Below are positions 1-39,088 of a stretch of 39,088 nucleotides of DNA, in pieces (positions within the stretch are counted from its first letter, which is position 1; every line of letters starts with the position of its first letter). The notes below the pieces were generated by a model. The model saw only the letters and a list, made by a program, of their open reading frames with translations. It made no database searches and was not told where the DNA came from. The DNA lies in the NCBI GenBank assembly GCA_030625565.1, contig DAOUQO010000002.1, positions 1 to 39,088 on the forward strand. Direction: 5' to 3'. The position numbers and the translations under genes were made by a program. The DNA is from Aliiroseovarius sp. (GTDB lineage: Bacteria > Pseudomonadota > Alphaproteobacteria > Rhodobacterales > Rhodobacteraceae).

Positions 1-709
1 GGCCAGGGTTAAAAGGAGGATCAAACCAGAACCTGCGTTCGGCCGGAAAATCGGCCTGCATGGTGATATCAACGATTAAAAAGTGATCTTCGAACACGCG
101 CCCTGCGAATTCCAGCCCCATCATTTGGCGGGTGGCAGAATTGGCGCCATCACAGGCGATAACCCAATCTGATTCAATATTATAGGGCCCCTCGGGTGTG
201 TCTATTTCAAGGATGGCAGATTGTTCATGCGCCCCAATTGCGGAAACTTTGTTTTTGCCACGCAACTGAACCGGTTTGCCAAGTGATTGTAATTCACGCA
301 GCCGGTTCAGCAGGAATTCTTCCAGATAATATTGCTGCAGGTTTATGAAGGGGGGGCGCTTATCGCCCTCTTCATCCGGCATGCTGGAATTACAAACCTC
401 ATGGGTACCAAAAAACACCTTGCCCTGATCCCATTTAACGCCTTTTTCGACCAAGCCGTCCCCGCACCCCAAACGATCAAGGATTTCCAAGGTGCGTTTG
501 GAAAATGAAATGGCGCGGCTACCAGCACTGACATTATCAGCGTCGTCCAACACCAAAACCGGAATGTCATTTTGGGCAAGGTCAATTGCAGCAGCAAGGC
601 CGACAGGGCCCGCACCAATTATAACAACCTTGTGGTGGGCAATGGCCTCGCCATCCTGATCGGCGGACCGTTCATAGGGATAAGGCGGTGTTTTGGAATT
701 CTTGTTCAT
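1..709 (-). CDS. FAD-dependent monooxygenase, N-terminal part (gene runs off left edge)
   Basis: This encodes the first 236 residues of a flavoprotein of the PheA/TfdB/MhpA-type aromatic hydroxylase family. Such enzymes use NAD(P)H, FAD and O2 to hydroxylate aromatic or related substrates in the cytoplasm. Near residue 27 the protein has the Rossmann motif GAGPVGLAAAIDLA. Near residue 190 it has the second FAD motif, seen as CDGANSATRQ (DG...S..R). The segment between carries a YLEEFLLNRL stretch typical of the family. Full-length members have about 540 residues, so more than half is missing because of the window edge. The start is the ATG at 709, with AAGGA six bases upstream. It is divergent from motB. 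The substrate cannot be told from this part. Sure of the family, not of the specific function. Confidence 0.85.
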   Translation of the reverse strand, partial: MNKNSKTPPYPYERSADQDGEAIAHHKVVIIGAGPVGLAAAIDLAQNDIPVLVLDDADNVSAGSRAISFSKRTLEILDRLGCGDGLVEKGVKWDQGKVFFGTHEVCNSSMPDEEGDKRPPFINLQQYYLEEFLLNRLRELQSLGKPVQLRGKNKVSAIGAHEQSAILEIDTPEGPYNIESDWVIACDGANSATRQMMGLEFAGRVFEDHFLIVDITMQADFPAERRFWFDPPFNPG

Positions 710-903
710 GCTTGATCCTTGCGCATCGCGGGCTACTTGTTGCGAACAGTATAACATTTTTCCGGCGGAAGTGGACAGCCAAAGGGACGCATCTGCCTGC
801 AAGCCGGCCCTAGTGTTTATTTCATGACAATTTGAAAGGTTAAGGTCGCGTTTACATAGAGCTGATACCACTGGCATTGGGTGAATATAAAAGAGGTGGT
901 GGG

Positions 904-1722
904 ATGGCTGCGCAATCAAATGCGCCCGTCATCATTAAGAAAGTTAAAAAAGTGGTTGGCGGGGGTCACCACGGTGGCGCTTGGAAGGTGGCTTATGCTG
1001 ACTTCGTAACCGCAATGATGGCTTTCTTTTTGTTGATGTGGCTGCTTAACGCAACAACGGAAAAACAACGTAAAGGTATCGCGGATTATTTTTCGCCAAC
1101 GGTGCCGGTTTCGCGTGTTTCTGGCGGTGGTGACGGTAATTTCGGGGGCGATAGCGTGTTCACCGAAGAAACACTTTCGCATAACGGCGTGGGTGGTATG
1201 CCGACGCCGCCTACAAAAACCGATGGTGATGAAACTGCAGACATAGAAGCAGAAAACCAATCCCTTCAGCGCCTTGATGAGATGCTAACAGGTCGCTCGG
1301 GCGAAAGCATGGTCAGCGAAATGGCACAGCGTCATATTATTACAAAAGTAACCGATGCCGGGCTGGTGATTGAACTTTTCGACCTTCCCGGAGAGCCGCT
1401 ATTTTCCAGCAATGGTGTCGTACCAACGCCGGTGATGACCGAACTGGCCGGAATGATGGCACGCATTTTTATGCTTGTCAAAAACGGGGTCGCAATCACC
1501 GGCCATGTCAGCGCACAGCCCGTTGTCATTGCAGATAATTCTATCTGGCCGCTGTCATCGGGCCGGGCACAAACCGCACGTCAGTTACTTGAAGCCTCGG
1601 GATTGCATCCTAGCCGCACTAAACGCGTCACCGGACATGCAGACAGAAAACCAGCTGCAAGCAATCCAATGGCAATTCGAAATAATCGGATTGAGCTGGT
1701 TTTATTACGGTCTGACAACTAA
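904..1722 (+). CDS. motB: Flagellar motor stator protein MotB
   Basis: MotB forms the peptidoglycan-anchored half of the MotA/MotB stator, which couples ion flow to flagellar rotation in the inner membrane. The 272-residue protein has a basic N-terminus, then a single membrane segment at about residues 31-49. This segment contains the motif YADFVTAMMAFFLLMWLL, whose Asp33 is the conserved ion-binding aspartate. After a plug/linker region, an OmpA-like peptidoglycan-binding domain fills about residues 150-265 (SSGRAQTARQLL, GHADRKP, NNRIELVLL). I chose the ATG at 904 because AGAGG lies seven bases before it; a TTG 27 bases upstream would add nine non-conserved residues. No motA or other flagellar gene is next to it, so it is an orphan stator gene. 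A MotB-like OmpA protein for another proton channel is a less likely alternative. Confidence 0.88.
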   Translation: MAAQSNAPVIIKKVKKVVGGGHHGGAWKVAYADFVTAMMAFFLLMWLLNATTEKQRKGIADYFSPTVPVSRVSGGGDGNFGGDSVFTEETLSHNGVGGMPTPPTKTDGDETADIEAENQSLQRLDEMLTGRSGESMVSEMAQRHIITKVTDAGLVIELFDLPGEPLFSSNGVVPTPVMTELAGMMARIFMLVKNGVAITGHVSAQPVVIADNSIWPLSSGRAQTARQLLEASGLHPSRTKRVTGHADRKPAASNPMAIRNNRIELVLLRSDN

Positions 1723-1786
1723 ATATCCAGCTATCAGCTTTGCTGCAAAATCCAATAAAGGATAAACAATATCATAAATATGTATG

Positions 1787-1825
1787 TTGGCTGGGACGGT
1801 GGAATTCCCAGTAAGTGGCTGTTCC
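1787..1825 (+). repeat. tRNA-Gln-related direct repeat, copy A
   Basis: This segment begins with TTGGCTGGGACGGTGG, closely matching the sequence of the tRNA-Gln gene 3' end (at 29672) as read on the plus strand. It continues with TTCCCAGTAAGTGGCTGTT. The same composite unit occurs at 21537-21575 with about five differences in 39 positions by eye. The second half is not in the intact tRNA gene. It has the same orientation as the other two copies. It sits in a gene-free stretch between motB and a decayed methyltransferase gene. Confidence 0.6.
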
Positions 1826-1915
1826 AGATGGCCCTAGGCCCGAAATTAGGGGTATTTTAGACTTTTCAGAAAGATCGACTAGTTGGCCACGAACGGCCCA
1901 GCGCTGCCTTAGTGA

Positions 1916-2498
1916 TTATCGCGGCGGAAGTCTGTCATAAGTCCAGCGCAGATATTTACCTTGGCAGTCAAGCCTTGCACCGGATGCAAAAAACATCGGG
2001 CAGACATCTGATGCCACGCGCGCGTCAACAATCGGAAAAATATCGGCCCAGCCACATTTGCGCCGCTCGCCCCAGATCGTTGCTATAACCTTGCCACCAG
2101 GGCGCACAACACACGCCATTTCGTCAAGCGCTTTGCGTGGGTCGGGGACATACATCAATCCCAAGGCACAAATCGCCATGTCAAAACTATTGTCAGTAAG
2201 GTCTAGCGCTTCGGCCCCCATGCGTGCGAACGCGATGTTTCAAAGGCCCGCACCGGCGCATTTGTCGGTAATCTGGTTGATCATTTCACCGGATAAATCG
2301 GACGCCAATACCGATACAGATGCGCCCACAGCCTGTGCCGCGCGCAATTTCAAGGGTCGGCAAGCCCTTTTTCAGGCCCGCCATTTCCAGCAATGTATCC
2401 TAATCTGGCCGCAATTGGTCGGCCCAATCATTGTGATAATGGGCTGCTGCCGCGTCCCAGCCATAGCGCTGTACGCGCAATTGTAATTTAGGTTCCAT
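1916..2498 (-). pseudogene. SAM-dependent methyltransferase pseudogene
   Basis: Translation pieces match a class I (UbiE/Methyltransf_11-like) methyltransferase in order. They are an N-terminal QRYGWDAAAAHYHNDWADQL, a degraded glycine-rich SAM motif (LEIARGTG where DxACGTG is usual), DLSGEMI, then SFDMAICALGLMYVPDPRKAL and RPGGKVIATIWGERR. The reading frame is broken at least three times: an in-frame TAG at 2400-2402 (codon 33), a frameshift near 2330-2334, and an in-frame TGA at 2240-2242. The C-terminus also ends early after MFFASG, leaving well under the usual 260-280 residues. The start ATG at 2498 overlaps the end of the preceding OsmC remnant. It was the last gene of the DUF1326/DUF2182 operon. 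Clearly non-functional unless the assembly is wrong at several places. Confidence 0.85.
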
Positions 2499-2803
2499 TC
2501 CAAAAAGACCGGCGATTATCGCAAACCATTTCAACGTCGACACAGATTTTATCAAACGAGATATCTGCACGTGCTTCGGTCATTTTTATCCCGATTGCGA
2601 TGCAACTAATTAACCCGATACGGCCAAAGAAACCCGGCGTCGGGCCGGCACCTTCACCGCCCATAATTTCGCCCATATCGATGACCACAGAATGTTCGCC
2701 CTGCCGGGCAATGCATTTGAGGCCATCCTCAAGAACCACAGTGGTTTTATCTGTATCAAGACAGGCCTCAGGCTTCTTTTTTTATCAGGTGATCTTTTGT
2801 CAT
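2488..2803 (-). pseudogene. OsmC-family protein pseudogene
   Basis: The start ATG at 2803 has a good ribosome site (AGGAG, eight bases away) and lies 20 bases after the DUF2182 gene. The first codons read MTKDHLIKK and then meet a stop, because a run of seven A residues (T at 2777-2783 on the plus strand) throws the frame. With six A residues the frame continues into an OsmC fold: VVLEDGLKCIARQGEHSVVI, GGEGAGPTPGFFGRIGLISC, then FDKICVDVEMVCDNR. It ends after about 105 residues where about 140-170 are expected, at a junction with the methyltransferase start. An intact OsmC paralogue lies at 8237-8752. The homopolymer could be a sequencing error, but the missing C-terminus argues for a real pseudogene. 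Confidence 0.75.
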
Positions 2804-2823
2804 TGTTTAATCTCCTATCTCTT

Positions 2824-3573
2824 TCAATTCACAGTTAAAATTACGCCCCAGACAATCAGGGCCACGCCCGCTAACTTGCCCACAAACGGCCCGTGCGGCA
2901 GGGCTTTTTCGACTAAGACATACAAAGCCAACCCGCCGATCCAGAGCATGTTCATCACCCCGCCGACAAACAAAAGCACCATCAAAAACCAGCAACATCC
3001 AAGGCAGAATGCCCCATGCTGGACGCCCATTTTCAAGGCCCCCATATGGCCAGGTTTCCAATGCCCCATCACAAATTGCATAGGTGTTCGGCAATGACGC
3101 AGGCAGGCATTTTTGAGCGGCGTAAACTGATACACCCCCGCAATAACCAGCAACCCGCCGCTAAGTATATGGCTGGATGATTTCATCATTGGGTCCAGTA
3201 ATGTGGATGCATTCAAAAGCCATTGCAGCGTTACCGCCACCAGACTGAAGGCGCCCCAGATCAGTAAATAACTGGCGGCGAATATCAGGGTTGGCACGCT
3301 TTTGGCGGCCTTCTTATTGACGGTGGCAAAAAGCAAAATCATGGGTGTCGCACTGGGCAGCATCATTGCCACCATCATCACCCACCACATGACAAACATG
3401 GTTAATGTATATTGCAGCGACCAAACCGGGCCGCTATTGGGCATCTGCATTCCCGCAGGCATGCCCATATCCATCCCGGCGCCAAGAAATAGATAGGTCC
3501 AAGAAAGCCCAATTGCCAAAATTAGACTGCTGAGCACAATAAGTTTGTCGTGCTTGAAAAACTGCTCAATCAT
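2824..3573 (-). CDS. DUF2182 integral membrane protein
   Basis: This is a 249-residue polytopic membrane protein of the DUF2182 family (COG5486, described as predicted metal-binding integral membrane proteins). About six or seven hydrophobic segments are visible. The family's WWVMMVAMMLPSATPMILLF block lies near residues 63-82 and the cysteine-containing CLRHCRTPM near 158-166, followed by HGAFCLGCCW. Met-, Cys- and His-rich stretches (GMDMGMPAGMQMP) suggest metal contact, but no function is established. It lies 36 bases after the DUF1326 gene in the same operon; these two families are commonly paired. The start ATG at 3573 is followed directly by the first membrane segment. Family certain, role unknown. 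Confidence 0.85.
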   Translation of the reverse strand: MIEQFFKHDKLIVLSSLILAIGLSWTYLFLGAGMDMGMPAGMQMPNSGPVWSLQYTLTMFVMWWVMMVAMMLPSATPMILLFATVNKKAAKSVPTLIFAASYLLIWGAFSLVAVTLQWLLNASTLLDPMMKSSSHILSGGLLVIAGVYQFTPLKNACLRHCRTPMQFVMGHWKPGHMGALKMGVQHGAFCLGCCWFLMVLLFVGGVMNMLWIGGLALYVLVEKALPHGPFVGKLAGVALIVWGVILTVN

Positions 3574-3609
3574 CTGGGCTTCCTTGTTTTTGTTTCGACA
3601 AACACGTGT

Positions 3610-4245
3610 TTAGGCGGCGTGCACTGGCCCGTCATTTGTCAGGTGCAAATGCGCAAACTGGGCGTATGAATCTTTCAATGTATGCTTGATTGCGCCTTTG
3701 GCCTCGCCCGATGCGGAACCCATTTCGGCAATGGAATATTCAAACCCATTGGGGATATCGATGCGCGCCTGATGGATGTCGCCGGTTACAGGATTGCGAA
3801 TAGGCTCGCCCGTAACTTCAATCAAACCAGGAACACTGACGCGGCCCGTGCGGTCTTCAACATTGATTTCCATGTCAATTGGCGCAAATACCGGGTCATG
3901 TACAGTGGTCATGGTTGAGGCAAAAACCGAAAACATTGTGGCCATAGGAGTCGTATCTTGACCGGTCATTATTTTCAGCATCGCTTCTTTTTGGGCGTCT
4001 GAGGCGGATTCATCGACAATGGCCTCGACCGAGCCGTTGCCTTCGTGAATGGCGCCGGGCCAAGACAGAATTGCGACGGCCTTGACGCCGGCCAAGTCTG
4101 TATCGCCAAAATGGCCTTCGGATACTTCAAAACAGGCAATGGCGTAGCAGTCACCATGTGTTGGCAATGCGTTAAACTGGCAAGGGCAACCATAGTCACA
4201 ATTGCAGTTAACAAGCTCTTTCATTTTCACTTTCCAAGGGGTCAT
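3610..4245 (-). CDS. DUF1326 domain protein
   Basis: This is a 211-residue soluble protein of the DUF1326 family (COG5588). The hallmark is the N-terminal cysteine cluster LVNCNCDYGCPCQFNALPT at about residues 11-29, likely to bind metal, followed by the conserved HGDC. The rest is a mixed alpha/beta domain ending in FAHLHLTNDGPV. The start ATG at 4245 has AAGGAG eight bases upstream. It is the first gene of an operon that continues with DUF2182 and two decayed genes (osmC-like and methyltransferase). No biochemical function is known for the family. Because its partner is a putative metal-binding membrane protein, a joint role in metal handling or membrane redox chemistry is plausible but only an inference. 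Confidence 0.85.
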   Translation of the reverse strand: MTPWKVKMKELVNCNCDYGCPCQFNALPTHGDCYAIACFEVSEGHFGDTDLAGVKAVAILSWPGAIHEGNGSVEAIVDESASDAQKEAMLKIMTGQDTTPMATMFSVFASTMTTVHDPVFAPIDMEINVEDRTGRVSVPGLIEVTGEPIRNPVTGDIHQARIDIPNGFEYSIAEMGSASGEAKGAIKHTLKDSYAQFAHLHLTNDGPVHAA

Positions 4246-4307
4246 TCTTCTTCTCCTTTTTGGTTGGTTAAATTGGTCTCCGTGTATTTTGGTTGCAGGT
4301 ATTTGAC

Positions 4308-5531
4308 TTAAAAAAGATCAACTAGCATCTTGGCCGCACGTTCAGCACCATCAGATTCGACAGGCTTAAAGGTTTTGGAATTTGATAATTCTTCGACCAT
4401 CGCTTGGGCGATATTGTCGGGGTCACAATCATCGTAAATCATTTTACGACCGGCATTGTAGCGGTCCAAACGTTGGGCCACGTGGAAGTTTTGCTCAAAG
4501 TGGTTTTTCAGCGGAAAATACAAAAACGGAGTACCCGCCGCAACCAGTTCCATTGAGGTGGTCAGGCCCCCTTGCACCAACGCCAAATCACAGGCGGCAA
4601 GGTGGTGGTCTAGATTTGGCACAAAGGCGCGGGCCTCGACCCCGGTGGGGAAATTGAACATGGCGGGGTCCAAACGCGGGCCGGTCACAACAATCATTCG
4701 CAGTTCAGGGATCTTGGATTTGGCGGCGGGATATGCCGCCAGTATGCGACGGATCAGATTGCTGCCAACGCCTGATCCACCAACGGTGACGATGCAGATT
4801 TTCTCGCCATCCTGATAGCCAAATTTGTGGCGCAATTCGGCGCGTGAGCCAAATTCGTCAGGGTGTTGGCCGATGATATATCCAGAAAAATCATAATGTT
4901 GCGGTACCCAATCGCGCATTTGTGGCAGGTCTTTTCCAAAGCTGTGGGGGATGATGTCATCGGGGTTTCCGACAAAAATAGCCCGGTCGCGAATGTCTGG
5001 GTTGTTTTCCACATGGCCAATCATTTCGGCATTGTAATCGGTGGTCAAAAAGGCTTCGCGTGCACCATTTTCTGGGATAGGTACCCAGCCGACAAAATCG
5101 GTAAACCAAGCAACTTGGGTACGTTTCAATTCGGGATGTTCGTGCCAAAAATGGTCCACGTCCCAAGCCTCGTCTGCGATGACAAGATCATAATCCTGTT
5201 GCTCGACCGCCTCTTGAAATACCATGAAATTCTTGACCAGAATTTCATCCATATTGCGGATTGCCATGAAGGCATTCAGGTCATGTTCGCCGGATTCTGC
5301 CTCGATATGGGCGCTTTCATTGGCAAGGCGCACGCTATCTGGATGCACCCGTTCATTGTTGGCCATAAGAAACCGTGTGACCGGATCTTGGGCCAACCAA
5401 TCGACCTGCATATCGGGGAAATGCGTGCGTAATTCACGCGCAATTGCAAGGTCACGGCGTGCGTGTCCCAAGCCAATTGGCGAAGAAAGGTACAGAACCC
5501 TTTTTGGGGCTTTGATGCGCTTTTTATTCAT
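4308..5531 (-). CDS. Glycosyltransferase, GT1/GT28 (MGT-like) fold
   Basis: This 407-residue protein has the GT-B fold of nucleotide-sugar glycosyltransferases (GT1/GT28 superfamily). The N-terminal domain opens with VLYLSSPIGLGHARRDLAIA, the glycine/His loop for acceptor and base. The C-terminal donor-binding domain shows ALVQGGLTTSMELVAAGTPF, then PLKNHFEQNFHVAQRL, matching the GG..T..E and P....QEQ..NA signatures. The acceptor is unknown; macrolides, lipids or other small molecules are possible. Its ATG at 5531 directly follows the stop of the alpha/beta hydrolase, with GGAAAGG inside the end of that gene, so the two are translationally coupled. It is the third gene of the TetR-controlled operon. 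No transmembrane segment is evident. Fold sure, substrate unknown. Confidence 0.8.
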   Translation of the reverse strand: MNKKRIKAPKRVLYLSSPIGLGHARRDLAIARELRTHFPDMQVDWLAQDPVTRFLMANNERVHPDSVRLANESAHIEAESGEHDLNAFMAIRNMDEILVKNFMVFQEAVEQQDYDLVIADEAWDVDHFWHEHPELKRTQVAWFTDFVGWVPIPENGAREAFLTTDYNAEMIGHVENNPDIRDRAIFVGNPDDIIPHSFGKDLPQMRDWVPQHYDFSGYIIGQHPDEFGSRAELRHKFGYQDGEKICIVTVGGSGVGSNLIRRILAAYPAAKSKIPELRMIVVTGPRLDPAMFNFPTGVEARAFVPNLDHHLAACDLALVQGGLTTSMELVAAGTPFLYFPLKNHFEQNFHVAQRLDRYNAGRKMIYDDCDPDNIAQAMVEELSNSKTFKPVESDGAERAAKMLVDLF

Positions 5532-6434
5532 TTAAGACACCTTTCCTTTTGCAGAATTTAGGTGCCCTGTCCCCAAATGTTTGTTTAGAAAATCACGGAC
5601 GGCCAAGTTAAATTTAACCGGATATCGGGCATGTGGCGCATGGCCTGCCTGATCAAATACAAGCAAATCACAACCGGTTAATTCGGCAACTTTTTGCGAT
5701 GCAGCCAGCGGGGCAATTGGGTCAAGCCGCCCATGTACCGCCAACATTGGACAGGTAATGCGTTGATAGGCTGCTGCATCTAGCGGGTATTGGGCAGCAT
5801 CCGGCGCGGCCATTGAGGCGGCCAGAACTTCGCCGGTTGTTCCTTTCGACCAATGGCGCACATCTTCGCGCTGTTTTGTTGAATGTGGCTCAATAAATAT
5901 CTGATCTGAAAAGAATTCTGCAAAATCAGGAAGGTTGGTTTTCCAATAGCCGCGATTATATTTTTCCCAGCCTTTGGGGTTTTTAACCACACTATTATAA
6001 GAGGCTTCGCTGTTATGTTCAAAGCGGGGGACCAGCGGTGTATGGGTGCCCACGGTCACAACCGCCTGCACGCGATCCGCATGATAGGCGGCTAAAATTG
6101 CACAGGTTGGCCCGCTTTGCGAATAGCCGAAAACAATTGCCGATTTCGTGTCCGTTGCATCAAGGATGGCAAGCGCATCACCGACATACTGGCCTTGGCC
6201 AAACCCCTGAGGGTCTGTTGGCCTGTCGGATTTGCCATTGCCGCGCGGATCCCACGTGATGCAGCGGTATTTATCACTGAAATACGGTATTTGCGCCTTA
6301 TAACTGCGTGAATGCACCAACATCCATGTGGGAATGAAAAGGATTGTCTGCGGTCCGTTGCCGTAAATTTCATAGTGCAGCCTGACCCCATTGCGATCAA
6401 TTATGCCTTCATGGTTGGGCAATACGGCGCGCAT
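5532..6434 (-). CDS. Alpha/beta hydrolase
   Basis: This 300-residue alpha/beta-hydrolase-fold enzyme resembles haloalkane dehalogenase, proline iminopeptidase and 3-oxoadipate enol-lactonase-like esterases. Visible elements are the strand LHYEIYGNGPQTILFIPTW, the motif WDPRGNGKSDRP (oxyanion side), the nucleophile elbow GYSQSG with Ser105, the acid in HGRLDP (Asp238) and the base in DQAGHAPH (His265). The catalytic triad is therefore complete. The start ATG overlaps the TetR stop by one base, and its stop abuts the glycosyltransferase start. This places it in one operon under the TetR protein. The substrate is unknown; the context suggests that a glycosylated or esterified small molecule is modified or detoxified, which is inference. 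Confidence 0.85.
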   Translation of the reverse strand: MRAVLPNHEGIIDRNGVRLHYEIYGNGPQTILFIPTWMLVHSRSYKAQIPYFSDKYRCITWDPRGNGKSDRPTDPQGFGQGQYVGDALAILDATDTKSAIVFGYSQSGPTCAILAAYHADRVQAVVTVGTHTPLVPRFEHNSEASYNSVVKNPKGWEKYNRGYWKTNLPDFAEFFSDQIFIEPHSTKQREDVRHWSKGTTGEVLAASMAAPDAAQYPLDAAAYQRITCPMLAVHGRLDPIAPLAASQKVAELTGCDLLVFDQAGHAPHARYPVKFNLAVRDFLNKHLGTGHLNSAKGKVS

Positions 6435-7057
6435 CAGGTCACCTCTAAATTTGTCTGGGTTTCAAAAAACTGGATCACCTTGCCAAGACGGCGTAGCGCC
6501 TGACGCACCGGTAAAAATTCATCCTCGCAACCAAGCAGAATAAACGATTCTGCCCCAATAAAAAGCGGACCAATTAGGGCGGCTAGGTCCTCGGGCCCAA
6601 ACGGCCCTAAAGATCCGTAGGTTTCGGAAAATTCTGTGGCCAACTGGACATGCAAGTCACGCCAAAGCGAAAAGCCGCCGCGCAACGAATTGCGAACGTC
6701 TTCGTTGGCATAGCCCACCGCGATTAGTTCCTGCAGCACCCGCACATACCCGGATGCAATATCCGCATCCAGATAGTCACAGGCCACATCCCATTTTGTT
6801 GAAAGCGAAATATTCGGGTCCGTAAACAAGCTACTTTGACGTTCGATTATCTGGTCGGTCATATAGGTATAAAGCGCCAGAACAATGCCGTCTTTTGATC
6901 CAAAGTGATACCGGATCTGGCTCATCTGTGTGTTGGCCGCAGCGGCAATGGCCCGTGTCGATAGGCCTGAAAAACCGTCAGCCAACAGGACTGTTTTTGC
7001 GGCCTCTAAAAGAACCACCTTAGTCTTACTATTTTGGGATATTGCCTGCTGTAGCAT
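6434..7057 (-). CDS. TetR-family transcriptional regulator
   Basis: This 207-residue TetR-family repressor has an N-terminal helix-turn-helix at about residues 15-60 (VLLEAAKTVLLADGF, STRAIAAAAN, QIRYHFGSKDGIV). The helical C-terminal ligand domain has no recognised ligand signature. The start ATG at 7057 has GAGGT five bases upstream. It is the first gene of a tightly packed operon with an alpha/beta hydrolase and a glycosyltransferase. A 38-bp palindrome 24 bases before the start codon is the likely autoregulatory operator, so the whole operon is expected to be self-repressed and induced by an unknown small molecule. Confidence 0.9.
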   Translation of the reverse strand: MLQQAISQNSKTKVVLLEAAKTVLLADGFSGLSTRAIAAAANTQMSQIRYHFGSKDGIVLALYTYMTDQIIERQSSLFTDPNISLSTKWDVACDYLDADIASGYVRVLQELIAVGYANEDVRNSLRGGFSLWRDLHVQLATEFSETYGSLGPFGPEDLAALIGPLFIGAESFILLGCEDEFLPVRQALRRLGKVIQFFETQTNLEVT

Positions 7058-7080
7058 GTTACCTCACCTATGCGTTAAGC

Positions 7081-7118
7081 ATAGTTGTATAATTCGTTCG
7101 AATGAATTATACAACTAT
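7081..7118. promoter_or_regulatory. 38-bp palindromic operator upstream of the TetR operon
   Basis: The arms ATAGTTGTATAATTC and GAATTATACAACTAT are perfect 15-base inverted repeats. The eight-base centre extends the pairing except at one pair, giving a near-perfect 38-base palindrome. It begins 24 bases upstream of the TetR start codon, where the promoter would be expected, and contains AT-rich -10-like hexamers. TetR dimers bind such palindromes, so this is the probable operator. No other comparable palindrome lies nearby. Confidence 0.75.
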
Positions 7119-7282
7119 TATGATCACATGAACAATATTGGCCACACCGCAACTACCTGCTCTGAAAGAGCCCCTTTTATAGGTGCTGCCATTTGGTGGA
7201 ACCACCATGTGTTGCGGCGGTTGGTAACAATCAAAAGTGCGGCGTGCCGCTCATCATTGGATGGATACCAATAAAGGGCCAG

Positions 7283-7789
7283 TCAAGTAATCCAGATACC
7301 AGCTTCTTTTTCTATGACATGTAAGCGTTCCAAGCTTGCTGCCGGCCAGACATCGCTCCATCCATAAAACTCATCAACAGCCGGAACGTTTTTCGGCAAT
7401 TGAACCACTGGATGCTTTGTGCCGGTGTAAATATGAACATCGGGTGAAAACGTGTCGGGATTATCAAGGGTGCCTACACGGATAAAACGAATGCGTTTTT
7501 TCAGCCCACCCATGCTGTAATTGCTCCAAACCGCAGTTTTACAATCTGAACAACGGGCGATTATCTGGCCGACTCCGCTAGGCGTAGGCACGGTAATTTC
7601 CTCAATCTCACCGGACAGAAGCGTGACCTTGTCCGCTTCATACAGTGCATTTATTGCAAAGGCAGTGCCGGAATTGCGTTGGCAGCCACGGCAATGGCAG
7701 CCGTGGACGATAAGGGGTTCCAAGGTTGTTTCGTAACGGACTTTTCCACATATACAGCCACCTTCGCAGGTTTTGGTTTGTTCGCTCAT
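7283..7789 (-). CDS. GFA/CENP-V domain protein (glutathione-dependent formaldehyde-activating-like)
   Basis: This 168-residue protein has the zinc-binding GFA (Mss4-like, CENP-V/GFA) fold. Zinc-ligand cysteines are visible in CEGGCICGKVRYE (residues 8-20), GCHCRGCQRNSG (about 30-41) and ARCSDCKTAVWSNY (about 78-91). The family is named for an enzyme once proposed to condense formaldehyde with glutathione, but most members have no proven activity. The start ATG at 7789 has GGAGG nine bases upstream. It is the last gene of a likely operon, 50 bases after the truncated hemoglobin and downstream of OsmC. This suggests a role in handling reactive small molecules or thiol adducts (inference). Confidence 0.85.
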   Translation of the reverse strand: MSEQTKTCEGGCICGKVRYETTLEPLIVHGCHCRGCQRNSGTAFAINALYEADKVTLLSGEIEEITVPTPSGVGQIIARCSDCKTAVWSNYSMGGLKKRIRFIRVGTLDNPDTFSPDVHIYTGTKHPVVQLPKNVPAVDEFYGWSDVWPAASLERLHVIEKEAGIWIT

Positions 7790-7839
7790 GGTTCATTTCC
7801 TCCGTTTTTCACACAAGTCATAGGTTGGCAGACGTTTGG

Positions 7840-8208
7840 TTATCCTGAAACAATATCGCTTTTGAGCCCGTCAAAAAAGGCCATCACTTCGCCGCCTTCA
7901 TCTGGGCCGACGCCCATGTCACCGGCAACGCTTACTGCAATTTCAATAAACCGTTTCCAGTCATCTTCGGTGATCCCCATACCTTGATGGGAAAGAACCA
8001 TGTCACGGCCACGGTAATACATTTGGCCCCCAGTTTCTTTGACAAAAAAGTCAATCAAAAGTTGGAGTTCGCGCGCGTTTCGGTCTTCGCCGCGATTGGT
8101 CCAGAAACGCCCTAAAAGGTCATCTTTCCGGGCAAGGCCCACTACGTTGGTTGCAAACATGGCGATGCCGTCATAGCCGCCAAGGCGGGAGTAAAGAGGG
8201 TCAGTCAT
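7840..8208 (-). CDS. Truncated hemoglobin, group I-like (GlbN)
   Basis: This 122-residue truncated globin begins MTDPLYSRLGGYDGIAMF, with the family's glycine pair at the A/B corner. It includes FVKETGGQMYYRGRDM (the E-F region) and LSHQGMGIT with the proximal haem ligand His74. These two-over-two globins bind O2 or NO and often take part in NO dioxygenation or redox protection. I chose the ATG at 8208, which has AGGA eight bases upstream; an in-frame start 48 bases further up would add 16 residues without globin similarity and would overlap the end of the OsmC gene. It lies between the OsmC and GFA genes in one transcription unit. The B-helix lacks an obvious FYxxV pattern, so the distal pocket may be unusual. 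Confidence 0.85.
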   Translation of the reverse strand: MTDPLYSRLGGYDGIAMFATNVVGLARKDDLLGRFWTNRGEDRNARELQLLIDFFVKETGGQMYYRGRDMVLSHQGMGITEDDWKRFIEIAVSVAGDMGVGPDEGGEVMAFFDGLKSDIVSG

Positions 8209-8236
8209 TTTATAATTCCTATATTTGGCCGAGAGA

Positions 8237-8752
8237 TCAGGCGATCTTGATATCAAGCTCTGTAGGCGTTACCCGGCGAAAGCCTTCGGCTAACGGAGAA
8301 TGGGCCACCGAAAAATTGACAATTTCGCGCAGGGTTTCTTCAGCCACTCCTGCGGCGCCAATAGTAACGCGAGTTCGCACACTCACAGGACCGGCTGAAA
8401 TAGATTTGTCCAGTCCAAGCAGGCCGCGGTCATCCGATACGCTGTCGACCGTGACCTCAAGTGTGTCCAGATTCACCCCTAACTGCGCAGCGCGCAGCGC
8501 AATTCTGGTAGCATCGCAGGTTGCGTTGGCAGCTCGTGAAAGCCAGCCGGGGGACGGTGCCGCTTCACCTCCTCCGATGGCTTTGGGCATGTCGGTTACG
8601 ATCGATTCGCCGTTCACCCCGGTGGCCCGGCACCGAAGACCATCTTCCATCACCGCGGTGACCGCTGAATCGGTGCTCACGGCATCTTCTGGGTTGCCTT
8701 TCAAATAGGCGATAACATCTTTAACTGAATTTTGAATGTGTTTGATAGACAT
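8237..8752 (-). CDS. OsmC family protein
   Basis: This 171-residue protein belongs to the OsmC/Ohr superfamily of thiol peroxidases and related proteins (COG1765-like). The signature GGGEAAPSPGWLSRAANATC, at about residues 75-94, contains the first family cysteine. The position where the second redox cysteine normally sits (usually NCPVS-like) reads NFSVAHSPL, so the resolving cysteine appears absent. The protein may therefore not be a standard organic hydroperoxide reductase. The start ATG at 8752 has AAGGAG seven bases upstream. It heads an operon with a truncated hemoglobin and a GFA protein and is transcribed away from a LysR regulator. A decayed relative is at 2488-2803. Confidence 0.85.
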   Translation of the reverse strand: MSIKHIQNSVKDVIAYLKGNPEDAVSTDSAVTAVMEDGLRCRATGVNGESIVTDMPKAIGGGEAAPSPGWLSRAANATCDATRIALRAAQLGVNLDTLEVTVDSVSDDRGLLGLDKSISAGPVSVRTRVTIGAAGVAEETLREIVNFSVAHSPLAEGFRRVTPTELDIKIA

Positions 8753-8772
8753 CCTGTTCTCCTTGATTGATA

Positions 8773-8800
8773 CAAATATTGTGGGTTTAATCCAAATATT
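8773..8800. promoter_or_regulatory. Possible regulator-binding direct repeat in the OsmC/LysR divergent region
   Basis: The octamer CAAATATT occurs at 8773-8780 and again at 8793-8800, exactly 20 bases (about two helical turns) apart. It lies 21-48 bases upstream of the OsmC start codon, within the shared promoter region with the LysR gene. Such spacing fits tandem protein binding on one DNA face. The AT-rich composition makes chance occurrence possible, so confidence is low. Confidence 0.3.
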
Positions 8801-8952
8801 ACGAGGCCCTTTGCCGCCTCCGAATTTTATTTTTCGGCATGTGGAACCCGAACTTTACTAATTGCTAAAATGGTCGCACCTGATATCCTTTTTGGGAATT
8901 AGAAAAAAATCGACAATGACTTTGCAAAAATGCACATAGCGGGGGAAACCAG

Positions 8953-9837
8953 ATGCAATGGGATGACGCGCGGATATTTCTGGCCGTAGCCCGTGAAGGT
9001 TCGTTCAGTAGCGCCGCCAAGCGGTTAGGCGTGCAGCATTCCACCGTTTCGCGACGTATCCGTGCATTAGAGAAAAAGCTGGCCGCACCGTTGGTTGAAC
9101 GCAAAGCATCCGGCTATGTCCTGACCGAGGCTGGCGAAGAATTGAAACTAACCGCGTGTCGGATCGAGAACGAATTACTGTCCTTTGAGGGGGCGGTTAG
9201 CGGGCAGGCCGATGATGTCGCAGGTGAATTGCGCGTTACTGCAATTGCCAACATGGCCTCGACTGTTCTGATGCCATGTTTTGCGCGGTTCAGTGCGGCC
9301 TATCCCCAGATTGAACTTAGCGTCCAGGTCACCAATAACTCGGTACGTTTGTCCGAGCGTGAAGCAGACATTGCCATCCGCCAGACCAATAAACCGCTGG
9401 ATACCCTGATCGGTACGCGCCTGACAACTGTGGCTTCTGCCGTTTATGGATCGCGCAAATATTGCGCGGCGGTCAAATCAGGCCAAGCTGTGGAAAAATG
9501 GATTGGGGTTGATTGCTGCGAATATCATAGAACATGGACCAAGCAGGCATGGCCACAAGCCGAACACGCGTTTTATGTTGATGAAACGTCACTTACACTT
9601 GCCGCCCTGAAAGAGGGTTTGGGCGTTGGTTTTTTACCTTGTTTTCTGGGGGATACCGACCCCGCACTTGTGCGATTTCACGAACCTGAAACAAAACACG
9701 AGCTTGGGCTTTGGCTGCTGTATCATCGCGATCTGCGCAACATCAAACGTGTGGCCTTGTTTCGTGAGCATATGCAGCGTGAAATCAGGGCCACCGCGGC
9801 TTTATTTGAAGGTGCTGCACCCCAAAAGTATGGCTAA
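8953..9837 (+). CDS. LysR-family transcriptional regulator
   Basis: This 294-residue LysR-type regulator has a winged helix-turn-helix at residues 1-60 (DDARIFLAVAREGSFSSAA, LGVQHSTVSRRIRALEKKL) and a periplasmic-binding-like effector domain from about residue 90 (GELRVTAIANMAS, EADIAIRQTNKP, LKEGLGVGFLPCFL). The subtype resembles LysRs that regulate redox or detoxification genes, but the effector is not predictable. The start ATG at 8953 has GGGGG about six bases upstream. It is divergent from the OsmC/hemoglobin/GFA operon with 200 bases between, the classic arrangement for a LysR and its target. It ends before a small hairpin shared with the convergent rhaK. Confidence 0.9.
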   Translation: MQWDDARIFLAVAREGSFSSAAKRLGVQHSTVSRRIRALEKKLAAPLVERKASGYVLTEAGEELKLTACRIENELLSFEGAVSGQADDVAGELRVTAIANMASTVLMPCFARFSAAYPQIELSVQVTNNSVRLSEREADIAIRQTNKPLDTLIGTRLTTVASAVYGSRKYCAAVKSGQAVEKWIGVDCCEYHRTWTKQAWPQAEHAFYVDETSLTLAALKEGLGVGFLPCFLGDTDPALVRFHEPETKHELGLWLLYHRDLRNIKRVALFREHMQREIRATAALFEGAAPQKYG

Positions 9838-9878
9838 GGGGAACCGGGTTAACCACGCGTTGCTATAGTCCGGGGTCA

Positions 9879-9900
9879 AGCCTGCGCTAAAGCGCAGGGC
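9879..9900. terminator. Hairpin between convergent LysR gene and rhaK
   Basis: CCTGCGCT and AGCGCAGG form a perfect eight-base stem (9881-9888 with 9891-9898). It lies between the 3' ends of the LysR gene and rhaK. There is no clear T tract on either side, so it may be a weak bidirectional terminator or only an RNA-end-stabilising structure. Confidence 0.4.
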
Positions 9901-9941
9901 TGTCTAGAAATGGTCGCAGAATAAAGAAGTTTCACTATATT

Positions 9942-11210
9942 TTATTGCTGCGGGATCGTTAACATCGCAGCACCGGCCGCCGTACCTGTTGATGCAAAAT
10001 GATCATACTTAACGACACGGTTGGTTATTTCTGCAAGTTGCGAGGTGAAAACACCATTTTTAGAAAATGGTCCTTCTACATAAATTGTCCCTTGTGCCCC
10101 AATTAATTTCAGCCGAACTGCCGTCTCTTTAGCCAGATAAACCGAGACAAGCACCGTCTTTTCACCCTTGGACAAAGCATCAGGATTTGAAGACCAGCGC
10201 GCTTTATGTACCTGATTAGCCGCAAGAACCGTGATACCCGATGCCATGGCCGAATTGATTTCCTTTGGCGTTGGCTCAGCAGCATCCAATCCCAATAGTT
10301 CCTCAAAATCACGCCCGCCCATGAATCTGGCGGTGGGAACAGGGTTGCCTAGGGCATCTACATTTACCAACGTATCGCGTGCTGGATTAAGCCCCTCAAT
10401 CTGGGCACCAAGAGCCATGATGACAACCCATGTTCCGGTCGACACCACACTTACCGGACGCGTGGGGCGAAGCACATGTGGTAACAACGAAGCGTTTGAA
10501 TCATGCAGGCCGCAATAGACCGGAATGTGGCTAGGCAGGCCTGTTTCTTCAGCAATATCAGGCATTAATTGGCCCAAACATTCAAATGCAGACCTTACTG
10601 GTGCCATCTTTTCCAACCAACCGCGCTGTTGTGTGACCAAATCCGAATAGGAACCTGATCCGGGTTGCCATAGGTCGCTATGACACCCCAAGGATGTTGC
10701 TTCGTTGGCGACCACACCGGACAGGCGAAAGGCCCAATATTGCGGGTACATCAAGATTGTTTGAACTTCTGAAAACGTGTTAGGAAACTGCTTTTCCAGC
10801 CAGTATATCTGTGCACCAACATTCAGCCCACCAGCCAGACTTGGTGAACCGGTTTGACTGAAATTTGGACGAATGCGGTCATATTCCTCGCGCAGGTCCT
10901 CCACGCCCATATATTCATAATCAAGCACGGGAAACGCCAGATGCCCACTTTGATCAAGCAAAGCAACCGCTGATCCATGGGTTGTTGTCGAAATGGCGTC
11001 TATGCCATGCAATGCGTGTAGTTCGCCCAGCGCCTTGAGCAGGAAACCCCAAATCCTGTCGGTATCGAAATGTGGGTAAGGCCCATCACCCAGCACCTTG
11101 TTGGAAATTTTTCGCACGGCAATTTCCGTCCAGTTTTCGGCTTCAACAATTGCAAGTTTTGCATTGGATTTCCCAATGTCGATAACGGCTATATTCTTGT
11201 ATTTTACCAT
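9942..11210 (-). CDS. rhaK: Rhamnose-locus sugar kinase RhaK (FGGY family)
   Basis: This 422-residue kinase belongs to the FGGY carbohydrate kinase family and matches the rhizobial RhaK type. It phosphorylates the sugar intermediate of L-rhamnose breakdown (L-rhamnulose) with ATP. The N-terminal phosphate-binding loop reads VIDIGKSNAKLAIVE (residues 9-23). The catalytic region is seen in YCGLHDSNASLL (catalytic Asp in HDS), the second phosphate motif in VSTGTWVVIMA, and the adenosine motif near the C-terminus in ASTGTAAGAA. The ATG at 11210 lies five bases after the rhaU stop. It is the last gene of rhaRSTPQUK. In Rhizobium leguminosarum the kinase is also linked to transporter activity, so RhaK may do both here; that part is carried over from the literature. 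Confidence 0.88.
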   Translation of the reverse strand: MVKYKNIAVIDIGKSNAKLAIVEAENWTEIAVRKISNKVLGDGPYPHFDTDRIWGFLLKALGELHALHGIDAISTTTHGSAVALLDQSGHLAFPVLDYEYMGVEDLREEYDRIRPNFSQTGSPSLAGGLNVGAQIYWLEKQFPNTFSEVQTILMYPQYWAFRLSGVVANEATSLGCHSDLWQPGSGSYSDLVTQQRGWLEKMAPVRSAFECLGQLMPDIAEETGLPSHIPVYCGLHDSNASLLPHVLRPTRPVSVVSTGTWVVIMALGAQIEGLNPARDTLVNVDALGNPVPTARFMGGRDFEELLGLDAAEPTPKEINSAMASGITVLAANQVHKARWSSNPDALSKGEKTVLVSVYLAKETAVRLKLIGAQGTIYVEGPFSKNGVFTSQLAEITNRVVKYDHFASTGTAAGAAMLTIPQQ

Positions 11211-11215
11211 GTCGA

Positions 11216-11530
11216 TTATTCCAGATGAAAGACGTGGTCGAGGGGAATAGACACGGGTGAATTGTCGGGATTAACCGCCATAATATCGGCCATATGCGCC
11301 CACCAACGTTGCATGATTTCGGTTTCCGGTAAGGCATCCAGCGCTTTGGCGTTGCTGCACCAAAGAACGCCGAACAGGGCGTCAGTGTCAGCATCAAGAT
11401 AGATCGAATAATCAACGACGCCGGAAGCCTTCAGCAGCTTAACCAAACCAGGCCAGATTGCATCATGTCGCCGGATATATTCCTCGCGACACCCTTTGTT
11501 CAGTTGCATTTTGAAGGCATATTTTTTCAT
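11216..11530 (-). CDS. rhaU: L-rhamnose mutarotase RhaU (RhaM family)
   Basis: This 104-residue enzyme interconverts the alpha and beta anomers of L-rhamnose. The length fits the family (about 104). The family catalytic residues known from Escherichia coli RhaM are at the same positions: Tyr18 and His22 in [14 protein letters not shown]. The paired tryptophans are seen in [13 protein letters not shown]. It lies between rhaQ and rhaK, three bases after the rhaQ stop and five before the rhaK start, and is probably translationally coupled with both. Very confident. Confidence 0.93.
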
Positions 11531-11533
11531 ACC

Positions 11534-12532
11534 TTACCCCTTGCGAACCCGGCGATAGACGATTGGCAGGGCGATTACCAAAATCAGCAGCAAACCTATG
11601 AAAATCGACATCACAATTCCCGGTATGTTCAGCAGGCCAAAACCGAAAGTGACCATGCCAATGACAAGGGCGGCAAGCACGACACCGACAATTGTTCCTG
11701 ATCCACCCAGAATATTTATCCCCCCAAGCACCACCATAGTAATGATTTCCAGCTCCCAACCAGTAGCAATGGAAGGGCGGGTTGAGCCAAGCCGCGAGGT
11801 CAGGCACACCGCCGCAAGGCCCGACATTAATCCGGTGAGCAGAAACAGGATCATTTTGACCCGATCAACCCGAATTCCCGAAAACAGGGCTGCTGTTGGG
11901 TTGTTGCCAATCGCATAAATTGTCCGGCCAAAATTTGTTTTGCTTAGTAATATGCCGAAAAGAACGGCCATGGCGGCAAAAAGAACCAGCTCAAAGGTGA
12001 TCACCCAAAATACATAACCCTGCCCGAAAAAGGCAAAACTTGTTGGATATCCGTTAAAAGCCTTGTCGCCCAGAACGACAAAGGACAAGCCGCGAAACAG
12101 GCTCATCGTGCCAATGGTGGCGACAATCGAAGGCAAGCCCATGACCGTCACAAGCACGCCGTTGAACAGCCCACAAAGTGCGCCAACGCTCAGGCCAATT
12201 GCAACCAGCCCCACGGTTCCTACATCGAACTGGAGCGCATATCCCATGGCAGTTGATGCCAAGGCGATGATGCCGGCGACGGAAAGATCGATTTCGCCCG
12301 AAATAATAACCAGCGCCATTGCCAGTGCTATCAACCCCTTTTCGGTGAAGTTGAAGGTGGCGTCAGACAGGTTCCATGCATCCAGAAAATATGGCGAGCT
12401 TAGGGAATTGATTATAAACACGGCCACCGCGACAGCCACCAATAACGACTCCCAGCTTTTCAGATACCCTGAAAGGCGGCTGTTCAGGCGGTCGGGAATT
12501 ATGCGGGTTTTGATGTCATCTTGCAGGCTCAT
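11534..12532 (-). CDS. rhaQ: Rhamnose ABC transporter permease RhaQ
   Basis: This 332-residue polytopic inner-membrane protein of the BPD_transp_2 (ribose/xylose type) permease family has about nine hydrophobic segments. The conserved EAA-like loop region is visible as NNPTAALFSGIRVDRVKM, followed by LGGINILGGSGTIVG near the C-terminus. It is one of two permeases forming the channel of the L-rhamnose importer. The start ATG overlaps the rhaP stop by four bases. The P/Q assignment follows gene order in the Rhizobium locus; which of the two permeases is called P or Q is not decisive for function. Confidence 0.88.
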   Translation of the reverse strand: MSLQDDIKTRIIPDRLNSRLSGYLKSWESLLVAVAVAVFIINSLSSPYFLDAWNLSDATFNFTEKGLIALAMALVIISGEIDLSVAGIIALASTAMGYALQFDVGTVGLVAIGLSVGALCGLFNGVLVTVMGLPSIVATIGTMSLFRGLSFVVLGDKAFNGYPTSFAFFGQGYVFWVITFELVLFAAMAVLFGILLSKTNFGRTIYAIGNNPTAALFSGIRVDRVKMILFLLTGLMSGLAAVCLTSRLGSTRPSIATGWELEIITMVVLGGINILGGSGTIVGVVLAALVIGMVTFGFGLLNIPGIVMSIFIGLLLILVIALPIVYRRVRKG

Positions 12533-13509
12533 ACCGCTGCCTCCGCACGTTTAAGGATAATTCGACCTTTGGTCCGCTCAGAGCGGACGTTCAGGGCTAC
12601 GGCAACAATAATTGCGGTTCCTGAAATTGCCATTTGCCAGAACGGCGAAACATTGATGACAGGCAATGCGTTGTTGATAACACCAAGGAACAGCGCGCCC
12701 AAAACAGCCCCGCCTACCGAACCGATGCCGCCCGCAATTGAAACCCCGCCAATGACACAGGCCGCGATAATAGAAAGTTCAAAACCACCAGCGATATCCA
12801 CATAGGATACCGCATAACGCGACACCCACAGATAACCGGCAAGACCGGACAGCCCGCCTGCGATACTGAACGCCATGAAACGCGTTTTTCCAACATCAAT
12901 TCCAGTGTACACAGCTGCGTGCGGGTCACCACCAACTGCATACAGGGATCGCCCAAGCGGAAGCCGCCGGATTGCAAAGAAGGCAAGGCCAATTGTCGCG
13001 ATGGCCACCCACGATAATACAGGTAAACCTGCAATCACACTGCGTGGCAAAGCCTTGAAAGCGGCGCTCATCTCATGCGAATTCACCCAAGCACCGTCGG
13101 AAATGACGAAAATTAGTCCACGGTAAATAGTCAAGGTGCCAAGGGTGACAACGATTGGCGGAATGTCCAGTTTCCACACCAACAAGCCATTAACCGCACC
13201 TAAGATCGTTCCCACAATTATGGCCAAACCGATCAGTGCCGGTATCGGAACGCCCGGAAATGCCGCGTTGATCATCGCCACAACCATGCCGCTTAGGGCA
13301 AGGTTGGATGCCATAGACAGGTCGATGCAACGGGTTAGAATTACGGCCATCTGGCCCAATGCCAATATGATCAGGATGGACGTGTCGTTGAATACCAGCG
13401 CAATATTGTTCGGCGCAATAAAGCCGGGAAAACGCAGTGCAATCCCGCCGGTAAGAAGGACGATTGCAAAGGCCAGCATTATCTCACGCGACAGCAAAAT
13501 ACGTTTCAT
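12529..13509 (-). CDS. rhaP: Rhamnose ABC transporter permease RhaP
   Basis: This is a 326-residue permease of the BPD_transp_2 family, paralogous to the adjacent RhaQ. Hydrophobic segments span most of the protein. The family loop appears as GGDPHAAVYTGIDVGKTRF, and IGGVSIAGGIGSVGGAVLG follows. With RhaQ it forms the membrane channel through which L-rhamnose is imported. The ATG overlaps the rhaT stop by four bases (ATGA), which signals translational coupling. The C-terminal tail is basic (RSERTKGRIILKRAEAAV). Confidence 0.88.
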   Translation of the reverse strand: MKRILLSREIMLAFAIVLLTGGIALRFPGFIAPNNIALVFNDTSILIILALGQMAVILTRCIDLSMASNLALSGMVVAMINAAFPGVPIPALIGLAIIVGTILGAVNGLLVWKLDIPPIVVTLGTLTIYRGLIFVISDGAWVNSHEMSAAFKALPRSVIAGLPVLSWVAIATIGLAFFAIRRLPLGRSLYAVGGDPHAAVYTGIDVGKTRFMAFSIAGGLSGLAGYLWVSRYAVSYVDIAGGFELSIIAACVIGGVSIAGGIGSVGGAVLGALFLGVINNALPVINVSPFWQMAISGTAIIVAVALNVRSERTKGRIILKRAEAAV

Positions 13510-15011
13510 GATGTGACCTCCTCGATGCCCGCTGCGGCACGGATCAGGGCCTCGGCAGTAATGTCCTTGCGCGCTAATTCATCGACTAAACGGCCCTCTC
13601 GCATAACGATAACCCGATCAGACATGCCGATGATTTCGGGAATTTCCGAGGAAACCATGATGATGCTTAATCCTTGTGCAACAAGTTCGGCCATAAAGCT
13701 ATGAACAGCGGCCTTCGAGCCAACGTCGATGCCCTTTGTTGGCTCGTCCATAATTATGACTTTAGGCTGGGTTGCCAGCCATTTGGCGATGACGACTTTC
13801 TGTTGGTTTCCGCCCGAAAGGTTGGCGACATCTTGGTTCAATGACGCGGCCCGAAGGTCCATTCGGGTGGTGTATTCGCGCGCCAGTGCAAACTCCTTGG
13901 CCAGCCGGATAAAGCCCTTGCGCGATGTGCGCACCAGCGAGGGTAAAGTCACATTTTGGAAAATTGGAAGCCCGGCAACCGCGCCCTGCGCGCCTCGATC
14001 CTCGGGGACATAAACAATGCCATGCTGGATCGCCTCTGCCGGCGTTCGTATTATTACGATTTTTCCACCAATGCGCATGACCCCCCTTGTGGGTTTGGTC
14101 ACTCCGAATAATGCCTGCATGACTTCGCTGCGCCCTGACCCCACAAGACCGTAGAACCCAAGGATTTCACCTTTGTTCAGGGTGAAGCCGATATCTGCAA
14201 ATTCGGTTGGGTGATCATAGCCCGCAACGGTCAAAACCGGATCACCAATCACAGAGGTACGGTTTGGAAAAATCTGGCTGACTTCCCGCCCCACCATTAA
14301 CTGGACTAGGGCGTCGGAATTTGTATCTTCGATTTTGCCTTCGCCAACCATTTTCCCATCGCGAAAAACAGTGAACCTGTCCGCAAGGCGAAATACCTCG
14401 TCAAATTTGTGGCTGATAAACAAGATCGCCTTTCCTTCGGCTTTCAGGCGGTCAACCAGATCATACAATTCCTGAATTTCTTTGTGTGACAGGGCCGCCG
14501 TCGGCTCGTCCATGACCACGACACGCGCATCAACCGACAAAGCACGGGCAATCGCGACAAGGTGTTTGTTGGCAATGCCCAGTTCTTTCAACGGGGTGTT
14601 CGGATCAATATCGGCACCAATACGCGCCAACAGATCACGTGCCTTCGAATTCAGTGTTTTCCAGTCAATCAAGCCGCGACGTGTACATGGCGCATGGCCA
14701 ATGAAAATATTTTCGGCAACCGAAAGTTCGTCAAACAGCACCGTTTCTTGATGGATCGCCGTGATGCCATGTTCACTGGCCGCTATGGCAGATGCGAATA
14801 TGACAGGTGCACCGTCAATAAGGATTTTGCCCATGTCGGGCTGGTAAATTCCGGTTAGAACTTTGACTAAGGTTGATTTTCCGGCACCGTTTTCACCAAC
14901 CAAGGCTGTAACTTGCCCGGGGAAAAGCGATAGCGAGACATCTGACAGGGCCTTCACACCGGGAAATGTTTTGGTGATGCCCGATAGCGTTAAAACCGGA
15001 AGATCAGTCAT
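13506..15011 (-). CDS. rhaT: Rhamnose ABC transporter ATP-binding protein RhaT
   Basis: This 501-residue protein has two nucleotide-binding domains in tandem, as in other sugar importers of the RbsA/MglA class. Domain one has Walker A GENGAGKST, signature LGIANKHLVAIARAL (degenerate) and Walker B VVMDEPTAAL. Domain two has the usual degenerate Walker A GLVGSGRSE, signature LSGGNQQKV and Walker B VIIMDEPTKGIDVG. It drives L-rhamnose uptake with RhaP, RhaQ and RhaS. I chose the ATG at 15011, with AAGGA eight bases upstream; a GTG 18 bases earlier adds six residues and overlaps that ribosome site. It is separated from rhaS by 106 bases containing a strong hairpin. The name follows Rhizobium; it is unrelated to the E. 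coli RhaT permease. Confidence 0.92.
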   Translation of the reverse strand: MTDLPVLTLSGITKTFPGVKALSDVSLSLFPGQVTALVGENGAGKSTLVKVLTGIYQPDMGKILIDGAPVIFASAIAASEHGITAIHQETVLFDELSVAENIFIGHAPCTRRGLIDWKTLNSKARDLLARIGADIDPNTPLKELGIANKHLVAIARALSVDARVVVMDEPTAALSHKEIQELYDLVDRLKAEGKAILFISHKFDEVFRLADRFTVFRDGKMVGEGKIEDTNSDALVQLMVGREVSQIFPNRTSVIGDPVLTVAGYDHPTEFADIGFTLNKGEILGFYGLVGSGRSEVMQALFGVTKPTRGVMRIGGKIVIIRTPAEAIQHGIVYVPEDRGAQGAVAGLPIFQNVTLPSLVRTSRKGFIRLAKEFALAREYTTRMDLRAASLNQDVANLSGGNQQKVVIAKWLATQPKVIIMDEPTKGIDVGSKAAVHSFMAELVAQGLSIIMVSSEIPEIIGMSDRVIVMREGRLVDELARKDITAEALIRAAAGIEEVTS

Positions 15012-15073
15012 CGGGGGGTCCTTCACCAATCAGGCACCGGGTGCGTGATGTAATTTGTTAATTCGGCAATGCA

Positions 15074-15102
15074 GCCGCCCCCAAAACATATCTGGGGGCG
15101 GC
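15074..15102 (-). other. Intercistronic stem-loop between rhaS and rhaT
   Basis: GCCGCCCCC and GGGGGCGGC form a perfect nine-base GC-rich stem with an eleven-base loop, just after the rhaS stop codon. No T tract follows on the minus strand, so it is probably not a full terminator. Such hairpins after binding-protein genes often stabilise the upstream message or attenuate downstream expression, which would give more RhaS than transporter; that role is inferred. Confidence 0.6.
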
Positions 15103-15117
15103 CTATTCGCTTTGTGA

Positions 15118-16110
15118 TTAGAAGATGTCTTTGAAATCATGAACGTTGGATGCATCATAGACAAACGGGTCCGACATAGCACCTGAGCGGTCATCATCCA
15201 GAAGAACTTCGCCCATACGTCCCATCGAAATGGTTTTACCAGACTCGGCAACATCGTTACCCTTGGCAAGGTTATAGGCAATCATTGTTGCCGCATAACC
15301 AAGATCAATCGGGTTCCAGATCGCAAAAGACATGGAGGCGCCGCTGTCGATATGACCAGCCATTTCGGATGGTAAGGCAAGGCCTGTGACGTTGATTTCG
15401 CCGATTTTACCGGCGTCTGTCACGGCTTGTGCCGCAGCCACAATACCCACTGTTGTTGGCGCAATGATGGCCTTCAGATCGGGGAACCTAGCCATAAGGC
15501 CCTGGGCTTCGCGGTAGGATTTATCGGCAAGATCATCGCCGTATACCGTGGCTACAACATTGATGCCCGCATAGTTTCCGGCCACTTTGTTCATTTCATC
15601 GATCCAGATATTCTGGTTCGTTGCTGTGGCCGAGGCCGAAAGAACCGCCACATCACCACCATCAGGCAAGTGATCGGCCGCAAGTTTGATGATCATATTA
15701 CCAATCAATGAATTGGAGGATGGGTTCAGGTGCATCTGGCGACCGGCAGTCGCGACACCACTGTCCCATGAGATCACTGTGATCCCACGATCCATTGCCT
15801 TTTGCAGCGCTGGAACCAATGCGTCCAGATCGTTGGCCGAGATGGCGATAGCATCCACTCTCTGCGCAATCAAAGCGTTGATCACTTCGATTTGACCTTC
15901 GGCGGTGGTATCTGTCGGACCGGTATAGATGATTTCGACCCCACCAAGTTCAGCGGCCGCTTCTTCGGCCCCCTTGGCGGCGGCTTCAAAGAACCCGATC
16001 CCCAAGGCTTTCACGACCAGCGCAATGCGCATATCTTCGGCCGAGGCAACACCCCCAAACATAGTCGCCGCAAGAGCAGCAGACGCGAATAGTTTTTTCA
16101 TAACGCTCAT
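15118..16110 (-). CDS. rhaS: Rhamnose ABC transporter substrate-binding protein RhaS
   Basis: This 330-residue periplasmic binding protein belongs to the type 1 (RbsB-like, Peripla_BP_4) sugar-binding family. A signal peptide is clear at residues 1-24 (MSVMKKLF, a hydrophobic stretch, then cleavage after GGVASA). The mature domain shows NALIAQRVDAIAISANDLD, then VISWDSGVA and LKAIIAPTTVGIVAAAQA, typical of the two-lobed fold. It delivers L-rhamnose to RhaTPQ. The ATG at 16110 has AGGAGG seven bases upstream. It is the second gene of the minus-strand rha operon, 30 bases after rhaR. Confidence 0.9.
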   Translation of the reverse strand: MSVMKKLFASAALAATMFGGVASAEDMRIALVVKALGIGFFEAAAKGAEEAAAELGGVEIIYTGPTDTTAEGQIEVINALIAQRVDAIAISANDLDALVPALQKAMDRGITVISWDSGVATAGRQMHLNPSSNSLIGNMIIKLAADHLPDGGDVAVLSASATATNQNIWIDEMNKVAGNYAGINVVATVYGDDLADKSYREAQGLMARFPDLKAIIAPTTVGIVAAAQAVTDAGKIGEINVTGLALPSEMAGHIDSGASMSFAIWNPIDLGYAATMIAYNLAKGNDVAESGKTISMGRMGEVLLDDDRSGAMSDPFVYDASNVHDFKDIF

Positions 16111-16140
16111 AATAATTCCTCCTATTGAGCTTGGTTTTTT

Positions 16141-16947
16141 TCAGCTGGATTTTTCAGCTGTCTTTTCTCCCTCTTGGATATCCACGACAATCAATTGCAC
16201 GCCAGCGGCGTCCAGCATTCGTGCCGAAGCATCTTCTATTCTGTCGTCAGTGATGACGGCAGATATTCGTTCCAAACCGCAAAGGATTAGGCTGGAGCGC
16301 ATTTTGAATTTTGTTGAATCGACCAGTACGATCAGCTCATCCGCCTGATTAATCAATTTGTGTTCGGCTTGAATTAGTAATGGGTCCGCTTCCATTAGAC
16401 CAAGCGGACCTAACCCTTGCGCACCCATAAACATGCGCTTTGCATAGAAATTTCGGGTCACATCATTTTCAAAAGGCGACAATATTATGTTTTGCTCGCG
16501 GTAAATAACACCACCCGACAGCATTACGGTATTTTTGGAATTGTGCAGCAAATGCTCTGCGATCGGGAATGAATTGGTAAAGACCTGCAGCCGTGAACCG
16601 GCCAAATGATGCACCATTTGATAGGTCGTTGTTCCGCCATTGATAATTATCGGATCACCGTCTTCACACAATTCAACAGCGCGCTTCGCGATTGCGCTTT
16701 TTTGTATTGCGTTGGCGGATGCATTTACTTTGAACGTACGCCCGGCAAGACCAACAAATTGCGGTGGGTGCAAGGCTTCGGCCCCACCGCGCACACGCCG
16801 GAGCTTTTGCTCCAAATGCAGCGCCGCGATGTCACGACGGATGGTTGCCTCAGATGAACTTGTCAGCGCAACAAGCTCTTGCACCGTAGCAACAGGCTTC
16901 TCTTGCACAGCAGATAGAATCAATCGGTGGCGCTCAGCTTCAAGCAT
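16141..16947 (-). CDS. rhaR: DeoR-family repressor of rhamnose catabolism RhaR
   Basis: This 268-residue DeoR-family regulator has an N-terminal winged helix-turn-helix at residues 1-57 (ERHRLILSAVQEKPVATVQE, SEATIRRDIAAL, RRVRGGAEAL). A C-terminal sugar-phosphate sensor domain carries the phosphate-binding motif PIIINGGTTTYQMVHHL and VDSTKFKMRSSL. It should repress both rha operons until a phosphorylated rhamnose intermediate binds. I chose the ATG at 16947, with GGAG seven bases before it; an ATG 18 bases further up and a TTG 42 bases up are less good. It is divergent from rhaD, with two inverted operator-like sites between. Its role is known for the Rhizobium homologue. Confidence 0.88.
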   Translation of the reverse strand: MLEAERHRLILSAVQEKPVATVQELVALTSSSEATIRRDIAALHLEQKLRRVRGGAEALHPPQFVGLAGRTFKVNASANAIQKSAIAKRAVELCEDGDPIIINGGTTTYQMVHHLAGSRLQVFTNSFPIAEHLLHNSKNTVMLSGGVIYREQNIILSPFENDVTRNFYAKRMFMGAQGLGPLGLMEADPLLIQAEHKLINQADELIVLVDSTKFKMRSSLILCGLERISAVITDDRIEDASARMLDAAGVQLIVVDIQEGEKTAEKSS

Positions 16948-16990
16948 TTTCTCTCCAATTTTCATTGATGTTGGCGACAGAAAAGACACC

Positions 16991-17062
16991 TGTCAATCAA
17001 AAACAATCAATAGATGCCAAATCTGGTGATTCATGCGTGTTAATGATCGTTTTTGATTGACA
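16991..17062. promoter_or_regulatory. Divergent rhaR/rhaD promoter region with paired inverted operators
   Basis: TGTCAATCAAAAAC at 16991-17004 and its exact inverse GTTTTTGATTGACA at 17049-17062 form two identical 14-base half-sites, with outward-facing near-identity extending to about 22 bases. The arms are 44 bases apart (about four helical turns), which suits looping or paired binding by RhaR. Each arm carries TTGACA, a perfect -35 hexamer, one facing rhaD and one facing rhaR. Binding there would block both promoters at once. The -10 elements are not convincing by eye. Confidence 0.7.
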
Positions 17063-17126
17063 AGAGTCGAATTTACGCAGATTTTATCCGTAAGCTCAAA
17101 AGTAAAAATAGCCTAAGGAGTCAACC

Positions 17127-19229
17127 ATGGCCGACATATCGCAATCCAAGTCTCTTGAAAATTTGTGGGATGTCACAGCAGCCTCCGGGATGAGCGAAGC
17201 TGACAAATTACTGTATCGTTCAAATCTTCTGGGTTCAGACATGCGCGTCACAAATTATGGTGGCGGCAATACATCGGCAAAAGCGACCCAGACCGATCCG
17301 TTGACTGGTCAACCCGTCGAAGTGCTGTGGGTCAAGGGGTCTGGCGGTGATATCGGCTCCATTAAAATGGACGGGTTTGCAACGCTCTACATGGAAAAGC
17401 TATTAGCGCTTAAAAATATTTATCGCGGCCCCGAACATGAGGATGAAATGGTAGGTTTCCTGCCCCATTGCACCTTCAATTTAAACCCTAGGGCCGCATC
17501 AATTGACACGCCCTTGCACGCATACGTGCCCTACAAACACGTTGACCACGTTCACGCCGATGCAATTATCGCCATCGCGGCGTCGGAAAATTCACAAGAA
17601 TTAACGCAAGAAATTTTTGGCGATGACATTGGCTGGCTACCATGGCGCCGGCCCGGGTTTGAACTGGGGCTTTGGCTGGGGAAATTCTGCGCAGATAATC
17701 CAAATGCACGCGGTGTGGTTTTGGGCAGTCACGGGCTGTTCACTTGGGGCGATACGGCCGAAGAATGTTACGCAGTTACGCTTGAAATCATTAACCGTGC
17801 TTCGGTCTGGATCGAAAATAAGTCCAAAGGCGTTGCGCCTTTTGGCGGTGCGGTATGTGCGCCAATGTCCAAAGAGGACCGCGCAGAGTTTGCTGCTAAA
17901 ATCATGCCCGCCATTCGCGGAATGATCGGGGTGGATGAACGAAAAATCGGGCATTTCGATGACAGTGCGGCAACGCTAGAATTTGTCTGCTCTGCCCAAT
18001 TGCTGCCATTGGCGGCACTTGGAACCAGCTGTCCTGACCATTTCTTGCGGACCAAAATCTGCCCCTTAGTTGTCGATTTTGACCCTGAAAAGGGCGATGT
18101 GGACGCTGTCATTACCGGGCTTGAGGCCGCCATTAGTAACTACCGCGATGGTTATGCCGCGTATTACCAAAGATGTAAGATAGACACGTCCCCGCCAATG
18201 CGTGACCCTAATGCAGTTGTTTATCTGATCCCCGGTGTCGGTATGATTACCTTTGCCAAGGACAAGCCCACCGCCCGGATTTCGGCTGAATTTTACATCA
18301 ATGCAATCAATGTGATGCGCGGGGCGTCTTCTGTGTCCACCTATATAGGTCTGGACGAACAAGAAGCATTCAACATCGAATACTGGTTGTTGGAAGAAGC
18401 CAAATTGCAGCGCATGCCAAAACCAAAACCGCTGGCGGGTCAAGTTGCCTTGGTTACCGGCGGTGCTGGCGGCATTGGCAAGGCAAGTGCGGTGCGGTTT
18501 TTGCAAGATGGTGCTTGTGTCGTTTTGGCCGATATTGATCAAGACAGCCTGTCGGCGGCCAGCTCTGAACTTGCGGATATGTTCGGGGCGGACGCCGTCC
18601 ATGCCGCCATATTGGATGTAACCGATGAGGACGCCGTTCAGGCAACCTATAGAGACGCGGCAAAAACCTATGGCGGCATTGATATTCTAATTTCAAATGC
18701 CGGAATTTCGTCTTCGGCACCGATTGAAAATACCGAATTATCCATGTGGAACAAGAACATGGATATTTTAGTCAAAGGGTATTTCCTGGTTTCGCGCGAA
18801 GCATTCCGCATTATGAAAGTACAAGGCACCGGCGGCAGCATAATTTTTATTGCCTCAAAAAATGGCCTTGCCGCGTCGCCTAATGCCGCCGCTTATTGCA
18901 CGGCCAAAGCTGCAGAAATCCATCTGGCACGCTGTCTGGCGCTTGAGGGCGCCGCAGACGGAATTCGCGTCAACACAGTCAACCCCGATGCGGTGTTGCG
19001 TGGATCGAAAATCTGGACCGGCGAATGGCGCGAACAACGCGCCGCAGCTTACGCCATGCAGCCGACTGATTTGGAAGAACATTACCGGAAACGATCCTTG
19101 CTAAAACGAAGCGTTTTTCCAGAAGATATTGCCGAAGCCGCTTTCTTTTTGGCCTCAGAGCTGTCGTCAAAATCAACGGGCAACATTCTCAACGTCGATG
19201 CCGGCAATGCCCAGTCGTTCACACGCTAA
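17127..19229 (+). CDS. rhaD: Bifunctional rhamnulose-1-phosphate aldolase / short-chain dehydrogenase RhaD
   Basis: This 700-residue two-domain enzyme has an N-terminal half (about 25-425) that is a class II aldolase. It shows zinc-ligand histidines in DHVHAD (His141, His143) and GSHGLFTWGD (His202). It cleaves L-rhamnulose-1-phosphate to dihydroxyacetone phosphate and L-lactaldehyde. The C-terminal half (about 437-700) is a short-chain dehydrogenase, with NAD motif TGGAGGIG near residue 443, SNAGISSS, and catalytic YCTAK (Tyr590, Lys594). It should oxidise L-lactaldehyde. The fusion channels the reactive aldehyde and is known for this family (RhaEW/RhaD type). The ATG has AAGGAG eight bases upstream. 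It leads the rhaDI operon, opposite rhaR. Confidence 0.93.
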   Translation: MADISQSKSLENLWDVTAASGMSEADKLLYRSNLLGSDMRVTNYGGGNTSAKATQTDPLTGQPVEVLWVKGSGGDIGSIKMDGFATLYMEKLLALKNIYRGPEHEDEMVGFLPHCTFNLNPRAASIDTPLHAYVPYKHVDHVHADAIIAIAASENSQELTQEIFGDDIGWLPWRRPGFELGLWLGKFCADNPNARGVVLGSHGLFTWGDTAEECYAVTLEIINRASVWIENKSKGVAPFGGAVCAPMSKEDRAEFAAKIMPAIRGMIGVDERKIGHFDDSAATLEFVCSAQLLPLAALGTSCPDHFLRTKICPLVVDFDPEKGDVDAVITGLEAAISNYRDGYAAYYQRCKIDTSPPMRDPNAVVYLIPGVGMITFAKDKPTARISAEFYINAINVMRGASSVSTYIGLDEQEAFNIEYWLLEEAKLQRMPKPKPLAGQVALVTGGAGGIGKASAVRFLQDGACVVLADIDQDSLSAASSELADMFGADAVHAAILDVTDEDAVQATYRDAAKTYGGIDILISNAGISSSAPIENTELSMWNKNMDILVKGYFLVSREAFRIMKVQGTGGSIIFIASKNGLAASPNAAAYCTAKAAEIHLARCLALEGAADGIRVNTVNPDAVLRGSKIWTGEWREQRAAAYAMQPTDLEEHYRKRSLLKRSVFPEDIAEAAFFLASELSSKSTGNILNVDAGNAQSFTR

Positions 19230-19239
19230 GGATTAAATT

Positions 19240-20520
19240 ATGATTGATGCAAACCTGATCGAAGCAGACAATGCCAAACGCAAGGCAACACTGGCTAAAG
19301 ATTACGACGCTTTGGGGCACAATCTGGCGCGGCGCAATATTGACATCGAAATGCTGACCCAAAAAATATCGGGTTACGGCGTTGCGGTGCCTTCGTGGGG
19401 CGTTGGTACCGGTGGAACCCGTTTCGCCAGATTTCCAGGCGCAGGCGAACCGCGCCACATCTTTGACAAGCTTGACGATTGCGGGGTGATCAACCAACTA
19501 ACCCGCGCAACGCCGGATGTGTCGCTGCATATCCCGTGGGACAAGGCCGACCCTGCCGACCTGATCGCCAAAGCAAAACAAGTCGGGCTTGGGTTTGATG
19601 CGATGAACTCAAACACCTTCCAAGATCAGGTTGATCAAAAACATTCGTACAAGTTTGGTTCCCTTTCAAACACCGATGCCGCGACACGGGCGCAGGCGGT
19701 TGAGCACAACTTGGAATGTATCGAAATTGGAAAGGCGATCGGGTCAAAATCCTTAACAGTCTGGGTTGGTGATGGGTCCAATTTTCCGGGGCAAAGCAAC
19801 TTTACCGGCGCGTTTGAACGTTATCTAGACGGCATGAAGCAGATCTATGCCGGACTGCCCGCGGATTGGCGGCTGCTAACCGAACACAAGATGTTTGAGC
19901 CTGCATTCTATTCAACTGTGGTGCAGGATTGGGGCACAAATTACCTGATCGCTAAGGAGCTGGGCGAACAAGCGTTCTGTCTTGTCGATCTGGGCCACCA
20001 CGCCCCGAATGTAAACATTGAAATGATCGTCGCGCGCCTTATACAATTTGGCAAACTTGGTGGGTTTCATTTTAACGATTCAAAATATGGCGACGATGAC
20101 CTAGATACCGGCAGCATCGACCCATATCGTTTATTCCTGGTGTTTAATGAATTGGTCGAGGCTGAATTGCGCGACCCCAAGGGGTTCAACCCGTCCCACA
20201 TGCTGGACCAGTCACACAACGTAACTGACCCGATCGAAAGCCTGATGAACAGCGCTATGGAGGTCCAGCGGGCATACGCGCAAGCCCTGTTAGTGGACCG
20301 TACGGCGCTTGCCGGATATCAGGCAGAAAACGATGCGCTGATGGCCAGTGAAACCCTCAAAGTTGCCTTTCGGACAGACGTTGAGCCAATCTTGGCTATG
20401 GCCCGTCAGAAAAGCGGCGGCGCGATTGCACCGCTTTGGTGTTATCGGGCTTCGGGATATCGCGCACATGTATCTGAAATGCGGCCCGCTCAATTGGGGC
20501 TTGGCGGCGGCATCGTCTGA
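19240..20520 (+). CDS. rhaI: L-rhamnose isomerase RhaI (Pseudomonas/Rhizobium type)
   Basis: This 426-residue TIM-barrel isomerase belongs to the xylose-isomerase-like fold and the bacterial L-rhamnose isomerase type found in Pseudomonas and rhizobia rather than the E. coli RhaA type. It converts L-rhamnose to L-rhamnulose. Metal and substrate ligands are visible in LLTEHKMFEPAFY, CLVDLGHHAPNVNIEM and GGFHFNDSKYGDDDLDTGSI. The ATG at 19240 lies ten bases after the rhaD stop with AAGGA seven bases before it, so it is cotranscribed with rhaD. The gene ends convergently to a metallophosphoesterase gene; no strong terminator is visible in the 92-base gap. Confidence 0.93.
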   Translation: MIDANLIEADNAKRKATLAKDYDALGHNLARRNIDIEMLTQKISGYGVAVPSWGVGTGGTRFARFPGAGEPRHIFDKLDDCGVINQLTRATPDVSLHIPWDKADPADLIAKAKQVGLGFDAMNSNTFQDQVDQKHSYKFGSLSNTDAATRAQAVEHNLECIEIGKAIGSKSLTVWVGDGSNFPGQSNFTGAFERYLDGMKQIYAGLPADWRLLTEHKMFEPAFYSTVVQDWGTNYLIAKELGEQAFCLVDLGHHAPNVNIEMIVARLIQFGKLGGFHFNDSKYGDDDLDTGSIDPYRLFLVFNELVEAELRDPKGFNPSHMLDQSHNVTDPIESLMNSAMEVQRAYAQALLVDRTALAGYQAENDALMASETLKVAFRTDVEPILAMARQKSGGAIAPLWCYRASGYRAHVSEMRPAQLGLGGGIV

Positions 20521-20612
20521 CACAGGCAATCCACCGAAGAATAATACCTGTCAGATGACCTGTGGAACCCAAGCTAGGCGCATCAAGTTTGAAATGCGTC
20601 GGGGCCAAACAC

Positions 20613-21362
20613 TTATTCCACAAATACTGTCCGTGTCACCAGATCACCATGTTCACCCATTTGGTGCAGGTGATAGGCTGGGGCGGGCGCTTCGCCTTCC
20701 TCCAGCCCCGAAGGCATCCCCATCGAAGGGGCAGAGGTCACAATCGTGCCGTGCCAGGCCGTATGGGTCGCCAGATTGATATGGCCGCACAGGATGCGAT
20801 TGATGTTGGAATATTGCGCCACTACAGCCCCCAGATTTTCGCCGTTATCAAACCCGTCCGCATCCGCCGCTGCGGCACCAGTTTTCATGGGCACATGGTG
20901 GGTGAAGATAATGGTCGGCACGCTGGTATCGCTGGACAGATGGGTATTCAGCCAGTTCAGACGCTTGGGGCAAACGCGCCCGCCGACACCGTGATGACCC
21001 AAGCTGTCAAGCCCGATCAGGCGGATGGGAAAGCCTTCGACCAGATAGCTTAAGACCCCGCCAACCTCGTTTGCGGTGGCTTTGTCGGCAAAGGTGCCAA
21101 ACAGGTTTTGGCGTTCGTCATTCGGGCCGGGCACCAGCTTGTAAGGGCAGTTCAGCACGTCAAGCACCTCGCGGGCATGCATGCTGGCCTCGATTGTACC
21201 GTTTGCGGTGATATTACCGTTGATCACCACAAGATCGGGCTGCGGATCCAGTTGGTTAATGTGGGTTATGGTTTTGACCACATTGGCCAGCATTTTCACA
21301 CTAACCGGGCTGTCATCGCCCTTTTCGCCAATATGAAGGTCACTTATTTGTACGATACGCAT
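20613..21362 (-). CDS. Metallophosphoesterase (CpdA-like) with altered active-site motifs
   Basis: This 249-residue protein has the calcineurin-like phosphoesterase fold and resembles class III cyclic-nucleotide phosphodiesterases (CpdA). Motif I is intact (QISDLHIGEKG, Asp8 and His10) and the later HH in FTHHVPM is present. Three canonical motifs deviate: the usual GD reads NGN (VVINGNITANG), GNHD reads GPND (LVPGPNDERQ), and GHxH reads GHIN (LCGHINLATH). Several metal or catalytic ligands are thus replaced, so normal two-metal hydrolysis is doubtful. I chose the ATG at 21362 because MRIVQISDLH is the typical N-terminus; an in-frame start 81 bases earlier is possible, and the ribosome site (GGGA) is weak. 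It stands alone, convergent to rhaI. Confidence 0.8.
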   Translation of the reverse strand: MRIVQISDLHIGEKGDDSPVSVKMLANVVKTITHINQLDPQPDLVVINGNITANGTIEASMHAREVLDVLNCPYKLVPGPNDERQNLFGTFADKATANEVGGVLSYLVEGFPIRLIGLDSLGHHGVGGRVCPKRLNWLNTHLSSDTSVPTIIFTHHVPMKTGAAAADADGFDNGENLGAVVAQYSNINRILCGHINLATHTAWHGTIVTSAPSMGMPSGLEEGEAPAPAYHLHQMGEHGDLVTRTVFVE

Positions 21363-21488
21363 CTGGATATTCCCGACTTTATAGGTTTCACGCCAAGTAT
21401 ATTTCGGGGGGGTAGCCAAGCGCAAGTGGACGAAAGCGCCCATAATGGTAATATCGGGAAAAGCCTTATCCTGCGACGATATGGTACG

Positions 21489-21575
21489 CCACTGGAAAGG
21501 CCAATCTTAGGACCTTACAGGATTGAACTAAAGTGTTTGGCTGGGACAGTAGGGTTCCCAGTAAGTGGCTGTTTC
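21489..21575 (+). repeat. tRNA-Gln-derived direct repeat, copy B
   Basis: Positions 21489-21557 align without gaps to 29624-29692, the 3' end of the tRNA-Gln gene plus its downstream flank. I count about 61 identical of 69 positions, and most differences are transitions. From 21537 to 21575 it also matches copy A (1787-1825), including CCCAGTAAGTGGCTGTT, which is absent from the tRNA gene. It has the same orientation as the tRNA. It cannot be a tRNA because the 5' half and anticodon are missing. Confidence 0.75.
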
Positions 21576-21597
21576 GAACATTCACAGAACCCGTATA

Positions 21598-21632
21598 AAA
21601 GTTGCTCCGACGCAAACCAGTCGCGTCGGAGC
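21598..21632 (-). terminator. Rho-independent terminator of the Usp/symporter operon
   Basis: On the minus strand, immediately after the symporter stop codon, GCTCCGACGC and GCGTCGGAGC form a perfect ten-base stem (21623-21632 with 21604-21613) with a nine-base loop. A short T-rich tract (AACTTTTAT) follows. The position and direction fit termination of the symporter transcript. Confidence 0.75.
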
Positions 21633-21639
21633 CTGTTGC

Positions 21640-23193
21640 TTAATGCGTGAACTTCTTGATCTCGCCACTTTTCAGGCGTGAGGTGTAGGAGAAGAGCTCT
21701 TTCTTCACCACTTTCATCAGGAAGTAGAGGCAGAAGATGTTCACCACAGCCATGGCAAATATCGCGGCATCGGAGAAATCGATGACCGGGCCAAGGCTCG
21801 CGGCAGCCCCGATGACGATAAAGATGCAGAAAATGATCTTGAACGTCAGCTCGGAGGTTTTGCCTTCACCAAAAAGATACGTCCATGATTTCAATCCGTA
21901 ATAGGACCACGAAATCATGGTTGAGAAGGCGAAAAGCACAACCGCAATGGCAAGCACATAGGGGAACCAGCTGATGCTGGAACCGAACGCGGCAGAGGTC
22001 AGGGAAACGCCCGTATTTCCGTCAACGGTCGAAATCGCGTTGCCCGCTTCAGTTAGCAGGTAGTTGCCGGTTGTTGGGTCCACGATCAATTGCTGCGAGA
22101 TGACGATAACCAACGCTGTCATCGTACAGATGACCACGGTGTCGATCAGCGGCTCAAGCAAGGAAACGAACCCTTCGGTGATCGGTTCTTTGGTTCTCAC
22201 AGCCGAGTGTGCAATCGCTGCAGAGCCAACGCCGGCCTCGTTTGAAAAGGCTGCACGTTTGAACCCCTGGATCAAAGCACCGACAAAACCGCCAGCCACG
22301 CCAAGACCTGTGAAGGCACCTGTAAAGATCTGACCAAAGGCCCAACCGATCATATCGTAGTTCACGATCAGGATGATCAGCGCTGCACCGACGTAAAGGA
22401 TGCCCATGAACGGCACAACTTTTTCGGTTACGTTAGCGATGGATTTGATCCCGCCGACGATCACGGCAAAGACCGCGCCTGCGAAGATGATCCCCGTGAT
22501 CCAACCCGGATAGTCACCGACAATGCCCGAGATTTGAGCGTGCGCCTGGTTGGCTTGGAACATGTTGCCGCCGCCAAGAGCACCTAGAATACAGAAGATA
22601 GAAAACAGGACCGCCAGGAACTTACCGCCCGGCAGGCCCAATTCTTTGAAGCCCTTCGAGATGTAATACATTGGACCACCCGAGACGCTGCCGTCTGGGT
22701 ATTCATTGCGGTACTTCACGCCAAGCGTACATTCGGTGAATTTGGACGCCATTCCAAGAAGACCTGCAAGAATCATCCAGAACGTCGCGCCGGGTCCACC
22801 GATGCCGACGGCAACGGCAACACCGGCGATGTTTCCAAGACCAACGGTGCCCGACAGGGCCGTGGCAAGCGCTTGGAAGTGGCTCACCTCACCCGCATCA
22901 TTTGGGTCAGAATAATCACCTTTGACCAGTTGGATAGCATGCTTAAAGAAACGGAATTGAACAAAACCAAAGTACAAAGTGAAAATGGTGGCAGCGACGA
23001 CAAGCCACATCACGATCCACGGGAAGCTGGTCCCCGGAAATGGCGCAAAGATCAAGCCGACGAACGGGCCGGTTAGGTTTGCGAAGACCTGATTGACCTT
23101 TTCATCGATGCCCATCGCCTCCTGTGCGGCAAGCGGGCTTGAAGCCATGGCTGCAACCGTAGAAGTCAGCCAGAATTTTGAAATATTTTTCAT
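21640..23193 (-). CDS. Sodium:alanine/glycine symporter (AGCS family)
   Basis: This 517-residue inner-membrane transporter belongs to the alanine/glycine:cation symporter family. It has an N-terminal signal-like segment (MKNISKFWLTSTVAAMASSP) and about ten to eleven membrane helices. Family motifs are present: ALSGTVGLGNIAGVAVAV near residues 112-129, GGPMYYISKGF, and FKRAAFSNEAGVGSAAIAHS, the substrate-binding stretch. The usual substrates are L-alanine or glycine with Na+. The ATG at 23193 is nine bases after the universal stress protein stop, with AGGGA overlapping that stop, so the two are one operon. A strong terminator follows. The AsnC gene upstream on the other strand is the likely regulator. 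Substrate specificity is inferred from the family. Confidence 0.88.
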   Translation of the reverse strand: MKNISKFWLTSTVAAMASSPLAAQEAMGIDEKVNQVFANLTGPFVGLIFAPFPGTSFPWIVMWLVVAATIFTLYFGFVQFRFFKHAIQLVKGDYSDPNDAGEVSHFQALATALSGTVGLGNIAGVAVAVGIGGPGATFWMILAGLLGMASKFTECTLGVKYRNEYPDGSVSGGPMYYISKGFKELGLPGGKFLAVLFSIFCILGALGGGNMFQANQAHAQISGIVGDYPGWITGIIFAGAVFAVIVGGIKSIANVTEKVVPFMGILYVGAALIILIVNYDMIGWAFGQIFTGAFTGLGVAGGFVGALIQGFKRAAFSNEAGVGSAAIAHSAVRTKEPITEGFVSLLEPLIDTVVICTMTALVIVISQQLIVDPTTGNYLLTEAGNAISTVDGNTGVSLTSAAFGSSISWFPYVLAIAVVLFAFSTMISWSYYGLKSWTYLFGEGKTSELTFKIIFCIFIVIGAAASLGPVIDFSDAAIFAMAVVNIFCLYFLMKVVKKELFSYTSRLKSGEIKKFTH

Positions 23194-23202
23194 GATATGT
23201 CC

Positions 23203-23640
23203 CTATCCGACGACTGTGACGGGCACGTCTGCGTGCATCACAAGATTCTGAGTCGAGCTGCCGAAGATGCGCTTGGCGAAGCCATCCGAAGATGCGCGGC
23301 CAACGATGATCTGCGATCCTCCGTTTTCGACGGTGAGTTTGTTCAACGTCTCGGCGACATCGCCGTGGCGCACAAGACCGCTGGCTTTGAACCCAGCTTC
23401 TTGCAGCGCGGCAACTGCCGGTTCGACAATCCGCGCCATGGCAAGCGCGATCTCTTCTTCGCGGCGCTTGTGACGTTGTTCGTTCTCTTCCGGTGTTTGG
23501 AACGTGAATGGTGACCATTCGATGACGTAGATGGCAAGCAGCTCACAAGCATCAATCTTGGATGCCAAATCTTTTGCGAATGCAAGTGCGCGTTCACCGG
23601 TGTCTGTCCCGTCAAGTCCAATGACAATTTTGACAGTCAT
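23203..23640 (-). CDS. Universal stress protein (UspA family)
   Basis: This 145-residue single-domain UspA-fold protein starts MTVKIVIGLDGTDTGERALA, with the conserved Asp of the nucleotide site. It ends with IIVGRASSDGFAKRIFGSST, an imperfect version of the G-2x-G-9x-G(S/T) ATP-binding motif, then ADVPVTVV. The start ATG at 23640 has GGAGG five bases upstream, which rules out a 90-base-longer in-frame start. It is cotranscribed with a downstream sodium symporter. Usp proteins encoded with transporters (for example TeaD with the ectoine TRAP system) can regulate uptake, so it may modulate the symporter; this is an inference. Confidence 0.88.
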   Translation of the reverse strand: MTVKIVIGLDGTDTGERALAFAKDLASKIDACELLAIYVIEWSPFTFQTPEENEQRHKRREEEIALAMARIVEPAVAALQEAGFKASGLVRHGDVAETLNKLTVENGGSQIIVGRASSDGFAKRIFGSSTQNLVMHADVPVTVVG

Positions 23641-23833
23641 TTTGTCCTCCTTGTTCAGTTGGTTTTTTTGTTGGAGAGCGAATGCCCTCGGGTTGAGGCG
23701 GCCGAAATCAGATTGTTGATTCTCAATCACCTTAGTTTCAGTATCAGTGATAATTACTAGACATTGGACATCTATTCAGAAATATTGCAGTGTTTCTTCA
23801 TGCAGAATGGCCATTTGAAAGGTAAATTAACTG

Positions 23834-24280
23834 GTGGGCAGGGATTTAGATAGGATCGACCAAAGGATCCTTGAGGAACTGGAATTAGATGGGCGGCTTT
23901 CCATAGTGGAACTTGCGGCGCGTGTGAACCTGACAAATACGCCCTGTTCAGAGCGGGTTAAACGCTTGGAAAGATCAGGCTATATCAGCGGATACCGCGC
24001 CATTTTGAACATGGCAAAACTGGGTCTGGGGTATTTGACAGTAGTGCAAGTTTCACTTGTGGCGACCACCGGTGACAACTCGCTTGATACCTTCAACGAA
24101 GCGGTAAGCACTGTTTCTGAAATTGAGAATTGCTTGATGATCGCAGGTTCGTTTGACTACATGCTTACCATCCGCACGCGGGACATCTTGCACTTTCGAC
24201 AGGTGCTGAGCGAAAAGATCAACAAATTGCCAGGCATCCTCCAGACAAATTCCTTTGCTGTGATGGAAGTCGTGAAATAG
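23834..24280 (+). CDS. Lrp/AsnC-family transcriptional regulator
   Basis: This 148-residue regulator of the feast/famine family has a helix-turn-helix at about residues 6-60 (LDRIDQRILEELELDGRLSI, CSERVKRLERSGYISGYRA) and a C-terminal RAM (ligand-binding) domain (LTVVQVSLVATT, VSEIENCLMIAGSFDYMLTI). The start is a GTG at 23834; the preceding AAAGG is about eleven bases away, a little far. It is divergent from the usp/symporter operon by 193 bases, so it probably senses an amino acid and controls that operon. A second regulator of this family (29010-29477) sits next to the ectoine genes. Confidence 0.88.
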   Translation: MGRDLDRIDQRILEELELDGRLSIVELAARVNLTNTPCSERVKRLERSGYISGYRAILNMAKLGLGYLTVVQVSLVATTGDNSLDTFNEAVSTVSEIENCLMIAGSFDYMLTIRTRDILHFRQVLSEKINKLPGILQTNSFAVMEVVK

Positions 24281-24480
24281 GTTCAGGGCTTTGGAATTCC
24301 GGCAGGCTGGATCGCTCCGCTCTGCGACAACCAAATTGTAAAAAATATTGCATGGGTTGCACGTATCCACACCACTACAAAACAGAAAAACCTATTGCGC
24401 TGGGTTGCCTGATGGTGAAAAGCCGCCTTGATTTCACTTGGAACGGCCCCCCAAATTCAAGTTGGGTTAGCCTTGAAAAG

Positions 24481-24657
24481 TCATTTTTTGTCGCGTGCAG
24501 CTTTTTCTTCCTTTGTCAGTATGTTGTTCCAAACATTTTTGCTAATACCTAACTCGGCAGGCATGGGTTTGGTTTTACCAACACTGACTTTTCCACCTTT
24601 GTTCAGGAATTCCTGAATAAGGACATCATTTGTTACTTCTTTAGGAATCTGTTTCAT
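24481..24657 (-). CDS. Small uncharacterised protein
   Basis: This is a possible 58-residue, lysine-rich soluble protein beginning MKQIPKEVTNDVLIQEFLNK and containing KPMPAELGISKNVWNNILT, with a very basic end (KEEKAARDKK). No family is recognised. The ATG at 24657 has no good ribosome site; a TTG 36 bases upstream would add 12 residues. It is divergent from the ArsC-like gene by 104 bases. Support is the coding-like residue composition and the absence of any overlapping gene; treat as hypothetical. Confidence 0.45.
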   Translation of the reverse strand: MKQIPKEVTNDVLIQEFLNKGGKVSVGKTKPMPAELGISKNVWNNILTKEEKAARDKK

Positions 24658-24761
24658 AAAGAGAAGCTTATCGCTTACCTTACCCCCAAACAACAGTAGT
24701 TAATTCAAAGTACCTGCGATTTGTGTGAAGTTTCACGATCATCGCCAAAGGAGATTGCGAT

Positions 24762-25091
24762 ATGATAATTTATGGATTGGAGACCTGCCCAATTTGTCAC
24801 AAAGCCCGCAAGGCGTTAGAGGCCGCAGGCAAAGACATCAATTTCCGCGATGTCCGAGCCGAACCTCTGAGTGAGGCAGAATTGGCTGAATTGATTGCAG
24901 AATTCGGGGATCGGTTGGTGGATCGCACGACGAATGATTACCGAGCACTAAATCAATGGCTTAAAAATTCAGAGGCAGAGGCGCAGATTTCAGCCAAACC
25001 CAAAGTAATGGCACGCCCTGTAATACGCGATGGGGACAAATTTTATCTAGGCTGGGACACGGTAATTCAAGAAGCATTATTTCCAGGCTGA
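24762..25091 (+). CDS. ArsC/Spx-like thioredoxin-fold protein
   Basis: This 109-residue protein of the ArsC/Spx/YffB group (thioredoxin fold) has an N-terminal CPIC motif (MIIYGLETCPICHKA, cysteines 9 and 12) more like a glutaredoxin than the CxxxxxR of true arsenate reductases. FRDVRAEPL and the later KVMARPVIRDGDKFYLGWD fit the family. It may be a glutathione- or thiol-linked reductase; arsenate reduction is not supported by its surroundings. The ATG at 24762 has AAGGAG nine bases upstream. It appears to be a single-gene unit. Confidence 0.8.
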   Translation: MIIYGLETCPICHKARKALEAAGKDINFRDVRAEPLSEAELAELIAEFGDRLVDRTTNDYRALNQWLKNSEAEAQISAKPKVMARPVIRDGDKFYLGWDTVIQEALFPG

Positions 25092-25218
25092 TGCCTTGAA
25101 CCAAAATGCCCGGTCAAGGCCGTTCTCAATAACCGCCAGTGTGGGTTCTAAGCCGCCATCCGGCGCTACCGGCCCATTCCCGATATTTGCGAGTCGGCCC
25201 ATGCTGCAGTGCGGCCTC

Positions 25219-25257
25219 CCCAAAGCCGGAACGAACCAAAGGCTGTCCGGCTTTGGG
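25219..25257. other. Strong stem-loop in the gap between the ArsC-like gene and doeD
   Basis: CCCAAAGCCGGA at 25219-25230 and TCCGGCTTTGGG at 25246-25257 are perfect 12-base inverted repeats with a 15-base loop. The stem lies 12 bases beyond the doeD stop on the minus strand. The surrounding 177-base gap has further GC-rich short repeats (GCCATCCGGC, GAGTCGGCC). There is no T tract on either side. It may end transcripts of the two convergent genes or be a palindromic repetitive element. Confidence 0.6.
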
Positions 25258-25268
25258 CGAATGTATCG

Positions 25269-26639
25269 TTATCCCAGCACTTCGGCCACGGCTTCTTTGG
25301 CGATCGATACAACATGATCCACCTCGTCAGGGGTAATACAAAGTGGCGGGGCAAAGCCGATGATGTCGCCTTGGGGCATGGCGCGGGCGATTACATCACG
25401 CGAAGCCATCGCTCCGGATATTGCATAGCCGACTTTCTTCGCCGGATCAAAAAACCCTAGTGGTGATTTTGTCTCGGCAAACTCAACCGCGCACATCAGC
25501 CCTTCACCACGCACTTCGGCCACGTTGGGATGGTCAGCAAAGGCTGCCGTCAGCTGTTCCAACAAATAAGCCCCCGTTGTGCCCGAATTTTCCACCAGAC
25601 CCATTTCATCGATCAGTTTCAGGTTGGCAACACCAGCCGCCGCACCGATCGGGTGCGCTGAATAGGTCCAGCCATGGCCGATTGGGCCGTTTTCATCCGT
25701 GCCCTGCTCTAATACTTTCCACATTTTCTTGGACACAATCGAACCCGAAAGCGGCGCATAAGCCGAGGTCAGGCCCTTCGCGATTGTAATAAGGTCAGCT
25801 TCAATTCCATAATGATCGGACCCGAACATGGAACCAAGGCGCCCGAAACCTGTGACGACTTCGTCCGCAACCAACAAGATGTCATATTTCTTCAGCACTG
25901 CCTGAATAGCAGGCCAATAACCGGCAGGTGGGGGCACAATGCCGCCTGTGCCCAACACCGGCTCGCCGATAAAGGCTGCAACCGTATCTGGCCCCTCGGT
26001 TAGTATCATTTCTTCCAACTTGGCGGCGCAATCGGCTGAAAACTCTTCTTCGGACATGCCTGCGTCAGCCCGTCGAAGGTAGTATGGCGCTTCGGTGTGA
26101 ATGACCTGTGTCAGGGGTAGGTCAAATTTATTGTGGAACAATTCCAACCCAGTCAATGAGCCGGTCATAAGGCCCGAGCCGTGATAACCCCGCCAGCGCG
26201 AAATAATCTTTTTCTTCTTCGGGCGACCAAGGATATTGTTGTAATACCAGATCAGCTTGATGTTGGTTTCATTCGCATCCGACCCACTTTGGCCGTAATA
26301 AACCTTGGACATATTGTCAGGCGCACGATCCAAAATCATTTTGGACAGGGTAATCGAAGCCTCGGTTCCGTGACCCACATAGGAATGATAATAGGCCAAT
26401 TCATGCGCCTGCTTTGAAATTGCCTCGGCAATCTCGGTGCGGCCATAGCCAACATTCACACAATAAAGGCCGGCAAAGGCATCAAGCATTTTCCGATCAT
26501 CACGATCATAAATATATACGCCCTCACCACCCTTGATCACTCGTGTTGGTGTCTCACCGCGTGCGTGTTGGGCAAGGTGGGTCGAGGGGTGAAAAAAGTT
26601 TTCACGATCCCATTTTGCAAGTTGGTCATTGGTTAGCAT
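25269..26639 (-). CDS. doeD: Class III aminotransferase DoeD (diaminobutyrate transaminase)
   Basis: This 456-residue PLP-dependent class III aminotransferase has VYYGQSGSDANETNIKL (phosphate and ring contact) near residues 115-131, then SRWRGYHGSG, VADEVVTGFGRLG with the PLP-binding Asp, and ITIAKGLTSAYAP with the Schiff-base Lys288. In ectoine degradation the enzyme moves the amino group of L-2,4-diaminobutyrate to an acceptor, forming aspartate semialdehyde. Context assigns this: it follows doeA and doeB, twelve bases after the doeB stop. The family also includes beta-alanine and putrescine transaminases, so substrate preference is inferred. The ATG at 26639 has AAAGG about ten bases upstream. 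Confidence 0.83.
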   Translation of the reverse strand: MLTNDQLAKWDRENFFHPSTHLAQHARGETPTRVIKGGEGVYIYDRDDRKMLDAFAGLYCVNVGYGRTEIAEAISKQAHELAYYHSYVGHGTEASITLSKMILDRAPDNMSKVYYGQSGSDANETNIKLIWYYNNILGRPKKKKIISRWRGYHGSGLMTGSLTGLELFHNKFDLPLTQVIHTEAPYYLRRADAGMSEEEFSADCAAKLEEMILTEGPDTVAAFIGEPVLGTGGIVPPPAGYWPAIQAVLKKYDILLVADEVVTGFGRLGSMFGSDHYGIEADLITIAKGLTSAYAPLSGSIVSKKMWKVLEQGTDENGPIGHGWTYSAHPIGAAAGVANLKLIDEMGLVENSGTTGAYLLEQLTAAFADHPNVAEVRGEGLMCAVEFAETKSPLGFFDPAKKVGYAISGAMASRDVIARAMPQGDIIGFAPPLCITPDEVDHVVSIAKEAVAEVLG

Positions 26640-26651
26640 ATCATTTTACCT

Positions 26652-27641
26652 TTAGTTTTTCTGCGCCAGAACGGCCAGGCAATCGCCTGACTGAATCAAG
26701 CCATACGTGTGTCTGACAGCCAGCAAGCCATCCATTTTTGAATAAATCTCCAGAGGCTCACCCCCTGTACGTGTGGTGTCCCAAATACGTGCCAGCACGT
26801 CGCCTTTTTTGACGGGGTCACCAAGGGTTTTGGTGTATTCAATCATTCCGCCAATCGGGGAAAAATGAAAACAATTGTCGTCGTCTTGTATCAAATGCTG
26901 ACTTGGGGCCAGCTCCATTTCGCCTTGCATAATCCCTGCGTGAATCAACAGATTTCGCAGGCCCTTACGCGCGATAGCCACCGTTTCAGGGGTGCTGGTT
27001 CCGGCCCCACCCAGTTCGGTTGTGACGAATGTTTTGCCCATGGCCTCGGCCGCGTCATCGTACATTCCGTTGCTATCAATCTCTAACATCTGCAATGCAA
27101 AGGGCGCGTTAAAGGCATCACGGGCGGCGCTACAGCGCGCTTGTTGTTCCTTGTCCTCCAACACGTGTGAGGCTGCAAGAGGCAGGAAATTCAACGTTTT
27201 ACCACCTGAATGGAAATCCAGCACATAATCAGCCATCGGCAACAAATAGCGTTGAAAATAGTCAGCAATTTTTTCGGTAACTGTACCATCCGGCCGCCCC
27301 GGAAATACGCGGTTCATGTTGCCCGCATCAATAGGTGATGTTCTTTTCCCCGCCGCAAACGCGGGCATGTTCATAAACGGAATAATAATAACCCGCCCCG
27401 TTAGTGCCGCAGCGTCGATATTCGCCGCCAGTTCAACAAGTGCCAAAGGTCCTTCGTATTCATCGCCATGATTGGCCCCGGTCAACAACGCAGTAGGGCC
27501 AACCCCATTTTTGGCCACAGTAATCGGGATCATCACCGAACCCCAAGCGCTGTCGTCACGACTGTGCGGCAGGCGCAGGAAACCATGCGATACGCCCTCG
27601 CCATTCAGATTAATCGTTGGGGTTATAGACGATTTGAGCAT
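26652..27641 (-). CDS. doeB: N-alpha-acetyl-L-2,4-diaminobutyrate deacetylase DoeB
   Basis: This 329-residue zinc amidohydrolase belongs to the succinylglutamate desuccinylase/aspartoacylase (M14-like) family. Zinc ligands appear in GANHGDEYEG (His58, Glu61) and LDFHSGGKTL (His144). FVTTELGGAGTSTPETVAIA carries a catalytic glutamate-containing loop of the family. DoeB removes the acetyl group of N-alpha-acetyl-diaminobutyrate made by DoeA. The start ATG at 27641 lies three bases beyond the doeA stop, with AAAGGA covering the end of doeA. The neighbours doeA and doeD make this assignment strong. Confidence 0.88.
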   Translation of the reverse strand: MLKSSITPTINLNGEGVSHGFLRLPHSRDDSAWGSVMIPITVAKNGVGPTALLTGANHGDEYEGPLALVELAANIDAAALTGRVIIIPFMNMPAFAAGKRTSPIDAGNMNRVFPGRPDGTVTEKIADYFQRYLLPMADYVLDFHSGGKTLNFLPLAASHVLEDKEQQARCSAARDAFNAPFALQMLEIDSNGMYDDAAEAMGKTFVTTELGGAGTSTPETVAIARKGLRNLLIHAGIMQGEMELAPSQHLIQDDDNCFHFSPIGGMIEYTKTLGDPVKKGDVLARIWDTTRTGGEPLEIYSKMDGLLAVRHTYGLIQSGDCLAVLAQKN

Positions 27642-27644
27642 TTG

Positions 27645-28826
27645 TTATCCTTTCACCACCAACCCGCGCGCGGTTGTACAAAGGTTTTCCGCGCCGGTCT
27701 GTGTGATCAAAACCGGCTCGGTCATTTCAACTCCGCCATCATCGAGCCAAAGCGCGGGCATGAAATGAAAGGTCATTCCAGGCTCTAGCACTGTCTTGTC
27801 ATCGCGACGTAGGGAATAGGTGTGTTCGCCCCAATCCGGCGGATAGGAAAGGCCAATCGGATAACCACAGCGGCTGTCTTTTTTAAACCCCAGCCTGTTC
27901 AACGTGGCGTTAAACGCATTGGCGATGTCTTCGGCAAAATTGCCCGGCTTGGCCTGCGCCATACCTGCCTCTACAGCCTCAAGCACCGCAGCTTCGGCAG
28001 TGCGATATTTTGCTGGTGGTTCCCCAAAGAACAGGGTGCGGGATTGTGGCGCATGATAGCGGCGGTAAACACCAGCAATTTCAAAAAATGTTGCTTCACC
28101 CTTTTGTAGGGGGCTGTCATCCCACGTTAAATGCGGTGCGGTTGCATCCTTGCCCGACGGGGCCAGCGGCACAATTGAAGGGTAGTCGCCCCAATACCCG
28201 TCTGCGCCGGTAATGGCGGCGTGGGAAATATCCGCGACCAGTTGATTTTTATTCATGCCCGGTTCGGCACGCTCTAAAATAGTAGCGTGCATTTTTTCGA
28301 CGATCCTGGCGGCGCGGCGCATATACGTGATTTCGGTTTCGCTTTTGACCGCGCGCTGCCAGTTCACCAGCACATTTGCATTAACCCATTTCGCATCAGG
28401 CAGTTCTTGCACCAACGACATATAGGCCGCCGCGGTGAAATAATAATTATCCATTTCCAGCCCGATACGCGAACCCGCCCAACCCTGCGCTTTGACCAGC
28501 TGCGCCAAATCCTCCATCGGGTGTTTATCGGGGTTTTGCACAAAGGTATCTTCGTAGCCAAAGATGTTGCCCGTATCCATATACACCGTGCGCTTGGCCC
28601 CCAGCGCATCCATTGCGCGCCCCCACCAAAGCGGTGCGCCGACCGGCCCGATAATCACCGCCTGATGCACGTAAAATGACCAGCCGTCATAACCGGTCAG
28701 CCATGCCATGCTGGCAGGATCCGTGACCAGCAACACGTCACAGCCCGCCACCTCCATCGCCGCGCGCACTTTGGCGATCCGGATTTCATATTCCGCAAGA
28801 GTAAACGGCAAATTTGAATTGCTCAT
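27645..28826 (-). CDS. doeA: Ectoine hydrolase DoeA
   Basis: This 393-residue member of the creatinase/M24 pita-bread family opens the ectoine ring to N-acetyl-L-2,4-diaminobutyrate. The N-terminal domain shows LPFTLAEYEIRIAKVRAAM, DPASMAWLTGYDGWSFYVHQ and RIGLEMDNYYFTA. The C-terminal catalytic domain shows VKSETEITYMRRAARI and EIAGVYRRYHAPQSRTLFFG. There the first metal-binding Asp of true M24 peptidases is absent, as in creatinase-like enzymes. I chose the ATG at 28826, with GGAG eight bases upstream and a length like known DoeA (about 395-400); an in-frame start 84 bases earlier adds a poor leader. It is the first gene of doeABD, divergent from doeX. Confidence 0.9.
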   Translation of the reverse strand: MSNSNLPFTLAEYEIRIAKVRAAMEVAGCDVLLVTDPASMAWLTGYDGWSFYVHQAVIIGPVGAPLWWGRAMDALGAKRTVYMDTGNIFGYEDTFVQNPDKHPMEDLAQLVKAQGWAGSRIGLEMDNYYFTAAAYMSLVQELPDAKWVNANVLVNWQRAVKSETEITYMRRAARIVEKMHATILERAEPGMNKNQLVADISHAAITGADGYWGDYPSIVPLAPSGKDATAPHLTWDDSPLQKGEATFFEIAGVYRRYHAPQSRTLFFGEPPAKYRTAEAAVLEAVEAGMAQAKPGNFAEDIANAFNATLNRLGFKKDSRCGYPIGLSYPPDWGEHTYSLRRDDKTVLEPGMTFHFMPALWLDDGGVEMTEPVLITQTGAENLCTTARGLVVKG

Positions 28827-29009
28827 CTGTCTATCTCCAAGTTTTGGCTTGTGGTTGGGACAGCAAACCCCAAAGCAGGGGTTTTCATTTTTCAGTAAAA
28901 TATCTGGCACTAGTCATTTACCTACTGTAACAAACTGAAGTTAGGGAAAAAGTGCAACTATCTGGTTGTTTTGCATAAAAGATGCAAGTTTATGAAGGGC
29001 ATGAGGAAT

Positions 29010-29477
29010 ATGAGCACATTAGACGCTTTGGATCGCAAAATCCTTCATGAAGTTCAGTTAAACAATCAAATCACTTCGGCGCATTTATCTGAAAAAATCG
29101 GCCTCTCACCCACCTCGATACAGCGTCGCCTAAACCGGTTGCGTGCCGATAAGGTTATCGAGGCCGACATCGCTGTTGTTTCCAGCGCAGCATTGGGGCG
29201 TTCGCTGACCATGATGATTGCAGTCACATTGGAGCGTGAACGTTCGGACATTATTGATTACTTCAAGAAATCCGTGCAGCGTGAACCTGTGGTGATGAGC
29301 GCCTATTATGTAACTGGTGATAACGATTTTATCCTGGTTGTCAGCGCTAGGGATATGGAGGAATACGAAGCGTTCACCCGTAACTTTCTTTATAATAATC
29401 CCGACATCAAGGGTTTCAAAACCACCGTTGTCATGGATAGAATAAAAGCCTCGTTTTACATCCCGCCATGGAAATAA
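29010..29477 (+). CDS. doeX: Lrp/AsnC-family regulator DoeX
   Basis: This 155-residue feast/famine regulator has a helix-turn-helix in residues 1-55 (LDALDRKILHEVQLNNQITS, SPTSIQRRLNRLRADKVIEA) and a RAM domain (TMMIAVTLERERSD, VMSAYYVTGDNDFILVV). It is divergent from doeABD, the position of doeX in ectoine-degradation clusters, where it responds to pathway intermediates. Four in-frame starts are possible between 28971 and 29010; I prefer the ATG at 29010, served by AAGGG nine bases before it. The ATG at 28992 would add six residues. The regulatory site was not identifiable by eye. Confidence 0.82.
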   Translation: MSTLDALDRKILHEVQLNNQITSAHLSEKIGLSPTSIQRRLNRLRADKVIEADIAVVSSAALGRSLTMMIAVTLERERSDIIDYFKKSVQREPVVMSAYYVTGDNDFILVVSARDMEEYEAFTRNFLYNNPDIKGFKTTVVMDRIKASFYIPPWK

Positions 29478-29623
29478 AACGGCCATACGTTACGCTAGCA
29501 AATTAAACAGGCCAAATCCTGTTAACATGCCATCCTGCGAAGGGGTAACCCGTCTACCTTACCCATTTCTTATCCCCACACCCCGATAGCCCCTCCAGGG
29601 CATGGGCGGCAGGTGGGGCTTTT

Positions 29624-29692
29624 CCACCGGAAAGGCCGATCTCAGGGCCTTACAGGAATGAACTGAAGTGTTTGGCTGGGACGGTAGGATTC
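29624..29692 (+). repeat. tRNA-Gln 3' end and flank matching repeat copy B (copy C)
   Basis: This stretch covers the last 20 bases of the tRNA-Gln gene and 49 bases beyond its 3' end. It is the parent-like copy of the sequence at 21489-21557 (about 88 percent identity, no gaps). The flank includes an AAGGCC/GGCCTT hairpin (29632-29651) that could terminate the tRNA transcript; the hairpin carries one mismatch in copy B. Confidence 0.75.
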
Positions 29693-29747
29693 GAACCTAC
29701 AATCTGCGCTACCAAAAAGCGTTGCCCTGCCATTAGGCCACGTCCCA
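29673..29747 (-). tRNA. tRNA-Gln (anticodon UUG)
   Basis: Read on the minus strand, the 75 bases fold as a standard tRNA. The seven-base acceptor stem is TGGGACG/CGTCCCA, with the U1-A72 pair usual for tRNA-Gln. There is a short D arm, an anticodon stem ACGCT/AGCGC with one A-C mismatch, loop TTTTGGT with anticodon TTG at 29713-29715, a five-base variable loop, T arm GTAGG-TTCGAAT-CCTAC, and an encoded GCCA end. It reads glutamine codons CAA and CAG. The 3' end faces the accessory genes at lower coordinates. Confidence 0.93.
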
Positions 29748-29823
29748 AATACCGAGGCACATTTACGCAATGTCCTGCACCGGTTCAAGCCTAAAATGCA
29801 TGTAAATCACACAAGTTTTTGCC

Positions 29824-31077
29824 CTACTCGTCTAACCCCTCGCGACTAAGCAGGTCACCTTCGCTATTTGCGGTCCGATCGCGCTCCACAAGGCGGTCCA
29901 GTTCAGCCTCTTCTGCCCCGGCATTTCCGGTAGACACATCGCGTGCTTCGGGTGCTTTTGCCCGACTGTTTTTGGGCTGCGCCAAAGCATATTGGACCAA
30001 ACGCATTGCTTCGCCACGCGCATGTTCAAAATGGCTTTCATGTTGATCAATCCAGCCAGCAAAGCACAGCGCCGTACCATTGCCATCAACAGTTTCGATC
30101 CAGGCGGTGGGCTTGGGTTGCTTAAGAACAAAATCCAGTCGAATTAGCGTATCAATCCCACGGTCCTGCGCCATACTGGGATCTATTCCAGCCGCCAGTT
30201 TTATTGGAAATTGAAAGCGCCGCCCACGTCCGCGCGAATAGTTGATAATGCGCGATTTAAACACAGTCGAATTGGGAATGCGGATATGGTTCCCATCCAG
30301 ACTAAGCAAAATTGTAGCCCGTGATGTCAGGCGAATCACCTTACCCACATCACCGCCGATTTCAATCATATCATTGGGACGAAACGGTTGGCGTATGGAC
30401 AACAGCAAGCTGGCAATGAAATTTTCAACCGTGTCGCGCACCGCAAAACCCAAGGCCAGCCCCATGATGCCCGCCGCGCCTAAAATTGTTGAAAGCAGGG
30501 CCGTAGCCCCCAAAACATCCAACGCCACCACAATGCCCAAAGCAATTGCAGCCAGCCGGATTAAAGTTCTATAAATATCTGCAATAAACAGGTTTGGCGC
30601 CAAACTGTTCCATGGTTGTTTTTGGCGGGCCGCAAAAAAACCTGCGAAAACAATGACCCCAAAAGTTAGTAAGCCAACAAGGGCCAGTGGAATAAACGAA
30701 ATTGCCTGTTTTGCACGCACCATGAAACGTTCTTTGGCAGGATTGAAACGTTCGCCAATATTGGTTGATGTCGTCACTTTGTTTTCAATCGCAACCACGC
30801 CTTGGATCCGGCTGACAAGTTCGGACAGGCGCGTGCCGCCTGAGGCATCCAGGGTGGTGCCGCGCAGGGTTACGATACCTGAACTCACCACCACCGTGAT
30901 ATCATCAAACCCATCCAGTTCGGTAACAATTTCACGGATTTTTACGGCCATTGCGGCGTCTTGCTCGATCAATGCGGTGCCGGTTTCAGTGCTGATTGCA
31001 CCACCTTGGGCCACGGCAAGAAACGGCATCAAAAGGCTTAGCGCCAAAGCCACAAATGCAATTCGTATAGATGTCAT
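29824..31077 (-). CDS. Mechanosensitive ion channel (MscS family) with N-terminal BON domain
   Basis: This is a 417-residue membrane protein. A signal peptide (residues 1-23, MTSIRIAFVALALSLLMPFL then AVA) leads into a periplasmic BON domain at about residues 37-107 (VVSSGIVTLRGTTLDASGG, VVAIENKVTTS). Three membrane helices follow near 127-150, 172-192 and 195-228, the last being the pore helix (GAAGIMGLALGFAVRDTVEN). The MscS beta domain comes next (PNDMIEIGGDVGKVIRL, NGNHIRIPNSTVF), then a charged C-terminal tail. It should open under membrane tension to release solutes. The BON domain may contact lipid or envelope partners. The ATG at 31077 has AGGGGA six bases upstream. It lies 36 bases after kdsA, possibly cotranscribed with it. 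Confidence 0.88.
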   Translation of the reverse strand: MTSIRIAFVALALSLLMPFLAVAQGGAISTETGTALIEQDAAMAVKIREIVTELDGFDDITVVVSSGIVTLRGTTLDASGGTRLSELVSRIQGVVAIENKVTTSTNIGERFNPAKERFMVRAKQAISFIPLALVGLLTFGVIVFAGFFAARQKQPWNSLAPNLFIADIYRTLIRLAAIALGIVVALDVLGATALLSTILGAAGIMGLALGFAVRDTVENFIASLLLSIRQPFRPNDMIEIGGDVGKVIRLTSRATILLSLDGNHIRIPNSTVFKSRIINYSRGRGRRFQFPIKLAAGIDPSMAQDRGIDTLIRLDFVLKQPKPTAWIETVDGNGTALCFAGWIDQHESHFEHARGEAMRLVQYALAQPKNSRAKAPEARDVSTGNAGAEEAELDRLVERDRTANSEGDLLSREGLDE

Positions 31078-31113
31078 AAAATATCCCCTAAAACCAATAG
31101 GGAATTAATAAAC

Positions 31114-31956
31114 CTATCGCGCGGGCATGGAAAGGGGGCGCGACCGGGCCAACGCATCAAAGGCGGCAAGGTCAGATAAAACTGCCTCCATGTCCCTAAG
31201 CGCAATCATATTTGGCCCGTCGGAGGGGGCGCAATTTGGGTCTGGGTGGGTTTCAAGGAAGACACCGGCAATGCCAAGTGACACGGCCGCGCGCGCCAGA
31301 ACTGGTGCAAAAGCGCGGTTCCCGCCTGACGCCGCGCCCTGCCCGCCGGGTTCTTGAACCGCGTGGGTGGCATCCATGATCACGGGATACCCTAAGCCCG
31401 ACATAATCGGCAGGCTGCGCATGTCGGCGACCAACGTATTATATCCGAATGAGGTGCCGCGTTCGCATAACAAGATGTCGTTGCAGCCTGCCTGTGTAAG
31501 CTTGTCTGCCACATGTTCCATATCCCACGGCGCCATAAACTGGCCCTTTTTGACGTTAACAGCACGCCCCGTGGCAGCGGCGGCGGCCAACAGATCGCTT
31601 TGGCGGCACAAGAAAGCGGGGATTTGCAAAATATCAGCAACCTTGGCCACCGGCGCGCATTGTTCAGGCAGGTGAACATCTGTGATTACCGGCACGTTAA
31701 GCGCATTTTTTACGGCGGCAAGTTGGCGCAAACCTTCGGCCATTCCTGGCCCCCTTTGCCCGCTGGCAGAGGTGCGGTTTGCCTTGTCAAACGATGCTTT
31801 GAAGACAAAACCCAACCCAAGATTGGCGCAGATTTCCTGCAAGGTGCGGGCAATATCAAGTGCGTGATCAGTGCCTTCTAACTGGCACGGGCCGGCAATG
31901 ACCACCAATGGTAAATCATTGCCGAAGGTTACATTGCCAACGCGCACATTTTGCAT
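31114..31956 (-). CDS. kdsA: 3-deoxy-8-phosphooctulonate (KDO-8-P) synthase KdsA
   Basis: This 280-residue TIM-barrel enzyme condenses phosphoenolpyruvate with arabinose-5-phosphate to KDO-8-phosphate, for lipopolysaccharide core or capsule. Family motifs are present: VVIAGPCQLEG, KASFDKANRTS, VPVITDVHLPEQ, LCRQSDLLAAAA, KKGQFMAPWDM, CERGTSFGYNTLVADMR and LETHPDPNCAPSDGPNM. Cys24 in GPC marks it as the metal-dependent (class II) type; class I enzymes have Asn there. The ATG follows the kpsE stop by one base. Grouping with capsule-export genes suggests a KDO-containing capsule or linker, or a duplicated kdsA for it. Confidence 0.95.
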   Translation of the reverse strand: MQNVRVGNVTFGNDLPLVVIAGPCQLEGTDHALDIARTLQEICANLGLGFVFKASFDKANRTSASGQRGPGMAEGLRQLAAVKNALNVPVITDVHLPEQCAPVAKVADILQIPAFLCRQSDLLAAAAATGRAVNVKKGQFMAPWDMEHVADKLTQAGCNDILLCERGTSFGYNTLVADMRSLPIMSGLGYPVIMDATHAVQEPGGQGAASGGNRAFAPVLARAAVSLGIAGVFLETHPDPNCAPSDGPNMIALRDMEAVLSDLAAFDALARSRPLSMPAR

Positions 31957-31957
31957 A

Positions 31958-33592
31958 TCAGGACGAAATTTGTTCGCGCAGGATTGATGCGGTTAGCGAC
32001 ATCATCAGGTAAATGCCCGACAAGATCAAAAACGCCAATATCGTATCTTCAAACGCCCGTGGATAGGTTGCACTGTCAGGGGCGATAGGCGTCACACCAA
32101 GCGATAAATACCGGGTCTGTTTGTTTGCCTCAATCCGCGCGGTTTCCAATTGCTGCAATGCCTGCTGCATCAACATGATTCGGGTTTCAACATTAGTCTG
32201 TGCAATAATCAGTTCGGCACTTTTGCGTGCAAGGGACCCATTTGAACTGCTACCCTCGGTCAACTTGCTGCGCAGGGCTGAAATGACACTTTGAAGCCGC
32301 ACGATGCTTCCTTTGACCCCTTCAACACGCGCTTGGTTGGGGCTTGTATTATCTTCTAGCTGCTGCAACTGCAGTTGTTTATCCAGCAACTGCACTTCGT
32401 AGCTGGTAATCTGCTGCATAACCGAAGCCGTTTCAGACCCGGCATCAAACACGCCCAAACCTTCTTGCAAACGCAGAACTTCGGTCTGGGCTTCTAGCAT
32501 TTTTCTTTCTGCTTCTTCAAAACTTTCGCGCGCGCCTTGCATCTGGTCCTCGCGTTTTCGCAGGGTCAGATTATCCACACGTTCCTCGGCATACCGGATC
32601 AAAGCTTGCGAATAGAGCGCACTGGTTTCAGGGTTGGCGGCGATCACCTCCATCTTGATGATGCCTTCGCTTGGGTCAAACCCGATTTTTACGTTTTTGC
32701 GAAAAAGCGTGAAGGCCTCTTCATTGGATGCGTCTTCGCTTAGGCGCTGGATGGCATCAATACTTGGGTCAGAAAAGTGGGCCTTAAAGCCAACATCGGC
32801 ATCCAGCCTAAGCATCGCTTCGCGCGAGGTCAGGTAACTTTGGACAGTTATCGAATCTTGCGATGTTGCCAATCCCGTACCGCTGAACAACCCCCCCAAA
32901 CCGCTACCGCCGCTTTCGGATTTTTGAATCACAAATTCGGATTTTGTGGCAAACATCGGCGTGGCAACAGCGTAATAATAATACCCCGCCAGCAATGTAG
33001 GTAAAAAGACAAAGAACGCCAAACGGGTGAATAACAAAAAGACCTTGCGACGCCGGCGTTTGGCGATATCCACTTGGATATCTATAATGGATTTTGCCCG
33101 GCTGGTCGCATCCATCACATCTTTGGATGGAAGGTTTGATTTGGCATCCACAACCTGCGGCAACTGCACAGGTGCCGACGTCGTGGGGGTGCCTTCGGCC
33201 GCCACAAGTTCAAGCATTGTCGAGCGCTGAAAAGGGTCAATTCCAGCTTGGCGCAATACCCGCACCGCATCAAAATCGGAAATTGCCGGCAGGCCGTGTT
33301 TTTGCGCAATACGTCTGGCCATACGCAACTGGCGGCCTGTCAGGCCCTCTTTGCGAATGGCGGATATTTCATCTTCAGAACCCTTAGAACCTTCGCCCTT
33401 TAGGGCAGTAGCCGCAGCTGCACCAAATTTTCCCTCGCCAAACCCGTCTTCGTGGGGGGCCAAAGCGGCCTCCTCCATAGCATTCAGCGTACGGGGCGTG
33501 CCACGTACAGCCCGCGCGGGCTGCTCGGATGCAGAATGCGGCGCCGAAGAACGGCGCACACGAAACTTTTTAGCCCTGGGTTTGGTAGTCAT
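31958..33592 (-). CDS. kpsE: Capsule polysaccharide export inner-membrane protein (KpsE/BexC/CtrB family)
   Basis: This 544-residue protein of the polysaccharide copolymerase type links the inner-membrane ABC exporter to the outer membrane. The core has a first membrane helix at about residues 183-207 (VFLLFTRLAFFVFLPTLLAG), a large periplasmic part with coiled coils at about 330-490, and a second helix near 514-533. Before the first helix is an unusually long, charged cytoplasmic N-terminus (about 180 residues) with a helical motif LTGRQLRMARRIAQKHGLPA near 84-103. This is absent from E. coli KpsE (about 380 residues). The start overlaps the kpsT gene by 23 bases. It belongs to the kpsT-kpsE-kdsA unit. 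Confidence 0.88.
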   Translation of the reverse strand: MTTKPRAKKFRVRRSSAPHSASEQPARAVRGTPRTLNAMEEAALAPHEDGFGEGKFGAAAATALKGEGSKGSEDEISAIRKEGLTGRQLRMARRIAQKHGLPAISDFDAVRVLRQAGIDPFQRSTMLELVAAEGTPTTSAPVQLPQVVDAKSNLPSKDVMDATSRAKSIIDIQVDIAKRRRRKVFLLFTRLAFFVFLPTLLAGYYYYAVATPMFATKSEFVIQKSESGGSGLGGLFSGTGLATSQDSITVQSYLTSREAMLRLDADVGFKAHFSDPSIDAIQRLSEDASNEEAFTLFRKNVKIGFDPSEGIIKMEVIAANPETSALYSQALIRYAEERVDNLTLRKREDQMQGARESFEEAERKMLEAQTEVLRLQEGLGVFDAGSETASVMQQITSYEVQLLDKQLQLQQLEDNTSPNQARVEGVKGSIVRLQSVISALRSKLTEGSSSNGSLARKSAELIIAQTNVETRIMLMQQALQQLETARIEANKQTRYLSLGVTPIAPDSATYPRAFEDTILAFLILSGIYLMMSLTASILREQISS

Positions 33593-34229
33593 AAAGCTGC
33601 TTTGCCTCTTCTAAGGTGTCGAACATGTAAAACTGACCATCTTTCAAAACCGCGGCCGATCGGCAGAATTTTTCAAGCGTTTTCGCCTGATGTGACACCA
33701 CAATAACTGTAGATTTCTCTAACCGCTGGCGTAGCACGTCACCGGCTTTTCTGTTAAATTCGGCATCCGTGGTTTGCGGCATACCTTCATCAATCAGGTA
33801 TATATCAAACTCCAGCGCTAAAAGTAGTGCAAAAGTCAGGCGCGCCCGCATTCCCTGACTGTAAGTGCCGACAGGCATGTCATAATATTCATCCAGACCA
33901 CACAACCAGCGGGTAAATGCCTCAAGATAATCGGGGTCAAGCCCGTAAAGCTGCGCCACATAGCGGGCGTTTTCCTTGGCCGATAATTTCGGAACAACCC
34001 CGCCCATAAAGCCAAGCGGAAATGACACACGACAGTTGCGCCGGATTTCACCATCATCCGGTTTTTCAAGCCCGGCCATCATGTTGATCAGGGTGGTTTT
34101 CCCGCTACCGTTCGGGGCCAGAATACCAAGGGAATTACCAAGTTCGACACGAAACGACGCCTGATCAAGAATGACCTTGCGTTGCCTACCCGTCCAAAAG
34201 GACTTGCTTACATTAATAAATTCCAACAT
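33570..34229 (-). CDS. kpsT: Capsule polysaccharide ABC exporter ATP-binding protein KpsT
   Basis: This 219-residue ATPase is the energising subunit of capsular polysaccharide export (KpsT/BexA/CtrD). It shows Walker A as APNGSGKTT (Ala for the usual first Gly of the P-loop), VSFPLGFMGGVVPKLSAKEN typical of KpsT, the signature YSQGMRARLTFALLLA in place of LSGGQ, Walker B DIYLIDEGMP and the switch histidine VVSHQAKTL. The permease partner KpsM is not next to it. The ATG at 34229 has only a weak ribosome site. It is the first gene of the unit kpsT-kpsE-kdsA and is divergent from the Mrp operon. Confidence 0.88.
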   Translation of the reverse strand: MLEFINVSKSFWTGRQRKVILDQASFRVELGNSLGILAPNGSGKTTLINMMAGLEKPDDGEIRRNCRVSFPLGFMGGVVPKLSAKENARYVAQLYGLDPDYLEAFTRWLCGLDEYYDMPVGTYSQGMRARLTFALLLALEFDIYLIDEGMPQTTDAEFNRKAGDVLRQRLEKSTVIVVSHQAKTLEKFCRSAAVLKDGQFYMFDTLEEAKQLYDYQTQG

Positions 34230-34518
34230 TGGGTTTTACCCGATCGGTTTTAAGTGCCTCAGCGTACGTTTTTGCAAGCCTATCGTACAATTCCTAATAA
34301 ATACCCACTAAATGGTCTAAGCTTGCATTTCTTATGATATGCGGGCTTTGGTGCCCCTTTTGCAATGGATATCATGCAAATCTGCCTAATTTAGGGCAGA
34401 CATTCAGAGTTCAGAATAATTGGGTTTCTGTAAAAAGATGCGATCCAGAACTATACACTCGGTTTTTCACAACCTATATTTGATCGAAGAATACGCAGCG
34501 CAAGGATCGGGGGCAGAC
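34230..34518. other. Divergent intergenic region between kpsT and the mrp operon
   Basis: This 289-base gene-free stretch must hold the promoters for kpsT (minus) and the mrp operon (plus). ATGATAT at 34334-34340 and ATATCAT at 34369-34375 are inverted seven-base arms 28 bases apart, a weak candidate for a regulator site. No clear sigma-70 promoter, riboswitch or terminator could be identified by eye. Confidence 0.35.
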
Positions 34519-35031
34519 TTGAAACGGATTATAACGGCTCTGGCGATGATGGGGCTGTGGCTTTTGATGTCTGGGATATACGAGCCAATGTTGGTTGGCT
34601 ATGGCGTGGTCTCGGTTTTGCTGGTCAGTTGGGTTATGGCGCGGATGGACAGGGTCGATGGCGACCTGCTGCACTGGCACATAAAACCCTTTGCATTTTT
34701 CAAATATCAAGCATGGCTGATGGGCGAAATTGCCAAGGCAAACTGGGTTGTTACCCGCAATATATTGTCGCCCAACCTGCATTTACGCCAACATATGTTT
34801 GCGGTGCCGGTGACGGCCGAAAGCGATATTGCCCAAGTGATGTTCGCCAATTCAATCACCCTGACCCCCGGCACAATCACGATCGAGACCGAGCCGGGGC
34901 GCTTTACCGAACCAGGCCGGTTTTTGGTGCATGCTTTGGATTACACAGATGCAGACCCAGCCAGTATTGCCGAAATGGACCGTCGGGTTGTCGCGTGTGA
35001 AACCGCACGTGCCGGCGAAGGGGCAGCGTAA
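34519..35031 (+). CDS. mrpE: Na+(K+)/H+ antiporter subunit E (MrpE/MnhE)
   Basis: This is a 170-residue small membrane subunit of a multisubunit Mrp antiporter, which exchanges Na+ or K+ for protons. Two hydrophobic segments lie in the first 50 residues (ALAMMGLWLLMSG, GYGVVSVLLVSWVMA), followed by AKANWVVTRNILSPNL and NSITLTPGTITIE, characteristic of MnhE. I chose the TTG at 34519, giving MKRIITALAMM as in relatives, with GGGGG about five bases upstream. An ATG at 34438 or a TTG at 34420 would add 27 or 33 residues with no membrane character. It is the first gene of the operon and its stop overlaps the mrpF start by one base. Confidence 0.85.
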   Translation: MKRIITALAMMGLWLLMSGIYEPMLVGYGVVSVLLVSWVMARMDRVDGDLLHWHIKPFAFFKYQAWLMGEIAKANWVVTRNILSPNLHLRQHMFAVPVTAESDIAQVMFANSITLTPGTITIETEPGRFTEPGRFLVHALDYTDADPASIAEMDRRVVACETARAGEGAA

Positions 35032-35381
35032 TGTTTGAAATCGCGGCGATCGCCGTTCTTATTGCCATGTTGCTGACGCTGTACCGGCTGTTTGCCGGAC
35101 CAACCTTGTATGACAGGGTGCTGGCTGTAAACCTGTTTGGCACGCATACTGTTGTTTTCATTGGTATCTTGGGCTTCTTGACCGGGCGGCCTGATTTTCT
35201 GGATATCGCGCTGTTATATGCGCTGATTAACTTTGTCAGTACCGTCGCAATCCTGAAATTCTTTCGCTATCGTGCCATTGGCGATGTGGGGCGCGCGCCG
35301 ATTTGGCGGCGCAAATCCGCATCGCGGCGCATTCGTCTGCCAAAGCTGGGTAAACGCCCAAAAACAGGGGGCAGTAAATGA
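35031..35381 (+). CDS. mrpF: Cation/H+ antiporter subunit F (MrpF/MnhF)
   Basis: This 116-residue subunit has three membrane segments. Family motifs include LYRLFAGPTLYDRVLAVNLF and RPDFLDIALLYALINFVST. The C-terminal 30 residues are strongly basic (WRRKSASRRIRLPKLGKRPK), an extension beyond the usual 90 or so residues. It overlaps mrpE by one base and mrpG by four (ATGA). It is an accessory subunit needed for assembly of the Mrp complex; it does not carry the proton channel itself. Confidence 0.9.
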   Translation: MFEIAAIAVLIAMLLTLYRLFAGPTLYDRVLAVNLFGTHTVVFIGILGFLTGRPDFLDIALLYALINFVSTVAILKFFRYRAIGDVGRAPIWRRKSASRRIRLPKLGKRPKTGGSK

Positions 35382-35770
35382 ATATTCTGTCTATCCTTAA
35401 CGAAGCTCTAAGCTGGATTTTAATCCTGTCCGGCGCATTTTTCGTCCTGATTGGCGCCATTGGCACAGTGCGTTTCCCCGATTTCTGGTCACGCCTGCAC
35501 GCCGCATCGGTGTCAGACAGCGCCGGAATAATTTTGTTGTTTTTAGGCATGGCAATGCAGGCCGGTTTTTCGCTGATCGCAGTCAAGCTGGCCATTATTG
35601 GCGCGTTTTTATTCATCACCGGCCCGACCGCCACCCACGCCACGGCAAATGCCGCGTTGGTGTCAGGCTTGCGCCCTAAGGAAGCCGAGGGCCTGACCGC
35701 TGCCGAACCTTCGCATAAAAGTAAAAATAGCAAGAAAGACCCCCATAAAATCAAGGGTGTGAAACCATAG
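35378..35770 (+). CDS. mrpG: Cation/H+ antiporter subunit G (MrpG/MnhG)
   Basis: This 130-residue subunit has three membrane segments (residues about 10-30, 47-65 and 70-90). The typical signature is GAIGTVRFPDFWSRLHAAS, then DSAGIILLFLGMAMQAGF. The last 40 residues are a charged lysine-rich tail (KSKNSKKDPHKIKG). It starts within the end of mrpF (ATGA overlap). Its stop codon TAG at 35768-35770 overlaps the proposed AUA start of the next subunit. Confidence 0.9.
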   Translation: MNILSILNEALSWILILSGAFFVLIGAIGTVRFPDFWSRLHAASVSDSAGIILLFLGMAMQAGFSLIAVKLAIIGAFLFITGPTATHATANAALVSGLRPKEAEGLTAAEPSHKSKNSKKDPHKIKGVKP

Positions 35771-36345
35771 AAACCTTTATCGACATAGCGCTTTTTACCC
35801 TATTGGTGGTCACCGCAATCGCGGTAGTGCGGATGCGCAGCCTGTTTGCGGTGGCGATGCTGTCGGGGGCGTTCAGCCTGCTTTCAGCGCTGTTGTTTGT
35901 CACGCTTGACGCGGTCGATGTCGCCTTTACCGAAGCGGCCGTGGGCGCGGGCATTTCCACGGTTTTGATGCTGGGCACCATGGCGCTGACCGCGCGTTTT
36001 GAACGCCATGCCAGCCATTCGCCCGCCCTGCCGCTGTTTGTTGTCACCCTGACCGGGGCTGCAATTATTTACGGCACGCTGGACATGCCCAACTTTGGCG
36101 ACCCTGCCGCGCCTGTGCACCAACATGTTGCGCCAGAATATTTTGAACGCTCGCCACATGAAATTGGCGTGCCCAACGTCGTTACCGGCATTTTGGCCAG
36201 CTATCGGGGCTACGACACAATGGGCGAAACAGCCGTGGTGTTTTCAGCCGGTGTTGGGGTGATGCTGCTGCTTTCCGGTCTGCGCAGACGCAAACGCAAG
36301 GGCGATCCAGACGAAGACACCCAAAACAAGGGGGGGAAAGCCTGA
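35767..36345 (+). CDS. DUF4040 / MrpB-related antiporter subunit, probable AUA start
   Basis: This 192-residue membrane subunit resembles the DUF4040 domain and the end of MrpA/MnhB (VAFTEAAVGAGISTVLMLGT, then MGETAVVFSAGVGVMLLL). No ATG, GTG or TTG lies before codon 12: the earliest usual starts, TTG at 35800 or GTG at 35803, would cut into the first membrane helix. The codon at 35767 is ATA and reads IETFIDIALFTLLVVTAIAV, which would be the expected N-terminus beginning with Met. AAGGG sits nine bases before it. I therefore take AUA at 35767 as the probable start. A point mutation or sequencing error from ATG is the alternative. It lies between mrpG and mrpB. Confidence 0.75.
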   Translation: METFIDIALFTLLVVTAIAVVRMRSLFAVAMLSGAFSLLSALLFVTLDAVDVAFTEAAVGAGISTVLMLGTMALTARFERHASHSPALPLFVVTLTGAAIIYGTLDMPNFGDPAAPVHQHVAPEYFERSPHEIGVPNVVTGILASYRGYDTMGETAVVFSAGVGVMLLLSGLRRRKRKGDPDEDTQNKGGKA

Positions 36346-36785
36346 TGCGTCACCACCTTATCTTGCGGGTTGTCACAAAATTGCTGGTTGGAATGATCAT
36401 GCTATTTGCGCTGTATGTACAGTTTCACGGCGACTATTCCCCCGGAGGCGGTTTTCAGGCCGGCGTGATCATGGCCGTTGCCTTCATTCTTTATGGGCTG
36501 GTTTTTTCGGTCGGACAGGTCCAGCAGGTTTTGCCGGTCTGGCTGGTGCATAAACTGGTCGCGCTGGGCGTGCTGATCTATGCGGGCACCGGCGTTTATT
36601 CAATGCTGACGGGCTATGCCTTTCTGGATTACGCAGCACTTTCGCCCCACCACCCCTCGCATGGGCAACACTGGGGCATTTTATTGGTCGAGGCAGGTGT
36701 TGGCATCACAGTTACCGCCGTAATGGTTGCCATTCACTATGCCTTTGTTGGGCGTGCGCCATTAATCAGCGACGAGGAGTGGTAG
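36345..36785 (+). CDS. mrpB: Cation/H+ antiporter subunit B (MrpB/MnhB)
   Basis: This 146-residue subunit of the MnhB family has four membrane segments. The signature HGDYSPGGGFQAGVIMAVAF is at about residues 29-48, and GILLVEAGVGITVTAVMV lies near the C-terminus. Its ATG overlaps the preceding stop by one base (TGATG). It belongs to the Mrp complex that exports Na+ or K+ in exchange for protons. Confidence 0.92.
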   Translation: MRHHLILRVVTKLLVGMIMLFALYVQFHGDYSPGGGFQAGVIMAVAFILYGLVFSVGQVQQVLPVWLVHKLVALGVLIYAGTGVYSMLTGYAFLDYAALSPHHPSHGQHWGILLVEAGVGITVTAVMVAIHYAFVGRAPLISDEEW

Positions 36786-36788
36786 GAA

Positions 36789-37223
36789 ATGACCGAATTC
36801 ACCCTATCCTTTATTGTTGGCCACATGAATTACTGGCTGTTCACGCTGCTGATGATGACCGGACTTTATATTGTCGTGGACAAGGGCAACCTTGTGAAGA
36901 AAATCGTCGGGCTGAACATGTTCCAGACTGCAGTTTTCATGCTGTATATTTCCATGGGCAAGGTCACGGGCGGCACTGCGCCAATCTTTCCAACCGACAT
37001 GAATATCGACCCCGAAGCGGTGTATTCAAACCCGCTGCCACATGTGCTGATCCTGACCGCGATTGTGGTTGGCATCGCGACAACATCGCTGGGTCTGGCG
37101 CTGATTGTGCGCATCCGCGAAGAATACCACACCATCGAGGAAGCCTTGATACAAAAAATTGAACTTGAAAAAGCCACCCGCGAAATTCGTGAATTTGGTG
37201 AAACTATGGGCGGGCCGGAATAA
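36789..37223 (+). CDS. mrpC: Cation/H+ antiporter subunit C (MrpC/MnhC, NuoK-like)
   Basis: This 144-residue protein has three membrane segments and is homologous to the NuoK subunit of complex I. It shows MTGLYIVVDKGNLVKKIVGL, FQTAVFMLYISMGKVTGG and LPHVLILTAIVVGIATTSLG. A soluble helix-rich tail follows (EEYHTIEEALIQKIELEK). AGGAGTGGTAGGAA provides the ribosome site before the ATG. The stop overlaps the mrpD start by one base. Confidence 0.92.
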   Translation: MTEFTLSFIVGHMNYWLFTLLMMTGLYIVVDKGNLVKKIVGLNMFQTAVFMLYISMGKVTGGTAPIFPTDMNIDPEAVYSNPLPHVLILTAIVVGIATTSLGLALIVRIREEYHTIEEALIQKIELEKATREIREFGETMGGPE

Positions 37224-38761
37224 TGGCCGAAGGATCTGTGCAACACACGGCGCTAAGCCTGCTTGATCACCTGCCGGTTCTGGTGGTTTTAATCCCGTTT
37301 CTGGCCGCCCCTTTGGTGGTTTTGATCGGGCGCAACTGGCTGGCATGGCCGCTGGCGTTCATGGCAGCACTTGGGTCGTTCATCGTGTCGGTAATGTTGC
37401 TGGCCAAGGTGCGTGGCGGCGAAGTTTTGTCATACCATATGGGTGGTTGGGCGCCGCCTTTGGGCATTGAATACCGGATCGATACCGCCAATGCCTTTGT
37501 GTTGCTGATCGTCAGCGCCATTGCTGTGGTGATCTTGCCCTATGCGCGCGCCTCGGTCCGGGTTGAGCTGCCGGACCGCCATGTTCCGCTGTTTTACGCC
37601 TTGTTTTTGCTGGCCTTTACCGGCCTTTTGGGCGTTGCGGCCACGGGTGACGCCTTTAACCTATTTGTGTTTTTGGAAATATCATCCCTATCAACCTACG
37701 TACTGATTGCGCTTGGCGGCTATCGCGACAAACGCGCGCTGACGGCCGCGTTTAATTACCTGATCATGGGCACAATTGGTGCCACGTTTTTCATCATCGG
37801 CATCGGTTTTCTATATATGGCGACCGGCACCCTGAACATGGCCGATCTGGCCGCCCGCATTGCCGAGCTACCTGACAACCGGACCATTCACGCGGGCTTT
37901 GCCTTCATTGTGGTTGGCATCGGCCTGAAGGTGGCGATTTACCCGCTGCACCTGTGGCTGCCAAACGCCTATACCTATGCGCCCAGCGCGATTTCCGCCT
38001 TCATCGCCGCCACAGCCACCAAGGTTGCGGTTTACGTGCTGATGCGGTTTTTGTTTTCGGTGTTTCAGCCTGATTTCGGCTTTGTCGCCGAGACCTTGCA
38101 ATACATCGTCATGCCCTTTGCTCTTCTGGGGATGTTTGCCGCATCTTTCATTGCTATATTCCAAAACGATTTCAAGAAAATGCTGGCCTACAGCTCAATC
38201 GCGCAGATCGGTTATATGCTATTGGGTATCAGCCTGATGTCGGAAACCGGCCTGACCGCCGCCATTGTGCATCTGTTTAATCACGCGATCACCAAGGCGA
38301 CTTTGTTCATGGTTGTTGGGGCCTATGTGCTACGTTCGGGCGGGTCGTTTTATCGCTCGCTTGAGGGCATGGGCAAAACTATGCCGTGGACATCTGCCGC
38401 CGCAATTGTTGGCGGGCTGTCCCTGATCGGGGTGCCAGGAACCGCCGGGTTTATTTCAAAATGGGTGCTGGTACAGGCCGCATTGGAACAAGACATGTGG
38501 TGGATTGCGCTGCTAGTCGTGGCCTCATCCCTGTTGGCGGTTATCTATGTGTGGCGCGGCGTTGAAGTTGTGTTCATGAAACAACCCGCCGATGATGTGG
38601 ACCGCCGCCCAGCACCACTTATGATGATTATCCCGATCTGGATTATGGCAGGCGCTTGCGTCTATTTCGGGCTAGCGACTGACGTGACCTTAGGCGCGGC
38701 CCGTGATGCGGCCCAAGGCCTGATGGCTGGCCCCGGCCCGCTATTGCTGGGGGGGCATTAA
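37223..38761 (+). CDS. mrpD: Cation/H+ antiporter subunit D (MrpD/MnhD, NuoN-like)
   Basis: This 512-residue proton-translocating subunit is homologous to NuoL/M/N (Proton_antipo_M). It has about 14 membrane helices. Key residues are in LLGVAATGDAFNLFVFLEIS (Glu of helix 5), GLKVAIYPLHLWLPNAYTYA (Lys and His) and NDFKKMLAYSSIAQIGYMLL, followed by IVHLFNHAITKATLFM. It provides one of the ion paths of the Mrp antiporter. It follows mrpC with a one-base overlap and precedes a further related subunit. Confidence 0.93.
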   Translation: MAEGSVQHTALSLLDHLPVLVVLIPFLAAPLVVLIGRNWLAWPLAFMAALGSFIVSVMLLAKVRGGEVLSYHMGGWAPPLGIEYRIDTANAFVLLIVSAIAVVILPYARASVRVELPDRHVPLFYALFLLAFTGLLGVAATGDAFNLFVFLEISSLSTYVLIALGGYRDKRALTAAFNYLIMGTIGATFFIIGIGFLYMATGTLNMADLAARIAELPDNRTIHAGFAFIVVGIGLKVAIYPLHLWLPNAYTYAPSAISAFIAATATKVAVYVLMRFLFSVFQPDFGFVAETLQYIVMPFALLGMFAASFIAIFQNDFKKMLAYSSIAQIGYMLLGISLMSETGLTAAIVHLFNHAITKATLFMVVGAYVLRSGGSFYRSLEGMGKTMPWTSAAAIVGGLSLIGVPGTAGFISKWVLVQAALEQDMWWIALLVVASSLLAVIYVWRGVEVVFMKQPADDVDRRPAPLMMIIPIWIMAGACVYFGLATDVTLGAARDAAQGLMAGPGPLLLGGH

Positions 38762-38764
38762 CGC

Positions 38765-39088
38765 ATGTTTGACACAAGCACCCTGATCGCGCTGAGCATG
38801 ATCATCCCCGCAGGGGCCGCCGCCACCAACATAATTTTCCGCGACAGGCCCGATTTGCGCGACACGCTGACGCTGCTGGCCAGCATGGCAACATTTGCCT
38901 GTGTGCTGGGGCTTCTGGCGCTGAACGGTAATGTAACCAGCCCGACCATGACCTTGCTAACGGTGATGCCCGGCCTTGATCTGGCATTTCATGTCGAGCC
39001 ACTGGGGCTGCTGTTTGTCATCGTTGCCTCGGGCCTATGGATGGTCACGCATATTTACGGTGTCGGCTATATGCGCGGTAACAAAGAA
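38765..39088 (+). CDS. Second NuoL/MrpD-like antiporter subunit, N-terminal part
   Basis: This encodes the first 108 residues of another large antiporter subunit of the MrpA/MrpD (NuoL-like) family, cut by the right window edge. It begins MFDTSTLIALSMIIPAGAAA and contains two or three hydrophobic segments, DLAFHVEPLGLLFVIVASGL and the typical VTHIYGVGYMRGNKE. The ATG is three bases after the mrpD stop. It is part of the same operon; which of the large subunits it is cannot be decided from this part. Confidence 0.85.
   Translation, partial: MFDTSTLIALSMIIPAGAAATNIIFRDRPDLRDTLTLLASMATFACVLGLLALNGNVTSPTMTLLTVMPGLDLAFHVEPLGLLFVIVASGLWMVTHIYGVGYMRGNKE

Follow-up and report, generated by a model that had tools for sequence, protein, structure and literature searches.

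The window analysed here, a stretch of 39,088 nucleotides of DNA from Aliiroseovarius sp., encodes on its minus strand a protein of the metallophosphoesterase superfamily, P0001, in which four active-site residues are replaced. This protein is probably a pseudo-phosphodiesterase, with both metal sites dismantled, that has been retained, like VPS29, for a binding or scaffold role. Catalytic residues were lost while purifying selection on the gene continued, as is expected of a pseudoenzyme.

Active-site residues of P0001

Translation of the minus strand returned the reading frame, the coordinates and the three Asn-bearing motifs that an earlier note on this DNA had described. In this frame the motifs read ISDLH, VVINGNIT, LVPGPNDER, IIFTHHVP and ILCGHINLATH. 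The Pfam profile Metallophos (PF00149), whose cut-off is 21.5 bits, matched with 45.2 bits, covering residues 1-195 of 249 and profile positions 1-188 of 191. The best NCBIfam match was the SpdA family NF050112 (98.7 bits, below its equivalog cut-off of 400), and the CpdA-type 3',5'-cyclic-AMP phosphodiesterase NF008359 scored 81.4 bits, below its equivalog cut-off of 225. Judged by sequence, P0001 is a member of the metallophosphoesterase (calcineurin-like) superfamily fold and of the class III group of GpdQ, SpdA and Rv0805. An AlphaFold2 model, computed from a two-row alignment (P0001 and L002), reached a mean pLDDT of 40.4, and nothing in this work rests on it.

The gene and its active-site positions are as follows:

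20613..21362, minus strand: gene of P0001, the putative pseudo-phosphodiesterase; 249 aa, ATG at 21362, TAA at 20613-20615
21333..21341, minus strand: D8-L9-H10, first metal motif, kept (homologue alignment)
21213..21215, minus strand: N50 (AAT), replaces the bridging Asp of GD (homologue alignment and codon comparison)
21123..21125, minus strand: P80 (CCG), replaces the metal-ligand Asn of GNHD (alignment with homologues and solved structures)
21120..21122, minus strand: N81 (AAT), replaces the catalytic His of GNHD (alignment with homologues and solved structures)
20991..20996, minus strand: H123-H124, a His pair and candidate shifted ligands (His in 0 of 56 homologues at these positions; Rv0805 has His)
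20895..20900, minus strand: H155-H156, both His of the HH motif retained; H155 corresponds to the ligand His156 of GpdQ (alignment)
20781..20783, minus strand: H194, first His of GHxH, kept (alignment; H195 of GpdQ)
20775..20777, minus strand: N196 (AAT), replaces the second His of GHxH (alignment; H197 of GpdQ)

The best solved relative (2dxl, 2zo9, 3d03) is listed in its entries as 'Phosphohydrolase', and we take it to be the glycerophosphodiesterase GpdQ. Residues 2-213 of P0001 align with it at an E-value of 1e-23 and the motif order is alike, while P0001 past residue 213 is unaligned. GpdQ binds its metals through D8, H10, D50, N80, H156, H195 and H197 and uses H81 in catalysis. Where GpdQ has D50, N80, H81 and H197, P0001 has N, P, N and N, that is, D50N, N80P, H81N and H197N relative to 2dxl/2zo9 (GpdQ numbering; 197 is 196 in P0001). 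Alignment with GpdQ and the homologues showed that the replacement of an Asp and two His by Asn, as the earlier note had it, is real (D50N, H81N and H196N), and that the first DxH (D8, H10) and the HH motif (H155, H156) are still present. The fourth change, N80P, had been missed: GPND carries Pro in place of the metal-ligand Asn. Set against the motif definition of active class III phosphodiesterases (PMC4222275), P0001 departs from three of the five motifs (GD to GN, GNH[D/E] to GPND, GHxH to GHIN) and agrees with D-x-H (D8, H10) and H/HH (H155, H156). Three metal ligands (D50, N80 and H196) and the catalytic H81 are replaced in total, and most of the other conserved frame is kept.

Conservation of the altered positions among homologues

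Homologues were collected from 394 genomes of the family, 389 relative genomes, 390 of the order and 385 of the class; these sets overlap and were searched with differing E-value limits, and loci are listed for the best matches only. P0001 was matched by 62 rows, 58 of which covered at least 190 of the 249 positions, and 56 of these were neither P0001 nor its close relative (see below). The rows dropped as partial, L003-L006, are same-genus copies with canonical residues at every motif covered. All four (genomes G002-G004) break off where their contigs end or close to it, for which repeats or strain variation may be the reason.

In the 56 full-length homologues, D8, H10, D50, N80, H155, H194 and H196 are present without exception. 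H81 is kept in 54 of them, the other two having K and R, and H156 in 53, with Q in the remaining three. Since D50, N80 and H196 are changed in 0 of 56 homologues and H81 in only 2, the changes in P0001 do not represent chance variation. We also compared catalytic with other conserved columns. Where 15 canonical rows agree at 90% or more, P0001 is changed at 4 of 9 catalytic columns versus 2 of 25 others (Fisher p 0.03), and among strictly invariant columns at 3 of 8 versus 0 of 10 (Fisher p 0.07). Catalytic columns thus changed more than others, and the loss is centred on the active site, although the statistics are modest. Three homologues (L021, L022 and L023) carry Gln for the second His of HH, together with a His pair in the loop past the conserved Asp.

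Viral contigs yielded only seven proteins, matching the family profile over the first 82-103 residues only. Phage records gave 2 weak matches with 22% identity, in records labelled Salmonella, and each of the 467 matching plasmid records was below 60% identity.

A second copy and purifying selection

An exact-peptide scan of 84,980 species genomes, which may skip records from the genome of the window itself or from a very close neighbour, found one relative of P0001, in a "Marinosulfonomonas" metagenome-assembled genome (contig WGBJ01000346.1). The gene is rare. The Marinosulfonomonas protein is 94% identical to P0001 (234 of 249 residues) and all four changes are identical. The earlier note had proposed looking for an orthologue with the same three Asn changes; this contig supplies one, and it has N80P as well.

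The two genes differ at 79 of 747 nucleotides, 66 of them third positions. Three methods gave a dN of 0.026-0.027 and a dS of 0.48-0.52, corresponding to a dN/dS of about 0.05. At N50, P80 and N196 the two genomes use different but synonymous codons. As there are only two sequences with the changes and 234 of 249 residues are identical, conservation of the four residues between them is weak evidence by itself. It is the low dN/dS of the whole gene, taken with open frames and synonymous turnover, that sets decay and sequencing error aside. The comparison argues strongly against both and shows the gene to be under strong purifying selection.

In a maximum-likelihood tree of 58 rows, whose bootstrap had not fully settled, P0001 and its relative formed a 100/100 clade with a stem of 0.91 changes per column and tips of about 0.025. 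This pair is nested in a 100/100 group whose six other members are canonical and come from genomes of the same family. The simplest account would be one loss from an active ancestor, with fast change followed by renewed constraint.

The relative's genome (G1029) also holds a canonical paralogue, L112, which is 41% identical and keeps D50, N80, H81 and H196. It lies in a four-gene stretch common to G007 (88-98% protein identity) and adjoins an ABC permease gene. At both L042 and L112 an ABC-transporter permease gene is adjacent and an FA-hydroxylase-type gene is nearby. This arrangement suggests a role of the canonical paralogue L042/L112 with an imported substrate. In the window's own genome, rated 100% complete, only P0001 matched the group at E-values up to 1, and none of the four other Metallophos genes there is close to it. 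A search of the same genome with PF00211 found no class III adenylate cyclase.

Genomic context and transcription

The gene of P0001 is flanked by rhaI, on the plus strand and convergent, and by a Na/alanine symporter gene. The surroundings include the following features:

21363..21454, minus strand: leader shared with the relative, 92 bases; 83% identity over 95 aligned columns, one indel
21489-21557: 69-bp copy of tRNA-Gln (88%), the last 20 tRNA bases plus 49 bases downstream
21604..21632, minus strand: terminator-like hairpin, 12 pairs, then T-rich; 3' of the Na/alanine symporter and upstream of the P0001 gene
29673-29747: tRNA-Gln
1787-1823: shorter tRNA-Gln copy, about 20 bases of the tRNA end

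Pfam matches in the rhamnose region comprised an aldolase/short-chain dehydrogenase, a sugar kinase, a sugar ABC transporter, a DeoR regulator and, below threshold, a sugar-isomerase-type barrel; the rhamnose gene names come partly from the earlier note and are otherwise our own assignment. The gene does adjoin rhamnose genes and a tRNA-derived repeat, the copy at 21489-21557, as had been stated earlier. A tie to rhamnose itself did not hold up: the gene is convergent with rhaI, and its neighbourhood in the relative's genome is a different one. There the orthologue adjoins a sulfotransferase-like ORF (named by sight). When window positions 16141-26639 were compared with that genome at the DNA level, the P0001 gene and its leader matched (89%), and the only other match was one of 102 bases to the canonical paralogue. 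Four stretches of other family genomes contain the symporter (G005, G017 and G013) or rhaD (G022), and the P0001 gene is in none of them. Judged from its surroundings, the gene looks accessory, outside the rhamnose operon.

The copies at 21489-21557 and 1787-1823 also match each other ahead of the tRNA part. The tRNA-Gln copies look like what successive integrations at tRNA-Gln would leave behind; between the two fragments lie the rhamnose genes and the P0001 gene. Elsewhere in the window, 38 bp at 7081-7118 match their own reverse complement at 95% and adjoin the start of a TetR-type regulator gene, a possible operator.

The shared leader at 21363..21454 is probably the 5' UTR and promoter. 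A start 27 residues longer, at an ATG at 21443, was rejected, as the relative has an indel there that breaks the frame. Co-transcription with the symporter gene is unlikely because of the hairpin at 21632-21604; the terminator scan gave two terminator-like sites versus 1.1 in shuffles. The sigma-70 scan found no minus-strand site before the P0001 gene, which counts against a promoter of its own. Nevertheless, the gene probably forms a transcription unit by itself, starting from this leader.

Comparison with known systems

In SpdA of Sinorhizobium, hydrolysis of 2',3'-cNMP is reported together with experiments in which chelators were without effect and mass spectrometry gave no metal (PMC4222275). 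SpdA is a class III protein like P0001, reported active without metal; according to the legend of Figure 1 it carries all five class III motifs (PMC4222275), whereas P0001 is without three of the five.

Rv0805 of M. tuberculosis (PDB 2hy1, 2hyo) is homologous to P0001 with E-values of 2e-8 to 2e-7. Its N97 aligns with P80, the Ala of the 2hyo N97A chain being in that column. Mutation of N97 alone is reported to abolish catalysis and to lower metal occupancy, and catalysis-independent effects of Rv0805 are reported too (PMC3776917, PMC13001264). Unlike P0001, wild-type Rv0805 has a full site and is active, and N97A is one engineered change versus four natural ones.

VPS29, like P0001, has a natural bridging Asn. 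It is described as an inactive scaffold with weak metal binding (Zn Kd estimated above 250 uM), although its crystals held two metals despite that Asn (PMC3101248). Thus, N50 alone need not stop metal binding. VPS29 differs from P0001 in being eukaryotic and in belonging to another branch of the superfamily, and we liken the two from published descriptions.

Interpretation and rival explanations

In the reading that we favour, each metal site of P0001 would keep two strong ligands, D8 and H10 in one and H155 and H194 in the other. With two per site, P0001 would no longer bind two metals stably, nor could it use the metal-hydroxide attack usual in these enzymes. What remains of the pocket probably binds, without turning it over, a ligand that carries phosphate, or else a partner protein; P0001 would then act as a ligand sink, a sensor or a scaffold. 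The earlier proposal of a CpdA-like fold whose metal site is damaged is upheld, here in a maintained orthologue pair; its further suggestion that the protein has become a binding or sensor protein is, we infer, the most likely outcome.

Since SpdA is reported to be metal-free (PMC4222275), a metal-independent hydrolase is the main rival. P0001 would then still be an enzyme, metal-independent or with a single metal, whose substrate would be a readily cleaved phosphodiester, for example a 2',3'-cyclic nucleotide, and the remaining His and Asp residues would do the chemistry. The earlier note had likewise suggested a single bound metal or action on an unusual bond, and the report on SpdA lends weight to the second of these. 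That the best NCBIfam match of P0001 is a protein active without metal speaks for this, as does the retention of D8, H10, H155, H156 and H194, and a new activity would be in keeping with strong constraint after a long stem. However, SpdA has the class III motifs that P0001 has lost, the catalytic His of P0001 is an Asn, and Rv0805 is inactive with the N97A change alone; we therefore regard this explanation as rather unlikely. A separate and improbable rival is that the metal site was rebuilt with shifted ligands, for example His123/His124 or Asp82, to give a normal or near-normal metalloenzyme. H123 and H124 do stand at columns without His in all 56 homologues, and the relative keeps both. Yet Rv0805, an ordinary member, has His aligned with H123/H124, and L014, L021-L023 and L082 have a His pair three columns on with their metal ligands kept. 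His in the same loop of Rv0805 and five homologues means that a loop His does not imply a new site.

P0001 might also be a dead subunit that pairs with an active paralogue from its group or competes with it. G1029 does hold both the degenerate gene and a canonical one, but the complete genome of the window shows no other group member, and we hold such a regulatory role to be quite improbable. Least probable is a dead gene in early decay, or a sequencing or assembly error. Four lost catalytic residues, the long stem and the rarity of the gene might be read that way. Against it, all changes recur in two separate assemblies, the frame is open in each, dN/dS is low, synonymous turnover has occurred within three of the altered codons, and the long stem precedes the split of the two copies. 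The codon comparison between the two genomes contradicts both decay and error.

A bolder reading is that P0001 is a naturally metal-free metallophosphoesterase homologue that has taken on a new function. It could be a receptor that binds a cyclic nucleotide or another phosphodiester without turnover or, on the lines of the metal-independence reported for SpdA, a hydrolase that does without the two-metal centre. We put this forward tentatively, as a possibility on the unlikely side.

Significance

To our knowledge, most of the pseudoenzymes described for the metallophosphoesterase fold, VPS29 among them, are eukaryotic. Among the matches listed for the literature on such pseudoenzymes, titles and abstract starts named no bacterial class III pseudo-phosphodiesterase, which is not proof of absence. 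P0001 would provide such a case in bacteria and in class III: the gene lost four active-site residues and stayed under strong selection afterwards. Canonical relatives serve as natural controls; they occur in the same bacterial family and, in one instance, in the very genome that carries the altered gene. P0001 thereby offers a clean test of whether the fold can function when its two-metal centre is gone, which the metal-independence reported for SpdA had already put in question.
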